DNA of 64,000 nucleotides from Allomuricauda sp. M10. GTDB lineage: Bacteria; Bacteroidota; Bacteroidia; Flavobacteriales; Flavobacteriaceae. The notes under the pieces are model-generated. The model saw only the letters and a list, made by a program, of their open reading frames with translations. It did no database searches and was not told the DNA's origin. The first letter of the stretch is position 1. Each line of letters starts with the position of its first letter. Positions 1-64,000 of this stretch are shown here, piece after piece. Location of the stretch: assembly GCF_020782875.1 (NCBI RefSeq), contig NZ_JAJGBN010000002.1, positions 682,001 to 746,000 on the forward strand, written 5' to 3'. The translations under genes and the position numbers were made by a program.

Positions 1-552
1 AATGGTAAGGAAGGTCAAGGCAATGAAGGTGAAAAAGGTTCAAAAGGTGAAGGTCAAAAGTCGGGTGAAGGAAAGGAAGGTAAGGATGGAGAGAATGGTT
101 CAGCTGGTGGCCAATCCGGAAATGGTTTGGAAGAAATGAACTTGAATGAAGTTTATGAAATTTATAAAGAGCAACAGTTTTTAAGGGAGAAATTAGAGGA
201 GCAGTTGAATGATATGATCAATAAATCCGATCATGATCTGACCAAAAAGCTGCTTCAGCAAATGGAGGATTTTGAAAATGATTTGTTGGAAAATGGAATC
301 ACCAACAGAACGATGAGTAAGGCTAACAACATTCAACATCAATTGATGAAATTGGAAAATGCAAGTCTGGAACAAGGAGAGAAAAAGGAAAGGGAGAGCG
401 AAACCAACAAGAATATTTTTGCCAACCCTATTACTACTAAACCCGAACTGCTTAAAGATTACCAAAACGACATTGAAATATTAAACAGACAAGCTTTACC
501 TTTGCGGCAAAATTTCGAAAAGAAAGTAAAGGTATATTTCAATAATGATTGA
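1..552 (+). CDS. DUF4175-type coiled-coil protein, C-terminal part
   Basis: The reading frame is open from the first base of the window, so only the C-terminal 183 residues are present. The first 40 or so residues are a low-complexity Gly/Lys/Glu tract (repeats such as GKEGQGNEGEKG). After that comes a charged, helical stretch rich in Glu, Gln, Asn and Lys that would form coiled coils. Large DUF4175 membrane proteins with such tails usually sit directly upstream of ybeY and mnmG in Flavobacteriaceae, and this order is the main basis for the name. Its function is unknown. The stop codon lies inside ybeY (8 bp overlap), indicating translational coupling. A Met at position 127 could start a shorter ORF, but the glycine-rich frame continues upstream, so that start is unlikely. 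Confidence 0.6.
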   Translation, partial: NGKEGQGNEGEKGSKGEGQKSGEGKEGKDGENGSAGGQSGNGLEEMNLNEVYEIYKEQQFLREKLEEQLNDMINKSDHDLTKKLLQQMEDFENDLLENGITNRTMSKANNIQHQLMKLENASLEQGEKKERESETNKNIFANPITTKPELLKDYQNDIEILNRQALPLRQNFEKKVKVYFNND

Positions 553-964
553 GTTTCATTTCAAGTCTGATTTGCTGTTGGGTAACATATCCGATTATTC
601 CGATTGGATAAATAGAATATTGGATTCTGAGGACTTTGTTCTTGGTCAGATTGACTATATCTTTTGCACGGATGATTATCTGTTGGAGCTGAATCAAGAG
701 TATTTGAATCACGATACATTTACCGACATCATTACTTTCGATTATACAGATGGAATTTCCATTTCTGGCGATATTTTTATATCAACAGAACGGGTTGAAG
801 AAAATGCCTCAAGTTTTAAAGTTGAGTTTGAAGAAGAACTTTTACGCGTAATGAGCCACGGTGTTTTACACCTAATGGGGTACAGTGATAAGTCCGATGA
901 AGACCAAAAGATCATGCGCAAAAAAGAGGAAGAAAAGATGAAAATGTTCCACGTGGAACCATAG
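545..964 (+). CDS. ybeY: rRNA maturation endoribonuclease YbeY
   Basis: 139 residues, the usual length for this metal-dependent RNase, which processes 16S rRNA 3' ends and takes part in ribosome quality control in the cytoplasm. The family signature is at residues 104-114, HGVLHLMGYSD. Two zinc-binding histidines are present, but the third ligand position of the usual HGxLHLxGYDH motif is Asp instead of His. I recall the same substitution in other Bacteroidota, so the protein is probably functional. The ATG at 545 overlaps the end of the upstream gene. A parS-like palindrome (945-960) lies within the last codons. mnmG follows 2 bp after the stop. Confidence 0.93.
   Translation: MIEFHFKSDLLLGNISDYSDWINRILDSEDFVLGQIDYIFCTDDYLLELNQEYLNHDTFTDIITFDYTDGISISGDIFISTERVEENASSFKVEFEEELLRVMSHGVLHLMGYSDKSDEDQKIMRKKEEEKMKMFHVEP
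945..960. promoter_or_regulatory. parS-like palindrome, copy 1
   Basis: TGTTCCACGTGGAACC lies inside the 3' end of ybeY. It differs at the last base from a perfect 16-bp palindrome and closely resembles the ParB/Spo0J binding consensus TGTTnCACGTGAAACA. Its near-identical partner lies on the other side of mnmG. Confidence 0.6.
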
Positions 965-966
965 AT

Positions 967-2835
967 ATGTTTGATAAGGAATACGATGTTATTGTAGTAG
1001 GAGGAGGTCATGCTGGCGCTGAGGCTACTGCCGCAGCAGCTAATATGGGCTCTAGGACTTTATTGGTTACCATGAACCTTCAGACCATTGGGCAAATGTC
1101 CTGCAATCCTGCTATGGGCGGAATTGCAAAGGGACAGATTGTTCGTGAGATTGATGCACTTGGAGGTTACAGCGGAATCATAACGGACAAGTCGGCTATA
1201 CAGTTCAAGATGTTGAACAAAAGTAAGGGTCCCGCCATGTGGAGTCCTCGTGCCCAAAATGACAGAATGCGGTTTGCCGAAGAGTGGCGTTTGGCATTGG
1301 AAAATACCCCTAATGCCGACTTTTATCAAGACATGGTTTCTGGAATTTTGGTTGAAGGCGATAGGGTAGTTGGTGTAAAAACTAGCCTCGGAATTGAGAT
1401 CCGATCAAAGGCAGTCGTGCTTACCAACGGCACCTTTTTAAATGGCCTAATCCATATTGGCGAGAAACAATTTGGGGGTGGTCGAGCAGGTGAAAAAGCT
1501 GCAACCGGAATTACAGAACAGTTGGTTGAATTGGGATTTGATAGTGGCAGAATGAAGACAGGAACCCCTCCTCGTGTGGATGGTCGTTCGTTGGATTATG
1601 CCAAAATGATTCCTCAACCTGGTGACGAAAAGCCAGAAAAGTTTTCCTATTTGAACACTCCCGTTTTAAAAACACAGCGGGATTGTCACATGACGCACAC
1701 CAGTGCTTTGGTGCATGATCTTTTACGCGAAGGCTTTGATCGCTCACCCATGTTCAATGGTAGAATCAAAAGTTTGGGGCCACGTTACTGTCCTTCCATT
1801 GAGGATAAAATCAACCGGTTTGCGGATAAGGATTCTCACCAGATTTTTGTAGAGCCAGAAGGATGGGATACAGTCGAAGTATACGTAAATGGCTTCTCAA
1901 CTTCCCTTCCGGAAGATGTACAATACAAGGCATTAAAAACGGTGCGTGGATTTGAACATGTCAAGTTTTTTAGGCCGGGTTACGCCATCGAATATGACTA
2001 TTTCCCGCCCACACAATTGAAGCACACATTAGAAACCAAATTGGTGAACAATCTATATTTCGCCGGTCAAATTAATGGAACTACTGGATATGAAGAGGCG
2101 GCTTCCCAAGGGTTGATGGCGGGAATAAATGCTCATTTAAAAATCAACGAAAAGGAAGCGTTTGTTTTGAAGAGGGATGAAGCCTATATCGGGGTTTTGA
2201 TAGATGATCTCATCACCAAAGGCACAGAAGAGCCTTATCGTATGTTTACATCGAGGGCGGAATATCGAACTCTTTTACGTCAAGATAATGCCGATTTAAG
2301 ATTGACACCAAGAGGTTTTGAGATTGGTTTGGCCAAGGAAGAGCGACTGCGAAGAATGGAGGAGAAGCTAGATAAATCTGAAAAGTTTGTGGATTTTTTC
2401 AAAAAGACAAGTTTTGATCCAGAGGAAATCAATCCTATTTTGGAGTCGGTGGATTCGGCTACCGTGCGACAATCGGACAAGCTTTTTAAAGTATTCTCTC
2501 GTCCAAAAGTAACCATGGACCATATGCTTCAATTGAATGAAGTTTCGGGATATGTTGCCGAAAATGATTTGGATACAGAAGTGATGGAACAAGCCGAAAT
2601 CTTGGTGAAATATTCGGGTTATATAGAGAAGGAGAAGAGCAATGCGGATAAATTACACCGTTTGGAGAATGTTCGCATTCCAGACCATTTTGATTACTCC
2701 CAATTAAAATCCTTGTCCTTTGAAGCTAGGGAAAAATTGGAATCTATTCGCCCAGTAACCATTTCCCAAGCATCACGGATCAGTGGAGTATCACCTTCGG
2801 ATATAAGTGTTTTGTTGGTGTATTTGGGCAGATAA
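967..2835 (+). CDS. mnmG: tRNA uridine-5-carboxymethylaminomethyl(34) synthesis enzyme MnmG
   Basis: 622 residues, normal for MnmG (GidA). With MnmE this FAD enzyme installs the carboxymethylaminomethyl group on the wobble uridine of tRNAs reading two-fold degenerate codons. The dinucleotide-binding GxGxxG appears as GGGHAG at residues 12-17. Other family landmarks are the MSCNPAMGGIAKG segment near residue 38, the FAGQINGTTGYEEAA FAD-binding segment near residue 366, and FTSRAEYRTLLRQDNADLR near residue 427. The C-terminal helical domain ends with the conserved SGVSPSDISVLLVYL region. mnmG is close to the replication origin in many bacteria. Here it lies between two parS-like sites, which fits an origin-proximal location. 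Confidence 0.97.
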   Translation: MFDKEYDVIVVGGGHAGAEATAAAANMGSRTLLVTMNLQTIGQMSCNPAMGGIAKGQIVREIDALGGYSGIITDKSAIQFKMLNKSKGPAMWSPRAQNDRMRFAEEWRLALENTPNADFYQDMVSGILVEGDRVVGVKTSLGIEIRSKAVVLTNGTFLNGLIHIGEKQFGGGRAGEKAATGITEQLVELGFDSGRMKTGTPPRVDGRSLDYAKMIPQPGDEKPEKFSYLNTPVLKTQRDCHMTHTSALVHDLLREGFDRSPMFNGRIKSLGPRYCPSIEDKINRFADKDSHQIFVEPEGWDTVEVYVNGFSTSLPEDVQYKALKTVRGFEHVKFFRPGYAIEYDYFPPTQLKHTLETKLVNNLYFAGQINGTTGYEEAASQGLMAGINAHLKINEKEAFVLKRDEAYIGVLIDDLITKGTEEPYRMFTSRAEYRTLLRQDNADLRLTPRGFEIGLAKEERLRRMEEKLDKSEKFVDFFKKTSFDPEEINPILESVDSATVRQSDKLFKVFSRPKVTMDHMLQLNEVSGYVAENDLDTEVMEQAEILVKYSGYIEKEKSNADKLHRLENVRIPDHFDYSQLKSLSFEAREKLESIRPVTISQASRISGVSPSDISVLLVYLGR

Positions 2836-2841
2836 TTTTAT

Positions 2842-2863
2842 ATGTGTTCCACGTGGAACACAT
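2842..2863. promoter_or_regulatory. parS-like palindrome, copy 2
   Basis: A perfect 22-bp palindrome immediately after mnmG, with core TGTTCCACGTGGAACA at 2845-2860. The core matches the ParB/Spo0J parS consensus apart from the symmetric C/G pair next to the central CACGTG. It is intergenic, 7 bp after the mnmG stop. No T-tract follows, so a terminator role is less likely than protein binding. Confidence 0.7.
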
Positions 2864-2961
2864 TTTTCTTTTGTGAGAGAACATCATAAAAATGCCAAAA
2901 ACCCATTCAAACGAATGCTATTATCTTCGAACTTTCATAAAATTGACCCTTCAAGAATATC

Positions 2962-3801
2962 ATGAATCTGTTTTTAAAGACGAAAGACTTTTCTGTTTCA
3001 GGAGAAACCTTTGAACTGTTCAAAGATGAAAATCTGGACATGCTGGTGACGCGACCACAACCGGAAAATCTCTCCACGTATTACGAAAGTGAGGACTATA
3101 TTTCGCACACAGATTCAAAAAAGTCGTTTCTAGACAAGTTATACCAATATGTAAAGCGTATCAACCTTAAAAGTAAGGTTCAACTTATTGAAAATCAATT
3201 AAATATATCAAAATCTCTTCTCGATATAGGTGCCGGAACAGGAGATTTTCTCCTTTTTGCCCAAACCAAGGGATTTCATGTTGTTGGTGTAGAACCTAAC
3301 CAAAGCGCAAGACAACTTTCTTCTGAAAAAGGCATTTCTCTTTTGGAACAATTAGGAGCCGTTGCCGACCAAAAGTTTGATGCGATTACCCTTTGGCATG
3401 TTTTGGAGCACCTTCCCAATTTGGATGAGCAGATTACAAACATGGTTTCCTTGTTGAATGATGATGGAGTTTTGGTGATTGCCGTTCCTAATTTTAAATC
3501 GTACGATGCCAAACATTATGGATCTCATTGGGCAGCATTTGATGTGCCTAGGCATCTTTGGCATTTTTCAAAAACCTCCATTGCCAACCTTTTTGATCCT
3601 CATGGATTGGAAGTGATCGCCATCAAGCCGATGTGGTTCGATTCTTTTTATGTTTCCCTACTTTCAGAAAAATACAAAGGGAACAAAATCTATTGGTTGA
3701 GTGCTTTCTTTATCGGATTGGCGTCAAACCTTAGCGCTGTCTTCACTAAGGAGCATTCATCGCTCATTTATATCCTCAAAAGGAAAAATCAGCCCGTTTA
3801 A
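2962..3801 (+). CDS. class I SAM-dependent methyltransferase
   Basis: 279 residues. The glycine-rich SAM-binding motif I is DIGAGTGDF at residues 88-96, followed by an acidic motif II position (GVEPN), and the family's WHVLEHLPNLDEQ segment lies mid-protein. This is the Methyltransf_23 (UbiG-like) arrangement. The N-terminal part (TRPQPENLSTYYESEDY) is typical of flavobacterial copies found next to mnmG. The substrate cannot be told from the sequence. It is preceded by 126 bp containing the second parS-like palindrome. Confidence 0.85.
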   Translation: MNLFLKTKDFSVSGETFELFKDENLDMLVTRPQPENLSTYYESEDYISHTDSKKSFLDKLYQYVKRINLKSKVQLIENQLNISKSLLDIGAGTGDFLLFAQTKGFHVVGVEPNQSARQLSSEKGISLLEQLGAVADQKFDAITLWHVLEHLPNLDEQITNMVSLLNDDGVLVIAVPNFKSYDAKHYGSHWAAFDVPRHLWHFSKTSIANLFDPHGLEVIAIKPMWFDSFYVSLLSEKYKGNKIYWLSAFFIGLASNLSAVFTKEHSSLIYILKRKNQPV

Positions 3802-4003
3802 GCGGCGCTGTTGAGCGATCTTTTATCGACACAAGCAAAGCCATCAAACAAAAAAGAAACGCTTAGAAATCCTTATTTCTGAAAGCCGATAAAATAAGGA
3901 TGTGCAATATTAACGGGAAGTTTCTATAAATTTTGCTTATACCGTGTTTAGGATGAATTTTTCAATCCCAAAAAGATAATGACCACCATTCCAAAAGCTT
4001 TTC

Positions 4004-4011
4004 TATTTTTG
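4004..4011 (+). promoter_or_regulatory. putative Bacteroidota -7 element upstream of the OmpH-like gene
   Basis: TATTTTTG matches the -7 consensus TAnnTTTG exactly and lies 22 bp before the ATG. No TTTG element is seen at the usual 19-base spacing, so this rests on one box only. The rest of the 231-bp gap (3802-4032) shows no gene. Confidence 0.4.
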
Positions 4012-4032
4012 CGCAACTTTAAAAAGTGAACG

Positions 4033-4539
4033 ATGAAAAAAATTATGATACTTGCCCTTGCTGTTACGGCCATGGCATGTCAACAGAACAAGATCGGATT
4101 TGTGGACAGCGTAAAGTTGATGGACGATTACCAAGAGAAAATCGATCTTGAAGCTCGCTTTAAAACAAAGGCCGATGCCATGAGCAAAAAAAGGGACAGT
4201 ATTTCCCAATCCTTCCAAATGGAGCTTCAGGCGTTCCAGGCCAAGGCCCAAAAAATGTCGCAACAAAGTGCGCAGGAAGAATACGCCCAATTCCAACAGC
4301 GCGGTCAGTTTATCGGTCAACAATTGCAACAAGAGGAACAACAATTGCAATCAACCAGCCAAGTAGAAATGGATTCTTTGGTGAAGAAGGTGAAAAACGA
4401 GATCAAGGATTATGGCAAGGCCAATGGTTACACCTACATTTTAGGTGGAGGTGATGGCGGTTCCGTATTGTATGGCGAAGAAGCCAACGATCTTACCCAA
4501 GCCATTTTGAAGATCTTGAACGAAAAGTATAAGAAATAG
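4033..4539 (+). CDS. OmpH/Skp family periplasmic chaperone-like lipoprotein
   Basis: 168 residues. The N-terminus is a lipoprotein signal: basic MKK, a hydrophobic run, then TAMAC with Cys16 as the predicted lipidated residue. The mature part starts IGFVDSVKLM, the start seen in Skp/OmpH (a short beta strand followed by long helices). It then runs as a Gln/Lys-rich coiled coil (about 40-125) and closes with a conserved C-terminal domain (YTYILGGGDGGSVLYG). Skp-like proteins hold unfolded outer-membrane proteins in the periplasm. This copy is probably membrane-anchored through the lipid. It is a single-gene unit with a -7 promoter box upstream and a strong terminator after it. Confidence 0.85.
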   Translation: MKKIMILALAVTAMACQQNKIGFVDSVKLMDDYQEKIDLEARFKTKADAMSKKRDSISQSFQMELQAFQAKAQKMSQQSAQEEYAQFQQRGQFIGQQLQQEEQQLQSTSQVEMDSLVKKVKNEIKDYGKANGYTYILGGGDGGSVLYGEEANDLTQAILKILNEKYKK

Positions 4540-4565
4540 TTTTTAGCACTTCTTGTAAACGGATA

Positions 4566-4592
4566 AGCCCATTCAATTGAATGGGCTTTTTT
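4566..4592 (+). terminator. intrinsic terminator after the OmpH-like gene
   Basis: A perfect 22-bp palindrome with arms AGCCCATTCAA/TTGAATGGGCT at 4566-4587 is followed by a T-tract. It lies between convergent genes and its T-tract touches the end of the minus-strand gene at 4591. Confidence 0.85.
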
Positions 4593-5166
4593 ATGCCTTT
4601 TGAGATCGAAATTTTTTGAAAAGAAGAACGCAAAAAGAGATTTCAATGATGGATCCTGTTAGTGCGGAAAGGGCAGCATCTGCTTTTAGCCAAAATAGTA
4701 TAAAGGCTGAAAGTCCCAAAAGAGCACCCAACACCCAATAGATTTTTAGGCCGTATAATGTCGAGAATGTCAAATATCGGCCACCGATGATAAGTAGCAT
4801 CCCCTGAAAAAACCATTCGTGGTTTTGTAGGGAGAGCAGTAACGCCAAAGGTATGCACATGAGCATAAAAAAGGTACCCTCCATGGCCAGGTTGGCCAAC
4901 ACGTTTCCATTGGAATGTTTTCCCGGAATGCCAAAAGGTTTGGATAAAACTAAACCCAAAGGATGAATGAGCATACCCCCAATAAACAAGGTCCAAATGG
5001 CTGATTGCGAACTGACTTGAAAAGCAACCACCGCGGCAACAAGCCAAATCGTACCCGATACAAGAGCACCCAAGGCCCCATTTGCGTAGCCCGTTCGCAT
5101 GTCGGATTGGGATTCATACACATTTTCTAGTGAGGGAGATTTAGGCGTATTGGATGTAGAGCTCAT
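4591..5166 (-). CDS. DUF7010-like integral membrane protein
   Basis: 191 residues with about six hydrophobic segments. The N-terminal part contains RTGYANGALGALVSGTIWL followed by a first membrane span and a GKHSNGN loop after the second. This layout resembles the uncharacterised DUF7010 family, assigned from memory. The cytosolic N-terminus is about 25 residues. The downstream gene on the same strand ends just past the OmpH terminator. Function is unknown. It is likely co-transcribed with the small membrane genes at 5182 and 5400. Confidence 0.6.
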   Translation of the reverse strand: MSSTSNTPKSPSLENVYESQSDMRTGYANGALGALVSGTIWLVAAVVAFQVSSQSAIWTLFIGGMLIHPLGLVLSKPFGIPGKHSNGNVLANLAMEGTFFMLMCIPLALLLSLQNHEWFFQGMLLIIGGRYLTFSTLYGLKIYWVLGALLGLSAFILFWLKADAALSALTGSIIEISFCVLLFKKFRSQKA

Positions 5167-5181
5167 TTCTTATGCTTTTGA

Positions 5182-5367
5182 TTAAGATCGGTTATTCGGT
5201 TTTTTTCGATTGTCAATGATTACCAATACCATAGCCAAAATCAACAAAACATTCGAGATTACTCCAAGAATGTTTATTTCGCCGTCGGGCGATGTTAGAT
5301 TCAAAACTAAAAGGACAAGGCTAGCAACTAGTAGAATACCCGGAAGAATCACTTTTTTTTGAAACAT
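5182..5367 (-). CDS. small two-span membrane protein
   Basis: 61 residues: MFQKK start, a hydrophobic helix (about 8-26), a short polar turn (SPDGEINI), a second helix (about 32-51), and a basic tail (DNRKKPNNRS). It lies 15 bp upstream of the next minus-strand gene and 32 bp after the DoxX-like one, so it is probably part of one operon with them. No family was recognised. Confidence 0.6.
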   Translation of the reverse strand: MFQKKVILPGILLVASLVLLVLNLTSPDGEINILGVISNVLLILAMVLVIIDNRKKPNNRS

Positions 5368-5399
5368 AATTTTGAGGATTAAGAAAGTAAGGGTTTGAA

Positions 5400-5795
5400 T
5401 TATTGCATCAAATACACCAAAAACACCGTAGGAATCAAATAGATGACAATGGTTTTGGCGCCTTCGTAATCCTTGGCCACCCGTTGCCCTAACAACAACA
5501 TGAGAAGGGTGATGGCTGATAGGATAGATCCATATAGGCCAATGGAACTTTCCCCGTCAATGGCAAATTGGAAGATGCCCACCCCACAAAGGATTCCTGA
5601 TAGCATTTCCAGCACCATGATGATTCCTAAAAGTAAGGGTACTCCACCTTTAAATAGGGTTTTGGAAAAGTGGCCGGTCAGCCAGCCCACATTGCCCTTC
5701 CAATCCATAAGTTTGTCTAAGCCACTTTGCAAAAAGGTAACGGTCAAAAAGGCCAGCAGCAGAATTTCTGTGGCGTGCGAAATTAAATTTTCCAT
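5400..5795 (-). CDS. DoxX-like membrane protein
   Basis: 131 residues with four hydrophobic spans. The first span contains LQSGLDKLMDWKGNVGWL, the segment after helix 1 typical of DoxX/DoxD-like proteins, followed by the loop HFSKT. DoxX-like proteins are small membrane proteins linked to redox or quinone chemistry in some species, but the role here is not evident. The gene begins 13 bp downstream of holB on the same strand. Confidence 0.65.
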   Translation of the reverse strand: MENLISHATEILLLAFLTVTFLQSGLDKLMDWKGNVGWLTGHFSKTLFKGGVPLLLGIIMVLEMLSGILCGVGIFQFAIDGESSIGLYGSILSAITLLMLLLGQRVAKDYEGAKTIVIYLIPTVFLVYLMQ

Positions 5796-5808
5796 GGTCG
5801 GTATAAAT

Positions 5809-6960
5809 TTAAGCGGCCTTGGCGTGCAAAAGCCGTGTCAGTTTAATGGATAAATCGGTAAAAATGATTTTGGAATTTCCGTTGCGTTCCACGTGAAAAA
5901 TGGCCTTTTCCAATTCTTCCACAATTTCCAAAATGTTGTTTTCATGAATAAAAGGAGCAAATTTGCCTAGGTCAAAACCCTGCATGTGGATTTTGGTATA
6001 GACCAGTTCATCTGCCTTGTAATTCAGAAGAAGCGCCTGTCGCATCATGGTCAGGCAATAGTTCAAGAATTGTTTTTGCACTTCCCTGCCCGTTTTGGCC
6101 ACCTCATCGCTCCATAAAATCAATTCCTGAATGGCGCCCTTATTTCCTTTCGCCTTAAAAGCACTCCTTACCCATTGTACAAACCAACGTTCAAACACCA
6201 AATCTTCGGAATCCTTGTTCAACAGATCCAGGGCCTTGTTGAAATTTCCATTGGCTTCTTGGGCAATGGTATGCGCTTCCGCCGATGCCACACCCCGTTC
6301 AATCAGTGCGTTGCTGATCACTTGTTCCGCCAGTGGGGGAAAATGTAGTATTTGACAACGGGATCGAATCGTATTGATGATTTGCTCTTCCTCTTCAGCC
6401 AATAGTAAAAGGACTGTCTTATTTGGGGGTTCCTCAATCAATTTCAACAGCTTATTGGCGGCGGAAATGTTCATTTTTTCGGCCATCCAAATAATAAGCA
6501 CTTTGTAACCCCCTTCGTATGATTTCAGCGAAAGTTTTTTGACCACATCCTGGGCCTCGTCCACACCAATTTGCCCCTGTTTCTTTTCAATGCCGATGTG
6601 TCGGTACCAATCAAACAAATTGCCATAAGGTTGTTCTTTGACGAACTGCCGCCATTCCTCCAAAAAATGGTCGCTCACGGCATGGGTTTTGATCTTGTCC
6701 GAGTTGGAAACTGGGAACGCAAAATGAAGGTCAGGATGCGTTAAGGAAGCACATTTGGTGTTGCATGCTTGGTTACCGCCTTCGTTTTCACCGCCCGCGT
6801 TGTTGCAAAGCAAATATTGGGCATAGGCCAAGGCCATGGGCAGCACTCCAGAACCTTCGGGACCCACAAAAAGTTGTGCGTGGGCCACCCTGCCCGTTTC
6901 GGCAGTGGTCACCAAATGGTTTTTGATATGCTCAAGTCCTAAAACATTTTTAAAAAGCAT
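5809..6960 (-). CDS. holB: DNA polymerase III subunit delta'
   Basis: 383 residues. Delta' is the clamp-loader subunit that opens and loads the beta sliding clamp with delta and gamma/tau. The Walker A region is degenerate (GPEGSG at 33-38 with no GKT), as expected for a non-ATPase delta'. Cysteines 52, 66 and 70 make up the family's zinc module. The AAA+ core continues through VDEAQDV and AANKLLKLIEEPP to the SRC motif (SRCQILHF). The C-terminal helical domain follows. A near-match to the parS consensus (5885-5900) lies within this gene. It diverges from pgk. Confidence 0.9.
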   Translation of the reverse strand: MLFKNVLGLEHIKNHLVTTAETGRVAHAQLFVGPEGSGVLPMALAYAQYLLCNNAGGENEGGNQACNTKCASLTHPDLHFAFPVSNSDKIKTHAVSDHFLEEWRQFVKEQPYGNLFDWYRHIGIEKKQGQIGVDEAQDVVKKLSLKSYEGGYKVLIIWMAEKMNISAANKLLKLIEEPPNKTVLLLLAEEEEQIINTIRSRCQILHFPPLAEQVISNALIERGVASAEAHTIAQEANGNFNKALDLLNKDSEDLVFERWFVQWVRSAFKAKGNKGAIQELILWSDEVAKTGREVQKQFLNYCLTMMRQALLLNYKADELVYTKIHMQGFDLGKFAPFIHENNILEIVEELEKAIFHVERNGNSKIIFTDLSIKLTRLLHAKAA

Positions 6961-7061
6961 GTTTCAAAGATACATTATTTAAGGGTGCTGCATTTCACAG
7001 CTTTTTATGAAAAAACCTGAAAATATAACGATTCCTTCCAATCATAAAGGGAGGAAATCTT

Positions 7062-7069
7062 TACTTTTG
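7062..7069 (+). promoter_or_regulatory. putative -7 element of pgk
   Basis: TACTTTTG fits the TAnnTTTG -7 consensus and ends 24 bp before the ATG at 7094. It falls inside an in-frame upstream extension of the pgk ORF. This supports the ATG at 7094 as the real start. Confidence 0.45.
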
Positions 7070-7093
7070 AGACGCTTAAAAAGAACACATTAC

Positions 7094-8284
7094 ATGAAGA
7101 CGATTGACGATTTCAATTTTGAAGGAAAAAAAGCATTGATCCGTGTAGATTTCAACGTGCCGTTGGACAGCAAATTCAATGTGACCGATACCAGTAGGAT
7201 CGAAGCTGCTAAACCTACCATTCTTAAAATATTGGAAGACGGTGGTTCAGCCGTTTTGATGAGCCACTTGGGGCGTCCAAACGGAAAAGTGAACCCAGAT
7301 ATGTCCCTTTCCCACATTTGTGAAACGGTTGCCGAGATCATTGGGGTACAGGTAAAGTTCGCCAAGGACTGTGTAGGTCCCGAAGCTGAAAAAGCCGTTG
7401 CCGGTCTAAAAGATGGTGAAGTCCTTCTGTTGGAAAATCTTCGTTATCATGATGAGGAAGAAGCAGGTGATGAGGCTTTTTCCAAGGCATTGTCCAAATT
7501 GGGAGACATTTATGTGAACGATGCTTTTGGCACCGCCCACAGGGCCCATGCCTCTACAACCATTGTGGCCAAGTTCTTCCCTGATCATAAATGCTTCGGA
7601 TACTTGTTGGCCAAAGAAATCAAAGCCATTGACAAGGTAATGGAAACCGGCGAGAAACCGGTAACCGCTATTTTGGGTGGATCCAAAGTATCTTCCAAAA
7701 TCACCATCATTGAAAATATTCTGGACAAAGTGGATAACCTCATCATTGGAGGGGGAATGACCTATACTTTCGTTAAGGCCCATGGTGGAAAAGTAGGGGA
7801 TTCCATTTGCGAGGATGACAAAATGGAATTAGCGCTTGATATCTTGAAAAAAGCCGAGGCCAAAAACGTAAAAGTATACTTGCCTGTAGATGTTTTGGCT
7901 GCGGATGCCTTTGATAATAACGCCAACACCCAATTTGTGGATGTGGACAAAATTCCTGATGGATGGCAAGGTTTGGACGCCGGACCCAAAACATTGGAAA
8001 TCTTCAAACAAGTGATCTTGGCTTCCAAAACCATTCTTTGGAACGGACCTGTAGGGGTTTTTGAAATGGAAAGCTTTGCCAACGGAACCATTGCCGTTGG
8101 AAACTTTATTGACGAAGCCACTCAAAAAGGCGCTTTCTCCCTTGTTGGAGGAGGTGATTCCGTAGCCGCCGTGAAGCAATTCGGCTTTGAGGACAAAGTG
8201 AGTTATGTGTCCACAGGTGGAGGTGCAATGCTTGAAAGTTTAGAGGGTAGGATCCTTCCGGGTATCGCTGCAATATTGGACTAA
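7094..8284 (+). CDS. pgk: phosphoglycerate kinase
   Basis: 396 residues, standard for PGK, which converts 1,3-bisphosphoglycerate and ADP to 3-phosphoglycerate and ATP in glycolysis. The signature RVDFNVP is at 17-23, followed by MSHLGRP, the [13 protein letters not shown] segment, [27 protein letters not shown] and STGGGAMLE, covering both substrate-binding lobes. An in-frame upstream ATG at 7007 would add 29 residues (Arg/Lys-rich) that do not belong to the family. The ATG at 7094 begins with the canonical MKTIDDFN and has a promoter box just before it, so that start was chosen. Confidence 0.97.
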
Positions 8285-8399
8285 CTATCACGTTATGAGT
8301 TATTGGGGAAGGTTTTAACATGGTGTTTATGTTAATGAATTTTATTTATTCGGAAAAAAACACCATTTTCGTTTTTCCCAAAAATCAAACCCTGTCCAA

Positions 8400-10004
8400 A
8401 TGAACCAAAAATTGAAATGTGCTGCGTTTGTAGCACTACTTTCCGCAACACCGATAATGGTGGCCCAGCAAGTGGATTCTAAACCAGTTGTGGAGCAGGA
8501 TTCCGTTTTGCTTTCCGTTGAAGAAACACCGGCCATTCAAATGTCCGACATGAAAATCGATGGCGAATATATGGCCCTGGAAAAAAAGGAAAGTGGCAAA
8601 TTTCAATTGCAGGATTTGGAAGCGGCCCGTAAGTATGACAGCCTTTGGTTGAAGGAACTGCACAGCAGTGCCAGCTTGTTCAGTGATATGTTGTTGGAAA
8701 TTGAAAATGGACCCGGACAGGATTCTATAATTGTAGTTGATCTTCCCACGGATACGTTAAAAGCGCGTTTGGCCCGAATGAACGAGAAAACGCCTTTCAA
8801 CATCTCCTACAACCCCTCTTTGGAAAGCGTGATCAAATCGTTTTTGACCAGAAGAAGGGATTTGATGCAGCGCATGATGACGGCAAGTCAGTTCTACTTT
8901 CCGCTGTTTGAAGAGGAACTGGACAAACACGACCTTCCTTTGGAAATCAAATATTTGGCCATTATTGAATCTGCCTTGAACCCCAAGGCACGATCAAGGG
9001 TGGGAGCCAAAGGGCTATGGCAGTTTATGTACGGCACCGGAAAAATGTACGGTCTGGATGTAAGCAGCTATGTGGACGAACGTCACGATCCCATCATGGC
9101 AACAGAGGCGGCCAGCAAGTATTTGGCCAAGCTATACGAAATATTCAACGATTGGGATTTGGCCCTTGCGGCCTACAATTCAGGTCCCGGTAACGTGAAC
9201 AAGGCCATTCGCAGGTCTGGTGGTTATGAAAACTACTGGAACATCAGGCCATTTCTTCCACGTGAAACAGCGGGGTATCTTCCGGCTTTTTTGGCAACCA
9301 TGTACATTTTTGAGTATGCGGAAGAACACGGTCTTGCCTATAAAAAAGCCGATCGCCCCTATTTTGAAACCGATACGGTTCATGTGAAGAATATGATTTC
9401 TTTCGAGCAGATTACAAAGTTGGTGGATATCAGTACCGAGGAATTGGAAATGCTGAACCCTGCCTATAAGCTGAACATCATTCCAAAAGTAGAAGGAAAG
9501 AACTACTCCCTTCGATTGCCCAAGAGCATGATCGGCAAGTTTGTGGCCAATGAGGAACAGATCTACGCCTATGTGAAACAGGAAATGGACTCCATGGAAA
9601 AACCATTGCCACAAATGGTAACAGCAAACGACCAGGTCCGATACAAGGTGAAAAGTGGTGACTATCTGGGCAAGATTGCCGAACGATATGGGGTGGGTGT
9701 AAGCCAGATCAAGGAATGGAACGGTTTAAGAAGCAATAACCTTAGGGTAGGGCAACGTTTGACCATCTTCCCACGGAAGCCCTATATTGAAACCAGCACC
9801 GTGACCAAAAGCACTTCTTCAAGCACTTCTGGGGCTGTGGCTAGTGGCTCAAAAGTGCATACGGTCCAGCAAGGAGATTCGCTTTGGACCATTTCTAAAA
9901 AATATCCTGGAGTTTCTGTTGAAAATTTACGAGAATGGAACGGTCTTAGTGGGAATAACCTAAAACCGGGCACAAAACTTAAATTGTGCGATTGTTCTTC
10001 GTAA
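8400..10004 (+). CDS. MltD-type lytic transglycosylase with two LysM domains
   Basis: 534 residues. A signal peptide (MNQKLKCAAF... to about residue 23) directs export. The SLT catalytic domain covers roughly 160-300, with the catalytic Glu in AIIESALNPKA, then GAKGLWQFM and AAYNSGPGNVNKA, all hallmarks of family 1 transglycosylases that cleave murein to 1,6-anhydro products. Two LysM peptidoglycan-binding repeats close the protein, both with the GDxLxxI...Y core and an EWNGL...NNL segment. The Ser/Thr-rich linker between them (TKSTSSSTSG) is flexible. A near-parS sequence (9254-9269) lies inside the gene. A DUF4837 lipoprotein gene follows 12 bp downstream. Confidence 0.93.
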   Translation: MNQKLKCAAFVALLSATPIMVAQQVDSKPVVEQDSVLLSVEETPAIQMSDMKIDGEYMALEKKESGKFQLQDLEAARKYDSLWLKELHSSASLFSDMLLEIENGPGQDSIIVVDLPTDTLKARLARMNEKTPFNISYNPSLESVIKSFLTRRRDLMQRMMTASQFYFPLFEEELDKHDLPLEIKYLAIIESALNPKARSRVGAKGLWQFMYGTGKMYGLDVSSYVDERHDPIMATEAASKYLAKLYEIFNDWDLALAAYNSGPGNVNKAIRRSGGYENYWNIRPFLPRETAGYLPAFLATMYIFEYAEEHGLAYKKADRPYFETDTVHVKNMISFEQITKLVDISTEELEMLNPAYKLNIIPKVEGKNYSLRLPKSMIGKFVANEEQIYAYVKQEMDSMEKPLPQMVTANDQVRYKVKSGDYLGKIAERYGVGVSQIKEWNGLRSNNLRVGQRLTIFPRKPYIETSTVTKSTSSSTSGAVASGSKVHTVQQGDSLWTISKKYPGVSVENLREWNGLSGNNLKPGTKLKLCDCSS

Positions 10005-10016
10005 ATTTAACACAGT

Positions 10017-11015
10017 ATGAAAAAATTTGGAACACTACTCGTTGCCAGCATTGTCCTGGCATTAGGCTCCTGTAACGATTCCGGACCTAATAAAAGATTT
10101 CTCCCGCAATCCACAGGCCCAGTAAACTCTTTGTTGGTGGTCATGGATACTGAGCTTTGGAAAGGCCCGGTCGGGGATAAAATTCGGGATGAATTTGCGG
10201 CTCAGATCATAGGCCTGCCCCAAATAGAACCGCTTTTTAACATTACCCAATTACCTCCCAAGGTTTTTAAAGGACCCACCATGTATTCCCGATCTATTTT
10301 GTTCGTGGATAAGGATTCCACGGTTTTGGCCCATATCAGCCCGGATGCCTATTCCAAACCACAACGGGTGGCTGTCATTACCGGACCAACCGAGGAAATC
10401 ATGATCAAGAATTTGGATTCCTTGGCGCCAAGAGCCATCAAAGCTTTTAAAGAGGTTGAGTTGGCCGAAGCACAAAAACGCTTTAACCGTTCCTTGAGTA
10501 AAGACAAGGCCCTGGAAGAAGAATTTGGCATTACTATGAATGTGCCTTCCTTATACAAAGTTGGTAAGCGAGAGAAGAATTTTGTGTGGATGGATATCCA
10601 AATCCCAAAGGGGACCATGAACATTATTGCCTACAGCATGCCCTGGAACAGTTTTGAAAACGATTCCACTTTTGTTCAGGACATTATAAAAATGCGCGAT
10701 TCCATCGGGGAGAAATACGTTCCCGGCCCCTATGAGAATACCTATATGATCACTGAAAAGGCTTTTGCACCCTATGTTTTCCCTGCGGAAATAGGAGGAA
10801 AAAAGGCCGCGGAAATCAAAGGTGTTTGGGAAATCCAGGGGTATCCTATGGCGGGTCCATTTTTAACCTATATCATCAACGATAAGGAACATAACCGAAA
10901 AATGATCTTGGAAGGCTTCACCTTTGCTCCTTCAACGGAAAAGCGTGACTATATGTTTGAGCTGGAGGCCATTCTTAAAACGGTCAACTTTAATCCACAA
11001 GCCACCTCGGATTAA
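10017..11015 (+). CDS. DUF4837 family lipoprotein
   Basis: 332 residues. Lipoprotein signal with lipobox ALGSC (Cys19). The mature region begins with a PVNSLLVVMDTELWKGPVGD segment and contains EKNFVWMDIQIPKG and GVWEIQGYPMAGPF, which match the pattern of the Bacteroidota-specific DUF4837 family. The biochemical role is unknown. Its position 12 bp behind an MltD-type transglycosylase suggests a cell-envelope function and co-transcription. A strong terminator follows. Confidence 0.8.
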   Translation: MKKFGTLLVASIVLALGSCNDSGPNKRFLPQSTGPVNSLLVVMDTELWKGPVGDKIRDEFAAQIIGLPQIEPLFNITQLPPKVFKGPTMYSRSILFVDKDSTVLAHISPDAYSKPQRVAVITGPTEEIMIKNLDSLAPRAIKAFKEVELAEAQKRFNRSLSKDKALEEEFGITMNVPSLYKVGKREKNFVWMDIQIPKGTMNIIAYSMPWNSFENDSTFVQDIIKMRDSIGEKYVPGPYENTYMITEKAFAPYVFPAEIGGKKAAEIKGVWEIQGYPMAGPFLTYIINDKEHNRKMILEGFTFAPSTEKRDYMFELEAILKTVNFNPQATSD

Positions 11016-11037
11016 CAGAACACGTAACAAATAAAGC

Positions 11038-11067
11038 AAAAAAGCCCAGTATTTATGCTGGGCTTTT
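11038..11067 (+). terminator. intrinsic terminator after the DUF4837 gene
   Basis: Arms AAAAGCCCAG/CTGGGCTTTT (11040-11049 and 11058-11067) with an 8-base loop. The flanking A and T tracts let it work on both strands, serving the convergent small gene at 11098 as well. Confidence 0.8.
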
Positions 11068-11097
11068 CTGTTCTTTAAATGCTTTTAGTGGAGTTAG

Positions 11098-11268
11098 TTA
11101 ATCGAAGGCAAAGCCAGTAGCTATTCTGTACACAAAGGCATAAAGTACAATAAAGAACATAATAAAGCTAAACCAGGCAAATACCTTAAAATATTTTTCA
11201 ATGATGATGTGTCCCAAATTACGGAACCCTTCCAAATAAATTTCTTTAACGAGTAATAGTCTCTTCAT
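11098..11268 (-). CDS. 56-residue membrane microprotein (DUF6747-like)
   Basis: A short minus-strand ORF starting MKRLLLVKEIYLEGF and ending ATGFAFD. An amphipathic N-terminal helix (FRNLGHIIIEKYFKVF) precedes one long hydrophobic span (about 30-47). I recall near-identical small proteins, annotated DUF6747, throughout Flavobacteriaceae. Conservation of the YLEGFRNLGHIIIE and RIATGFAFD parts is remembered, not measured. The bases AATCTTTG about 20 bp upstream on the minus strand resemble a -7 element. No function is known. Confidence 0.7.
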   Translation of the reverse strand: MKRLLLVKEIYLEGFRNLGHIIIEKYFKVFAWFSFIMFFIVLYAFVYRIATGFAFD

Positions 11269-11485
11269 AAGTTAGATTTTAAGATTTAAAGACATGACAA
11301 AGATTTGACTTTGCAGGTTGGAGGTAAAATCATCAGGATAAAAGGTTAGAAAATAAAGGTGAAATCAACCGAAGGAATACGAATATCCGTAAAGCCATTT
11401 TTTTGATCGATAAAATGCATATTGTGGAAAACGGTTGGACGGAGAAAAAAATCGACGAAATGCATCACTCGACTTGAAAGCAAAG

Positions 11486-11516
11486 AAAAAGCCCCGAAAA
11501 TCTTCGGGGCTTTTTT
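11486..11516. terminator. bidirectional intrinsic terminator
   Basis: Perfect arms AAAAAGCCCCGAA/TTCGGGGCTTTTT around a 4-base loop, with runs of A before and T after. It lies 5 bp beyond the stop of the minus-strand OmpA-family gene and ends that transcript. The remainder of 11269-11485 shows no gene. Confidence 0.85.
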
Positions 11517-11520
11517 GTTT

Positions 11521-13581
11521 TTATCTTGAAACCAAGATGAATTCCGATCTTCGGTTCATCAGCTGCTTGTCCGGAGGGCAAGGTTTACCGTCCGAGCAAT
11601 CGTTCAGTAATCGTTCTTCACCATATCCGATTGCACTGAGGATACGTGATGGGTCAATTCCTTCTGAAACAATATAGTCCCTGGTCGCTTTCGCCCTTCG
11701 GTCCGAAAGATATTTGTTGTACGCATTGCTGCCGATCGCATCGGTATGGGATTCAATTTTAAGGGCCAGATTTGTATCTTCTTTTAAAACGGCAACCAGT
11801 TTATCCAGTTCCACTGCCGCTTCGGGGTTAATTTTAAAACTATCAAACGCAAAATGGACGGCATTGGGTTCAAAAGGTTTCTTTACCTTTTCCCCATCCA
11901 TGATTTTGCTGAGTTTCTTCAGTAGTTGGGTGACTTCAATATTTTCATTTTCCCGGGTCTTAAATGAAATATGGTCATCAAGATAGCCTTCACTTTTTGA
12001 TATTACTCCATATTCCGCCAATGGGTCCAAATTCTTGAAGGTATAGGTTCCGGAGGCATCCGTGATGGTTTCTGCCAAAAGGCGACCATCAGTATCCAAT
12101 AACGCAACCTTGGCACCTTCCATTATCTCACCCGTTTCGGCATCTTGAACAAGTCCTGTTACCGCATTTAAGTTCAGGGTATACTGGAAAGAATAGATGT
12201 CATCGTCACCCTTTCCGCCCGTTCTGTTGGAAGCAAAGTATCCTTTTTCCCCAGAAGCATCAATAATATAGGAGAAATCGTCCCTATTACTGTTGATGGG
12301 TTCACCCAAGTTGATGCCAACACTGAACATACCATCTTTGACATCGGATTTGTAAACGTCCAAGTTCCCAAAGCCCATGGCCCGGTTCGATGAAAAGTAG
12401 AGGGCATTATCGGTGATGTACGGGAACATTTCCTTTGCGGCGGTATTCACAGACCTTCCAAGGTTTTCAGGCTCGGAAAAACCACCATTTTCCAAAATGT
12501 CCACCACATAGATGTCCGTTTGGCCAAATCCACCGGGTCTATCGGAAACAAAATACATTTTATGCCCATCAGGACTGATGCTTGGGTGTCCTGTGGAATA
12601 TTCGTCGCTGTTGAAGGGAAGTTCTTCAGCTACGGTCCATTCGCCACCCACCAATTGGGAACGGTAAATTTTTAAGTGGTTGATCCCGTTTTCGCCGCGT
12701 TTTAGTTTTTTGCCATAGTTGTTACGGGTAAAGTAAATGGTCTTCTGGTCTGGCGAGAATGCCATAGAAGCCTCATGGTATTTTGTATTTACTTTTTTGG
12801 AGAATTTTCTTGGAGCGGACAGGGCACCTTCTTCATTTTTGGTCTTGGCCACATACAGGTCCAAAAAGGGTTGGTTGGTCCATTTGTATCGGCGTGTGGT
12901 TAAAACGGAAGAATCCTTTGCCGAGGCATACACAATTTCGGAACCATTGTGGTACATGGGCGAAAAATCGGAATACGGGGAATTGATGGACAGGTTCTTC
13001 ACCTTTACCGATGTGGCACCTTTCCAGCTCAAGGGTTTTGCCATTGCAGCCTCCCTTAGGTCTTCTTGGTCTTTATTATAGTACAATTTGGTCAAGGTGG
13101 CCGCTCTGCGGTATTTTCCAGTTCCTTTTAGGGTTTGGGTGTATTTGAAAAAGGTGTCTTCAGGAATTTCATCCGTGTACAATTCATAGAGCTCATTGTA
13201 CCACTTAAAGGATTTTTCCATGTTCCCGCTATAATAATGGGAGTCGCCGGCATTGGAAAGAAGGGACAAGGTGTGTTTAGCCTCGCTTTTTTCAAGAACG
13301 ATGTCATAGATCCTGGCCGCTTCGGCATACCACATCTTGTCAAAGTACTCGTTTCCTTTTTCGATGAGTTTATCGGCAATGCCTTCTTTACGAACGTATC
13401 TGGTAAGTTTTTTGTCGCTCAACCCATCCAGATGTTTTAAGGATTCATCTGGATAAAATGGCTCTGACGGCCCTTTTTTGGAATTGCTGGCAATATCACC
13501 ATTGAACTCCAATAGGGAAACCTCTTGGGAATGCATCCCAAAGGAAATTAATAAAATAAAAAGTAAAAACAGTCTTTTCAT
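11521..13581 (-). CDS. OmpA family outer-membrane protein with TPR and PD40 repeats
   Basis: 686 residues. A signal peptide (MKRLFLLFILLISFGMHSQ) is followed by a TPR-like helical section (about 50-165), PD40/WD40-like beta-propeller blades (about 200-460, with repeated SPDG-type motifs such as AFSPDQKTIYF and SISPDGHKMYFVSDR), a carboxypeptidase-regulatory-like fold (about 475-560) and a C-terminal OmpA peptidoglycan-binding domain (FDSFKINPEA ... LSDRRAKATRDYI). This domain order is common in Bacteroidota and includes proteins associated with type IX secretion and gliding (PorE-like), but a specific role cannot be assigned. The ATG at 13581 starts the signal peptide; a GTG two codons upstream is less likely. 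Confidence 0.88.
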   Translation of the reverse strand: MKRLFLLFILLISFGMHSQEVSLLEFNGDIASNSKKGPSEPFYPDESLKHLDGLSDKKLTRYVRKEGIADKLIEKGNEYFDKMWYAEAARIYDIVLEKSEAKHTLSLLSNAGDSHYYSGNMEKSFKWYNELYELYTDEIPEDTFFKYTQTLKGTGKYRRAATLTKLYYNKDQEDLREAAMAKPLSWKGATSVKVKNLSINSPYSDFSPMYHNGSEIVYASAKDSSVLTTRRYKWTNQPFLDLYVAKTKNEEGALSAPRKFSKKVNTKYHEASMAFSPDQKTIYFTRNNYGKKLKRGENGINHLKIYRSQLVGGEWTVAEELPFNSDEYSTGHPSISPDGHKMYFVSDRPGGFGQTDIYVVDILENGGFSEPENLGRSVNTAAKEMFPYITDNALYFSSNRAMGFGNLDVYKSDVKDGMFSVGINLGEPINSNRDDFSYIIDASGEKGYFASNRTGGKGDDDIYSFQYTLNLNAVTGLVQDAETGEIMEGAKVALLDTDGRLLAETITDASGTYTFKNLDPLAEYGVISKSEGYLDDHISFKTRENENIEVTQLLKKLSKIMDGEKVKKPFEPNAVHFAFDSFKINPEAAVELDKLVAVLKEDTNLALKIESHTDAIGSNAYNKYLSDRRAKATRDYIVSEGIDPSRILSAIGYGEERLLNDCSDGKPCPPDKQLMNRRSEFILVSR

Positions 13582-13753
13582 TACCACTCCATCAGCGCAA
13601 ACGGCCCATAAGCCATTTGGAGGTTAAGCATAGAGGGCCTAACATTAGTTTGTGCCGCTAAAATAGGATAAGGTAAGGGGGCGAATAACTTTTTGTTGTG
13701 AAAGATTGGATTTGTGGCGTGTACGAATCAAAAATGTGGTTCTTTATCGATTA

Positions 13754-13772
13754 GCCCTTTAATTTAAAGGGC
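13754..13772. repeat. short palindrome downstream of tatA
   Basis: GCCCTTTAATTTAAAGGGC is a 19-base near-perfect palindrome between tatA and the OmpA-family gene. It has no T-tract in either direction, so it may be a weak terminator or mRNA 3'-end hairpin for tatA. Nothing else is visible in 13582-13805. Confidence 0.35.
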
Positions 13773-13805
13773 AGTTCGGGCACAAAATCCAAAATGGTAT
13801 AGGTA

Positions 13806-14003
13806 TTAGGACTTAGATTCCTTGCTTCCGCTTCCCAATTTGTCCTCTTCTTTGGAGGCATCCTTGAATTCTTTAATACCGCTACCAAGTCCTCTCATAA
13901 GTTCTGGGATTTTTTTGCCTCCGAAAAGCAAAAGCACCACCACAACGATCAAGACAATCTGCCATGGACCTAGTACACCAAGAAATATTGTTTGAGCAAT
14001 CAT
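13806..14003 (-). CDS. tatA: twin-arginine translocase subunit TatA/TatE
   Basis: 65 residues. The N-terminal membrane helix (about 11-27) ends in the [14 protein letters not shown] hinge and amphipathic helix that define TatA. A charged Lys/Glu/Ser-rich tail follows. TatA oligomerises with TatC to move folded proteins across the inner membrane. The gene stands alone here, with no tatC adjacent. Confidence 0.92.
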
Positions 14004-14154
14004 AACTTCAAAACCTTTAATTGAAGGATAAAAGTAGTAAAAAGAACTGTAAGAGTGTGCTCAATTAACGAAAATTAGCAAAAGCATCATTTAGAACGGG
14101 TTGTAATTGTGTCGGCTTTTTAAAAAGCTTAACACCAATATTAAAATCTAAGAT

Positions 14155-14162
14155 TATCTTTG
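14155..14162 (+). promoter_or_regulatory. putative -7 element before the M23 peptidase gene
   Basis: TATCTTTG fits TAnnTTTG. It lies only 6 bp before the ATG at 14169, so a transcript from it would have almost no leader. No matching -33 box at 19 bases was seen. Confidence 0.3.
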
Positions 14163-14168
14163 TTGGAT

Positions 14169-15038
14169 ATGGCAAAGGAGCAGAAGAAAAGAAAAGAAAT
14201 CAAACGGAAGCTGTTACATAAGTACCGCTTGGTGATCCTCAACGAAAGCACTTTTGAGGAAAAGATATCGTTCAAGCTCAGCAGGCTCAATGTGTTTGTT
14301 ACCGGAACGTTGTTCATAATAGTTCTTATCGGATTGACAACGTTGATCATTGCCTTTACTCCATTGCGGGAATATATTCCAGGTTATTCTTCAACAAAAT
14401 TGAAACGCGAGGCCACGGAACTCACCTATAAAACGGATTCTTTAGTTACGGTATTGAATTATACCAATCGGTATTTGGATAATGTTCGCAAGGTGCTTCG
14501 GGGCGATGTGGAGAACAACCAACAGAACCGTGATTCCCTTTTTGAAAAATACAAACTGGATCCGGCATCTGTGGATTTAACCCCGATCCGGGAGGATTTA
14601 TTACTTCGCGAAGAAGTGGAACTAGAGGATAAGTACAACCTGTTTGAACGCAATGTGGAAAATTTGGGAACCCTGCTTTTTGCACCGATTTCCGGAACCT
14701 TATCCCAAGGGTTCGATCCCAAGACCAAACATTTTGCCGTTGATCTGGTAGCTCCGAAAGACACTCCGGTAAAATCCATTGCCGATGGCACCGTACTTTT
14801 TGCAGAGTGGACTTCGGATACGGGTTATGTGATCATCATTGAACACCAAGATGGTTTTACCTCGGTGTACAAGCATAATGGATCCTTGAGCAAATCGCAG
14901 GGAGACTTGGTAAAAGCAGGCGAAGTGATCGCATCCATCGGGAATACGGGCGAGCTTACCACTGGGCCCCATCTGCATTTTGAACTTTGGAGAAAGGGCA
15001 AACCCGTGAATCCTCAAAACTATATGGACTTCAATTAA
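14169..15038 (+). CDS. membrane-anchored M23 family (LytM) metallopeptidase
   Basis: 289 residues from the ATG at 14169; TTG codons just upstream are in frame but unlikely starts. A basic cytoplasmic N-terminus (KEQKKRKEIKRK) leads to one membrane span (about 45-65). A coiled region follows, then the LytM domain (about 170-285). Zinc ligands are intact: HFAVD (HxxxD) and GPHLHFEL (HxH). The protein should therefore be an active peptidoglycan endopeptidase facing the periplasm. The next gene starts 1 bp after the stop. Confidence 0.9.
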   Translation: MAKEQKKRKEIKRKLLHKYRLVILNESTFEEKISFKLSRLNVFVTGTLFIIVLIGLTTLIIAFTPLREYIPGYSSTKLKREATELTYKTDSLVTVLNYTNRYLDNVRKVLRGDVENNQQNRDSLFEKYKLDPASVDLTPIREDLLLREEVELEDKYNLFERNVENLGTLLFAPISGTLSQGFDPKTKHFAVDLVAPKDTPVKSIADGTVLFAEWTSDTGYVIIIEHQDGFTSVYKHNGSLSKSQGDLVKAGEVIASIGNTGELTTGPHLHFELWRKGKPVNPQNYMDFN

Positions 15039-16538
15039 ATGTCGTTAAAAGCATTTGCCGCAAAGATTTTTGCTAATAGGGTAGACAAAAGGACCCAAAA
15101 GTGGGTGGACAATCCCGTTCAAACCCAGGAAAAGGTTTTCAAGGAATTGATTGCTACCGCACAAAATACCTTGTTTGGAAAGGACCATGACTTTTCCAAC
15201 ATAGTTTCCCATGAAGATTTTGTAAAACGGGTGCCTATTCGCGATTATGAGGAAATTAAGGAATATGTTAACAAAATAATCGGCGGGGAAAATGATGTGC
15301 TTTGGCCCGGGAAACCTCTTTATTTTGCCAAGACTTCTGGAACTACCTCGGGAGCAAAATACATACCCATAACCAAAGTCTCCATTCAACACCAGGTGGA
15401 AGCATCTCGAAATGCCATACTCAATTACATTCACGAAACGGGTAATGCCGATTTTGTGGATGGCAAGATGATTTTTTTACAAGGCAGTCCTGAACTGGAG
15501 GAAAAGGGAGGTATAAAATTTGGGAGGCTTTCGGGTATTTCGGCCCACTATGTTCCCAATTACCTGCAAAAGAATAGGTTGCCCAGTTGGGAGACCAACT
15601 GCATCGAGGACTGGGAAACCAAGGTTGACAAAATCGTGGAAGAGACCGAAAAGGAGAACATGTCCGTGATCGCTGGTATTCCTTCTTGGGTGCAGATGTA
15701 TTTTGAAAAGCTTCACACCAAATCCGGCAAAAAGGTAGGGGAACTTTTCAAGGGATTCCAGTTGTTCATTTATGGTGGGGTGAACTACGAACCCTATCGT
15801 GCCAAGTTTGAGAATCTCATTGGCAGAAAAGTGGACAGTATTGAACTGTTTCCTGCAAGTGAAGGTTTTTTTGCATACCAAGATTCCCAAAGGGAAAAAG
15901 GAATGCTCCTTTTATTGGATTCCGGAATTTTCTACGAGTTCATCAAGGCTGATGAATTTTTTGATGAAAACCCAAAAAGGTTGACCATTTCCGAAGTGGA
16001 GTTGCATGTAGACTACGCTATGATCATTTCCACCAATGCGGGACTTTGGGCCTACAATATTGGAGATACCGTTCGGTTTATTTCTAAAACCCCATACAAA
16101 ATTATTGTTTCTGGTAGGATCAAACATTTTATATCGGCCTTTGGCGAACATGTGATTGCCAAAGAGGTTGAGGAAGCTCTGAAGCTCGCCGTTGATGGTA
16201 CCGATGCCTTGGTAAACGAGTTTACCGTGGCCCCACAAACCGATTCTGGCAATGGAGGACTTCCATATCATGAATGGTTCATTGAGTTTGAACGAGAGCC
16301 TTCGGAAATGCTGAAATTTACTACGATCATCGAGGAGAGCATGAAGAAACAGAACAGCTATTACTATGATCTGATAGCGGGCAATGTGCTTCAACCATTA
16401 AAGATTACCACGATCAAACCCGGTGGCTTTCAAGACTATATGAAGAGTCTGGGCAAATTAGGAGGCCAGAACAAGGTACAGCGCCTTGCCAACGACCGAA
16501 AAGTTGCCGATGGTCTGGAAGCTTTCAAAATTAGTTGA
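15039..16538 (+). CDS. GH3 auxin-responsive promoter family protein
   Basis: 499 residues, the length of bacterial GH3-like proteins. GH3 enzymes belong to the ANL superfamily and, in plants, adenylate acyl acids and conjugate them to amino acids. Visible signatures are FAKTSGTTSGAKYIPIT near residue 100 (phosphate-binding loop), the PASEGFFAYQ segment near residue 273, and NIGDTVRFIS followed by SGRIKHFISAFGEHV (hinge region). The bacterial substrate is unknown. It directly follows the M23 gene (stop and start adjacent), so the two may be co-expressed. Confidence 0.88.
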   Translation: MSLKAFAAKIFANRVDKRTQKWVDNPVQTQEKVFKELIATAQNTLFGKDHDFSNIVSHEDFVKRVPIRDYEEIKEYVNKIIGGENDVLWPGKPLYFAKTSGTTSGAKYIPITKVSIQHQVEASRNAILNYIHETGNADFVDGKMIFLQGSPELEEKGGIKFGRLSGISAHYVPNYLQKNRLPSWETNCIEDWETKVDKIVEETEKENMSVIAGIPSWVQMYFEKLHTKSGKKVGELFKGFQLFIYGGVNYEPYRAKFENLIGRKVDSIELFPASEGFFAYQDSQREKGMLLLLDSGIFYEFIKADEFFDENPKRLTISEVELHVDYAMIISTNAGLWAYNIGDTVRFISKTPYKIIVSGRIKHFISAFGEHVIAKEVEEALKLAVDGTDALVNEFTVAPQTDSGNGGLPYHEWFIEFEREPSEMLKFTTIIEESMKKQNSYYYDLIAGNVLQPLKITTIKPGGFQDYMKSLGKLGGQNKVQRLANDRKVADGLEAFKIS

Positions 16539-16571
16539 GCCCATACGGACTTACTTTCGTAGGAATTCGTT

Positions 16572-16579
16572 TATTTTTG
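16572..16579 (+). promoter_or_regulatory. putative -7 element before the DUF6909 gene
   Basis: TATTTTTG, an exact TAnnTTTG match, lies 13 bp before the ATG at 16593, in the 51-bp gap after the GH3 gene. No clear -33 element. Confidence 0.35.
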
Positions 16580-16592
16580 CCAAGAAGTAATG

Positions 16593-18278
16593 ATGGCAAC
16601 AGAAGTAAAACAGACCACCAGGGCACAGGAGTCCACCAATGCTATTGAGCGATTGTACATTACCATGCGGCATTTGCTCAACAGGGGTTTTTACAAGCCT
16701 TCCGGCGTATCGGGCAATGCCCTTAGGAGCGCACTACTACTTTTACGCCCCGAAATTTACGGCACTATTGCCGAGGATAAGGCCGAACTCAACGGATTGA
16801 TCTATGTTTTGGAACGACTACCGGAAGGAATCGAGGAATGCCGATTCATCAACCTAACCTCCGACGAAGGATTTTCAAAATCACATATAAAACCAATTGT
16901 TCCTCCCAAAAGAAGACGAAACTGCTACCGAATTGATGACGAGCAGATGAACATTGAGATCACAAGGGGCAGGAGCGATATTTATGATATTTTGACCCAC
17001 CTTACCTTTTTGTTCATCGAATCCGGAAAAATATGCAAACGTGTATTGGTTGATGGCGGGAATGCCACCATTAGGGATTGGGATAAACTTACCGAGTTTG
17101 TTTTGAGTGATGAAAAAAGTGATGATGAGCGCGAAGTGGCCATGATTCATGCCGCCAATATTTTGGGAAGGACTTTTGATGAGGTTGGGGACATTCACAA
17201 CAAGTTAAAGACCCCACAAGATCCAGATCGGTTTTTGAATGTAATCTATTGGTTGGGAAAATTGGCATTGGAAGAAGAAACCACCGGCAATAAAAGGACC
17301 ATCACCTTCAGTCCGTTGTTAAGGGAACGTTTGGGTCACCACCTTCATGGTGAAAAATGGGCCCAGACCATTAAACAGACCTTAAGGGAAAATGGACTTT
17401 TGGATAGACCGCTCCATATTATCAGTGCCAACATGCATAGTGTGATGAATTCCCTATTTGCCAAAAAGGCCTTGGCCAAGGAATTCCCTGACAGCAATTC
17501 TCTTAAGATTTTTGAATCCTTAAGTTCCGAGAAGCACAAAAAGCTCAATGAAAAGGTAAAGAACATTGCAGAAAAAAATGGAATGATCTTTATGGACGAT
17601 AAGTCGGGCACCAACATTGACATTCAAATTTTTGATACAGCAAAATTTGGCAAGGACACGTGTTGCTATGAATTGCCCGAAAACATGCCACAGGAACAAA
17701 AACCCGTTATATTTGTGATGGACTATGCTTTTGGTGAACAAGCCTATGAAACCATTGACGAATTGTTGAAGCCATTGGAAGAAGACGGTGAGAAATATTT
17801 TTTGACCGTGGATTCGTTGTCCATCATGGGAAAAGCGGGTATTTTGGAAGGCGGCAAGGGAGATTTGATGATTCCGACCGCGCACATTTTTGAAGGAACA
17901 GCAGATAATTATCCTTTCAATAACGAACTATGTGCCGCCGATTTTGAAGGCCAAGGACTGAAAGTATTGGAAGGCACCATGGTGACCGTTTTGGGAACCT
18001 CGTTGCAGAACAAGGATGTGCTAAAATTCTTTCATGAATCCACATGGAATGTAATTGGATTGGAAATGGAAGGGGTCCACTACCAAAAAGCCATTCAATC
18101 AGCATCAAGGATCAGAAAGAGCATAAAAAAGGATGTAAAGGTAAGATATGCCTATTATGCCTCGGATAATCCCTTGGAAACGGGGAGTACCTTGGCATCG
18201 GGCGGATTGGGCACAACAGGGGTTAAACCCACCTATTTGATTACGGACAGGATTTTAAAACAGATATTCAATTCATAA
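16593..18278 (+). CDS. DUF6909 protein with a nucleosidase-like C-terminus
   Basis: 561 residues from the second of two adjacent ATGs (16590 or 16593). The N-terminal half (ERLYITMRHLLNRGFYKPSG, RSALLLLRPEIYG) is typical of the conserved Bacteroidota family I know as DUF6909. The C-terminal third resembles nucleoside phosphorylases and nucleosidases: FVMDYAFGEQAYE, a SIMGKAGILEGGKGDLMIP segment, and NVIGLEMEGVHYQKAI, where MEG with a following acidic/Tyr cluster recalls the ribose-binding MExxA motif. A nucleotide-processing role (AMP-nucleosidase-like) is inference. It lies 3 bp before the Wzz-like gene but looks like a housekeeping gene rather than a polysaccharide gene. Confidence 0.65.
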   Translation: MATEVKQTTRAQESTNAIERLYITMRHLLNRGFYKPSGVSGNALRSALLLLRPEIYGTIAEDKAELNGLIYVLERLPEGIEECRFINLTSDEGFSKSHIKPIVPPKRRRNCYRIDDEQMNIEITRGRSDIYDILTHLTFLFIESGKICKRVLVDGGNATIRDWDKLTEFVLSDEKSDDEREVAMIHAANILGRTFDEVGDIHNKLKTPQDPDRFLNVIYWLGKLALEEETTGNKRTITFSPLLRERLGHHLHGEKWAQTIKQTLRENGLLDRPLHIISANMHSVMNSLFAKKALAKEFPDSNSLKIFESLSSEKHKKLNEKVKNIAEKNGMIFMDDKSGTNIDIQIFDTAKFGKDTCCYELPENMPQEQKPVIFVMDYAFGEQAYETIDELLKPLEEDGEKYFLTVDSLSIMGKAGILEGGKGDLMIPTAHIFEGTADNYPFNNELCAADFEGQGLKVLEGTMVTVLGTSLQNKDVLKFFHESTWNVIGLEMEGVHYQKAIQSASRIRKSIKKDVKVRYAYYASDNPLETGSTLASGGLGTTGVKPTYLITDRILKQIFNS

Positions 18279-18281
18279 GCT

Positions 18282-19355
18282 ATGGCAGATCAACCGGTTC
18301 AACAAAATTCATCTGATGAAATAGATTTGGGACAATTGTTCCAAATGATAGGAAGGGGATTTCAAAAGTTCTTCAATTTTATCGGAAGCATTTTTAAGGG
18401 AATTTTCCATGCGATTATCTTATTTCTGCTTTTCGTCCAGAAGCATATTATTGTAATAAGTACGGCGTTAATTATGGGCGGGGCCATAGGCTATGTTCTC
18501 GATAGGATTGCTCCAGAAAAATATATTTCCAAAATGGTGGTGGAGCCCAATTTTAATAGTGTTCAACAACTTTACAATAACATTGCCTTTTATAACGATT
18601 TGGCCAAAGCCAAAGATTCTGTGGCCCTGGCAACAGCATTGAACATAACAGAGCATGAGGCGATGACAATCAACGAGATTTTTGCCGACTCGTATTCCGA
18701 TGAGAACCAAAAAATAAAACTTTTTGATCAGTTCATCAAAGAATTAGATACGACGACCATCAAAACGATTGATTTTGAGAACTATCTGAAAAACTTCAAT
18801 TCTTTAGATGCAAGGTTCCATCAGATATCAGTAATTAGTACAGATAATAGGGTGGCGAAAAAAATGCAGCCGGCAATTATAAATTCCATTTCGGTAAATG
18901 GTTATTTCAAGTTACAAAAGAGAATTAATGATGAGAATTTGAATTTGCAGGATTCCATTTATCGACAGCAGCTTATAGAAATTGATTCATTACAAAGTTT
19001 ATACAGAACGGTGTTGGTTAAGGAGGCGGAAAAACCAATGCAGGGCACCAGCATTAATATGGCAGACAACGGGCAATCCCAAAGCAGGGAACTTGCACTG
19101 GTTCAAGAAAGGGACGTACTTAAGGAGAAATTAGTGGAATTGAACGAAGAGCGTGCTAACAAGTCTTCCATCGTTAACGTGATAAGTGATTTTCCTACAA
19201 GAGGTGTTGAGCAAAAAGGGATTTTGAAATCCTATAAGGTTAAACTTCCCTTGATCTTTTTGGTTCTGGTGTTTGGCTTGCTGACCTTAATAGAGGTTAA
19301 TAAATACTTGAAATCGTACAATAAAAACAAACGTGCCTTTCAAAGCGAAAGTTAA
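18282..19355 (+). CDS. Wzz-like polysaccharide chain-length determinant
   Basis: 357 residues. A polar N-terminus carries an amphipathic or membrane region (about 20-50). A first clear membrane span (about 57-75) is followed by a periplasmic domain of alternating helices, and a second span near the C-terminus (VKLPLIFLVLVFGLLTLIEV, about 322-341) precedes a short basic tail. This two-span topology with a coiled periplasmic part is that of polysaccharide co-polymerases. No kinase domain is fused. It opens the polysaccharide locus that runs to 35150, 17 bp before rfbD. Confidence 0.7.
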   Translation: MADQPVQQNSSDEIDLGQLFQMIGRGFQKFFNFIGSIFKGIFHAIILFLLFVQKHIIVISTALIMGGAIGYVLDRIAPEKYISKMVVEPNFNSVQQLYNNIAFYNDLAKAKDSVALATALNITEHEAMTINEIFADSYSDENQKIKLFDQFIKELDTTTIKTIDFENYLKNFNSLDARFHQISVISTDNRVAKKMQPAIINSISVNGYFKLQKRINDENLNLQDSIYRQQLIEIDSLQSLYRTVLVKEAEKPMQGTSINMADNGQSQSRELALVQERDVLKEKLVELNEERANKSSIVNVISDFPTRGVEQKGILKSYKVKLPLIFLVLVFGLLTLIEVNKYLKSYNKNKRAFQSES

Positions 19356-19372
19356 CGGAGACGATTTTTTTG

Positions 19373-20149
19373 ATGATACGCATCATTGTAACAGGATCAA
19401 ATGGACAACTGGGACAGACTCTTCAAGAACTTGCTCCAGCGTATGACAGTCTGTTTTTTCATTTTAGGACTTCCGTTGAATTAGATATTACCGAACCCGT
19501 CAAAGTTCTTGACTGCCTCAAGCAAGGGAATTATGATTACTGCATTAATTTGGCAGCTTTTACAAATGTTGAACAGGCAGAAAAATACCCTGAGAAAGCC
19601 TTTAAGGTAAATGCCAAAGGAACAAAGAACCTGGCTACTGCATGCAAAAAACATCAAATTAAGTTGATTCATATTTCCACGGATTATGTTTTTGATGGGA
19701 AAAAAGAGGGCCCTTATACAATTGCGGACACACCAAACCCAATAAACGAATATGGCAAATCAAAACTCAAGGGAGAGCAATGCATCAGGGACATACTGAA
19801 CGACCACTATATTGTTAGAACCTCATGGCTCTATAGTAAAAAGTATGGGCACAATTTTTATAGATCCATTCTAAAACAAGCTTTGGAGGGCAAAGAATTA
19901 CGTGTGACCGATGACCAGAAAGGTTGCCCTACCAATACAGAGGCTTTGTCCAAGTTTTTATTGGAGGAAATTTTAATAGAACAAATACCTTTCGGAACAT
20001 ATCATTTTACTGGTGGCAGGCCTACAACATGGTTCGGTTTTGCGCAGTGCATACTTGAGGAAAATGGATTGACGGACAAGGTTGACCTTGTATTGGATAG
20101 GAATTATCGTACTTTCGCAAAAAGGCCAAAGAACAGTGTTCTTTTATGA
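19373..20149 (+). CDS. rfbD: dTDP-4-dehydrorhamnose reductase, short C-terminus
   Basis: 258 residues from the ATG at 19373. RmlD reduces dTDP-4-keto-L-rhamnose to dTDP-L-rhamnose with NAD(P)H. The NAD-binding GSNGQLGQ is at about 8-15, followed by HISTDYVFDG and the catalytic YGKSK (Tyr and Lys of the SDR triad). The family usually runs to about 285-290 residues. Here the protein ends right after FAKRPKNSVLL, so the last C-terminal helix is missing. The nucleotides after the stop do not encode it in another frame, so this is a genuinely short version, not a recent frameshift. Confidence 0.88.
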   Translation: MIRIIVTGSNGQLGQTLQELAPAYDSLFFHFRTSVELDITEPVKVLDCLKQGNYDYCINLAAFTNVEQAEKYPEKAFKVNAKGTKNLATACKKHQIKLIHISTDYVFDGKKEGPYTIADTPNPINEYGKSKLKGEQCIRDILNDHYIVRTSWLYSKKYGHNFYRSILKQALEGKELRVTDDQKGCPTNTEALSKFLLEEILIEQIPFGTYHFTGGRPTTWFGFAQCILEENGLTDKVDLVLDRNYRTFAKRPKNSVLL

Positions 20150-20173
20150 AGAATATCCTATTGCATAAGACCT

Positions 20174-20722
20174 ATGATAAAAGTTTCTGAAACAAAGATT
20201 CCAGGTTGTATTATAATTGAACCCAAGGTTTTTGATGATGATAGGGGTTATTTTATGGAAAGTTTTAACCATAAGGAACTTTCGGATGCTTTGGGGCTTG
20301 ATGTCAATTTCGTTCAGGATAATCAATCATGTTCGAAAAAGGGAGTTTTACGAGGATTGCACTTTCAAAAGGGAAAGTATGCACAGGCCAAATTGGTTTT
20401 TGTGCCATTTGGCTCCGTTTTGGATGTTGTGGTTGACATAAGACCAGAATCCCCAACTTTTGGAAAACACCTTGTAATGGAATTGAACGGAATAAACAAG
20501 AAACAACTCTTTATCCCCAAAGGCTGTGCACATGGTTTTCTTACTTTGAGCGACACAGCTCTTTTTATGTACAAATGTGACAACTATTATAACAACATGG
20601 AAGAGGGAGGTATACGTTTTGATGACCCGGTTTTGGCAATAGATTGGCGTCTTGAAAAAGGCATGATCACCCTATCCGCCAAGGATAGAGCCTTGCCGGA
20701 TTTTAAATGGAATGAATATTAA
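20174..20722 (+). CDS. rfbC: dTDP-4-dehydrorhamnose 3,5-epimerase
   Basis: 182 residues, the normal size of RmlC, which epimerises dTDP-4-keto-6-deoxyglucose at C3 and C5. The cupin fold signatures are FDDDRGYFMESF near residue 20, QDNQSCSKKGVLRGLHFQ (catalytic His in RGLHFQ), and IPKGCAHGFLTLSD with YKCDNYY. It follows rfbD by 24 bp. Confidence 0.96.
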   Translation: MIKVSETKIPGCIIIEPKVFDDDRGYFMESFNHKELSDALGLDVNFVQDNQSCSKKGVLRGLHFQKGKYAQAKLVFVPFGSVLDVVVDIRPESPTFGKHLVMELNGINKKQLFIPKGCAHGFLTLSDTALFMYKCDNYYNNMEEGGIRFDDPVLAIDWRLEKGMITLSAKDRALPDFKWNEY

Positions 20723-20776
20723 GGGGCTATCATTATTTGAATAATGGGCTGAAACATACAATATAAATTTTTGAAA

Positions 20777-21823
20777 ATGAAAATCTTAATAACTGGAGGA
20801 GCAGGCTTTATAGGCTCCCATGTGGTGCGTAGATTCGTGTTTAACTATCCAGATTATCAAATTTATAATCTTGATGCCCTGACCTATGCCGGAAATTTGG
20901 AAAACTTGAGGGATGTTGAAGGTGAAGCCAATTACAATTTCATAAAAGGAAATATCAACCATGCTGATTTCATTAAAGAACTGTTTGGTATACATCGGTT
21001 CGCAGGTGTGATTCACCTTGCGGCAGAAAGCCATGTTGATCGATCTATTAACGAGCCCTTGGAATTTGCCAGGACCAATATTTTGGGGACTATGAATTTG
21101 TTGAACGAGTTCAAAAGGCTATGGTCTAGCAATTGGGAAGGAAAAAAATTCTATCATATTAGCACAGATGAAGTATATGGGTCTTTGGGCTCGACTGGTT
21201 TCTTCACAGAAGAGAGTCCATATGAGCCTAATTCTCCTTATTCTGCCTCCAAAGCGGCATCCGATCATTTTGTGAGAGCATATGGAGAAACTTATGGCCT
21301 GCCCTATGTTATCAGTAATTGTTCAAACAATTATGGACCCAACCACTTTCCTGAAAAACTGATTCCTTTGTTCATCAACAATATAATAAACAACAAACCT
21401 TTGCCCGTTTACGGGGATGGGAACTATACCAGGGATTGGTTATATGTGGAAGACCACGCGAGGGCAATAGATTTTGTTTTTCACAAGGGAGGTTGCATGG
21501 AAACCTATAATATAGGAGGTTTTAATGAATGGAAGAACATAGACTTGGTCATGGAATTATGCAGTCAAATGGACAATAAATTGGGGAGGGCCAAAGGCAG
21601 CTCGGAAAAGTTGATAACCTTTGTGAAAGATCGTCCAGGACATGATTTACGCTATGCAATTGATGCAACTAAGATCAATGAGGAGTTAGGGTGGTCCCCT
21701 TCGGTCACTTTTGAGGAGGGCCTTTCAAAAACTATAGACTGGTACCTTGAAAATACGGATTGGTTGGCCCATGTAACCTCTGGGGAGTATACCAAATACT
21801 ATAAAAAACAATATCATAGTTAA
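20777..21823 (+). CDS. rfbB: dTDP-glucose 4,6-dehydratase
   Basis: 348 residues from the ATG at 20777; an in-frame TTG at 20771 adds two residues and is less likely. RmlB converts dTDP-glucose to dTDP-4-keto-6-deoxyglucose, the branch-point intermediate for both rhamnose and the amino sugar predicted here. NAD-binding GGAGFIGSH is near residue 7, HLAAESHVDRS follows, then STDEVYG and the catalytic YSASKAASD (YxxxK). The gene lies 54 bp after rfbC. Confidence 0.96.
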   Translation: MKILITGGAGFIGSHVVRRFVFNYPDYQIYNLDALTYAGNLENLRDVEGEANYNFIKGNINHADFIKELFGIHRFAGVIHLAAESHVDRSINEPLEFARTNILGTMNLLNEFKRLWSSNWEGKKFYHISTDEVYGSLGSTGFFTEESPYEPNSPYSASKAASDHFVRAYGETYGLPYVISNCSNNYGPNHFPEKLIPLFINNIINNKPLPVYGDGNYTRDWLYVEDHARAIDFVFHKGGCMETYNIGGFNEWKNIDLVMELCSQMDNKLGRAKGSSEKLITFVKDRPGHDLRYAIDATKINEELGWSPSVTFEEGLSKTIDWYLENTDWLAHVTSGEYTKYYKKQYHS

Positions 21824-21826
21824 AAA

Positions 21827-22702
21827 ATGAAAGGAATAATATTAGCTGGCGGTTCTGGAACCAGATTGCACCCACTAACCCAAGTTGTTTCGAAACAGCT
21901 TCTCCCGGTTTACGACAAGCCAATGATTTATTACCCTCTATCAATCCTAATGCTATCCGGCATAAAGGAAATCTTGATAATTTCAACCCCTCATGACCTT
22001 CCAAATTTTAAAAATTTACTGGGGAACGGGAAGAAAATTGGACTTACCATTTCCTATGCCGAACAACCGTCTCCAGATGGGCTTGCCCAAGCTTTTATAA
22101 TAGGTGAAGAATTTATTGGGGATGATGATGTTTGTCTAATACTTGGAGACAATATCTTTTACGGTGCTGGTATTCAAAAAATGCTCTCATCAACCGTGAC
22201 CGCGGTTAAAAATGAACATAGGGCCGTGATTTTTGGATATTATGTGGAAGACCCAGAACGATATGGGGTAGTGGAGTTTGATGCAGGGAGGAACGCTGTG
22301 GGTATAGAAGAAAAACCCAGTGACCCAAAATCAAATTATGCAGTTGTTGGGCTCTACTTTTATCCGAATTCCGTTATCAAAATTGCGAAGTCTGTTAAAC
22401 CATCAGTAAGGGGCGAACTGGAGATTACTTCCGTGAACCAAGCATATTTGGAAATGGAAATGCTGAAGGTACAGGTTATGAGTAGAGGATATGCTTGGTT
22501 GGACACCGGAACCCATGAAGCACTTACCGAAGCCACCGAATTTGTTAAAGCGGTTGAAAAACGCACAGGCCTTAAAATTGCCTGCTTGGAAGAAATAGCA
22601 TATTTGATGGGATTTATTTTGAAGGATGAATTCATAGAAATGGCCAATAACTATAGCAAAAGCGGGTACGGTGAATATTTAAAAAGAATTGCATCAAAAT
22701 GA
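21827..22702 (+). CDS. rfbA: glucose-1-phosphate thymidylyltransferase
   Basis: 291 residues, standard for RmlA, which makes dTDP-glucose from dTTP and glucose-1-phosphate. [11 protein letters not shown] (nucleotide-binding loop) is at the N-terminus, then [27 protein letters not shown] and [11 protein letters not shown]. It starts 3 bp after rfbB and overlaps the formyltransferase gene by 4 bp (ATGA), so the five genes are tightly coupled. Confidence 0.96.
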
Positions 22703-23589
22703 ACCGGGCCGGTATCTTTTTAATGACAAAAAAAGGGCTTCAGGTTCTGGAAAGTATCATTGACAAAGGATTTTCGTCGAATATAGGTTTTGTGGTCGGG
22801 GCAAGCGATAAGAATGTCCAAAATGACTATTATCATGAGATTGGGGAGTTATGTAGTAAAAATGGTATACCCTATTTTGATAAGGACGAAACTTCATATA
22901 AAAAATTGAATGTGAGCTATCTTATCGCCATTTCATGGCGTTGGATAATATCTGAACAGAAAGCCATACCATTAATTGTTCTCCATGATTCTTTGCTGCC
23001 AAAATATCGTGGGTTTGCTCCTTTGGTAAATTCGTTGATCAATGGAGAGAGGGAAATAGGAGTGTCCGCACTGTTTGCCTCTTCGGAATATGACAAAGGA
23101 CCAATAATAGCCCGGTCCAAGTGTACTGTTGAGTATCCTATTAAAATTGCCAAGGCTATCGATTTGATTACGGAATGCTATATAGAATTGGTTCAGGACT
23201 TAGTTAGAAAGATAAAGGACAATGTAGAAATCATTGCTGATTCTCAAAATGAAGAATTGGCAACCTACAGTCTATGGCGAGACGAGGAAGACTATCATAT
23301 TGATTGGGAAAAAGACTCCTCTGAGATAAAAAGGTTCATAGATTCTGTTGGATACCCGTATAAGGGGGCCAGTGCTTTTGTAAAGAATCGTAAGGTTAGA
23401 ATATTTGACGCGCAAACCCAAGATGATGTCTCGATAGTGAACAGAAATCCTGGGAAAGTAATCTTTGTTGACCATGGGAAACCAATAATAGTCTGTGGGA
23501 GAGGCTTATTAAGGATTGAGGATGGCCAGTTTGATGATACTTTAGAACCACTTATTCCATTAAAAAATTTCAGAACAAAATTCATCTAA
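22699..23589 (+). CDS. formyltransferase family protein, probable sugar N-formyltransferase
   Basis: 296 residues with a Formyl_trans_N-like domain (about 55-175) and a Fmt C-terminal-like domain (about 195-290). The catalytic region reads [15 protein letters not shown], with the conserved His and the LPxYRG loop, and EYDKGPIIA supplies the downstream Asp-Gly segment. The Asn that usually precedes the His by two residues in methionyl-tRNA formyltransferase is not evident. Its position between rfbA and a dTDP-sugar aminotransferase, overlapping rfbA by 4 bp and abutting the aminotransferase, argues for N10-formyl-THF-dependent formylation of a dTDP-amino sugar rather than of Met-tRNA. The exact acceptor is inference. 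Confidence 0.78.
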
Positions 23590-24713
23590 TGATTCCATTC
23601 AACAAGCCCTTTCTAGTTGGAAAGGAAACACAATATATAGAGGAGGCCGTGTTATCAGGTAAGATATCGGGAAATGGGATTTTCACCAAAAAGTGCCATA
23701 CTTTTTTTGAAAAGGAATATCACTTAAAAAAAGCACTTTTGACCACATCTTGTACAGATGCCTTGGAAATGGCTGCAATACTTTTGAATATTGGCCCGGG
23801 CGATGAGGTGATAGTGCCCTCCTATACTTTTGTTTCATCGGCTTTGGCCTTTGTAAGGCAAGGCGCAAAAATTGTGTTTGCCGATAGCAGGGATGACCAT
23901 CCAGGTATTAATGAGAGCAAGATAGAAGAATTGGTAACACCAAGAACAAAGGCTATCGTTGTAGTGCATTATGCTGGTGTTGCTTGTGATATGGATATTG
24001 TGATGAAGGTCGCCGAGAAACATGGGATATTTGTAGTGGAGGATGCCGCACAAGCGATAGACTCTTTTTATAAAGGAAAACCTTTGGGAGGATTCGGACA
24101 CATTGGTGCTTTCTCATTTCATGAAACAAAAAACATAATTTCAGGAGAAGGAGGGCTATTGACCATAAACGATGATAACCTCACTTCGAGGTCCGAGATT
24201 ATTTGGGAAAAGGGGACAAATAGAGCAGCTTTTTTTAAAGGAGAGGTAGACAAATATGGATGGGTGGATACAGGATCTTCCTTTTTACCCTCGGAATTGG
24301 TCGCTGCGTTTCTATATGCCCAACTAGAGAGACTATCAGAAATCCAGGAAAAACGAAAATCCATTTGGAAAGCATATTATTCCGAACTTTTAACCCTCGA
24401 AACCCAAGGAAAAATCAAACTACCCTTTATCCCTGATTACGCCACCAATAATGCACACATGTTTTATATAGTTGTGCAGAATATAGCTCAAAGGGACCGG
24501 ATGATAAGCCATTTGAAAACTAAGGGCGTACATGCCGTATTTCATTATTTATCATTGCATAAAAGCAAGTTTTATCTTCAGGACAACGAATACAAGGAGT
24601 TGAAAAATGCAGATAAGTTTTCGGATTGCCTTATTCGTCTTCCCTTTTTCTTTGAGCTTGAGCAAATGCAATTAGGCTATATTATACAACAAGTTAAAAG
24701 TTTTTACCATTGA
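23589..24713 (+). CDS. dTDP-4-amino-4,6-dideoxygalactose transaminase-like (WecE/RffA family)
   Basis: 374 residues of the DegT/DnrJ/EryC1 fold type I PLP aminotransferases. The protein starts IPFNKPFLVGKE, typical of WecE. It has TTSCTDALEMAA, PGDEVIVPSYTF, VVEDAAQAIDSFYKGKPLG and the PLP-binding Lys in SFHETKNI. WecE transfers an amino group to C4 of dTDP-4-keto-6-deoxyglucose, giving dTDP-Fuc4N. Its substrate would come from rfbA and rfbB upstream. The start overlaps the formyltransferase stop by 1 bp and the end overlaps the WecF-like gene by 4 bp. Confidence 0.88.
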   Translation: MIPFNKPFLVGKETQYIEEAVLSGKISGNGIFTKKCHTFFEKEYHLKKALLTTSCTDALEMAAILLNIGPGDEVIVPSYTFVSSALAFVRQGAKIVFADSRDDHPGINESKIEELVTPRTKAIVVVHYAGVACDMDIVMKVAEKHGIFVVEDAAQAIDSFYKGKPLGGFGHIGAFSFHETKNIISGEGGLLTINDDNLTSRSEIIWEKGTNRAAFFKGEVDKYGWVDTGSSFLPSELVAAFLYAQLERLSEIQEKRKSIWKAYYSELLTLETQGKIKLPFIPDYATNNAHMFYIVVQNIAQRDRMISHLKTKGVHAVFHYLSLHKSKFYLQDNEYKELKNADKFSDCLIRLPFFFELEQMQLGYIIQQVKSFYH

Positions 24714-25873
24714 AGATAGCACATATCAGTCCCGATGAAAAATTCGTCAAAAGTATCCAATGGCAATTCGAAAAAATATTTCCTCAACAAAATTCTTTTT
24801 TTGTTTTTTTGGCAAACAATGTTGAATCTACAAAGTATGTTCAAGAGGGTGGTGCGGTAAAACTGTTTAAGGATGACTCAAAAGGTGTAAGGAAAATACT
24901 GGAAGAGATAAAGTACTATGACCTTGTTATCCTGCATGGGCTAAAATATTTTCAGAGTCGGATTGTATTAAAGGCATCTACCAATGATAATTTTGTTTGG
25001 TTTTTTTGGGGAGGAGAGATTTATGACAATCCGAAGGCCGTAGGAGACAAAATGTTGGGGCAAGAAACCAAAAAGAGGTTTCTTGCCCTCAACATTTTCA
25101 AGGAACTGAAAAAAACGATTAGACCAGCTTATTACCTGCTTAAGTTCAGATCAAAGACTCCAGAGGCGTCGGTGTTGAAAGCGGCGAAAAAAATCCCTTA
25201 TATTGGAATAATTCATGAAGAGGAAGTTGATTTTCTAAAACAAAATGATTTCATTGGACGTTTTGCAAAGTTTGTGCCAATGACCTATTATCCTTTGGAG
25301 TTTGTTTTTAAAGGAATCGAGGGCATTACCATCACGGGTAAAAATATTCTTTTGGGCAATTCCGCATCTTTGACCAACAATCATCTTGAAGCTTTTGATA
25401 AAATAATGCGTTTAAATCTGGAAGACAGAAAATTAGTTGTGCCCCTTAGTTATGGGGATTCAAGATATGCAATGGAGATTTGCAAAGAGGGAAAGAATAT
25501 ATTTGGAAAGACTTTTAGCCCTATTTTGGACTTTATGCCATTGCAGGAGTATAACCGGATGCTCAGTTCGTGCAGTATTGTTGTTATGAACCACTATAGA
25601 CAACAAGCAGTTGGTAATATTTTGGCTATGCTGTGGATGGGGGCCAAAATTTATCTAAACGAAAGCAATACCTTTTATCAATATCTAAAAAATGAAGGAA
25701 TCCATATTTTTTCTATAGACATGGACTTGGTCAATGAGAATCCTGAAGTTTTGGATGAATTGACCCCCATACAGATACAAACCAATAGAGAGAAACTTTT
25801 AAAAAGAATAAGCTTTAATGCTATCAAGGATAAATTAAGGGAAGAGCTTCTAAATATTGCAAATGGAGACTAA
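24710..25873 (+). CDS. WecF-like (GT56) Fuc4N-type glycosyltransferase
   Basis: 387 residues. The start MKIAHISPDEKF and the segments FVWFFWGGEIYD, PMTYYPLEF, ILLGNSASLTNNHLEAF and VVMNHYRQQAVGNIL match the TDP-Fuc4NAc:lipid II transferase family (WecF/RffT, Glyco_transf_56). The predicted donor is therefore a dTDP-4-amino-4,6-dideoxyhexose made by the two upstream genes. The start is a TTG (24710) overlapping the upstream TGA as TTGA; no ATG lies nearby. It overlaps the flippase gene by 11 bp. Confidence 0.85.
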   Translation: MKIAHISPDEKFVKSIQWQFEKIFPQQNSFFVFLANNVESTKYVQEGGAVKLFKDDSKGVRKILEEIKYYDLVILHGLKYFQSRIVLKASTNDNFVWFFWGGEIYDNPKAVGDKMLGQETKKRFLALNIFKELKKTIRPAYYLLKFRSKTPEASVLKAAKKIPYIGIIHEEEVDFLKQNDFIGRFAKFVPMTYYPLEFVFKGIEGITITGKNILLGNSASLTNNHLEAFDKIMRLNLEDRKLVVPLSYGDSRYAMEICKEGKNIFGKTFSPILDFMPLQEYNRMLSSCSIVVMNHYRQQAVGNILAMLWMGAKIYLNESNTFYQYLKNEGIHIFSIDMDLVNENPEVLDELTPIQIQTNREKLLKRISFNAIKDKLREELLNIANGD

Positions 25874-27314
25874 GAAGCAGGCCATATCAGGCGTTAAATG
25901 GACAACCTTATCAACTGTTGTGGTTGCGGTTTGTAGTATTCTAAAGATTTCCGTTTTAGCCAGATTTCTAAACAGTTCAGATTTTGGCTTAATGGCATTG
26001 GTGACCTTTGTGCTTGGCTTTATGGACCTTTTCATGGATATGGGCCTTACATCTGCCATTCTTTATAAGCAAAGCATTACCAGAGAAGAATACAACAGTC
26101 TCTTTTGGTTGAATGTAATGTTTAGTTTGATACTATTTTTCTGCATATTATTGTTTGCACCACTGGTTGCTTCTTTTTATGAAGAGCCTAAATTGACTGT
26201 CCTTTTACCACTTATGGGGTTCGGCGTTATATTTTCTGCTTTTGGCAGGCAGTATAAAACAATACTCCAAAAAGAACTAAAATTCAAGACCATAGCTTTG
26301 ACGGAAATACTAGCCATTGTTTTTTCCTTGATACTGGCAATTGTATTGGCACTGAAAAATTTTGGGGTCTATTCGCTAGTGCTTTCGGCCCTGTTACAAT
26401 ATTTTTTGGCGAACACCATTTTTTTTGTCATTGGAATCAAAACCAATCGGTTGTCACTTCATTTTAATTTTCAAAGTACAAGTCCTTTTCTAAGAATCGG
26501 GTTTTATAAGGTAGGAGGACAGATCATCAATTACTTTAACAGAGATTTGGACATTCTTATAATCGGGAAATTTTTTGGAGCCGAACTTTTAGGAGGTTAT
26601 AGTCTTGCAAAGCAATTAGTGAAAAGACCAATGGCCATTTTTGATCAAATTGTTTTAAAAGTATCCGTCTCAATTTTGCCTCGCTTTCAGGATAATAAAA
26701 AGGCATTGTTGAATTCTTTTTTGATGTTGATTAGGGGAATGTCAATGATCAATGCTATCATCTATGGGGTTATGGCGTTAAGCGCTCCTTTTTTAGTAAA
26801 CATTTTTTACGGTGAGGAATATGGGGGCATCTTGAATTTTGTAAGACTTTTTGCTATCATCTTTTATTTTAGATCAATTGGCGGCATAGTGGGTATTTTG
26901 GCCATAACCAAAGGAAGGACAGATATAGAGTTTTATTGGAATGTTCTGTTGTTGTGCGTTTTTCCTGTTGTAATATTTGCCGGGGCCCAAATCAACTTGG
27001 AAATGATCTTAATTTTGATAGCGGCCCTTCAAATAATCTTAAACTTACCATTATGGCAAATGTTCTATAAAAAATTGGTGGGAATAGAACTTTTTGATTA
27101 CTTGAGGGCCTTGTGTTTTCCGGCTATAATTTCAGGGTCTGTTTTTATAATATTTGACATCCTTTTTGAAAATCATACTGGTATTATGGCACAAGGTGGA
27201 TTTTCCTTGCTCTTGACAATTGTGATCGTTGTTTATGCATATGTAACGGATTCTAATGTTAGACACTATATAAAATCCATTATTAAAAAACAGCCTGATA
27301 AAGTTGAACATTAA
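25863..27314 (+). CDS. lipopolysaccharide/oligosaccharide flippase (Wzx-like)
   Basis: 483 residues from the ATG at 25863, with about 12-14 hydrophobic segments. The N-terminus METKKQAISGVKWTTLSTV and the SSDFGLMALVTFVLGFMDLFMDMGL stretch belong to the WzxC/RfbX-like branch of the MOP flippase superfamily. It likely moves the undecaprenyl-linked repeat unit across the inner membrane. It overlaps the WecF-like gene. A 222-bp gap follows, the largest in the locus. Confidence 0.88.
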   Translation: METKKQAISGVKWTTLSTVVVAVCSILKISVLARFLNSSDFGLMALVTFVLGFMDLFMDMGLTSAILYKQSITREEYNSLFWLNVMFSLILFFCILLFAPLVASFYEEPKLTVLLPLMGFGVIFSAFGRQYKTILQKELKFKTIALTEILAIVFSLILAIVLALKNFGVYSLVLSALLQYFLANTIFFVIGIKTNRLSLHFNFQSTSPFLRIGFYKVGGQIINYFNRDLDILIIGKFFGAELLGGYSLAKQLVKRPMAIFDQIVLKVSVSILPRFQDNKKALLNSFLMLIRGMSMINAIIYGVMALSAPFLVNIFYGEEYGGILNFVRLFAIIFYFRSIGGIVGILAITKGRTDIEFYWNVLLLCVFPVVIFAGAQINLEMILILIAALQIILNLPLWQMFYKKLVGIELFDYLRALCFPAIISGSVFIIFDILFENHTGIMAQGGFSLLLTIVIVVYAYVTDSNVRHYIKSIIKKQPDKVEH

Positions 27315-27493
27315 AGGTTATGCCGAATTGGGATAGGGCACAAGTTGCCCACATCAACTTTTGAGAATGTTTGGTACATTCTGATGAATTTAAGAGCATA
27401 ATACTTAACCTTGAATTCAGCACGGAAAAATCCTATGTTGCTAAAGATTAAAAATCCTTTATGTTTCCTTAAAAACGAATTAAATTTGGGCAC
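27311..27493 (-). pseudogene. possible gene remnant between wzx and wzy
   Basis: In the otherwise tightly packed locus this gap carries a 60-codon minus-strand frame running through ALKFIRMYQTF and DVGNLCPIPIRHN, which reads more like protein than random sequence. There is no recognisable domain, no operon context and it faces against all neighbours. It may be the tail of a lost gene or mobile element, or chance. The same gap (27315-27536) must also hold the control region for the next gene. Confidence 0.2.
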
Positions 27494-27536
27494 ACTTGGA
27501 ATTTAGCTCCTATTTGCCAATTAAAACCAACGTTAG

Positions 27537-28676
27537 TTGAAATACTTATTAAATATTGCTTTGGTTTTCCTCTTTCTCTTTCAGGGAGCAGACAAAAGCA
27601 GTTTTCTAGTGGTGTTGGCGCTGTCATTTCTTTTTATAATTCTGATTCAGAATAGAACTCTCCCCAAGCTGCCTGCATATTACCTTTTTGCGGGATGCAT
27701 TTATCTGTTCTATTTAACCCTCGGACTGTTGAATCACCATCCCAATGCTCAAATTGACATCAAGTTTCAAGTGTTTTCTTTTGCTTTCTATTTTTGGTTG
27801 ATTAACAACGGATCGAAAGTTGACTTTCTTAAACTGCTTTTCGCGATTAATTGGATTGTACTTTCGATATATTTTCTGCTATATTTTGAGGTGATGCCGA
27901 ATTTTTGGAACGAACATACATTTGGGCGCCAGGGGAGAATATTGGGCCCGGCAATTACACCAATGGTGTATATCCTTTTTCTGTACCTACAAAACAACAA
28001 AAAATTTGATGTTCGCTTGGGCTTTGCACTTTTGGGTTCCATGGTTTACCTATTGATGACTTCCAATTTCATGAACGTGTCTATCGTATTCATTCTTTCC
28101 CTTCTTACTGTTGTCAACCTTAGACAATTGTTAAAACCCGTTTATATTGCAGGGATTCTTGTTTTGGGGATCAGTATAATATTTTACATTAAATCCCCTT
28201 ATGTGCCCGAAATGATAGCTTCCAAATTGGAATATGTATTGAAGCCCTGGGAGTATGGAACGGTGAAAACTAGGATTTCGGATTTAAACCAAGCCCTGGA
28301 AAACGAAAACTTTGGCAGGTTCAAAAATCTCTTTGGGGAAGGTTTTGGAGCTAGTTCGGAGATTTTCAGGGAAAATAAAATAGCCCCGAGTTTGAGTAGG
28401 ACTTTTTCATTTCAGGAAATAGACAACGGATTTTATTACATCTACCATAGAGGAGGATGGAGCTTACTTTCTTTGTTTTTACTATCCCATATCTATTTAA
28501 TTTCCAGAATACATGGTTTTAAGACCAAAATAGGTTTTTTTGTTATTGTTTTGATCACCAATCTTTTATCAATTCACTATTTTAACTACTTGTTTTATCT
28601 TCTATTGCCTTATTGGATAATACATAAACGGAATGACGTCAATTCCAGAACTACGGATAGATTAGCCCATAGATGA
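27537..28676 (+). CDS. Wzy-like polysaccharide polymerase, multi-span membrane protein
   Basis: 379 residues with about ten hydrophobic segments and a larger polar loop (about 220-290) before the last spans, the usual topology of O-antigen/EPS polymerases. These have very little sequence conservation, so the call depends on topology and context. The start is TTG at 27537 (MKYLLNIALVFLFL). It overlaps the next gene by 4 bp. A second polymerase/ligase-like protein lies at 29670, so which one polymerises is open. Confidence 0.6.
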   Translation: MKYLLNIALVFLFLFQGADKSSFLVVLALSFLFIILIQNRTLPKLPAYYLFAGCIYLFYLTLGLLNHHPNAQIDIKFQVFSFAFYFWLINNGSKVDFLKLLFAINWIVLSIYFLLYFEVMPNFWNEHTFGRQGRILGPAITPMVYILFLYLQNNKKFDVRLGFALLGSMVYLLMTSNFMNVSIVFILSLLTVVNLRQLLKPVYIAGILVLGISIIFYIKSPYVPEMIASKLEYVLKPWEYGTVKTRISDLNQALENENFGRFKNLFGEGFGASSEIFRENKIAPSLSRTFSFQEIDNGFYYIYHRGGWSLLSLFLLSHIYLISRIHGFKTKIGFFVIVLITNLLSIHYFNYLFYLLLPYWIIHKRNDVNSRTTDRLAHR

Positions 28677-29686
28677 AAATGGACAAAGTTTTATATGTTG
28701 TGCCAAACATTGAAAATGTTTCGGGAGGGCCTAAAACAAGAATTTCTATGTTTAAGGCTATTTTTTTAGATGGAGGGGACACGGTAATAGACGGAAATCG
28801 GAAACTACAGAAAAGCTTAAGGGCAAAAAAAAACCTAAGAGTGTATGTTGAGTCCGCCACCAATAGAATTTCCTTTATAGATCTATTGAGTTTGTTATAC
28901 CTCAGGCTCATATCAAAAGAGATTGTGGTTTTTATTAGGGATATTTATATTGAGCTTTTCCCACATGAATATGCTTCATTTAGAGGAAGAATAACAATGA
29001 TTTTCAACAAGGCCAGCAATTTTTTTCTTTCATTGATATCGACCAAAATGGCATTTCCAACCAAAGACATGGGGAGAATTTTTTTTGAAAAGAACACTTG
29101 GTTTCCCAAAAGAAGATACTTTGCACTGCCACCGGGATGTGTCAGTAATGGCTTGGGTGGGACAAAAGTAGATTTTTCGAAAAGATTGGGAATACTCTAC
29201 TTGGGAAGTGTTTCTTATGCAAATGCAGGATTTGATCACTTCCTAGAATTTGCAGAGAAAAATAAGGAAGAATATGCATTTTTTGTTCTGTCTGGGGATA
29301 ACAGGGCAGCGGAAATGACCAAGAATAAGGACCATATTATCGTTGATAGGGTAGAGCATTCAAAAATTGCCGAATATATCACCGAAAACAATATTTTTTT
29401 AGGGTTTCATTCAAGACCAAGAAATGAATATGACGACATCACTTTTCCCATCAAGGCACTGGACTTCATTGGATTTCACTTGCCCTTTGTAACCGATAGG
29501 CATAAACCGATCTGTGAACTTTTGGGAAATGAATATGAATTGTTTACCAACATCTCTGAGTTTGAGGAAACCGATAAAGTGATTAAGGAAATAAGCAATG
29601 AGGACAAATATTCCAAAGTAACGTTCCTTTTGGAGCAAGTGGCCTCAAGAAACAGTTATATAAAGCGCTATGAATCGATATTTTGA
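28673..29686 (+). CDS. probable glycosyltransferase
   Basis: 337 residues. The N-terminus KVLYVVPNIENVSGGPKTRISMF recalls the GT-B acceptor domain with a glycine-rich loop, and the C-terminal half (LGILYLGSVSYANAGFDHFLEFA, FPIKALDFIGFHLPFVTDRHKP) resembles the donor domain of GT4-type enzymes. The strong EX7E motif of GT4 is not obvious, so the family is not fixed. It overlaps the upstream gene by 4 bp and the downstream one by 17 bp. Confidence 0.6.
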   Translation: MKMDKVLYVVPNIENVSGGPKTRISMFKAIFLDGGDTVIDGNRKLQKSLRAKKNLRVYVESATNRISFIDLLSLLYLRLISKEIVVFIRDIYIELFPHEYASFRGRITMIFNKASNFFLSLISTKMAFPTKDMGRIFFEKNTWFPKRRYFALPPGCVSNGLGGTKVDFSKRLGILYLGSVSYANAGFDHFLEFAEKNKEEYAFFVLSGDNRAAEMTKNKDHIIVDRVEHSKIAEYITENNIFLGFHSRPRNEYDDITFPIKALDFIGFHLPFVTDRHKPICELLGNEYELFTNISEFEETDKVIKEISNEDKYSKVTFLLEQVASRNSYIKRYESIF

Positions 29687-30887
29687 CAGGTGGGGGCGAG
29701 ACGTTTATTTTGAAACTTCATTATATCTTTTCCTTGTCGCCCTACCAATAGGATATGGTATAGATGTGGCATTGATGTTCATTATGTTGCTCTGTTATTT
29801 TTTTGTTTCGGACAATAGTGAAAAATTGTTACAGTTAAACAATCATAAGACGTCTCTTTTTCTTTTGTTGGGGATGCATACTGTCCTTTGGATAGGAACT
29901 ATGTATTCCGACAATGTTGATGTGGCAATGGGGCGGATTGAAAGGAGTCTTCCACTTTTGATATTGCCCCCCATTCTTCTTTCACTACCCAACAGATATT
30001 TAAAATTGAGAAATATATTTTATGCACTTGGAACTGGTATTGTAATAGTCATGTTGATTAGCTGGGGGGCAATTATTGTTGATATATTTTCGAAACAATC
30101 CCCGTTGAAACAATCAAAATATTTTTTTGAATGGATATATACCGATCACAATCTTTTACGGGCAGCGGATATTCATCCCGGCTATTTTGCTTTAATACTG
30201 GTACTGTGTTTGTCAACCATAATTCGCGGGGATTTTTTTGAGGCCATTAGAAGGAACAAACTGATTTTTTTCTTAGTTGTGTCCGCTTTGTTGCTATTTC
30301 TTGTTGAAACAAGTAGTCGGATGGGTTTTGTGGCGTTATTTTTGATTTTGGTCCTAAGTCTTTATAAAGTGCGAGGAGCCAAGGAAAAATGGATTTATAT
30401 TTTTCTTTTTTTCGGTCTTTTTTTCACACTAATAAAATTTGACTATTTAACCAACAAATTTCAAAAATTAGTGGACACCGATGGAAACATTGTGTTTGAA
30501 AGATATTTTAGGTGGAAAGAGATTTTGAATGTATTTTTTAGTGAAGGCAACCTGCTTTTTGGAGAAGGTACGGGAGACGCATATGCAATATTTAACCAAG
30601 CATATGTCAAGGGAAATTTCGAACTAGCCTTGAAGGAAAATTATAATGCCCACAATCAGTATTTGGAATTTTTGGTTGGAAATGGCTTATTAGGACTTTT
30701 TATTTACTTAGCGGCCGTGGCTCATTTTATGGTGAAAACCAAATTGAAGGGAGTTGCAATGCCCTTTTTTATTTTGATCGTGATGTTCTCATTTACAGAA
30801 TCATTTTTGGTAAGAAGTAAGGGAGTGATGTTCTTTTCTTTTTTTTATCCACTGCTTATAAAATACTATGAACGTTATGACGAATAA
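29670..30887 (+). CDS. O-antigen ligase/polymerase family protein (WaaL-like)
   Basis: 405 residues with about 11-12 membrane spans. The Wzy_C-type signature is present: a large periplasmic loop with ERYFRWKEILNVF, then LLFGEGTGDAYAIF, and YNAHNQYLEFLVGNGLLGLFIYL with the conserved His of the HNxYL motif. Proteins of this kind transfer or polymerise lipid-linked glycans at the periplasmic face. It overlaps its neighbours at both ends. Confidence 0.8.
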   Translation: MNRYFDRWGRDVYFETSLYLFLVALPIGYGIDVALMFIMLLCYFFVSDNSEKLLQLNNHKTSLFLLLGMHTVLWIGTMYSDNVDVAMGRIERSLPLLILPPILLSLPNRYLKLRNIFYALGTGIVIVMLISWGAIIVDIFSKQSPLKQSKYFFEWIYTDHNLLRAADIHPGYFALILVLCLSTIIRGDFFEAIRRNKLIFFLVVSALLLFLVETSSRMGFVALFLILVLSLYKVRGAKEKWIYIFLFFGLFFTLIKFDYLTNKFQKLVDTDGNIVFERYFRWKEILNVFFSEGNLLFGEGTGDAYAIFNQAYVKGNFELALKENYNAHNQYLEFLVGNGLLGLFIYLAAVAHFMVKTKLKGVAMPFFILIVMFSFTESFLVRSKGVMFFSFFYPLLIKYYERYDE

Positions 30888-31965
30888 TGATAAAACGAAG
30901 CCTCGGCTTTTTTTGGTTTCCAATATGTATCCTTCCGCAAAAGGGGTGCGTTATGGTATTTTCGTTAAACGTTTTGAGGAGGCTCTTATAAACGATTTTA
31001 ATGTTAAGAGGATTGTGCTTACAATAAAGGACAATGTGATTTCAAAGCTTTTGGGATACATGTTTTTATATTTGAAAGTCTTGAATCTATTTTTCATCAC
31101 TAAAAGATCAGATACAGTTTATGTACACTTTCCATTATATTTCTCTTTTGCACTTTTTCCTCTTACATGGAGGAAAATCCCAATAGTCATTAACTTCCAT
31201 GGGAGCGATGCGGTATTTAATACTCCACAAAAGAAATTTTTTAGGCTGTTCATGGGACCTGTAATGGCGAATGCGGTAAAAATTGTGGTTCCCTCGGATT
31301 ATTACAAGGAAATGATAATGAAGATTTTTAAGGTTGGAGACATAGAAAGGATGTATGTATACCCCTCAGGAGGGATTAATGCCAAAATATTCTATCCCAT
31401 AGAGGAAGGTGGCGACGAAAAATTGACTTTTGGGTTTGTTTCCAATTTTATAGAAACAAAGGGGTGGCGAATTTTTTTGAATGCCCTATCAAAAATTGCG
31501 GTAAGTGAAAAGGATCAAAATGTTAAGGGTATTATGGTCGGAGATGGTCCGGATAGGAGCAAAATCATAAAAATAATCGATGAATCGGGCCTTGATATAG
31601 AATTAATTCCCAATGTTCCTCAAGAAGAATTGGCACATATTTATTCAAGGTTCAGTGCGTTTATATTCCCAACATATCGGGATGAAGAGAGCCTTGGCCT
31701 TGTTGGCCTTGAGGCAATGATGTGTGGGATTCCCGTCATAGCCAGTAACATTGGAGGGCCTGCCGGTTATGTCAAAGAAGGACACAATGGTTTTCTGTTC
31801 CAAAAGCAAAATATTGAAGAGCTTGTCGAGAAAATCAAGTGTTTTCAATCCCTGAAAATAGAAGAAGTCAAAAAAATGAAAATGAATTGTATCGGAACGG
31901 CTAAAAACTATGACTGTCAGGTCGTCAATTCTGCTTTGATTAGATTTCTCAAGTCAATTCATTAA
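30868..31965 (+). CDS. glycosyltransferase family 4 protein
   Basis: 365 residues. The N-terminal domain has PRLFLVSNMYPSAKGVRYGIFVKRFEE. The donor-binding domain carries FVSNFIETKGW, MVGDGPDRSKI and PTYRDEESLGLVGLEAMMCGIPVIAS, which includes the GT4 E(x)7E motif (ESLGLVGLE), and NIGGPAGYVKEG. It probably uses a nucleotide sugar in the cytoplasm. An alternative ATG lies three codons downstream at 30877. The gene overlaps the upstream gene by 20 bp. Confidence 0.85.
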   Translation: MNVMTNNDKTKPRLFLVSNMYPSAKGVRYGIFVKRFEEALINDFNVKRIVLTIKDNVISKLLGYMFLYLKVLNLFFITKRSDTVYVHFPLYFSFALFPLTWRKIPIVINFHGSDAVFNTPQKKFFRLFMGPVMANAVKIVVPSDYYKEMIMKIFKVGDIERMYVYPSGGINAKIFYPIEEGGDEKLTFGFVSNFIETKGWRIFLNALSKIAVSEKDQNVKGIMVGDGPDRSKIIKIIDESGLDIELIPNVPQEELAHIYSRFSAFIFPTYRDEESLGLVGLEAMMCGIPVIASNIGGPAGYVKEGHNGFLFQKQNIEELVEKIKCFQSLKIEEVKKMKMNCIGTAKNYDCQVVNSALIRFLKSIH

Positions 31966-32020
31966 AATGGGGTATCACATTAGGCAATTATTCAATGAGG
32001 GGGCTTTATAGATTTATCAG

Positions 32021-32779
32021 ATGAACACAGATATAGGAGATACGAATAGGACTTGCATGCTTGGGATCAACATCGACAACCTCAGTATGGATGAAACACT
32101 TGAATTGATTCTTGGAACAATCCTAAAAAACGAACAAATACACCACGTAGTGGTCAATGCAGCAAAAATTGTGGCCATGCAATCAGACATGGTACTTAGG
32201 ACCAGTGTCAATAGCGCAGACCTGATCAATGCAGATGGCCAAGCGGTTGTTTGGGCATCCAAAATATTGGGAAAACCTATAAAAGAACGTGTTTCTGGGA
32301 TTGATTTGATGCAAAACCTGGTTCATATGGCCCATAAGAAGGGATTAAAAATATTCTTTTTCGGCGCCAAGGAGGAAACGGTGAGGGCCGTGGTGGTAAA
32401 ATATTCTCTTCAATTTTCAAAAGACATTATAGCGGGCTATAGGAATGGATATTTCAAAAAAGAGGAGGAAAGGGATATAGCCGCGGAAATCCATGAAAGC
32501 GGAGCCCATATTCTTTTCGTTGCGATAAGCTCCCCGATAAAGGAGAACTTTTTATATGAAAACAAGCATATGTTGTCCAATGTAAATTTCATCATGGGGG
32601 TTGGGGGTAGTTTTGATGTAGTGGCAGGAAAGGTTAAAAGAGCTCCCTTATGGATGCAAAAGGCAGGACTAGAATGGTTTTATAGATTCTTACAGGAGCC
32701 AAAAAGAATGTGGAAAAGATATTTGATAGGAAACACTAAGTTTATTTTATTGGTTATCAGGGAGCGATTTAAATTTTGA
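32021..32779 (+). CDS. WecG/TagA/CpsF family glycosyltransferase
   Basis: 252 residues, GT26 family. LGINIDNLSMDETLELI opens the domain, then HHVVVNAAKIV, LINADGQAVVWASKILG with the conserved Asp, and IKIFFFGAKEE-like and GVGGSFDVVAGKVKRAPLWMQKAGLEWFYRFLQEP segments, the last being the family hallmark. In enterobacterial common antigen WecG adds ManNAcA to lipid I, in the same pathway as WecF, and a WecF-like gene is present here. The donor here is not known. Confidence 0.9.
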   Translation: MNTDIGDTNRTCMLGINIDNLSMDETLELILGTILKNEQIHHVVVNAAKIVAMQSDMVLRTSVNSADLINADGQAVVWASKILGKPIKERVSGIDLMQNLVHMAHKKGLKIFFFGAKEETVRAVVVKYSLQFSKDIIAGYRNGYFKKEEERDIAAEIHESGAHILFVAISSPIKENFLYENKHMLSNVNFIMGVGGSFDVVAGKVKRAPLWMQKAGLEWFYRFLQEPKRMWKRYLIGNTKFILLVIRERFKF

Positions 32780-32819
32780 TACCTTTGAAACCTTATAAAA
32801 GTTTCTAGCATTTTCCTGA

Positions 32820-34172
32820 ATGTTTTTCAAACAACATAGATATTCGAATCTTATTGCTCCAGTTTCATATTTGATTGATTTGGCAGTTTTGAATATGTTT
32901 CTCCATATTTTGCCCATTAATTTTCAAACCCCGGTCCTAATACACATTTATATCTCACTTGCTTGGATCGTCATCGCCACCAAGAATGAGTTTTATACCA
33001 TTTATAGGTTTTCTAAGGTTACTTACATCATTAGGTTATTATTTGTTCAGTTTGTTTTTTTCTTTCTGACCCTTTATGCCTTCATCGGGTTTTTCAAACA
33101 ACCAGTGATAAGCAGACTTGCGCTCGGAGAGTATTTTGTGATCGTACTGGTTATTATTTCCTTGGCGAAACTTTTAAGTTATTTCCTGCTAATGGAATAT
33201 CGTGAAAAAGTGAAGGGAAACTTAAGAAATGTGGTTGTCATCGGAAAGAACAAAAAAACAGATCAATTAGTACGGGTGTTCAAGGAAAGAAGTGAGTTTG
33301 GGTATAATTTTCTTAAGCAATTCTCACCCAAATCCCTTGATTTTGAAATACAGGATTGCTTCGATTATATTTTGGAAAAGAATATTGACGAAATCTATTG
33401 CTCCGTTTCAGAACTTAAAAATGACGAGTTGGCCAAGTTTATCAGTTTTGCCGATAATAATCTCAAAACGCTGAAGTTTATCCCGGATAACAAGAATATT
33501 TTTTCGAAAAAACTGAAGTTCGAATATTATGACTATATCCCTGTGCTTTCCCTTCGAGACATACCATTGGACAGTCCTATCAATTCATTTTTAAAAAGAA
33601 CTTTTGATATCGTATTTTCTCTGGTGATCATATTGGGACTATTGTCATGGTTGACCCCATTACTGGCCATTTTGATTACTTTGGAATCTAAAGGGCCGGT
33701 TTTTTTCAGGCAGACCCGTAATGGGATTGACAACAGGGAATTCTATTGTTATAAATTCCGATCTATGGCCCCCAATAAAAATGCGGATAATATCCAGGCG
33801 ACCAAGAATGACATGCGAATCACAAAAATCGGAAGGTTTATAAGACGGACCAGTATAGATGAACTACCTCAATTTTACAATGTATTGTTCGGAACCATGT
33901 CTGTTGTAGGCCCAAGACCACATATGGTAAAGCATACCAACGAATATGCGGCAAGTGTGGACAAATACATGGTGCGGCATTTTGTGAAGCCAGGGATAAC
34001 AGGTCTGGCACAGGTTAGAGGGTATAGAGGCGAAATTGAAACCGAAAATGACATTCAAAACCGAATTAAGTTTGACATATTTTATATAGAAAACTGGTCT
34101 ATTTTTTTGGATTTTAAAATTATGTTACAAACAGTATTGAATGCAATAAGGGGAGAGGCAAAAGCATACTAA
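32820..34172 (+). CDS. WcaJ-like undecaprenyl-phosphate sugar phosphotransferase
   Basis: 450 residues. Four or so N-terminal membrane spans (about 10-130), a CoA-binding-like middle domain (VVVIGKNKKTDQLVRVF), a further span at about 265-285, and a C-terminal bacterial sugar transferase domain (about 258-448). The domain has KRTFDIVFSLVIIL, GPVFFRQTRNG, YKFRSM, RRTSIDELPQFYNVLFGTMSVVGPRPH and KPGITGLAQVRGYRGE. It would attach the first sugar-1-phosphate to undecaprenyl phosphate and so start repeat-unit synthesis. It is the only initiating enzyme seen in the locus; no WecA is present. Confidence 0.9.
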   Translation: MFFKQHRYSNLIAPVSYLIDLAVLNMFLHILPINFQTPVLIHIYISLAWIVIATKNEFYTIYRFSKVTYIIRLLFVQFVFFFLTLYAFIGFFKQPVISRLALGEYFVIVLVIISLAKLLSYFLLMEYREKVKGNLRNVVVIGKNKKTDQLVRVFKERSEFGYNFLKQFSPKSLDFEIQDCFDYILEKNIDEIYCSVSELKNDELAKFISFADNNLKTLKFIPDNKNIFSKKLKFEYYDYIPVLSLRDIPLDSPINSFLKRTFDIVFSLVIILGLLSWLTPLLAILITLESKGPVFFRQTRNGIDNREFYCYKFRSMAPNKNADNIQATKNDMRITKIGRFIRRTSIDELPQFYNVLFGTMSVVGPRPHMVKHTNEYAASVDKYMVRHFVKPGITGLAQVRGYRGEIETENDIQNRIKFDIFYIENWSIFLDFKIMLQTVLNAIRGEAKAY

Positions 34173-34178
34173 TAGAAA

Positions 34179-35150
34179 ATGAAAAAAGCACTCATCACCG
34201 GGGCGGCCGGATTTTTGGGATCACATCTTTGTGATAGGTTCATTGCCGAAGGGCACCATGTGATCGGTATGGACAACCTTATTACCGGCGATATCAAAAA
34301 TATTGAGCACCTGTTTCACTTGGAACGCTTTGAGTTTTTTCATCATGATGTCACCAAGTTTGTACATGTTCCCGGTCGAATGGATTATATCCTGCACTTT
34401 GCTTCCCCCGCAAGCCCTATTGACTACTTGAAGATACCGATAGAAACTCTTAAAGTGGGTTCTTTGGGAACCTTGAATTTGTTGGGATTGGCACGAGACC
34501 ATAAAGCGCGGATTTTGGTAGCATCTACTTCTGAAGTATACGGTGACCCCCTGGTGCACCCCCAAAATGAGGACTATTACGGAAACGTTAGCCCTATTGG
34601 CCCAAGAGGAGTGTACGATGAGGCCAAACGTTTTATGGAGTCCATTACCATGGCCTATCACCGCCATCATGGATTGGACACCCGTATTGTGCGTATTTTT
34701 AATACTTACGGATCAAGAATGCGATTGAACGATGGTCGAGTGGTACCAGCATTTATTGGTCAGGCCCTACGGGGTGAGGACCTTACCGTTTTTGGCGATG
34801 GATCCCAAACGCGTTCTTTTACCTATATCGATGATCAAGTAGAGGGAATCTACCGTTTGTTGATGAGCGATCATGTGGAACCCATCAACATCGGAAATCC
34901 TGACGAAACCACTATTCTTGAGTTCGCCGAAGAAATCATCAAACTGACGGGAACGAATCAAAAAATAATCTTCAAACCGTTGCCTAAAGATGACCCTTTG
35001 CAACGTCAACCAGATATCACTCGGGCCAGGGAAATATTGGGATGGGAGCCCAAGGTGCATCGCTCCGAAGGGCTTAAAAAAGTATACGAATACTTTAAAT
35101 CCCTTTCTCAGGACGAATTATACCAGGCACACCGAGATTTTCAATCCTAG
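34179..35150 (+). CDS. UDP-glucuronate decarboxylase (UDP-xylose synthase), SDR family
   Basis: 323 residues. NAD-binding GAAGFLGSH at about 8-16, [33 protein letters not shown] and YDEAKRFME (YxxxK catalytic pair) give the UXS pattern, together with [24 protein letters not shown] converts UDP-glucuronate to UDP-xylose with internally recycled NAD. It closes the polysaccharide locus, 6 bp after the WcaJ-like gene, so the product probably contains xylose or a derivative. No UDP-glucose dehydrogenase gene is in the window. Confidence 0.9.
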
Positions 35151-35273
35151 GTATTCAATATTGAATCGATGAAAATTTGTGCCATTCGTGACATTCGTGT
35201 CCAGATGAACATACTTTGATTTTAGTAAAACTTTAAAAAGCTATTTTAAAGTAAGATTAAGTTCTAATTGGGT

Positions 35274-35281
35274 TATTTTTG
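35274..35281 (+). promoter_or_regulatory. putative -7 element of purD
   Basis: TATTTTTG, exact TAnnTTTG match, 15 bp before the purD ATG in the 146-bp gap that separates purD from the polysaccharide locus. No -33 TTTG at 19 bases. Confidence 0.4.
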
Positions 35282-35296
35282 CCAAAACTTTGAATC

Positions 35297-36568
35297 ATGA
35301 ACATCCTGGTACTGGGTTCTGGCGGACGTGAACATGCCATCGCCCTTAAAATCTCACAAAGCCCAAAAACCTCAAAATTGTTCGTTGCTCCCGGCAATGC
35401 AGGTACTGCAAGCATTGCCACGAATATACCGGTTGGTGTAAACGATTTTGATGCGATAAAAGAGGTTGTGTTAAGGGAGAGCATTGATTTGGTGGTAGTA
35501 GGCCCTGAAGACCCTTTGGTAAATGGGGTGCATGATTTTTTCTTGAACGATGTCGAATTGAAATCCATTCCGGTTATTGGTCCACAAAAGGCCGCTGCTG
35601 CTTTAGAGGGTAGCAAGGAATTTGCCAAGGAGTTCATGATGAGGCACAACATTCCCACTGCAGCCTATGAAAGTTTTACCAGCGAGTCTTTGGAGAAGGG
35701 GGATGCCTTTTTGGAATCGCTAAACCCACCCTACGTGCTTAAGGCTGACGGTTTGGCAGCCGGCAAAGGCGTTTTGATTCTTCAGGATTTGAATGAAGCC
35801 AAAGCCGAATTGAAATCCATGTTGTTGGATTCCAAATTTGGTTCCGCAAGTGCCACGGTGGTCATCGAAGAGTTCTTGGACGGAATCGAGCTGAGCTGTT
35901 TTGTGCTTACCGATGGCTCCAACTACAAAATTCTTCCTACTGCAAAAGACTACAAACGTATCGGGGAAGGGGATACCGGACTCAACACTGGCGGTATGGG
36001 GGCCATTTCCCCAGTTCCTTTCGCAAATGCTGCGTTTATGGATATGGTGGAGTCAAGAATCGTAAAACCGACCGTAGAAGGCCTTAAAAAGGATAATCTG
36101 CCCTATGTGGGGTTCATCTTCATCGGGTTGATCAAGGTAAATGGCGAGCCTAAAGTAATCGAGTACAATGTACGGATGGGAGATCCTGAGACCGAAGTGG
36201 TCATTCCAAGGTTAAAAAGTGACTTGGTTGAGGTGCTTATGGCGATGGCAAATGGCACTTTGGATCAAATCGACCTTCAAATTGACGAAAGGACAGCAAC
36301 TACGGTCATGGCTGTATCGGGAGGATATCCAGAAGAGTATGAAAAAGGCAAGGAAATTACCGGGGCAGAGAATATTAAAGGGTCCTTGGTGTTTCATGCA
36401 GGAACCAAACTGCAGGATGGTAAAGTGGTTACCAATGGAGGGCGTGTAATCGCGATTACTTCCTTTGGAAAAGATTTCAAGGAAGCGCTAAAAGCATCCT
36501 ATCAAAATATGGAAAAGCTCCATTTTGATGGCATGTACTACAGAAAAGATCTTGGGTTTGATCTATAG
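35297..36568 (+). CDS. purD: phosphoribosylamine-glycine ligase
   Basis: 423 residues, standard for GAR synthetase, which joins glycine to 5-phosphoribosylamine in purine synthesis. Landmarks are NILVLGSGGREHAIALKI at the start, FAKEFMMRHNIPTA, the ATP-grasp LKADGLAAGKGVLIL, GGMGAISPVPF and EYNVRMGDPETEVVIPRL. The gene ends 6 bp into the convergent DUF6341-like gene. Confidence 0.97.
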   Translation: MNILVLGSGGREHAIALKISQSPKTSKLFVAPGNAGTASIATNIPVGVNDFDAIKEVVLRESIDLVVVGPEDPLVNGVHDFFLNDVELKSIPVIGPQKAAAALEGSKEFAKEFMMRHNIPTAAYESFTSESLEKGDAFLESLNPPYVLKADGLAAGKGVLILQDLNEAKAELKSMLLDSKFGSASATVVIEEFLDGIELSCFVLTDGSNYKILPTAKDYKRIGEGDTGLNTGGMGAISPVPFANAAFMDMVESRIVKPTVEGLKKDNLPYVGFIFIGLIKVNGEPKVIEYNVRMGDPETEVVIPRLKSDLVEVLMAMANGTLDQIDLQIDERTATTVMAVSGGYPEEYEKGKEITGAENIKGSLVFHAGTKLQDGKVVTNGGRVIAITSFGKDFKEALKASYQNMEKLHFDGMYYRKDLGFDL

Positions 36569-36784
36569 GAAAGAATGGGAGCTGATGCTCTTGTCCTCTT
36601 CACCATTGTCGTTGAATATTTTCAACTGACCCATCCAATATACAAAGGCCACAAAGCCGATGATCATAAAAATCCAGTTCATGGTGTTCGATGCCCACCA
36701 GCTTTGTAAAAAGCGGAGGAAATCGTAGGGGGCAAAAAGGTAGTTTACAAATAAGTCTTCTATACCGTAAAAAAACTTGCTCAT
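36563..36784 (-). CDS. DUF6341-like small membrane protein
   Basis: 73 residues. An N-terminal amphipathic part (FFYGIEDLFVNYLFAPYDFLRFLQSWWASN) precedes one hydrophobic span (about 36-51) with YWMGQLKIFN following, and a Ser-rich tail. I recall this as a flavobacterial family (DUF6341) located beside DUF6427, as here. Function unknown. It diverges from the DUF6427-like gene with 39 bp between starts, so control regions overlap. Confidence 0.65.
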   Translation of the reverse strand: MSKFFYGIEDLFVNYLFAPYDFLRFLQSWWASNTMNWIFMIIGFVAFVYWMGQLKIFNDNGEEDKSISSHSFL

Positions 36785-36823
36785 CTTGGCTATATTTACT
36801 TTACAAAAGTAGCAAAAGATAGG

Positions 36824-37756
36824 ATGATTTCAAGCTTTTTCGGAAAAACAAAACCCATTGTCCATTTTGTCCTTGTCCTTTTATTGCTCCTTTTTTATTT
36901 CGGCAGGATCGTTTTCTTTAATGACGGAACCGATTTTTTAAAGGATTTTCCGCTGGAACTCCTTGCCTTTGGGGTACTTATCTTGGTCATTGTGGTCATC
37001 AACCAAATCGTTAGGTTCGAAAAGATTACGGACTTCAATTCCTTTGCGATGCTCTTTTTTGTGCTCTTCGCTATTGCATTTTCGGAAGAGTTTGATCAGA
37101 AAAATGCCATTTTCACCAGTTTCTTCCTGTTGTTGGCCCTGTGGCGATTACTTTCCATAAAGTCCATCAAAAATGTAAAACATAAAATTTTTGATGCTTC
37201 CCTTTTGATCGCCTTGGCCAGTTTGTTCTACGATTGGGCCTTGCTGTTCTTGGTGCTCGTCTTTGTGGTGATCAATATGTATGATCGCACCACCTTTAAA
37301 AACTGGTTGGTTCCCTTTTTGGGTGTGGCCACCATATTTGTTTTAACGTTTACCATTCTCAAAGTCACCGATTCGCTCGATTTTTTTCAAAGCCATTACA
37401 AATTTTCGGTGAGTTTTTTGGAGGCATACTCGTTTCTTCAGGTGTTGAACGTAAAGGCCTTGGTATATTTTATTTTGATGGTGAGTATTGCCTTTTTGGT
37501 CTTTCTGCGGATGCGAAGTGTGGGCGGTGGAAAGTTGCTGCATCTCAGGATCTTGTTTTTAGCACTCGTTTTTGGGTTGTTGATTACCTTGGTCACCCCT
37601 GTTGACGAATCTCCTGTAGTGATCACGTTCTTTCCAGCGGCAATATTCTTGACCAACTATGTGGAGGCCATCAAAAGAACTAAGCTTCAAGAGGCCATAA
37701 TGATTGTTTGCATGCTGCTCGCCTTCCTGCTTTTTGCCATGGAACTTAATCCTTAA
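36824..37756 (+). CDS. DUF6427-like integral membrane protein
   Basis: 310 residues with eight or nine hydrophobic segments, starting MISSFFGKTKPIVHFVLVL. Characteristic pieces are FFNDGTDFLKDFP, LWRLLSIKSIKNVKHKIFDASLLIALASLFYDWALLF and NMYDRTTFKNWLVPFLGV. This fits the flavobacterial DUF6427 family from memory. The function is unknown. It precedes DUF4254 by 36 bp. Confidence 0.65.
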   Translation: MISSFFGKTKPIVHFVLVLLLLLFYFGRIVFFNDGTDFLKDFPLELLAFGVLILVIVVINQIVRFEKITDFNSFAMLFFVLFAIAFSEEFDQKNAIFTSFFLLLALWRLLSIKSIKNVKHKIFDASLLIALASLFYDWALLFLVLVFVVINMYDRTTFKNWLVPFLGVATIFVLTFTILKVTDSLDFFQSHYKFSVSFLEAYSFLQVLNVKALVYFILMVSIAFLVFLRMRSVGGGKLLHLRILFLALVFGLLITLVTPVDESPVVITFFPAAIFLTNYVEAIKRTKLQEAIMIVCMLLAFLLFAMELNP

Positions 37757-37792
37757 GCCATAAAGCAATATCTTTGGTGAAATTTAAACATC

Positions 37793-38398
37793 ATGTTCAG
37801 CGACTTTGCTTTTGGCATATTCCAGGAAAGTATCGATACCTACCACATCAAGGATGATGTGTACCAATCCTTTACCAATCCATATCCAAAGGATAAGATA
37901 GAGCATCTTTTGTACCGAAAGAACTGGATAGATACCGTGCAATGGCATTACGAGGATATCATCCGTGACCCGGCCATCGACCCGGTGGATGCCTTGGATC
38001 TAAAACGCAAGATAGACGCCAGCAACCAAGACCGCACCGATTTAGTGGAATATATCGATAGCTATTTCCTTCAGAAATACCAATCGGTACAAGCAAAGGA
38101 AAATGCGACCATCAATACGGAAAGTCCCGCTTGGGCCATTGACCGACTCTCTATTTTGGCCTTAAAAATTTATCACATGCAGGAAGAGGTGAACCGCACC
38201 GATGCTTCTGCCGATCACATCCAAAAATGCAGCGACAAGTTGGCCGTTTTGTTGGAACAGAAAAAGGACCTATCCACCGCAATTGACCAATTGTTGACCG
38301 ATATTGAGGCAGGCAACAAGTACATGAAAGTCTACAAACAGATGAAAATGTACAACGATGAGGAACTAAACCCAGTACTCCGTGGACAAAAAGGGTAA
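37793..38398 (+). CDS. DUF4254 domain protein
   Basis: 201 residues, soluble and helical. It carries YRKNWIDTVQWHYEDIIRDP with DALDLKRKIDASNQDRTDLVEYID, the hallmark of DUF4254. Genes of this family regularly stand directly before a heptosyltransferase-like GT9 gene in Bacteroidota, which is the case here (17 bp overlap), so an envelope glycan role is likely. The activity is unknown. Confidence 0.82.
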   Translation: MFSDFAFGIFQESIDTYHIKDDVYQSFTNPYPKDKIEHLLYRKNWIDTVQWHYEDIIRDPAIDPVDALDLKRKIDASNQDRTDLVEYIDSYFLQKYQSVQAKENATINTESPAWAIDRLSILALKIYHMQEEVNRTDASADHIQKCSDKLAVLLEQKKDLSTAIDQLLTDIEAGNKYMKVYKQMKMYNDEELNPVLRGQKG

Positions 38399-39431
38399 CA
38401 GCCCCCATTTGTTGGTCATCCGCTTGTCGGCCATGGGCGATGTAGCGATGACGGTTCCGGTAATCGGCACGTTGTTAGAAAAATACCCAGATCTTCACGT
38501 AACGATATTGACCAAACGACCCTTCCTGCCCATTTTTGAAGGTTTGGAACGCGTAAATGTTTTGGAAGCCGACGTGAAAAAGCGACACAAAGGCTTGATG
38601 GGCCTATGGCGACTGTATCAAGAATTGAAACCTTTTCATTTTGCCGCCGTTGCTGATTTGCATAACGTATTGCGAAGCCGGATTTTGAAAAAATATTTTG
38701 CTACAAGCGGTGTTCCCTTTGTACAACTCGATAAAGGTAGAAAGGAAAAGAAAGCATTGACCCGAGCCAAAAACAAGGATTTTAGACCATTGAAGACTAC
38801 GGTGCAACGCTATACCGATGTTTTTGGCCAATTGGGATTCCCAATAGACATGTCCGATGCCAAACCTTTGGCACGTTTATCGCTTTCCGAAAAAATACTG
38901 GATTTGGTGCATCAGGATACCAAAAAATGGGTAGGTATTGCGCCTTTTGCAGCGCATTCTGGCAAGATGTACCCCTTGTTTTTGATGGAAAAAGTCATCA
39001 AAACGCTATCTGATACCGATAAGTATAAAATTTTATTGTTCGGGGGCGGGGAACAGGAAGTACAGCAGTTGGAAAGGCTTTCGGCCGAGTATACCAACAC
39101 CCAATGTATGGCCGGAAAATTGACTTTATCCGAAGAACTGCAACTGATTTCCAATTTGGATGTAATGCTTTCCATGGACAGTGGCAATGCCCACTTGGCG
39201 GCCAATTATAGCATTCCGGTGGTTACGCTATGGGGTGTTACGCATCCGTACGCCGGGTTTTACCCTTTTCATCAACCTATGGAAAATGCTTTGCTGGCGG
39301 ATCGGGAACAGTTTCCTTTGATCCCTACATCGGTATATGGGAACAAAGTACCCAAAGGCTACGAAAATGTCATGGAAACCATTGATCCCCAACAGGTGGT
39401 GGGCCATCTTTTGAAAATTTTGGAGGCTTAG
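38382..39431 (+). CDS. glycosyltransferase family 9 (heptosyltransferase-like) protein
   Basis: 349 residues. HLLVIRLSAMGDVAMTVPVIGTLLEKYP gives the ADP-heptose transferase N-terminal pattern. The C-terminal half has VGIAPFAAHSGKMYP, LLFGGGEQEVQQLE and the donor-site segment SMDSGNAHLAANYSIPVVTLWG. It likely adds a heptose or related sugar to the LPS core. It overlaps DUF4254 and converges with the TetR gene, sharing 4 bp at the ends. Confidence 0.88.
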   Translation: MDKKGNSPHLLVIRLSAMGDVAMTVPVIGTLLEKYPDLHVTILTKRPFLPIFEGLERVNVLEADVKKRHKGLMGLWRLYQELKPFHFAAVADLHNVLRSRILKKYFATSGVPFVQLDKGRKEKKALTRAKNKDFRPLKTTVQRYTDVFGQLGFPIDMSDAKPLARLSLSEKILDLVHQDTKKWVGIAPFAAHSGKMYPLFLMEKVIKTLSDTDKYKILLFGGGEQEVQQLERLSAEYTNTQCMAGKLTLSEELQLISNLDVMLSMDSGNAHLAANYSIPVVTLWGVTHPYAGFYPFHQPMENALLADREQFPLIPTSVYGNKVPKGYENVMETIDPQQVVGHLLKILEA

Positions 39432-40045
39432 GCCATCACGGGCTGTGGCTCCAAGGACTTAAAGTAGTGCTTCAACTGTTGCACGTATTGGTATTTCAAC
39501 TGGCGGTTGCTACTGTCCATCATCAATGAACGCATCCCCAAATAGGAAGCAATAATGTAAGTGGCTACGCCCTCACAATCCACGTGGCGGGCAATGTACC
39601 CGTCCAACTTGCCTTTTTTAAGCACGGAAACCAGGTTGACCTCCCAAACGTTCAGGATGTCCTTTAAATACCCACTGATTTCCTCGTTGCGCTTGTTGAA
39701 CTCCGTTAAAAAGTCGTTCAGCATAAAGCCGTAGGCCATTTCATTCTTCTTACCGGGTTCCAAGGCGTTCTCCAGACTCTCCACAATGATCGGCAACGGG
39801 TTTTCCTCGGTGTTCAACGGTTCGATCAATAGGGCATATACCTTTTGTACGATAAGGTTCTGCACAATACTGATAAAGTAATCTTCCTTCGATTTAAAAT
39901 GATGGTAAAAGGCACCCTTAGAAAGCGACAGTTGTTTTAGAATATCGTCAAGGCTGGTATTGTAGTAGCCTTTTTCGTTGAAGATTTCAAGGCCCTTGCC
40001 ACACAAACGGTGCATGGTCTCCCTGCTTTTAAGAGTGGTTTCCAT
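39428..40045 (-). CDS. TetR/AcrR family transcriptional regulator
   Basis: 205 residues. The N-terminal helix-turn-helix spans about 10-56, with GLEIFNEKGYYNTSLDDILKQL and LSKGAFYHHFKSKEDYF, as in TetR repressors. The C-terminal ligand-binding part is helical and not assignable to a known ligand class (a TetR_C-type domain with EGVATYIIASYLGMRSLMMDS). The promoter 33 bp upstream carries copies of an AACCGACC motif, suggesting autoregulation. Targets elsewhere are not known. Confidence 0.9.
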   Translation of the reverse strand: METTLKSRETMHRLCGKGLEIFNEKGYYNTSLDDILKQLSLSKGAFYHHFKSKEDYFISIVQNLIVQKVYALLIEPLNTEENPLPIIVESLENALEPGKKNEMAYGFMLNDFLTEFNKRNEEISGYLKDILNVWEVNLVSVLKKGKLDGYIARHVDCEGVATYIIASYLGMRSLMMDSSNRQLKYQYVQQLKHYFKSLEPQPVMA

Positions 40046-40077
40046 AAGATTTGGGTTTTAGACCGTTGAGTCTGTGA

Positions 40078-40108
40078 CAAAGATTTGGCGGAAACCGACC
40101 AACCCAAA
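40078..40108 (-). promoter_or_regulatory. promoter of the tetR gene with operator-like motif in its spacer
   Basis: On the minus strand TTTG (40108-40105), then exactly 19 bases, then AATCTTTG (40085-40078), one mismatch from the Bacteroidota TTTG-N19-TAnnTTTG promoter. AACCGACC (top strand 40093-40100) lies in the spacer, where a bound repressor would block polymerase. The expected transcription start is about 25 bp before the ATG. Confidence 0.6.
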
Positions 40109-40152
40109 CAATTCAAGATGTAGTTGCCTTAAAAATCGGTGAAAGGATAAAA

Positions 40153-40204
40153 AACCGACCAAATACCGAAAATCGAAAAATCTGAACCGACTTACTGGTC
40201 GGTT
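40153..40204. promoter_or_regulatory. AACCGACC repeats, putative TetR operators
   Basis: AACCGACC occurs at 40153-40160. An inverted pair AACCGAC (40185-40191) and GGTCGGTT (40197-40204) follows, with five bases between. Together with the copy in the tetR promoter these give four copies of the half-site in about 110 bp. No other gene starts here except across the adjoining cassette. Confidence 0.5.
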
Positions 40205-40264
40205 AAATGGCCATGCAGGTTCGTTGAATGGCATTCAAAATGTGGAAACATTTAAAGTAAAAAA

Positions 40265-40329
40265 GCCCTAACTTCACTTATCGGCCGATATAATTCATTA
40301 AAAACGAATCATATCTTAGAACGTTAGGC
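40265..40329. repeat. attC-like hairpin, upstream end of the cassette
   Basis: The element begins GCCCTAAC (40265-40272) and ends GTTAGGC (40323-40329), an exact GTTRRRY core. Inner arms GATATAATTC (40287-40296) and GAATCATATC (40306-40315) pair with one mismatch around a 9-base loop, and the outer ends pair as well with a bulge. This is the folded structure expected of an integron attC recombination site. Identification is by pattern only; no integrase gene is in the window. Confidence 0.5.
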
Positions 40330-40370
40330 ACTATTAACGCAAAGAACGAGATTCAACCAATAAATGATAA

Positions 40371-40799
40371 ATGGATAAAGAAAAATTAGATAAAATAATC
40401 AAGGATTATAAAGTCCAACCTGTAGGAAACGGTTACATCGACTTAATTGTTTCTAGAGATTTATTTAAGCAATTTGTTCATGAGTTAATTGAAAATGGAT
40501 TTGTAATAAAAAGTGTTTCATGGTGGGAATGGTGTGCAAATAAAGATGAATGCAAATATGGACTTGGCGGTCCAGAAAGTAAATTTTATAGAGGTTGGTT
40601 TGCTGAATTGCCAATTGATGTAGATGATATTGAATTGTCCGATTTAACTACCGAAAAAGCAATTGAAAATGTTATAGACCTGATTGATTCAAAGAGTATT
40701 CAATATCCAGACGAGATTATAAGCTTTCATGAATCAAATTGGTTAACACCTGCTATTTGGCTGGACGTACCTGATAACTGGATAAATAAATTCAATTAA
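40371..40799 (+). CDS. cassette-borne protein of unknown function
   Basis: 142 residues, soluble, with an unusual Trp-rich segment (SVSWWEWCANKDECKYGLGG) and an acidic second half. No family was recognised. The coding sequence is clearly richer in A/T than the genes around it, with many AAA, GAT and TTA codons, consistent with transfer. It is the first of two genes inside an insert bounded by attC-like hairpins. The 47 bases before the ATG contain no obvious promoter match. Confidence 0.7.
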   Translation: MDKEKLDKIIKDYKVQPVGNGYIDLIVSRDLFKQFVHELIENGFVIKSVSWWEWCANKDECKYGLGGPESKFYRGWFAELPIDVDDIELSDLTTEKAIENVIDLIDSKSIQYPDEIISFHESNWLTPAIWLDVPDNWINKFN

Positions 40800-40809
40800 T
40801 AATCAGCTG

Positions 40810-41070
40810 ATGGAATTAAAAAAAGACAGAATTGAAATTGCTAGTGATGTAAATGGCCGAGATGGTATCGGAGTTGAGATTTACAGAGATAACAAACTTA
40901 AAATTGAGATTTTTCGAGATGACACAAAGCAAAGTAGAACTATTAGTGTTTTTGACAATGGAAAATCAATTGATATTTCTTTTGAATTAATGGAAGAGGC
41001 GATTAGAGTTTTTAAGAAAGAGATTCCTTGGGATTTCATTGATTACGAGAAAAACAATGATTCTGAATAA
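40810..41070 (+). CDS. second cassette-borne small protein
   Basis: 86 residues, rich in charged residues, probably beta-strand plus helix (RIEIASDVNGRDGIGVEIYRD, then SFELMEEAIRVFKKE). It begins 10 bp after the first cassette gene, so the two are probably co-transcribed. No family recognised. Base composition matches the first gene. A partner or immunity role is possible but there is no direct evidence. Confidence 0.65.
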   Translation: MELKKDRIEIASDVNGRDGIGVEIYRDNKLKIEIFRDDTKQSRTISVFDNGKSIDISFELMEEAIRVFKKEIPWDFIDYEKNNDSE

Positions 41071-41079
41071 AATAACAGT

Positions 41080-41214
41080 GCCTAACACGCGGTCATAAAA
41101 CATTGCGCAGATAGGGCTATATTTGAACGAAATAACATTTAATCAACGGTTTAACGGGCTGATAAGTTTGTGCTTCGAAATGCGCAACGTTTCATACCGC
41201 CACCGATAAGTGCA
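41080..41214. repeat. attC-like hairpin, downstream end of the cassette
   Basis: The element begins with GCCTAAC (41080-41086), an exact RYYYAAC core. The left arm runs through CGCGGTCATAAAACATTGCGCA to 41109 in pieces that pair with TGCGCAACGTTTCATACCGC (41181-41200) on the right, with a few bulges. The right end GATAAGT (41205-41211) fits GTTRRRY with one mismatch. The total length, 135 bases, is within the range of known attC sites. It ends 24 bp from the stop of the arsS-like gene. Confidence 0.5.
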
Positions 41215-41237
41215 ATTCCCCAATTTCTTCCCAAAAC

Positions 41238-42326
41238 CTAAGCCACCGTCCCTTGACAACTACTGCCCGCTCCGGCGGTACAGCCATAACAGTGTTGGGA
41301 AATCACTATGTTTCGGTCGTTCAACACCTCTTCGTTATAATCCTTAATGTGTTTTACCTTACTGGCGACCTTTAGGTCCAGCATTTGGTTAAAGTCACAA
41401 TCGTACAGCCATCCGTCCCAACTTACTGAAATGGTGTTGGTGCACATCACATTGGCCACGGCAGATGGGTTAAAGGCCTCCACCAGGGAATACATATAGT
41501 CTTCATAATTGTCCGAGGCCAACAGATAATCCAAAAACCGGGAAATAGGCAGGTTGGTAATGGCAAAAAGGTTATGAAAGTCAATATCAAAATCCTCTTT
41601 CAGGGCTTTTTTAAAATCGTGCTCCAAAGCCGTCTGGTCCCCGGGCAAAAAGGCCCCGGAGGGGTTGTATACTAGATCCAACCGCAAGTTACTGTCGGGC
41701 ATGCCATAGCCCACCTTGTTGAGGGCCTGCAACGCTTGGATGGATTTGTCAAAAACACCATCGCCCCGTTGTTTGTCCGTTTTGTTTCGGGTGTAGTGCG
41801 GCATGGAGGACACCACATGCACATTGTGCTTTTTAAAGAAATCGGGCAGGTCGTGGTATTTTTTGTTCGCCAAAATAATGGTGAGGTTGGAGCGAACGAT
41901 AAAATCCTGGATGCCCGCTTTGGAAGCTTCTTCCACAAACCACCTGAAATCGGGGTTCATTTCGGGCGCTCCGCCGGTAAGGTCCAAAGTATGTGCCCCA
42001 GTGTTTCGGATGACCTCCAAACACTGCTCCATGGTCTCCCGGTTCATAATCTCCTTGCGGTCAGGACCTGCATCCACATGGCAATGCTCACACACCTGGT
42101 TGCACATGTACCCCACATTGATCTGAAGGATCTCCAGTTTCTTGGGTTTTAGCGGAAACTGTCCCGTTTGGGCGATCTTGTCCTTAAAATAGGGGAGTTC
42201 CCCATCGGCAAAGAGGCCCCCGTTCAGGATATCCATCTGCCTGTGGGTATCGGCCAGTTCGTTGTGCCTTGCCTTCAAGGATTTTTTAGCGGCGTTTTTG
42301 ATGTCGGTCAATATGCTTTGTTCCAT
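41238..42326 (-). CDS. arsS: arsenosugar biosynthesis-type radical SAM protein (ArsS)
   Basis: 362 residues. The radical SAM cluster motif is CNQVCEHC (CxxxCxxC form, followed by HVDAGP), then LTGGAPEMNP, the GGxPE-type SAM-binding segment. The C-terminal half (DUF3641-like) has a row of cysteines, including MCTNTISVSWDGWLYDCDFNQML and QHCYGCTAGAGSSCQG. ArsS-type proteins are linked to arsenosugar formation in cyanobacteria; the role in Flavobacteria is by homology only. The partner at 42427 lies upstream on the same strand, 100 bp away. Confidence 0.88.
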   Translation of the reverse strand: MEQSILTDIKNAAKKSLKARHNELADTHRQMDILNGGLFADGELPYFKDKIAQTGQFPLKPKKLEILQINVGYMCNQVCEHCHVDAGPDRKEIMNRETMEQCLEVIRNTGAHTLDLTGGAPEMNPDFRWFVEEASKAGIQDFIVRSNLTIILANKKYHDLPDFFKKHNVHVVSSMPHYTRNKTDKQRGDGVFDKSIQALQALNKVGYGMPDSNLRLDLVYNPSGAFLPGDQTALEHDFKKALKEDFDIDFHNLFAITNLPISRFLDYLLASDNYEDYMYSLVEAFNPSAVANVMCTNTISVSWDGWLYDCDFNQMLDLKVASKVKHIKDYNEEVLNDRNIVISQHCYGCTAGAGSSCQGTVA

Positions 42327-42426
42327 TTTAATCTTAAATCACAATTGATTTATTACTTCCATGTATTACTTCCTTTGAAATCCAACCGCAAAGCGGTCCA
42401 ATGTCCAAAAACGAAGTGAGTCCAAA

Positions 42427-42762
42427 TCACATGGAAAGTTTGTTGTACTTGTTCATCATCATCACCCCATGCACTAAAGTTGCCCCACTTTCTATAGCGG
42501 CACCGGCGTGTACGGCTTCCATCATTTCTTCTTTGGTAATGCCTCGCTGCAGTCCGTCCTTCGTATAGGCATCAATGCAATAGGGACATTTGACCACGTG
42601 GGCGACGGCCAGGGCGATAAGTGACTTTTCACGGGCGCTCAGGGCACCTTCTTCAAAAACCTTTCCGTAATAATCAAAAAACTTCTTTCCGAGCTCCTCG
42701 CTCCATTCCGTAATGTTTCCGAATTTTCGTAAATCCGCTGGGTCGTAATATGAATTGGCCAT
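42427..42762 (-). CDS. arsenosugar biosynthesis-associated carboxymuconolactone decarboxylase-like (AhpD-fold) protein
   Basis: 111 residues. The AhpD-fold CPYCID redox motif (HVVKCPYCIDAYTKDGLQ) lies mid-protein with ALAVAHVV before it and a helical EAVHAGAAIESG after it. I recall this small peroxidase-like protein, in the TIGR-named arsenosugar-associated group, paired with ArsS, as here. It probably acts on thiols or peroxide during the pathway. The two genes are likely in one operon. Confidence 0.82.
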   Translation of the reverse strand: MANSYYDPADLRKFGNITEWSEELGKKFFDYYGKVFEEGALSAREKSLIALAVAHVVKCPYCIDAYTKDGLQRGITKEEMMEAVHAGAAIESGATLVHGVMMMNKYNKLSM

Positions 42763-43081
42763 AATTGCTTCTTTTAAGGTAATAACCGGTTTAATGTTCC
42801 TAAACTACAACAATTATCACTAGGGATTTTGGTCGAAAGGACGGGATGAAGATTACATTTTTTGTGTTGGAAACCAAAATTTAGGCAACAGACCGCATAG
42901 TCGGTTTTGATAATGAGGAGGTTACAAAAACCTCGATGTGAAAAAGAATAGGATCGGCAAACGTTTGTTTTTGAACAAGATCGGCCCTAAAACAAACTGA
43001 TCAGTCGGTAAATACATTGATTCTAAAATAGAAAAAGGGCAGATTTTGACCGCCCTTTTTCTCCGTCTTTTGGAAAAATAA
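42763..43081. promoter_or_regulatory. 319-bp intergenic region with palindromes
   Basis: Holds ACCGCATAGTCGGT (42892-42905), whose ends resemble the TetR-type half-site, ACTGATCAGT (42996-43005, a perfect 10-bp palindrome followed by CGGT), and the terminator at 43030. TAGTTTAG about 45 bp upstream of the minus-strand start is a partial -7 match. No gene was seen. Confidence 0.35.
43030..43062. terminator. bidirectional terminator after the fasciclin gene
   Basis: Arms AGAAAAAGGGC/GCCCTTTTTCT (43030-43040 and 43052-43062) with an 11-base loop. It lies 20 bp beyond the fasciclin gene stop. Confidence 0.8.
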
Positions 43082-43639
43082 TTATGCCGAAGGCAATACC
43101 ACGGTATCAATAACATGGATCACACCGTTGGATTGGTTCACATCCGCAATAGTTACTGTAGCTACATGCCCAGCACCATCCTTGATCTCGATTTTGTCAC
43201 CATCCATCATAGCGGTAAGGGTGTCCCCGTTAACAGTGGTCAACTTGGCCATCCCTTTCCCTTTTTTGATCATTTTCATCAAATCTTTAGAGCTAAACTT
43301 TCCGGCAACCACATGGTAGGTAAGTACTGCCTGCAATTTTGATTTGTTTTCTGGCATCAACAAGCTATTCACAGTGCCTTCAGGAAGCTTTTCAAAAGCA
43401 CTATTGGTAGGGGCAAATACGGTAAAAGGTCCGTCTCCTTGCAAAGTTTCCACCAATCCGGCCGCTTTAACCGCTGCTACCAACGTAGTATGGTCTTTAG
43501 AGTTCACCGGATTGGAAACGATGTCCTTTTTAGGGTACATGGGCGCTCCACCTACCATTTTTACTTGTGCGAATGTGCTGGTGACAGCCATGGAGGCTGT
43601 TAGGAATAGAATAAACGACAATGATTTAAAAGTTTTCAT
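43082..43639 (-). CDS. secreted fasciclin domain protein
   Basis: 185 residues from the ATG at 43639, where a signal peptide begins (MKTFKSLSFILFLTASMAV, cleaved near TFA-QV). A longer in-frame ORF starts at 43732, but that extension is basic and lacks the signal, so the later start is preferred. The FAS1 domain has TLVAAVKAAGLVETLQGDGPFTVFAPTNSAFEKLPEG and the H-box-like segment VLTYHVVAG, ending with NGVIHVIDTVVLPSA. Such proteins are surface or periplasmic adhesion-type proteins. Terminated by the hairpin at 43030. Confidence 0.88.
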   Translation of the reverse strand: MKTFKSLSFILFLTASMAVTSTFAQVKMVGGAPMYPKKDIVSNPVNSKDHTTLVAAVKAAGLVETLQGDGPFTVFAPTNSAFEKLPEGTVNSLLMPENKSKLQAVLTYHVVAGKFSSKDLMKMIKKGKGMAKLTTVNGDTLTAMMDGDKIEIKDGAGHVATVTIADVNQSNGVIHVIDTVVLPSA

Positions 43640-43880
43640 AAGAATTGATTTTTTGATTTTAATAATTGATTCTGGATTCATCCGATTTTCATTTTTAGGT
43701 TTTTCTTTTCGTAAAGCTTTGCAGCATTTCATGGTAAATGATTTTGGGTTACAACAACACTTACGGAGTTTTTGCCAACAGGGTTTGGTTTTTGAAAAGA
43801 TTGATGATTTTTTAATTCAATAGTAATGACAGGAAAGCCCGTACTATTTACCTTTACGAGACGAAAGAAGTGTAAATCAA

Positions 43881-44663
43881 ATGCTTGAACATAAATCCAT
43901 AGGGCTCGTTCTATCTGGCGGAGGGGTTCGGGGAATGGCCCATATCGGACTGATCAAGGCCATGAGGGAATATGGGGTGGAAGCCCATATGGTGGCCGGA
44001 ACAAGTATCGGGGCATTGGTAGGCGCCTTGTATGCCAATAACAATACGGCGGATGAAATGCTTACTTTTTTTAAGGAGACCCCGATCTTTCAGTATAGTT
44101 TTTTTACCATCAACAAACCTGGATTTATAGATACCGAACGGTATGCTTCCATTTTCAAGAGTTATTTTCCCCACAATTCCTTTGAAAGCTTGAAAAAACC
44201 GTTGTTCATAGCAGCTACGGATTTATTGAGCGGCAAGGAAACCATGTTCCATTCCGGTCAACTCATCAAACCGCTATTGGCATCCGCAGCATTGCCACCT
44301 GTTTTCAGTCCGGTTGATATTGATGGCATTTTGTATGCCGATGGGGGAATCATGAACAACTTTCCAAAGGAATATCTGGAAGAACGAACGGGGTTCATTA
44401 TTGGAAGCAATGTGTCCATCACCGTGCCCATGCAAAAGAAAGACCTCCGGAACTCCATTCAATTGACGGGAAGGGTCACCAGTTTAATGATCCATGCCTC
44501 CAACGATGAAAAGTTACATGAATGCGACCTCTACATTGAACCCAAAGAATTGGATAAAATAGGGGTGTTGGACAAAAAAGGCATCGAAAATGCCTTTATC
44601 ATTGGCTACGACCATGGCAGCAGGGCCTTGGAAAAAATGATGACGAAACCCGCTAATTCCTAA
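43881..44663 (+). CDS. patatin-like phospholipase
   Basis: 260 residues. The oxyanion-hole loop GGGVRG is at 13-18, the nucleophile Ser42 in GTSIG, and the catalytic Asp in DGGIMNNFP. This gives the Ser-Asp dyad of patatins, so an acyl hydrolase acting on lipids is expected. It has no signal peptide. It ends 4 bp into the convergent ferredoxin-reductase gene. Confidence 0.9.
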   Translation: MLEHKSIGLVLSGGGVRGMAHIGLIKAMREYGVEAHMVAGTSIGALVGALYANNNTADEMLTFFKETPIFQYSFFTINKPGFIDTERYASIFKSYFPHNSFESLKKPLFIAATDLLSGKETMFHSGQLIKPLLASAALPPVFSPVDIDGILYADGGIMNNFPKEYLEERTGFIIGSNVSITVPMQKKDLRNSIQLTGRVTSLMIHASNDEKLHECDLYIEPKELDKIGVLDKKGIENAFIIGYDHGSRALEKMMTKPANS

Positions 44664-45706
44664 ACGTCGTCGTAATCGATTACCAGTTTGGCGCTGGTTG
44701 GGTGCGATTGGCAGGTCAAGATCAACCCTTCGGCAATTTCCCTATCGGTCAAAATCTGGTTTTTTACCATTTGCGCCGAACCTTCCTTCACACGGGCAAT
44801 GCAACTGCTGCAAACGCCTCCCTGACAGGAATAGGGTGCATCAATTTTCTCCTTTAAAATGGCATCGAGTACCAAATGTTTGCGGTCCATGACCAAATCA
44901 TGGGTCTCATCGTCCAAAATCACTTCCACTTTGGTCATACCCTCCAAATCTTCGGCCAAGGTATCCTCAGTTTCGGTGGTGGTGAACAGCTCAAAATGGA
45001 TCCTGTCTTCGGCAACTCCGTTTCCTTTCAAAGTATCGGAAACCATATGGATCATATCTTCCGGACCACAGAGGTAAAAACCATCAAAAGCAGTTTCCTT
45101 GAATTTGTTTTTGACTATAAAATTGACGGTCGATTTTTCAATACGACCAAATAGGGAATCCCCTTCATGGGCCCTACTGTACACATACTGAATAAAAAAC
45201 CGTTCGGAATAAATTTCTTTAAGTGCCTGTATTGCTGCAAAATACATGGTTTCTTCAGGCGATTGATTTCCAAAGACCAAAACAAAAGTACTGGCGGGAT
45301 GTCGCTCCAAAACCGTTTGGGCAATACTCATGATCGGGGTAATGCCACTTCCTGCGGCAAAGGCAGCGATGTGCTGTGGCCCTTCCGTATCAAAAATGAA
45401 ACGCCCTTCTGGGTGCATCACTTCCAAAACATCCCCAGCTTTTAGTTTTTCATTGGCATAAACCGAAAATGTACCATTTGGCATTTTCTTGATGCCGACC
45501 GTCAACTTTCCAGAAGATGGGGGCGAAGAAATGGAATAGGCGCGGCGCAATTCTTCGCCGCTCGTATTGTATTTTATGGTGATGTACTGTCCGGCTTTGA
45601 AAGCATAGACATTTTTAAGATTATCCGGAATTTCGAAGGTAAGCGCCACGGAATTGGGGGTCAAGGTATCCACCGCGGCTATTTTTAGGGCATGAAAATC
45701 GCTCAT
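44660..45706 (-). CDS. ferredoxin-NADP reductase-like flavoprotein with 2Fe-2S domain
   Basis: 348 residues. An FAD-binding domain (RRAYSISSPPSSGKL, flavin motif RxYSxx), an NAD(P)-binding domain with AAGSGITPIMSIAQTVL, and a C-terminal plant-type ferredoxin domain with CQGGVCSSCIARV and the fourth Cys in ILTCQ. This order matches PaaE/Hmp-like reductases. It passes electrons from NAD(P)H to a partner oxygenase or other acceptor; no partner is evident nearby. Confidence 0.88.
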   Translation of the reverse strand: MSDFHALKIAAVDTLTPNSVALTFEIPDNLKNVYAFKAGQYITIKYNTSGEELRRAYSISSPPSSGKLTVGIKKMPNGTFSVYANEKLKAGDVLEVMHPEGRFIFDTEGPQHIAAFAAGSGITPIMSIAQTVLERHPASTFVLVFGNQSPEETMYFAAIQALKEIYSERFFIQYVYSRAHEGDSLFGRIEKSTVNFIVKNKFKETAFDGFYLCGPEDMIHMVSDTLKGNGVAEDRIHFELFTTTETEDTLAEDLEGMTKVEVILDDETHDLVMDRKHLVLDAILKEKIDAPYSCQGGVCSSCIARVKEGSAQMVKNQILTDREIAEGLILTCQSHPTSAKLVIDYDDV

Positions 45707-45722
45707 GAAATAAAATTTGCTG

Positions 45723-45730
45723 CAAAATTA
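45723..45730 (-). promoter_or_regulatory. putative -7 element of the ferredoxin reductase gene
   Basis: CAAAATTA on the top strand is TAATTTTG on the minus strand, an exact TAnnTTTG match 16 bp upstream of the ATG. No -33 TTTG at 19 bases. Confidence 0.35.
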
Positions 45731-45854
45731 AGCATTAACCATCTTTTGGACAGGTATTTTTGAAAAAAGGAGAACTTTTGTAACAAATCCGATAAATTAG
45801 ATACCAACTAAAAAACCGCAATATGTATTTTGCGGATGTAAGGAATGGAAGGAT

Positions 45855-45969
45855 GTCAGTTCGAGTTTTTTCCAAAGGAAAAAGTATCGAGAACTAGTTT
45901 CCCTCCATAGAAATTTTGATTCTCGATACTATTTTTTGAAAGAGTCTTCAAAAAATAACTCGAATTGAC
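45855..45969. repeat. palindromic interspersed element
   Basis: Two nested inverted repeats: outer arms GTCAGTTCGAG (45855-45865) and CTCGAATTGAC (45959-45969, one mismatch) and inner arms AGTATCGAGAA (45883-45893) and TTCTCGATACT (45920-45930, perfect). Most of the 299-bp gap 45707-46005 is taken up by this element. A related shorter sequence occurs at 60094-60118. These look like members of a non-coding repeat family. Confidence 0.65.
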
Positions 45970-46005
45970 AAATTTCAACTGAAAGACAACTAAAAAAAAC
46001 CGACC

Positions 46006-47475
46006 ATGTTCAAACACTTCATTGGACTCCAGTGGAAATCCTTTTTTAGATCGGCATCCTTCAAGACCGAGATCTGGTTCAAGATTTTAATGGCCTTGGG
46101 AGCCCTGTACTTTACTTTGATATTCCTTAGTATGGGCGTTGGTGCCTATTACATCATTGAAAAAGCAGGCATTGGTGATCCCTTGCGTGTGGTGAACCGC
46201 TTTATGATCTATTATCTGGCCTTTGATCTGGTGTTTCGGTATATGCTACAAAAGATGCCGGTGACCAACATCAAACCGATGTTGTACCTGCCCATCAAGA
46301 AGAGTCAAGTAGTGAACTTCTCCTTGGGGAAAACCGTGATTTCCTTTTTCAATGTGGCGCATGCGTTTTTCTTTATTCCCTTCAGCGTGGTTTTACTGAT
46401 TGAAGGGTATCCACCCATACAAGTAATAGGTTGGCATTTGGGGATGATGGCCCTCTTTTACTGCAACAACTTCATCAATATTATGGTGAACAACAAGGAT
46501 TGGGCGTTTTACGTTTTTGCCGGATTGTTCATTTTGGCTGGAGCCTCACAGTATTATGCTTGGTTCGATATTACGCTGTACACCCAACCCATTTTTGATT
46601 ATTTGTACGATATGCCCTGGTCGGCCATTGTGCCTTGGGTTTTGCTGGTTGCCCTATATTTTTCCGCCTTTACCTATTTTAAAAAACATATGTTCCTTGA
46701 TGGTGGATTGGCCCAAAAACAAACCGAGGCCCGCACCGAAAACTTGGACTGGCTCAACCGTTTTGGCAACTTGGGAACTTTTTTAAAGAACGATATCAAA
46801 CTGATCAAACGTAACAAGCGTTCGCGCACCGCGGTGATCATGGGCTTTTTCTTCATTTTTTATGGATTGTTGTTTTTTACCAGCGCCATTGAGGTGTATG
46901 ACAACGCCTATTGGAAAATATTTGCGGGAATATTCGTCACCGGTGGCTTCCTGTTCAGTTTTGGGCAGTATGTACCTAGTTGGGACAGCAGCTACTATCC
47001 ACTGATGATGAGCCAGAACATCAAGTATCGGGATTATTTGACCTCTAAGTGGTACTTGGTCATCATTGCGACCATCATTTCCACCATTTTGGCCAGTTTC
47101 TATGTGTATTTTGGTTGGGAGGCCTACGCTGCGGTTTTGGTAGGGGCCATTTATAATGTGGGCATCAACAGCTATTTGGTGCTTTGGGGAGGAGCCTATG
47201 TAAAAACTCCCATTGAATTGACTTCCAACAAAAAAGCCTTTGGCGACAAGCAGGCCTTTAATGCCAAAACCTTATTGTTGACCTTGCCAAAGATCCTTTT
47301 GCCCATTGTGATCTATGCCATTGGCCAAATATTGATCGGCCCTGTGGCAGGATACCTTTTTGTGGCGGCTTTTGGACTGCTCGGCTTTGTGTTCAAGGAG
47401 CGGGTGTTCAAAATGATAGAGAATATCTACAAAAAAGAAAAATACAAGACCCTTTTGGCCTACAAACAGAAATAA
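46006..47475 (+). CDS. DUF5687-type ABC transporter permease-like protein
   Basis: 489 residues with about ten to twelve membrane spans. MFKHFIGLQWKSFFRSASFKTEIWFKILM, KPMLYLPIKKSQVVNFSLGKTVISFFN and NDIKLIKRNKRSRTAVIMGFFFIFYG are typical of the Bacteroidota DUF5687 family, which accompanies ABC ATPases of the type that follows here (27 bp later). Together they probably form a transporter; the substrate is unknown. Confidence 0.82.
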   Translation: MFKHFIGLQWKSFFRSASFKTEIWFKILMALGALYFTLIFLSMGVGAYYIIEKAGIGDPLRVVNRFMIYYLAFDLVFRYMLQKMPVTNIKPMLYLPIKKSQVVNFSLGKTVISFFNVAHAFFFIPFSVVLLIEGYPPIQVIGWHLGMMALFYCNNFINIMVNNKDWAFYVFAGLFILAGASQYYAWFDITLYTQPIFDYLYDMPWSAIVPWVLLVALYFSAFTYFKKHMFLDGGLAQKQTEARTENLDWLNRFGNLGTFLKNDIKLIKRNKRSRTAVIMGFFFIFYGLLFFTSAIEVYDNAYWKIFAGIFVTGGFLFSFGQYVPSWDSSYYPLMMSQNIKYRDYLTSKWYLVIIATIISTILASFYVYFGWEAYAAVLVGAIYNVGINSYLVLWGGAYVKTPIELTSNKKAFGDKQAFNAKTLLLTLPKILLPIVIYAIGQILIGPVAGYLFVAAFGLLGFVFKERVFKMIENIYKKEKYKTLLAYKQK

Positions 47476-47502
47476 CAAATCGACTTTAAATACTGACAAT
47501 AC

Positions 47503-48198
47503 ATGATAACAGCACATACCCTTTCAAAAAAATACGGAGAACAGACCGTTTTGAATATCGATCACTTGGAAATCCCGAAAGGACAAAGTTTTGGATTGGT
47601 GGGAAACAATGGGGCCGGTAAGACTACCCTTTTTAGTCTTTTGTTGGATTTGATACAACCTACATCTGGGCACATCATCAACAATGGGGTGCAAGTGGAT
47701 GAAAGCGAAGCATGGAAACCCTTTACTTCCGCCTTTATTGATGAATCCTTTTTGATAGGATACCTTACCCCAGAGGAATATTTCTACTTCATCGGGGAAC
47801 TTCGCGGCAGGAACAAGGCCGATGTAGACGCTTTGTTGGAAGGATATAGCGACTTTTTCCACGGGGAGATTTTGGGCCAGAAAAAATATTTGAGGGACCT
47901 TTCCAAAGGAAATCAGAAAAAAGTAGGTATTGTAGCTAGCTTTATCGGTAATCCGGAAGTGGTGATTTTGGATGAACCCTTTGCCAATTTGGACCCAACT
48001 ACACAGATCCGCTTAAAAGGAATCATTAAAGACCTTGCGGCCAAAGAAGACGTTACTGTTTTGGTCTCCAGCCACGACTTGATCCACGTTACCGAAGTGT
48101 GTGAACGCATTGTGGTACTCAACAAGGGAGAGATTGTGAAGGACATCCATACCTCTGCTGAAACCTTGAAGGAACTGGAAGCGTTCTTTGCGGGTTGA
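47503..48198 (+). CDS. ABC transporter ATP-binding protein
   Basis: 231 residues. Walker A is GNNGAGKTT (about 34-42), the signature is LSKGNQKKVGI, Walker B is EVVILDEPFANLD, and the H-loop is SSHDLIHV. The single nucleotide-binding domain likely pairs as a dimer with the DUF5687 membrane protein encoded just upstream. Confidence 0.93.
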   Translation: MITAHTLSKKYGEQTVLNIDHLEIPKGQSFGLVGNNGAGKTTLFSLLLDLIQPTSGHIINNGVQVDESEAWKPFTSAFIDESFLIGYLTPEEYFYFIGELRGRNKADVDALLEGYSDFFHGEILGQKKYLRDLSKGNQKKVGIVASFIGNPEVVILDEPFANLDPTTQIRLKGIIKDLAAKEDVTVLVSSHDLIHVTEVCERIVVLNKGEIVKDIHTSAETLKELEAFFAG

Positions 48199-48263
48199 TT
48201 TTAAACATCTTCGATTAGCTAATCGCCGAACAGTGCTATCTTTAACATAAACACTACAAAGGA

Positions 48264-48353
48264 ATGCACAGCGATTTAGACGGCTTGATCGACTTTTATC
48301 AATGGGAAAAACAGCGATTGTTACTTTCTATTGAAGAGAACAAAAGAGATTAA
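48264..48353 (+). pseudogene. 29-codon ORF in frame with the next gene, separated by one TAA
   Basis: MHSDLDGLIDFYQWEKQRLL and following residues, up to a TAA at 48351-48353, lie in the same frame as the 48366 gene. The 4 codons between the stop and the GTG (GAC TTT CTT GCG) are open. The whole reads as one 230-codon protein with a stop in it, so this is probably the true N-terminus of the downstream protein interrupted by a nonsense codon. An independent short peptide is the alternative. Confidence 0.4.
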
Positions 48354-48365
48354 GACTTTCTTGCG

Positions 48366-48956
48366 GTGGATTACAATTACCAAGAATTAAGAAATGTCCA
48401 ACAAGAATTGGACAGTCTTTTGGAACTGAAAGACCGCAATTATCCTAAAATCAAACAGCTGGAGAGGAAGATTGAATTTTATTCCAAAAGTCTTGAAGAA
48501 TTTCCGGATGGTGAGACTGTTATATTGGCAAACCAGTATAAGGAAGAACTTGAAAAATTAAAAAAAGGGAAGTTCCCATCAACTAAAGAAGAATCCCAGA
48601 TTATTGATGACGCCTTATATTCGTTGGTGAAGAATGAAATCAATGGATTTACCCTTTATTTGGATTTGGAAATGGGTACAAGTATTGATTTTGTAAAATT
48701 GGGAGAAAGTCAAATTCAATTGAGCATCAAAGTTGAAGACGAAGATGATGCAAAACGCATTAAAAAAATCCTGCTATCGGACATTTCAAATCTTACCTAT
48801 AATGCCAACTCTAATAGTTTGGTCAAAACATTTGCAATTCAAAACAATCCCAATTTGCTGCCTATCAAAGAAACCGTATCAAGAATCGTAATCATATCCA
48901 AAGGATTCTTGAGGGCGGAGAACACTATTTACTTAAAACGAATCCCTAAAAACTGA
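48366..48956 (+). CDS. uncharacterised coiled-coil protein, possibly truncated by an upstream stop
   Basis: 196 residues if the GTG at 48366 is used; the frame is open further upstream to the TAA at 48351. The first half is a charged coiled coil (ELRNVQQELDSLLELKDRNYPKIKQLERKIEF). The second half is mixed, with SLVKNEINGFTLYLDLEMG and TIYLKRIPKN near the end. No family was recognised. The codon use is A/T-rich relative to the neighbours. The gap before the gene also contains a 14-bp palindrome, CGATTAGCTAATCG, at 48212-48225. A non-functional gene is possible. Confidence 0.55.
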   Translation: MDYNYQELRNVQQELDSLLELKDRNYPKIKQLERKIEFYSKSLEEFPDGETVILANQYKEELEKLKKGKFPSTKEESQIIDDALYSLVKNEINGFTLYLDLEMGTSIDFVKLGESQIQLSIKVEDEDDAKRIKKILLSDISNLTYNANSNSLVKTFAIQNNPNLLPIKETVSRIVIISKGFLRAENTIYLKRIPKN

Positions 48957-49032
48957 AAAGCGTATTTTATCGATTAGCCTTATAATAATCTGAATTTTTT
49001 TGAGTTAAGGTTACACACGATTATCGATAATT

Positions 49033-51585
49033 TTGAAGTTTCGTCACGCACTTTTTATCGCCATGGTTGTTGGGGGACTGGCTTTTAATGCCTGCTCCAC
49101 CCAAAAGGATAAATTCATCAACAGAAATTGGCACGCACTGAACACCAAGTACAACACCTTGTACAATGGCAATCTTGCCTTTGAAAAAGGTCGCGCAGAA
49201 CTCAATAATGGTTATAGTGACGACTATTGGGAAATCCTTCCTGTGGAACGCTTGGAGGTTACGGAAGAGATCAAGCTCGATTCCGAGGACAACAACCCCA
49301 ACTTCATCATTGCAGAGGAAAAGGCTACTAAAGCCATCCAAAAGCACAGCATGGACATTAAGGATGAAGAGCGCAATCCCCAAACGGATGAAGCTTTTTT
49401 GCTGTTGGGCAAATCCAGATATTTTGACCAACGGTACATCCCTGCTTTGGAATCCTTCAACTACATCCTTAGAAAATATACGCAAAGCGATAAATTGAAC
49501 GAGGCCACCATTTGGCGGGAAAAGACCAACATGCGTTTGGATAATCCGGAAGTGGCCATCAAAAACCTGAAAAGGTTGTTCAAATATGAAAATTTGAAGG
49601 ATCAGGAATATGCCGATGCCAATGCCGTTTTGGCGCAATGTTACATCAACCTGAAGGCACCTGACACGGCCATCCAAAAACTGAAAATTGCACAGGCCTA
49701 CACCAAAAAGAATCCTGAAAAGGGCCGTTACCTGTTTATAATTGGGCAGTTGTACAACCAATTAGGGCATAAGGACAGCGCCAACTATGCCTTTGATAAG
49801 GTCATTGACTTGAACCGCCGTTCGCCCAGGGTGTACATGATCAATGCGCACCTGAAGAAAATCCAGAATACCGAACTTACAGATTCCAACAAAGAGGATA
49901 TGTTGGAGTATCTCACCGAATTGGAAGAAAATCGGGAGAACCGACCGTTTTTAGATAAGATTTATCGCGAAGTTGCCCAGTTCCATCTGGCCAATGGGTC
50001 CGATAGTTTGGCCTTGGCCTATTACAACAAATCCCTCAGGGCTACCCAAGGCGAAAAGAAACTGAACGCCCTCAACTACCAAAGTCTGGCCGATTATTAT
50101 TTTGACCAGGACGAATACAAAACAGCAGGGGCCTATTATGACAGTACCTTGACCAACTTGGTGGAGAATACAAGGCAACACCGAACCATCAAGAAAAAGC
50201 TGGACAATTTGGAAGATGTCATCAAATACGAGGATATCGTTCAAAATGCGGATAGTATCATCACCCTTTATCAAATGCCGGAAGCGGAGCGAAAAGCCTA
50301 TTTTGAGGATATTATCGCCGAGCTGAAACGCAAGGACGAAGCGGCCGCAGAAAAAGAGCAGAAACGCGCTTCGGCCGGATTTGCCACTTTTGCAAACAGC
50401 AAGGGCGGCAAGGAGAACAAGGGCAAGTTTTATTTTTACAACATCACCAGTTTGGGATATGGTAAAAATGAGTTCAAGACCCAATGGGGCAACCGCACTT
50501 TGGAAGATGACTGGCGCTGGAGCAACAAATCCCGAACCTTGGTTTCCGAGGCCACGGGCGAGGAAATTGTGGAGAGCGGCCAGCCTACAAACCTGACCGA
50601 AGACCAAAAATATTCCCTTGACTTTTATTTGGGAAGAATCCCCACGGATGTTGCCGTGATAGATAGCCTAAAAACCGAGCGGAACTTTGCCAATTATCAA
50701 TTGGGTCTGATCTATATGGAAAAGTTCAAGGACAACATGTTGGCTGCGGCCAAATTGGAGCGTGTATTGGCTTCCAATCCAGAGGAAAGGCTCATCCTTC
50801 CTTCCAAATACAATCTGTACAAGATCTATGAGGAATCTGGCAGCACCTTGGCCCAGAACATGAAGCAGGATATTATTTTGAATCATCCTGACACCCGTTA
50901 TGCCGAAATCTTGTTAAACCCTCAAGCGGTTCTGGAAGGCAATACCGACAGTCCGGATGCACGCTATGATGCTCTATACAAATTATACGAGCAACAGGAG
51001 TTCCTTCGGGTGATAACCTTGTCCCAAGAATACATTGCCAAGTTTACAGGAGATCCTATTGTGCCCAAGTTCGAATTGTTGAAGGCCAATGCCATTGGCC
51101 GTCTTCAAGGGTTTGAACCGTTCAAGGAAGCGTTGAATTATGTCGCCTTGACCTATCCCAACAATCCCGAAGGAAAAAAAGCGGAGCAGATCGTGGAGGA
51201 GCAATTGCCGAAATTGGAGAGCAAGGAGTTTTCCCCTGAAACCGGTTCCACAGGAGTTGGTAATTGGAAAGTGGTGTTCCCTTTTAAAATACGGGACGAT
51301 GAAAAAGCCTTGGCTTTGAAGACCCGTTTGGAGGACGCCATTAAGGACCTACACTATAAAAATGTGGTGTCCAAAGACATTTATAATCTTGAAGATGAGT
51401 TTGTGGTGGTGCATGGTTTTAGGTCGCAGGACTTTGCTTTGGGCTTTGCCGAGCTTATAAAAAACAATAAGGACTACCGCATTAAAGATGAGAATTTCGT
51501 AGTTTTATCAGACAACTACAAAATCATCCAGGTCCATAAGAACTTAGAATCATACAAAGCACAAATTATAACCCCAAAACCCTAG
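49033..51585 (+). CDS. sprE: TPR lipoprotein of the PorW/SprE type (type IX secretion and gliding)
   Basis: 850 residues from a TTG at 49033. The N-terminus has a lipoprotein-like signal ending FNACS (Cys at about 21), then TKYNTLYNGNLAFEKGRAELN, a segment seen in SprE (Flavobacterium) and PorW (Porphyromonas). TPR-like helical repeats follow throughout, such as TDEAFLLLGKSRYFDQRYIPALESFNYIL and DANAVLAQCYINLKAPDTAIQKLKIA. These lipoproteins are needed for type IX secretion and gliding motility. Its length agrees with SprE. It stands alone, 6 bp before the bactofilin gene. Confidence 0.82.
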   Translation: MKFRHALFIAMVVGGLAFNACSTQKDKFINRNWHALNTKYNTLYNGNLAFEKGRAELNNGYSDDYWEILPVERLEVTEEIKLDSEDNNPNFIIAEEKATKAIQKHSMDIKDEERNPQTDEAFLLLGKSRYFDQRYIPALESFNYILRKYTQSDKLNEATIWREKTNMRLDNPEVAIKNLKRLFKYENLKDQEYADANAVLAQCYINLKAPDTAIQKLKIAQAYTKKNPEKGRYLFIIGQLYNQLGHKDSANYAFDKVIDLNRRSPRVYMINAHLKKIQNTELTDSNKEDMLEYLTELEENRENRPFLDKIYREVAQFHLANGSDSLALAYYNKSLRATQGEKKLNALNYQSLADYYFDQDEYKTAGAYYDSTLTNLVENTRQHRTIKKKLDNLEDVIKYEDIVQNADSIITLYQMPEAERKAYFEDIIAELKRKDEAAAEKEQKRASAGFATFANSKGGKENKGKFYFYNITSLGYGKNEFKTQWGNRTLEDDWRWSNKSRTLVSEATGEEIVESGQPTNLTEDQKYSLDFYLGRIPTDVAVIDSLKTERNFANYQLGLIYMEKFKDNMLAAAKLERVLASNPEERLILPSKYNLYKIYEESGSTLAQNMKQDIILNHPDTRYAEILLNPQAVLEGNTDSPDARYDALYKLYEQQEFLRVITLSQEYIAKFTGDPIVPKFELLKANAIGRLQGFEPFKEALNYVALTYPNNPEGKKAEQIVEEQLPKLESKEFSPETGSTGVGNWKVVFPFKIRDDEKALALKTRLEDAIKDLHYKNVVSKDIYNLEDEFVVVHGFRSQDFALGFAELIKNNKDYRIKDENFVVLSDNYKIIQVHKNLESYKAQIITPKP

Positions 51586-51591
51586 AACACA

Positions 51592-52014
51592 ATGTTTTCT
51601 GATAACAAAAAACCTCGACCTATGAATGAATTTGGCGGACAACCCAACAGAATTGAGAAGAACACAAAAATAAAAGGTGATATCACTTCCGAAGCCGATT
51701 TTAGAATCGATGGAAAGTTGGAAGGTAATGTAAAGACCTCTGGAAAGGTGGTCATTGGCAAGGATGGCTACATCCACGGAAAGGTGGAATGTGTAAATGC
51801 CGATATTGAAGGCAAGTTCAACGGAGAGCTAATGGTGAAGGATCTTCTTTCCCTTAAAGCATCCGCAGTGATTGAAGGAACCGTGAGCGTGGCCAAATTG
51901 GCTGTAGAGCCAGGGGCTACCTTTAATGCGGCCTGTACCATGGGCAAATCTATTGCTCCTACTTCAGCTCCCAAATTGGAGACCACTAAGAATGAGCCAG
52001 CAAAAGTCTCCTAG
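51592..52014 (+). CDS. bactofilin (polymer-forming cytoskeletal protein)
   Basis: 140 residues with the beta-helical core in NTKIKGDITSEADFRIDGKLEGNVKTSGKVVIGKDGYIHGKV and later repeats, where short hydrophobic strands alternate with Gly turns. Bactofilins form filaments that scaffold cell-wall enzymes. The gene lies 6 bp after sprE and its end overlaps atpZ (23 bp), so it may be transcribed with the ATPase cluster or end at its own site. Confidence 0.9.
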   Translation: MFSDNKKPRPMNEFGGQPNRIEKNTKIKGDITSEADFRIDGKLEGNVKTSGKVVIGKDGYIHGKVECVNADIEGKFNGELMVKDLLSLKASAVIEGTVSVAKLAVEPGATFNAACTMGKSIAPTSAPKLETTKNEPAKVS

Positions 52015-52222
52015 GAACTTAAAGAACAATTTAAATACAGCAGCCCGTTTGTCTGGTTCGGCCATACAAATGGGCGTTGTCATTTATTTGGCCGTGCAAG
52101 GCGGCAAATGGCTGGATGGCCATTATGGAACCGAAAAAGTCTTTATGCCCATCTGTACCATTTTGGGTGTGGCCATTTCCATATATTTGGTCATTCAGCA
52201 ATTGAAAAGGATCAAAAATTGA
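51992..52222 (+). CDS. AtpZ/AtpI family protein
   Basis: 76 residues from the ATG at 51992 (MSQQKSPRNLKNNL). An ORF that extends upstream in the same frame has no family support. Two membrane spans (about 22-40 and 52-68) carry GSAIQMGVVIYLAVQGGKWLD, the AtpZ hallmark. It helps assemble the c-ring or binds Mg2+ and is often the first gene of atp operons. The TGA stop overlaps the TTG start of the next gene as TTGA. Confidence 0.85.
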   Translation: MSQQKSPRNLKNNLNTAARLSGSAIQMGVVIYLAVQGGKWLDGHYGTEKVFMPICTILGVAISIYLVIQQLKRIKN

Positions 52223-52608
52223 ATACTAGGTCATTCCCCATCATTTTTCCCATACTTCTTTTGGTAGGGCTCACCCTACTATTTTTTGGCCATTCTTGGG
52301 TTTTGCAGAACCAAGGCCTAGAACCCTACGGCAATCAATTGGTGAAAAGTTATGTATTGAATGTGATCATGGCTTGCCTTGTTTTCTTTGCCATCTATTT
52401 TTACAGAAACAAATACCGGGACCTGCTCGGGTTCTTTTTTTTGGGAGGGAGTTTGATAAAGTTTGTGCTTTTCTTCATTTTTCTCTATCCCGGCTACCGA
52501 GTTGACGGTGTTTTGGAGCGGGCGGAGTTCCTAGCTTTTTTCGTGCCGTATCTATTTTCACTTTTTCTGGAAACCTACTTTTTGGTGAAACTGCTTAATA
52601 CTGTGTGA
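52219..52608 (+). CDS. DUF6168-like membrane protein
   Basis: 129 residues from a TTG at 52219, which overlaps the atpZ stop. There are four hydrophobic spans: FPIIFPILLLVGLTLLFFG, then SYVLNVIMACLVFFAIYFY, GFFFLGGSLIKFVLFFIF and FLAFFVPYLFSLFLETYFL. I recall this as DUF6168, located between atpZ and atpB in flavobacteria. The position recalls AtpI-like assembly factors, but the function is unknown. The start is chosen for spacing; a longer in-frame ORF begins in atpZ. Confidence 0.65.
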   Translation: MNTRSFPIIFPILLLVGLTLLFFGHSWVLQNQGLEPYGNQLVKSYVLNVIMACLVFFAIYFYRNKYRDLLGFFFLGGSLIKFVLFFIFLYPGYRVDGVLERAEFLAFFVPYLFSLFLETYFLVKLLNTV

Positions 52609-52663
52609 AGAAGCCCAAGATTTTGACAAAAAAATCAAAGGCTGAAATAATAGTGTAAAAAGC

Positions 52664-52694
52664 TTTTTTCTTTTGAACAAGGAATGTATTTTTG
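52664..52694 (+). promoter_or_regulatory. putative promoter of the atpB gene cluster
   Basis: TTTT (52664-52667), 19 bases, then TATTTTTG (52687-52694). This matches TTTG-N19-TAnnTTTG with one mismatch in the -33 box. It lies 33 bp before the atpB ATG. Confidence 0.55.
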
Positions 52695-52727
52695 CACCAA
52701 TTTTTCAGGACCCATAGTTGCAGTGAT

Positions 52728-53867
52728 ATGCGATATTCTTTTTTAAGTAAATATTTAGTAGCCGTATTCGTATTGATTACGGGAATTGTATCGGCCCAAA
52801 GTCATGAGGGAGAGGAAGTTGAAGCCGGCGCCCATGATCTTAAGACCGAGATCAAGGAATATATCGACCACCACCTTCTGGATTCACATGATTTCAGCCT
52901 GTTTTCCTATACTACCGATGAAGGGGAACACAAATACATTGGGTTTCCATTGCCCGTGATCCTTTGGGACAATGGTTTGAAAATATTTTCTTCTTCCCAA
53001 TTGGAACACGGAGAGGGCGTTGCCGAAGTTGATGGCAACTATTACGCCCTTTACCACAATAAAATTTATAAGACCGATGCCGAAGGGACCATCAAGTTTG
53101 GTGCCCACCATGAAGGGGATACCCATTCCGAGGATGCCTTTGGTGAAAACCTTGTGGTTGAAGATGCCCATCCATCCAACGAAAAACCATTGGATTTTTC
53201 CATTACCAAAAACGTGGTCTTTATCGCCCTTGTAGGTCTGTTGATGTTTTTGATGTTCCGTTCCGTTGCATCAAACTATAAGAAAAGCAATATGCCCAAA
53301 GGTTTGGGCAGGGGATTGGAGCCATTGGTGATGTTTGTTCGTGACGAGATTGCTATCCCTAACATTGGGGAACACAAGTATAAAAAGTACATGAGCTATT
53401 TGTTGACCGTGTTCTTTTTCGTTTGGATCATCAACCTATTGGGTCTTACCCCGCTGGGTGTAAATGTGACCAACAATATTGCAGTGACCTTTGCCTTGGC
53501 ATTGATCACCTATTTCATCACCACTTTTTCCGGTAACAAAAATTACTGGAAACACATCTTCTGGATGCCGGGCGTACCCGTGCCCATGAAGATTATTTTG
53601 GCCCCTATCGAATTGTTGGGAACCTTCATCAAACCCTTTTCGTTGATGATCCGTTTGTATGCCAACATTACAGCAGGTCACGTGGTATTGATGAGCATCA
53701 TCGGATTGATGTTCATTTTCAAGAACTGGATCGGAAGTCCTTTGTCGTTTGTTTTGGCTTTCACCCTTTCCTTGTTGGAATTGTTGGTGGCTGCATTACA
53801 AGCGTATATTTTCACGATGTTGTCCGCTCTTTATTTCGGAATGGCAACAGAGGAGGATCATCATTAA
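52728..53867 (+). CDS. atpB: F0F1 ATP synthase subunit a
   Basis: 379 residues from the ATG at 52728. An N-terminal signal-like segment (to about residue 23) and a 130-residue acidic, His-rich extension precede the membrane domain, longer than the about 270 residues of E. coli AtpB but usual in Bacteroidota. The membrane part carries the essential Arg in IKPFSLMIRLYANITAGHVVL and the C-terminal LLVAALQAYIFTMLSALYFG. It forms the proton path beside the c-ring. An upstream in-frame start (52692) was rejected because it lies between the promoter box and the signal peptide. Confidence 0.93.
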   Translation: MRYSFLSKYLVAVFVLITGIVSAQSHEGEEVEAGAHDLKTEIKEYIDHHLLDSHDFSLFSYTTDEGEHKYIGFPLPVILWDNGLKIFSSSQLEHGEGVAEVDGNYYALYHNKIYKTDAEGTIKFGAHHEGDTHSEDAFGENLVVEDAHPSNEKPLDFSITKNVVFIALVGLLMFLMFRSVASNYKKSNMPKGLGRGLEPLVMFVRDEIAIPNIGEHKYKKYMSYLLTVFFFVWIINLLGLTPLGVNVTNNIAVTFALALITYFITTFSGNKNYWKHIFWMPGVPVPMKIILAPIELLGTFIKPFSLMIRLYANITAGHVVLMSIIGLMFIFKNWIGSPLSFVLAFTLSLLELLVAALQAYIFTMLSALYFGMATEEDHH

Positions 53868-53899
53868 GTAAGAACGTTTAATATTTAAATTCATATATC

Positions 53900-54091
53900 A
53901 TGACAATTCCAAACATCGTAGGTGCTGGTTTGATCGTAATCGGAGCAGGATTGGGTATCGGTAGAATCGGTGGTCAGGCAATGGAAGCCATTGCTCGTCA
54001 ACCTGAAGCTTCTGGTAAGATCCAAACTGCCATGTTGATCGCTGCCGCTCTTATTGAAGGTATCGGTTTCGCCGCTCTTTTTGCAGCTTAA
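53900..54091 (+). CDS. atpE: F0F1 ATP synthase subunit c
   Basis: 63 residues, two membrane helices. Helix 1 carries GAGLGIGRIG, the turn is RQPEASGKI, and helix 2 has the ion-binding Glu in AALIEGIGFAALF. No Gln is present at the helix-1 site and no Ser/Thr after the Glu, so the coupling ion is probably H+ rather than Na+. It follows atpB by 32 bp. A hairpin lies after it. Confidence 0.95.
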   Translation: MTIPNIVGAGLIVIGAGLGIGRIGGQAMEAIARQPEASGKIQTAMLIAAALIEGIGFAALFAA

Positions 54092-54107
54092 TCACCTAAA
54101 GAAAAAG

Positions 54108-54139
54108 TGAAGGCCATAGCGGTTGGCTGTGGCCCTTCA
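54108..54139 (+). terminator. stem-loop between atpE and atpF
   Basis: TGAAGGCCATAGC (54108-54120) and GCTGTGGCCCTTCA (54126-54139) pair with one G-T pair and one bulge around a 5-base loop. A short T-rich segment follows (TTTTAAAA). It could stabilise the atpBE message or end part of the transcripts, giving more subunit c than b, but this is inference. Confidence 0.5.
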
Positions 54140-54187
54140 TTTTAAAATGATATAGTTTAAAAGATTTAAAAAATACAGTAGAGATAT

Positions 54188-54688
54188 ATGGAAAAGTTAA
54201 TGGAACAGTTTTCCTTGGGGTTGTTTGTATGGCAATTGGTTCTTTTTATTGGACTGTTGTTGCTATTGAAAAAATTCGCTTGGAAACCCATTTTGAACGC
54301 TGTTGAAAAAAGGGAAGAAGGCATTAAAGGCGCTCTTGAAGCAGCTGAGGCGGCCAAAAAGGAAATGCAGAACGTTACTGCCGACAGTGAAAAACTGTTG
54401 AAAGAAGCCAGAGCCGAAAGGGATGCGCTTTTGAAAGAAGCAAGGGAAATCAAGGAAAACATCATTTCCGAAGCCAAGGAACAAGCCCAGGTTGAAGGGG
54501 ATAAAATGATCAAGCAGGCCCAAGCCACTATCGAAGCCGAGAAGAAAGCAGCAGTTGCCGACATCAAGGCCCAGGTAGCCAACCTTTCCGTGGAGATTGC
54601 CGAGAAAGTGATCAAGGAAGAACTGTCCAATAAAGACAAACAACTGAAGTTGGTTGACGATATGTTGGGCGATATCAAATTGAACTAA
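54188..54688 (+). CDS. atpF: F0F1 ATP synthase subunit b
   Basis: 166 residues. One N-terminal membrane span (LFVWQLVLFIGLLLLLKKF), then a long charged coiled coil with KKEMQNVTADSEKLLKEAR and KQAQATIEAEKKAAVADIKAQVANLSVEIAEKVI. The peripheral stalk arrangement is normal. It starts 96 bp after atpE and 4 bp before atpH. Confidence 0.95.
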   Translation: MEKLMEQFSLGLFVWQLVLFIGLLLLLKKFAWKPILNAVEKREEGIKGALEAAEAAKKEMQNVTADSEKLLKEARAERDALLKEAREIKENIISEAKEQAQVEGDKMIKQAQATIEAEKKAAVADIKAQVANLSVEIAEKVIKEELSNKDKQLKLVDDMLGDIKLN

Positions 54689-54692
54689 GCGC

Positions 54693-55232
54693 ATGAACGA
54701 GAACAGGGCAGCCATTCGCTACGCAAAGGCAACGTTGGACTACGCAGTCGAGAAGAACGCGGCAGAAGCCGTGGAAAAGGACATGCGTTCCATAGCTGCT
54801 ACCATTTCCGAAAACAAGGAGCTCCAAGGACTTTTGGAAAGCCCGATAGTTAAATCGGAAATCAAGAAAAATGTTTTGTTGGAAGTCTTCAAGGATGCCG
54901 ACGAGATCACCAAGGGACTTGTACAGACCATGCTGGACAACAAGCGTATTGCCATGTTGCAGGAAGTGGCCTATAAATACATCATCCAATACGAAAAAAT
55001 GAAGGGAGAGGAAGTGGCCTACGTGACCACCGCTGTTCCTTTGACCGCAGAATTGGAGAAGAAAATCTTGGCCCAAGTAACCAAGGCCACCGGAAACAAG
55101 GTGTCTATCAAAAACGAGGTTGATGAGAGCATTCTTGGCGGTTTTGTGCTACGAGTGGGCGACACCCAGTACGATGCTAGCATCGCGAACAAGTTGAACG
55201 GATTAAAAAGAGAATTTACAAATAGTCTATAA
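54693..55232 (+). CDS. atpH: F0F1 ATP synthase subunit delta
   Basis: 179 residues. [20 protein letters not shown] starts the N-terminal helical domain (OSCP fold), and [24 protein letters not shown] gives the conserved C-terminal segment. It links the F1 head to the b stalk. It sits between atpF and atpA, 2 bp before atpA. Confidence 0.95.
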
Positions 55233-55234
55233 AA

Positions 55235-56815
55235 ATGGCAGGAGTAAAAGCCGCTGAGGTATCAGCAATTTTGAAAAAACAGTTATCAGGTTTCGAGGCG
55301 ACCGCTTCTTTGAACGAAGTAGGTACCGTATTACAGGTAGGTGACGGTATTGCCCGTGTCTATGGACTTACCAACGTCCAGTATGGGGAGTTGGTGGAGT
55401 TTGAAGGCGGTATGCAGGGTATCGTGTTGAACTTGGAAGAGGACAACGTAGGTGTGGTATTGTTGGGCCCATCCAAAGAAATCGTGGAGGGCGCCACTGT
55501 AAAAAGAACAGAGCGTATCGCATCCATCAACGTTGGTGAAGGAATTGTTGGTCGTGTGATCGACACCCTAGGTACCCCAATTGATGGTAAAGGACCTATC
55601 TCTGGTGAAACTGTTGAAATGCCATTGGAAAGAAAAGCTCCTGGTGTAATTTTCAGACAACCGGTAAACGAGCCATTGCAGACCGGTATCAAGGCCGTAG
55701 ATGCTATGATTCCGATCGGTCGTGGACAAAGGGAGTTGGTAATCGGTGACAAACAAACTGGTAAGACTACCGTTTGTATCGATACCATCTTGAACCAGAA
55801 AGAATTTTTTGATGCAGGTCAGCCTGTTTACTGTATCTACGTTGCCGTAGGTCAGAAAGCATCCACTGTAGCTGCTATCGCCAAAACGTTGGAAGACAAA
55901 GGTGCCTTGGCCTATACAACCATTGTTGCCGCTAACGCTTCCGATCCTGCACCAATGCAGGTATATGCTCCTTTCGCTGGTGCTGCCATCGGGGAGTATT
56001 TTAGGGATACCGGTCGTCCTGCCTTGATCATCTATGATGATTTGTCAAAACAGGCTGTGGCTTACCGTGAGGTATCCTTGTTGTTGAGAAGACCTCCAGG
56101 TCGTGAAGCATATCCTGGTGACGTTTTCTACCTTCACTCCAGATTGTTGGAGCGTGCCGCTAAGGTTATTGCCGATGACGATATTGCAAAGAACATGAAC
56201 GACCTTCCTGAATCTTTGAAATCCAAAGTAAAAGGTGGTGGATCATTGACCGCTCTTCCAATCATCGAAACCCAGGCTGGTGACGTTTCTGCCTATATCC
56301 CAACCAACGTGATCTCCATTACCGATGGTCAGATCTTCTTGGAGCAGGATTTGTTCAACCAAGGGGTTCGTCCTGCGATCAACGTGGGTATCTCCGTATC
56401 CCGTGTGGGTGGTTCCGCTCAGATCAAGTCCATGAAAAAAGTGGCCGGTACCTTGAAGTTGGACCAAGCCCAGTTCCGTGAATTGGAAGCTTTTGCCAAG
56501 TTCGGTTCCGATTTGGATGCCGCTACCTTGAACGTGATCGAAAAAGGACGTAGGAACGTAGAGATCTTGAAACAAGGTCAGAACGACCCCTACACTGTGG
56601 AAGATCAGGTAGCCATTATCTTTGCAGGTTCCAAAAACTTGTTGAGGGATGTTCCTGTGAACAAGGTAAAAGAATTTGAAAAAGATTTCTTGGAGTTCTT
56701 GAATGCCAAGCACAGAAATGTATTGGATGACCTTAAAGCTGGTAAATTGACCGACGAGGTAACCGATACCTTGACCGCTGTTTGCAAAGATCTTTCAAGC
56801 AAATATAAAGGTTAA
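55235..56815 (+). CDS. atpA: F0F1 ATP synthase subunit alpha
   Basis: 526 residues. Walker A is GDKQTGKTT; the region with [44 protein letters not shown] and the catalytic-site Arg in [18 protein letters not shown] are typical of AtpA. It forms the noncatalytic F1 hexamer partner of beta. Instead of atpG directly, a four-helix bundle gene follows after 19 bp. Confidence 0.97.
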
Positions 56816-56834
56816 GAATTCAGAGTGATGAGTT

Positions 56835-57173
56835 ATGGGAAAGCTTGAAACTAGTCCTGTAAGAGTAAAAAGTTTCGAGTTTGCCTGTAAAATTGTTCGT
56901 TACTGTGATGAATTAAGGAATAAAAAGGATTTTGAGATTGCCTCTCAATTGTTAAAAAGCGGAACCAGTATTGGAGCAAACACTAGGGAAGCACAACGAG
57001 GGGTTAGTACAAAGGATTTTAAAAATAAATTTGGGATAGCTCTAAAGGAAGCTGATGAAACAAAGTATTGGCTTGAGATTTTAGAAGCAACTGGCAGAGA
57101 AGTTCCCAAAGAATTGATGGATAGATGTGAAGAGTTGATTAGAATAATTGTGGCAATAGTCAAAAACTCTTAA
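56835..57173 (+). CDS. four-helix bundle (23S rRNA intervening-sequence type) protein inserted in the atp operon
   Basis: 112 residues. MGKLETSPVRVKSFEFACKIVRYCDEL, SQLLKSGTSIGANTREAQRGVSTKDFKNKFGIALKEADETKYWLEIL and KELMDRCEELIRIIVAIVKNS give the compact helical IVP/S23 fold. These proteins are often found in 23S rRNA intervening sequences or as solitary genes; the function is unclear. Here the gene sits between atpA and atpG on the same strand, and its borders carry ATGAG/TTATGGG-type repeats (see findings). Codon use is more A/T-rich than the flanking atp genes. Confidence 0.88.
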   Translation: MGKLETSPVRVKSFEFACKIVRYCDELRNKKDFEIASQLLKSGTSIGANTREAQRGVSTKDFKNKFGIALKEADETKYWLEILEATGREVPKELMDRCEELIRIIVAIVKNS

Positions 57174-57203
57174 CTCAACACTCATAACCCATAATTTAAA
57201 CGA

Positions 57204-58064
57204 ATGGCGAATCTAAAGGAAATACGGAATAGGATTTCATCCATCGGCTCAACGATGCAGATTACCAGTGCCATGAAAATGGTGTCTGCTGCAAAGTTGA
57301 AAAAGGCCCAGGATGCCATCACGGCCATGCGCCCCTATGCGGATAAGTTAACGGAACTTCTTCAAGGTCTAAGTGCTAGCCTAGATGGTGATGGAGGTAG
57401 TGTTTTTGCCGAAAATAGGACCGTGAACAAAGTTTTGGTGGTGGCCATTTCATCCAACAGGGGACTTTGTGGTGCTTTCAATACCAACATCATCAAGCAA
57501 TGCAACACCATGGTAAACGAAACCTATGCCGGTAAGCAGGTAGATTTTTTGGCCATTGGTAAAAAAGGAAACGACATCCTTCGCAAAAAGAACACCATCG
57601 TGGCCAACCACAGCAAAGTGTTCGATGATTTGACCTTTGACCATGTTGCCGAAATCGCCGAGTTTTTGATGGAGCAATTCACTATTGGGAATTACGACAA
57701 GATTGAATTGGTATACAACAAATTCAAGAATGCCGCTACCCAAATTGTGATGTCCGAGCAATTTTTGCCCATTGTAAGTATGGAAGGCGATGCTACCAAA
57801 GCTGCCGACTATATTTTCGAGCCTTCCAAAGTGGAAATCGTAAAACAATTGATTCCCAAATCCTTGAAGACCCAATTGTACAAGGCCATCAGGGATTCTT
57901 TTGCAAGTGAGCACGGTGCCCGTATGACGGCCATGCACAAAGCCACAGATAATGCCAAAGAACTTAGGAACCAATTGAAATTGACCTATAACAAGGCCCG
58001 TCAGGCCGCCATTACCAACGAGATTTTGGAAATTGTTGGTGGAGCTGAGGCTTTGAACGGATAA
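57204..58064 (+). CDS. atpG: F0F1 ATP synthase subunit gamma
   Basis: 286 residues. MANLKEIRNRISSIGSTMQITSAMKMVSAAKLKKAQ is the conserved N-terminal helix of the rotor, with SNRGLCGAFN in the middle and the terminal helix KLTYNKARQAAITNEILEIVGGAEAL. It is separated from atpA by the inserted four-helix bundle gene. Subunits beta and epsilon are not downstream; the next gene is a flippase. Confidence 0.95.
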   Translation: MANLKEIRNRISSIGSTMQITSAMKMVSAAKLKKAQDAITAMRPYADKLTELLQGLSASLDGDGGSVFAENRTVNKVLVVAISSNRGLCGAFNTNIIKQCNTMVNETYAGKQVDFLAIGKKGNDILRKKNTIVANHSKVFDDLTFDHVAEIAEFLMEQFTIGNYDKIELVYNKFKNAATQIVMSEQFLPIVSMEGDATKAADYIFEPSKVEIVKQLIPKSLKTQLYKAIRDSFASEHGARMTAMHKATDNAKELRNQLKLTYNKARQAAITNEILEIVGGAEALNG

Positions 58065-58087
58065 TTCCAAGAAAGCATAAAACAGAT

Positions 58088-58114
58088 AAGGCTACCTTCG
58101 GGTGGCCTTTTTAC
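58088..58114 (+). terminator. intrinsic terminator of the atp operon
   Basis: AAGGCTACC (58088-58096), tetraloop TTCG, GGTGGCCTT (58101-58109) with one G-T pair, followed by TTTTAC. It ends the atp gene cluster 23 bp after atpG, showing that atpD and atpC are not part of this transcript. Confidence 0.85.
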
Positions 58115-58189
58115 TTTTCTGCCATTGTGGATAAAGGCTTTTACGTAACTTGTAGCCACCTAAACAAGGATTAAAAGAACACGCACCGA

Positions 58190-59659
58190 TTGAATCCGTT
58201 AAAGAGGCTTTTTAAGCAGACTTTTATCTATGGCCTGGCCACAGTAATGCCACGGGTCATTTCTTTCTTCTTGCTACCGCTATACACCGCTGTGTTCGAA
58301 AATGCATCGGGTTACGGACAGTATACCAACATTTATGCATGGATTGCCATTTTTAATGTGTTCTTGGCCTATGGAATGGAGACCGCATTCTTTCGTTTTT
58401 ACCATAAAAGCGAGGATAGGGACAAGGTCGTCTCCACATCGTTGATATCCCTTTTAGCTTCCTCTTTGGGCTTTTTGATTTTTGCCCTTGCCGTAAAACA
58501 ATGGTTGTCATCAATCACCGATATCAACCCAGATTACCTCAAATTCACCACCTATATTTTGGTTTTGGATGCCTTGGTCATTGTTCCTTTTGCATTGCTT
58601 CGGGCCAACGAAAAACCGATGAGGTACGCCCTTTTAAAAACATTGAATGTGGCCATCAACTTGGGCTTCAATGTATTTTTCCTTCTGATGCTTCCAGAAA
58701 TGGCTGAACAAGCGGGAGATGGATTCCTGGCCACCATCTACAAACCTGATCGGGAAATCCATTACGTGTTGATATCGAACGTGATTGCCAGCGGCATTAC
58801 GCTGTTGATCTTGCTTCCGATGTATTTCAAGGCATCGTATAAATTCGATTCCATTTTATGGAAACAGATGATGAAATACGCCGGGCCGGTAATGGTCGCC
58901 GGAGTAGCTTTCACTATAAACGAAGTGCTGGACAAGATTTTATTGACTCAATTGTTACCTTCGGATATTGCCGAGGCGGAAGTTGGAAAATACGGGGCCT
59001 GTTATAAATTGGCACTTTTCATGACGTTGTTCGGAACTGCATTCCGCATGGGAGTGGAACCGTTTTTTTTCAGTCATGCCAAAACCGAAAAACCGGAGAA
59101 AACCTATGCCCAGATCACGAATTATTTTGTGATTTTGGGTAGCATCATTCTGTTGGGTGTTATTACATTTGTTAATCCACTTGGAAAGCTATTGCTGCAT
59201 AATCCTGTTTATTGGGAGGCCTTGGATGTGGTTCCGTTGATTTTAATGGGTAGTTTTTGTTTAGGGATTTACCACAACCTATCCGTTTGGTACAAGGTGA
59301 CCGATCAGACCAAGTTCGGGGCCTATATTTCATCTATCGGGGCACTGATTACTTTGATGATTAATATCGGGTTCATTTCCAAATATGGGTATATGGCTTC
59401 GGCCTGGGCCACTTTGGCCGCCTATGGCAGCATGATGTTCTTGTCCTATTACTTCGGAAGAAAGTACTACCCCATACCGTACAACATGCGCAAAATTGTG
59501 TTCTATCTTGTTGTTTCTGTTGCGTTTTCCATCTTGTCCTTCTACGTTTTTAATAGAAATTTAATAGCAGGCAGCATACTACTTTTGCTATTTTTGGGGT
59601 TAGTATATAAGATGGAAGGAGATCATTTAAAAAGCATTTTTCTAAGGCGTGGAAATTAA
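58190..59659 (+). CDS. polysaccharide flippase (MATE-like/Wzx)
   Basis: 489 residues from a TTG at 58190, with about 12-14 hydrophobic segments. The start [36 protein letters not shown] is typical of the oligosaccharide flippase/MOP superfamily, with [25 protein letters not shown] and [16 protein letters not shown] further on. The substrate is unknown. It is the start of the next unit; dut overlaps its end by 11 bp. Confidence 0.85.
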
Positions 59660-60083
59660 AGTCATCAATAAATCTGGGCACCAATTGCCCCATTATGAAA
59701 CCTTGGCTTCTGCAGGAATGGACCTAAGGGCCAACCTGAATGAACCAATTGTGCTGAAACCTTTGGAAAGAGCCATAGTACCAACCGGTATTTTCATGGA
59801 GTTGCCGATAGGATTTGAAGCCCAAGTAAGACCTCGCAGTGGATTGGCGGCTAAAAAGGGCATTACCGTTTTGAACGCTCCTGGCACCATCGATGCCGAT
59901 TATAGGGGAGAAGTGGGTGTAATCTTGGCCAACATCTCATCCGAGGATTATGTAGTTGAAAACGGGGAACGCATTGCCCAACTCGTCATTGCCAAGCACG
60001 AACGAGCCACTTGGGTTGAGGTAGAGACCCTTTCGGATACCGCAAGGGGTGAAGGAGGCTTTGGAAGTACCGGCACGAAATAA
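59649..60083 (+). CDS. dut: deoxyuridine 5'-triphosphate nucleotidohydrolase
   Basis: 144 residues from a GTG at 59649. All five trimeric dUTPase motifs are seen: AGMDLRANL (1), [11 protein letters not shown] (2), [15 protein letters not shown] (3), GERIAQLVI (4) and GEGGFGSTG (5). It hydrolyses dUTP to dUMP, which protects DNA from uracil. Confidence 0.96.
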
Positions 60084-60093
60084 GAAACGGATT

Positions 60094-60118
60094 GTCAGGT
60101 CGAGCGCAGTCGAGACCT
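60094..60118. repeat. short palindromic sequence related to the 45855 element
   Basis: GTCAGGTCGAG followed by CGCAGTCGAGACCT, with outer arms AGGTC and GACCT. The start GTCAG(G/T)TCGAG is shared with the outer arm of the element at 45855. It lies in the 88-bp gap between dut and the next gene. Confidence 0.45.
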
Positions 60119-60171
60119 AAAGTAAAAAGAAACATAACCATTTAAAGATACCTGCTTTGTCGGGCTATATT

Positions 60172-61188
60172 ATGAAGATAATCGTTCCAATGGCGGGAAG
60201 AGGATCCCGTTTAAGACCACATACCTTAACCGTTCCAAAACCATTGATTCCGGTGGCTGGAAAACCTATAGTTCATCGTTTGGTGAGTGACATAGCCAAG
60301 GTACTTGGTGAACCTATTACAGAAGTAGCCTTTATTTTGGGGGAGCCCGCTTTTTTTGGTGATGACGTGGTGGAAAGTTTGATGGAATTGGCAACTGAAC
60401 TAGGTGCCAAAGGTTCTATTTACCGTCAAGACCAACCCTTGGGTACCGGTCACGCTATTATGAGCGCCAAGGAATCCCTAAGTGGACCTGCCGTGATTGC
60501 TTATGCCGATACCTTGATCCGTGCCGATTTTGATCTCGATAAAACAGCGGATAGTGTTATTTGGGTGAAACAGGTTGATAGACCGGAAGCCTACGGGGTA
60601 GTTAAATTGAACGGGGATTCCGAAATTGTGGAATTGGTTGAAAAGCCAAAGGAGTTTATTTCTGACCTCGCTGTTATCGGAATCTACTACTTCAAGGATG
60701 TTGGGGTACTTAAAAATGAACTGCAACATGTTCTGGATAACGACATCACCAACGGTGGGGAATATCAGATCAATGATGGCATCAAAAGGATGATGGAAAA
60801 GGGCATGAAATTTGTTCCAGGTAAGGTGGACGAATGGATGGATTGCGGCAACAAGAACGTCACCGTGGAAACCAATCAACGGATGTTGGGCTTTTTGGAA
60901 AGGGAAGGGGAAAATATGATTTCGAATTCCGTTACACTTGAAAACGCCAACATCATAGAGCCGTGCTATATTGGTGAAAATGTAGTGCTAAAAAATACCA
61001 CTGTAGGACCATTTGTGTCCGTTGGTGCAAATACCGTTTTGGAAAATTCCACAGTAAAGAACAGTATCATCCAAAACGAAAGTAAAATATACAATGCCAA
61101 CCTCGATAATGCCATGATCGGCAATTATGTGGTTTTTAATGGTAATTTTGAGTCCATTAGCATAGGGGATTATTCCGTTTTGGAATAA
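60172..61188 (+). CDS. sugar nucleotidyltransferase with left-handed beta-helix
   Basis: 338 residues from the ATG at 60172. MKIIVPMAGRGSRLRPHTLTVPKPLIPVAGKP is the RmlA/GlmU-type nucleotidyltransferase N-terminus. IAYADTLI, EWMDCGNKNVTVETN and the C-terminal hexapeptide-like repeats (ENANIIEPCYIGENVVLKNTTVG) follow, so a bifunctional fold is likely. Substrate class is probably glucose- or mannose-1-phosphate but cannot be fixed. An upstream start at 60157 is possible but has no support. Confidence 0.85.
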   Translation: MKIIVPMAGRGSRLRPHTLTVPKPLIPVAGKPIVHRLVSDIAKVLGEPITEVAFILGEPAFFGDDVVESLMELATELGAKGSIYRQDQPLGTGHAIMSAKESLSGPAVIAYADTLIRADFDLDKTADSVIWVKQVDRPEAYGVVKLNGDSEIVELVEKPKEFISDLAVIGIYYFKDVGVLKNELQHVLDNDITNGGEYQINDGIKRMMEKGMKFVPGKVDEWMDCGNKNVTVETNQRMLGFLEREGENMISNSVTLENANIIEPCYIGENVVLKNTTVGPFVSVGANTVLENSTVKNSIIQNESKIYNANLDNAMIGNYVVFNGNFESISIGDYSVLE

Positions 61189-61228
61189 CTTCGATATGAT
61201 TTTTGAAAAAATGGAGGCCTAAGATGCT

Positions 61229-62149
61229 ATGAATAAGATGTTTTTTCTTTGGATGGGAGTTGCAGTGTCAGCAATGACATGGAACACCTCCTATGCCCAA
61301 GAAGAACAGGAAAGTGCAGAGGTGTATCTTGAAGAATATACCGATGAGTTTCAAGAAAACTTTTTTGAGGCACTCAAGCAAAAAGGTATCCAAAATTACG
61401 ACCGCGCCATTGAGCTGTTGCTAAAATGCAAGCAGTTGGATCCCAATGACAATGTGGTGGACTACGAGCTGTCCAAAGCGTATCTGCTGGATAAGAAATT
61501 CGTCCAGGCTCAGGAATATGGCATTGAAGCGCTGCTTTCAGAACCTTCGGACTATTGGTATTTGGACAATTTGGTTTCGGTTTTGGAACAGCAGGGAAGT
61601 CCAATCGAGACCATCAAGGCACAAATTCCCTATGGAAACCAAAAGCTGAAGGAAAACCTGGCTTTGTGCTATTTCAAAAGAAAACAATATGCCGATGCCC
61701 AGAAAATCCTGAAAGAGTTAGGAAATTCTTCATTGGCATTGGAATTGGGTCGAAAAATCAATGATTCCATCCAAGGGGAAAAAGAAAAAATTGTTGTTCC
61801 GATAGTTCAAAAGGAGGAAAGAAATACTGATGATCCGGTGGCTCAAATACGAACACAATTGGAAAAACTGTTGGCTGCTTCGGACTATAAAAGTGCCCTG
61901 AACATAGCAAAAGAAGCGTTGGACAGTTATCCATTGCAGCCCTATTTTTATTTTGCTTACGGCACTTCCCTTAACAATACTTCCAACGCCAACATGGCCA
62001 TTGAAGTATTGGAAAGCGGTCTGGATTATCTGTTGGATGACGGGGCATTACAAAACAATATGTACAAGGAATTGGCCAAGGCGTATACCAGCATTGGCAA
62101 TGATCAAAAAGCAAACGAATATTTGAACAAGATAAATTCCGGATTATGA
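61229..62149 (+). CDS. TPR repeat protein
   Basis: 306 residues. A signal peptide (MNKMFFLWMGVAVSAMTWNTSYAQ) is followed by an acidic segment (ESAEVYLEEYTDEF) and TPR-like helical repeats: NYDRAIELLLKCKQLDPND, DYELSKAYLLDKKFVQAQEYGIEAL and SDYKSALNIAKEALDSYPLQPYFYFAYGTSLNNTSNANMAIEVLESGL. Likely periplasmic or outer-membrane-associated. It overlaps the DUF4292 gene by 4 bp, so they probably act together. Confidence 0.85.
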   Translation: MNKMFFLWMGVAVSAMTWNTSYAQEEQESAEVYLEEYTDEFQENFFEALKQKGIQNYDRAIELLLKCKQLDPNDNVVDYELSKAYLLDKKFVQAQEYGIEALLSEPSDYWYLDNLVSVLEQQGSPIETIKAQIPYGNQKLKENLALCYFKRKQYADAQKILKELGNSSLALELGRKINDSIQGEKEKIVVPIVQKEERNTDDPVAQIRTQLEKLLAASDYKSALNIAKEALDSYPLQPYFYFAYGTSLNNTSNANMAIEVLESGLDYLLDDGALQNNMYKELAKAYTSIGNDQKANEYLNKINSGL

Positions 62150-62931
62150 TGATGCAGCGAAGGGGAAAATATTTTAAAACATGGGGGTTACTACTTCTGG
62201 TATTGTTCTTAGGGGCTTGTAAGAGCACCAAAACCGTTACGGGAGGTGAAGCCGATGAGAAACTATCTGTAAAGAATATCATCAACAACCACTATACCAA
62301 CCAACCCCGTTTTAAAACGTTGAGTGGCCGTGTAAAGATTGATTATACCAACGGGGACGAATCGCAGGGAGTAAATGTTAGCTTGCGGATGGAAAAGGAT
62401 AAAGTGATTTGGTTAAGCGCGCCACTGGGTGTTGTCAAGGCCCATATCACCCCGGAAAAGGTTTCCTTTTACAACAAATTGGAAAACGAGTATTTTGATG
62501 GCGACTTTAGCTATTTGAGCCATCTCTTGGGAACCGACCTCGATTTTGAAAAAGTGCAGAACCTCTTGTTGGGCAATGCCGTGATGGATTTAAGAAAGGA
62601 AAAGTACAACTCTGAGATTTTTGATGGCAATTACCAATTAAAACCAAAAACTGCTCAAGAACTTTTTAAGATTTTGTTTCAATTGGAGCCAAAAAACTTC
62701 AAGATTGCCACTCAGGAAATATCCCAACCCGAAAAGGCAAGACAATTAAGCGCAAAATATACCTATCAGGATATTTCTGGTAACGTATTGCCTGATGAAA
62801 TTTTGATTACTGCCCAAGATGCGGGCGAATTGACCAAGATTGATCTTAGTTTCCGTAATGTAGAATTGAACCAACCCGTAAGTTTTCCGTATAAAGTGCC
62901 TAAGGGATTTGAAAAAATTACATTAAAGTAA
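62146..62931 (+). CDS. DUF4292 lipoprotein
   Basis: 261 residues. The signal ends with the lipobox FLGACK (Cys at about 25). The mature part has RFKTLSGRVKIDYTNGDESQ and VSLRMEKDKVIWLSAPLGVVKAHITPEKVSFYNKLENEYFDGD, the DUF4292 pattern, with an outer-membrane beta-sandwich reminiscent of LolB/LolA. It likely takes part in outer-membrane biogenesis, but this is inference. The start uses the first of three ATG codons. Confidence 0.85.
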   Translation: MMMQRRGKYFKTWGLLLLVLFLGACKSTKTVTGGEADEKLSVKNIINNHYTNQPRFKTLSGRVKIDYTNGDESQGVNVSLRMEKDKVIWLSAPLGVVKAHITPEKVSFYNKLENEYFDGDFSYLSHLLGTDLDFEKVQNLLLGNAVMDLRKEKYNSEIFDGNYQLKPKTAQELFKILFQLEPKNFKIATQEISQPEKARQLSAKYTYQDISGNVLPDEILITAQDAGELTKIDLSFRNVELNQPVSFPYKVPKGFEKITLK

Positions 62932-62932
62932 T

Positions 62933-64000
62933 ATGAAAGATAAAATTTCGTATTGTTTTTATTTACTTATACTTACGATTTTTATATCGCAAAATTCCTT
63001 TGCCCAAACCAGTGAGCAAAAATCCTTGGAGGCCAAACGGGAACGGCTTCAAGAGGAAATCAAGGAAATTAACCGTTTGCTCTTCGCCGAAAGAAAGGAG
63101 AAGGGAACCGTTTTGGATCAAATGGAGGCTTTGGACAATAAAATCAACGTTCGTCAAGAGCTTATTCGGGTCACCAATCAGCAATCCAACCTGCTCAATC
63201 GGCAGATTAATGTTAATATTAGAAGCATTAGTAAGCTTAGGGAAGATTTGAAGCTGCTCAAAGAAGATTATGCAAGTCTGATTCAGAAAACATATCAGAA
63301 CAAATCCCAGAACAATAGGTTGATGTTCCTATTGTCTGCCGAAAACTTCTTTCAGGCATTCAAACGCTTCCAGTACATGCAGCAATATGCCAAACATCGA
63401 AAGAAGCAAGGGGAGAATATTATCGTCAAAACCGAAGAGCTGACCCAACTGAACCAGGATTTGGTCCGTCAACGAAAGGAAAAAGATCAATTGTTGGCAG
63501 AAAACACCAAGGCCAAAGATGAACTTTCAAAGGAAATTGAAGCCCAAAGGAATCTTTTAACGAGCATCAAGCAAAACGAGGCCAAATACACTGCCTCCAT
63601 CTCCGAAAAGCAAAAAGAGGCCCGTAAAATTGATCGAGAGATTGAGCGATTGATCAAAAGTGCCATTGCCAGTTCCAATAAAAGTTCTGGGAAGTCTACA
63701 AGTAGCGCCACTTTTGCCTTGACGCCGGAGTCCAAGTTGGTGGCCGACAACTTTTCCTCCAATAAAGGAAGGCTTATTTGGCCTGTGGAAAAAGGGATCA
63801 AGAGCCAAGGTTATGGGGTGTATGCGGACAAACTGTATCCAGGAATCAAACATCAGAACAACGGGGTTACCATCACCACGGATAAAGGCAGCAAAGCCAG
63901 GGCCATTTTTGAGGGGGAGGTCATTGCCATTCTTTCCGTTCCCGGCGGAAACAAAGGCGTTCAGGTAAAGCACGGGAACTATATCAGCACCTATTACAAC
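62933..64000 (+). CDS. EnvC-like murein hydrolase activator, start only
   Basis: The frame opens at an ATG at 62933, 1 bp after the DUF4292 gene, and runs to the last base of the window (356 codons shown). A signal peptide (MKDKISYCFYLLILTIFISQ) is followed by a long coiled coil with repeated Lys/Glu/Gln (about 25-240). A LytM-type domain then begins (GRLIWPVEKGIKSQGYGVYAD). The peptidase HxxxD position reads HQNNG, so the zinc site looks degenerate, as in EnvC, which activates amidases rather than cutting murein itself. Confidence 0.85.
   Translation, partial: MKDKISYCFYLLILTIFISQNSFAQTSEQKSLEAKRERLQEEIKEINRLLFAERKEKGTVLDQMEALDNKINVRQELIRVTNQQSNLLNRQINVNIRSISKLREDLKLLKEDYASLIQKTYQNKSQNNRLMFLLSAENFFQAFKRFQYMQQYAKHRKKQGENIIVKTEELTQLNQDLVRQRKEKDQLLAENTKAKDELSKEIEAQRNLLTSIKQNEAKYTASISEKQKEARKIDREIERLIKSAIASSNKSSGKSTSSATFALTPESKLVADNFSSNKGRLIWPVEKGIKSQGYGVYADKLYPGIKHQNNGVTITTDKGSKARAIFEGEVIAILSVPGGNKGVQVKHGNYISTYYN

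Follow-up and report, generated by a model that had tools for sequence, protein, structure and literature searches.

An exchangeable two-gene cassette in Allomuricauda sp. M10 points to an integron-like system of Flavobacteriaceae with integrases that lack the I2 region

The described systems closest to the locus reported here are the integrons (IntI, attI and attC; class 1 and chromosomal) and the Xer/XerA recombinases, alongside which IMEX are to be named. Double-strand exchange by tyrosine recombinases needs an overlap of 6–8 bp. Secondary integron sites such as attG take up a cassette at a G^NT position away from attI. The I2 helix has been seen as the step from a double-strand recombinase to an integron integrase, with a remark on the lack of intermediates (a passage in PMC7790495); the I2 domain is called defining and necessary for integron recombination in a passage of PMC9668308, and one survey, according to a passage in PMC2426708, picked its integrases by this domain. 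Because integrases have been selected or defined in this way, a system without I2 could be overlooked. For the Bacteroidetes, a section of the IntegronFinder 2.0 paper (PMC9024848) gives only In0 elements at an earlier stage and then a complete integron in Salinibacter, and the same source sets the threshold for CALIN at a cluster of at least two attC sites without an integrase. Among the open PMC papers listed in our searches, we found none that points to integrons lacking I2 or of Flavobacteriaceae cassettes like those presented below.

Here we analyse an insert between a tetR and an arsS gene of Allomuricauda sp. M10. We believe, with good confidence, that it belongs, as a gene cassette, to an integron-like system of Flavobacteriaceae, whose I2-less Xer/IntI-like recombinase would be supplied in trans or have been lost.

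The window cassette and its resident pad

The window (the whole stretch of DNA analysed, 64,000 nucleotides of contig NZ_JAJGBN010000002.1, positions 682,001 to 746,000) carries a two-gene cassette of 882 bp, T40324 to G41205 on the + strand. A preliminary description of this DNA had placed two small, A/T-rich genes of no recognised family on one strand between tetR and arsS, with GTTAGGC (40323–40329) before and GCCTAAC (41080–41086) after them, and each of these points is borne out (Table 1). The complementarity extends further than was described: the two cores pair over 10 nt, followed by an A.C at position 11 and then by three more pairs.

Table 1. Features of the cassette, its pad and the flanking genes (positions in the window)
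Feature	Position	Strand	Basis or remark
tetR-type regulator, flanking, outside the cassette	39428..40045	-	PF00440
Left half of the resident pad, AACTTCACTTATC...GAATCATATCTTAGAACG (ends GAACG)	40270..40323	+	Crossover after G40323
Cassette 5′ core GTTAGGCACT, R′-like arm	40323..40332	+	Complement of 41077–41086
Mobile cassette	40324..41205	+	Junctions G^TTAGGC and CCG^ATAAGTG, of the same form as in the six other cassettes at this site
Cassette gene 1, 142 aa, no family	40371..40799	+	ORF list, family scans
Cassette gene 2, 86 aa, no family	40810..41070	+	ORF list, family scans
Cassette 3′ core AGTGCCTAAC, R″-like arm	41077..41086	+	Complement of 40323–40332
attC-like hairpin of the cassette	41080..41205	+	R2 match 41079–41205, 30.4 bits (not independent: the hairpin is one of the 18 R2 seeds and also an R1 seed)
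Right half of the pad, GATAAGTGCAATT	41205..41217	+	Partner of CACTTATC at 40275–40282
arsS-type radical SAM gene, flanking, outside the cassette	41238..42326	-	PF12345

The G+C content is 31% and 30% in the two cassette genes, against 41% in the window, 45% in tetR and 49% in arsS. Neither gene reaches a family cut-off in profile scans. No copy of gene 1 was found in any of 38 relatives, and no match among plasmids or in the genome_contigs set; gene 2 has one match, on a Pseudomonas plasmid (36% identity over about 66 residues). An assignment of gene 2 to MotCF was rejected, the Pfam match being weak (E 0.005) and below the cut-off.

The insert had also been described as bounded by a hairpin at either end. 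Both hairpins lie where they were placed, but the upstream one is half of a resident pad and not the cassette's own. Sequence resembling this left pad half precedes six different cassettes in sister genomes, and a like right half is found after other cassettes and in the empty pads L327, L328, and L337. Joined to each other, the two halves form a single hairpin in a stretch of 74 bases (bottom strand −11.5, top strand −8.2 kcal/mol). The bottom strand is likewise the more stable in the cassette's own hairpin (−17.7 against −14.0 kcal/mol) and in the cassette closed into a circle, where it folds as one hairpin (−26.3 against −22.9 kcal/mol). Compared with shuffled sequences, neither the upstream hairpin (z −2.0 bottom, −0.3 top) nor the downstream one (z −0.8 bottom, +0.6 top) has a folding energy beyond chance, and the case rests on comparative evidence. 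Rfam gave no match in 39400–42400.

Exchange of cassettes at hairpin pads

The tetR gene is present in 40 of the 60 same-genus genomes (M10 included), and we compared the stretch beyond it in the 39 relatives. Six of them carry six other cassettes between like pad halves near tetR: 677 bp in G011 (L048), 1117 bp in G062 (L049), 884 bp in G053 (L050), 1290 bp in G060 (L055), 4578 bp in G020 (L061), and 1828 bp in G040 (L062). Counting M10, seven genomes thus hold seven different cassettes at one pad. The arrangement is the same in all six relatives, with the left pad half, a cassette starting with GTT and its own core, the complementary core with the cassette's own hairpin, and the right pad half. 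Insertion is exact to the base, G^ATAAGTG becoming G^TTnnn...G^ATAAGTG. In G060 the left half is split by an insert and its end is intact. The right half precedes arsS in M10, G011, G062, and G053, a sequence like the 3′ end of arsS in G060, and another gene in G020 and G040.

Six proteins from five of these six cassettes (those of L048, L049, L050, L061, and L062) were scanned, with the results no family, PD40, DnaA_N with TIR, a C-5 methylase and a Bpu10I-type endonuclease, and an aldo/keto reductase. In the long cassette of G020 (contig C2), two methylase-like genes, one of them the scanned C-5 methylase, are grouped with an endonuclease gene of Bpu10I type, another gene resembling the latter, and a small gene that is HTH-like.

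Among the remaining 33 relatives, G070 has both pad halves, G023 has the left half farther from tetR, and L076, L077, and L078 show only the short right-half pattern. Since neither half is found in the stretch beyond tetR in 28 of the 39 relatives, and 5 have pad pieces elsewhere in that stretch, the tetR-adjacent region varies for other reasons too.

Pads are not confined to this site. A pad pattern allowing up to two mismatches occurs in 38 of the 60 genomes, and the reversed control pattern in none. With a stricter pattern, 20 distinct pads were recognised in 26 scanned loci (four non-matching loci are left uncounted, and the right half was sometimes out of reach); judged by eye, 15 are filled, with a G^TT left junction, 4 are empty, and 1 is unclear. 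The preliminary description had proposed a search for an empty site in sister strains; two other pads, both filled in M10, are each empty in one sister. At a second site, the pad is empty in G011 (L327, ACG^ATAAGTG), is filled with 982 bp in G062 (L324), and holds in M10 (contig C20) a cassette of 696 bp with an ORF of 189 aa. At a third, the pad is empty in G053 (L328), is filled with 1613 bp in G062 (L325) and 544 bp in G072 (L329), and holds in M10 (contig C18, L342) a cassette of 814 bp with an ORF of 218 aa, the left pad half being again interrupted. Both of these M10 cassettes have complementary ends of ten bases. Relative to the empty site, right flanks are 88.5–93.8% identical over about 600 bases starting at the pad half, and left flanks about 89–91% where aligned (flanks overall about 88–94%); no target duplication was seen between empty and filled pads.

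With the pads on C18 and C20 filled beside that of the window, M10 carries no fewer than three single cassettes, which lie on C12 (the contig of the window), C18, and C20. The terms “lone” and “CALIN” of the preliminary description are thus inexact, since each cassette sits alone in its own pad, on different contigs, and no cluster is formed. A search of the M10 genome with the hairpin model R2 (see below; 150 of 728 candidates were scored) matched the pad of the window alone and none of the three cassette sites, so more cassettes may exist; the model R1 picked up C18 weakly (E 0.046), and also C12:848536 (E 0.24).

Some further features of pads were seen along the way. In G044:C11 they recur along about 35 kb (L117 5472, 7779, 12060, and 12978; L116 6402; L118 769), several of them behind a near-identical leader (TTGCTATTG-CAAAAAAATCCCCGAA), as though the unit copied had comprised leader, pad, and cassette. 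Locus L328 (G053:C155) has pads at 3636 and 8210, 4.6 kb apart, one empty and one filled. The left pad halves of L055 and of C18 in M10 share a similar short insert (TCCTGTnnGCCGACAGGCAGGTA...) with the G^TT junction intact, possibly a small repeat element jumping into pads.

Hairpin family, cassette arrays and integrases

The two hairpin models were built from eight sites (R1) and from 18 sites (R2). At E 0.5, 36 of 40 same-genus genomes have R1 matches, many of them weak. The exact arm pattern occurs in at least 117 stretches of genome_contigs, and all matches listed are from Bacteroidota, mostly Flavobacteriaceae. Across the class, at E 0.001 and with strict filters, R2 has a match in 11 of 159 genomes; it finds 177 sites in 97 loci (92 of the pattern loci listed and five same-genus ones), site counts that are lower bounds because R2 missed the cassettes of M10 itself.

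Covariation supports the hairpins. The seed alignment (MAFFT, 18 rows, A3), whose structure was drawn from the same 18 rows, has changes on both sides in 12 of 17 pairs and a covariation score of 0.380 against 0.110 when shuffled, none of 500 shuffles reaching any measure. In the larger alignment A6 (the 150 rows of best fit), the score is 0.285 against 0.077, reached by 0 of 500 shuffles; its rows are fitted to the model, and 1 and 3 of the 500 shuffles reached two of the five measures. Two positions stand out, with a top-strand A.C at pair 18 in 142 and at pair 23 in 147 of the 150 sites. At arm position 11, 29 of the 36 matched array cassettes have a top-strand A.C, as do 6 of 6 pad cassettes (counted without L049, which has two extra bases in its core), and a top-strand G.T occurs in none. 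Read on the bottom strand, these conserved A.C mismatches are G.T wobbles, and 138 of the 150 sites fold more stably on the bottom strand (2 ties), compared with 68 of 150 random pieces. Among the marks of an attC site, an imperfect hairpin, a structure kept over sequence, and a favoured bottom strand are thus present.

In other Flavobacteriaceae, cassettes form arrays near a tyrosine recombinase gene. Taking as array cassettes the 57 stretches between consecutive sites 250–2500 bp apart, we found ends that match over at least seven bases in 36 of them, against 5.5% of 3192 swapped pairs, and no match over seven bases (0 of 27) between a 3′ core and the start of the next cassette. As a cassette's own ends match and the next starts do not, the outer arms pair fully only in the excised circle. 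The other 21 cassettes between detected sites have poorly matching ends, and some of them may be two cassettes with a missed site between. At the cassette start, base 11 is A in 57 of 57, facing C at the opposite end in most of the matched cassettes, and base 12 is always T or G.

R2 sites are found in 20 of 31 integrase loci, the nearest lying 467–6320 bp from the gene (same strand in 11, opposite in 9), and 10 of the 20 same-genus integrase stretches have no R2 site at E 0.001; nearness of gene and site is less telling in the 11 loci from other genera, which were picked by the hairpin pattern. Of 20 integrase genes, 13 have an attI-like TATAA-n-GTT just beyond the gene on the cassette side, a motif that 233 of 4000 random windows also contain and that was drawn from the same genes on which it was counted. 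This junction beside the gene may well be the attI of the system. The platform of an integron, with arrays beside an integrase gene and an attI-like junction, is accordingly found elsewhere and not in the genome of the window.

As for the recombinase, 11 of the 117 pattern loci listed have an ORF that scores higher with IntI1 than with the five tyrosine recombinases of M10 (phmmer), and two further pattern loci have other or weak recombinase matches. Within the genus, 30 of 60 genomes have a non-Xer-type match at E 1e-86 or better, several of them containing stops, in a long form (start at profile position ≤8) and a short form (start ≥92). Nine of ten aligned integrases are 357–405 aa long and one is shortened at its start; their SAM-like and catalytic domains are preceded by a region of some 95 residues. 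This N-terminal region has no Pfam match in the five scanned and is absent from the short integrases of the genus; in the integrases of L178, L195, and L231, it carries the motif KWS-x-T...WY-x-P. Of the seven genomes with a cassette at the window site, G011, G053, G020, and G040 have an integrase, and none was found in M10, G062, and G060. M10 has five PF00589 matches, only Xer-type and element-type, all on contigs other than that of the window, in agreement with the earlier statement that the window has no integrase gene.

We measured 30 of the integrases (20 same-genus and 10 from other genera, 26 distinct): two catalytic motifs lie 58 residues apart in every one of them, compared with 100 in all 11 canonical IntI (ten of the same phylum) and 66 in the XerD-like L001 of M10, the Xer value coming from L001 alone, with none for L002. 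All 30 lack the 42 residues of the I2 region that are present in canonical IntI, a gap visible for ten in the alignment A4. Five scanned integrases reach 194.6 to 222.1 bits with TIGR02249, all under its cut-off of 265 (IntI1 reaches 507.5). In a tree with rows including one class 1 IntI, ten IntI of the phylum, and two Xer, the new integrases stand apart from the I2-bearing IntI. The recombinase of such a system may never have acquired I2 or may have lost it, and the tree, with its few IntI and Xer rows and long branches, is silent on this.

Mechanism, alternatives and relation to known systems

What can be read from sequence is the base-exact insertion and exchange at pads, the arrays near an integrase gene, the covarying and bottom-biased hairpins, and the absent I2; the cassette would be integron-like in its working, but of a new variant without I2. 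In the mechanism that we propose, the excised cassette would fold on its bottom strand into a hairpin whose arms are gripped by the integrase, an I2-less Xer/IntI-like enzyme that would cut after the G of G^TT at the hairpin foot. The cut cassette would then be joined at the corresponding G in attI, in a further cassette, or in a pad (G^AT), ending in the last case between the pad halves, by a single-strand exchange followed by replication, as in integrons. The integrase, none of its kind having been found in M10, would have been lost since or would act in trans from a visiting element.

A more general proposal, to which we give an even chance, is that Flavobacteriaceae integrons without I2 recombine folded single-stranded ends, with the strand chosen by the G.T wobbles, and also load chromosomal pads; they would then be a surviving pre-I2 stage of integron evolution or have an independent origin. 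A natural set of about 26 distinct I2-less integrases with many of their sites is at hand, and exchangeable genes of Flavobacteriaceae, restriction-modification and TIR genes among them, may travel by a route that could be missed by finders of IntI and classic-attC integrons.

The best of the alternatives, though in our view an unlikely one, is that the inserts move double-stranded by ordinary Xer-like recombination at short cores, the hairpins serving some other purpose, such as that of a terminator or an antisense RNA. Beyond the G at the cut, however, pad and cassette have little in common, too little for an overlap of 6–8 bp, and a one-strand exchange followed by replication fits better than a full double-strand exchange; the A.C/G.T bias also points to a one-strand structure. 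The recombinases themselves speak for the Xer-like route. They lack I2, which a passage in PMC7790495 ties to single-strand recombination, and their best scores are with the XerA profile NF040815 (“site-specific tyrosine recombinase/integron integrase”), whose cut-off is passed by 2 of the 5 scanned. The best structural match of the L178 integrase model (pLDDT 77, pTM 0.47) is likewise XerA (5hxy: Z 23.7, 252 aligned, rmsd 14.4), with IntI4 (2a3v) at Z 20.5, 258 aligned, and rmsd 3.3.

Capture of a canonical integron cassette by a canonical IntI at a secondary site is improbable. Canonical IntI is over the cut-off in 105 of 395 genomes of the phylum, and GTTAGGC and GCCTAAC of the window do fit GTTRRRY and RYYYAAC, but of the genomes with IntI matches a single one belongs to the class of the window and none to its family. 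TIGR02249 at E 1e-40 has no match in the 60 same-genus genomes, a weak null in that control genomes were silent too; this profile matches IntI-like proteins in two pieces, and the phylum search served as the positive control. A model of ten class 1 attC sites (R3) matched the cassette strand of five plasmid loci 20 times, including the unseeded orfF, dfrA12, and VIM-1 sites, and at E 1 matched nothing in the window or in 18 flavobacterial loci. Only 1 of the 57 array cassettes starts with GTTRRRY. The preliminary view of the hairpins as attC sites of the known kind is not supported by these results, nor by recombinases without the defining IntI insert; its wider claim, that a Bacteroidota genome carries an integron-type cassette with no integrase linked to it, is supported by the exact swaps, the empty sites, and the arrays elsewhere. 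Least probable of all is homologous recombination between relatives that swaps whole regions bearing an ancient cassette pattern: the tetR–arsS region is generally variable, but at three separate loci the junctions are placed to the single base, empty sites exist, and flank similarity resumes right at the pad half.

The I2-less integron-like system proposed here stands close to the integrons themselves. Common to both are cassettes of one or few genes with a 3′ hairpin site and complementary ends, the G^TT crossover, arrays that lie close to an integrase gene and an attI-like junction, and a favoured bottom strand. Unlike integrons, the integrases lack the I2 insert, the R box is GTT followed by free bases, the strand bias comes from G.T wobbles, and dispersed hairpin pads take single cassettes; furthermore, the class 1 model misses the sites described here, and R2 finds no site in the one class 1 integron tried. 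CALIN are alike in that the genome has cassettes but no integrase of the system was found in it; they are attC clusters, however, and the cassettes here stand singly, on separate contigs, in resident pads of a recurrent type. As at attG-type secondary sites, a cassette lies outside attI at a G^NT position, but the target here is itself a conserved hairpin that is repeated in the genus. Finally, Xer/XerA probably share the fold of the integrases and come nearer to them in motif spacing (58 here, 66 in L001, 100 in IntI), and what sets the present system apart from Xer/XerA and IMEX is its cargo, gene cassettes with hairpins.
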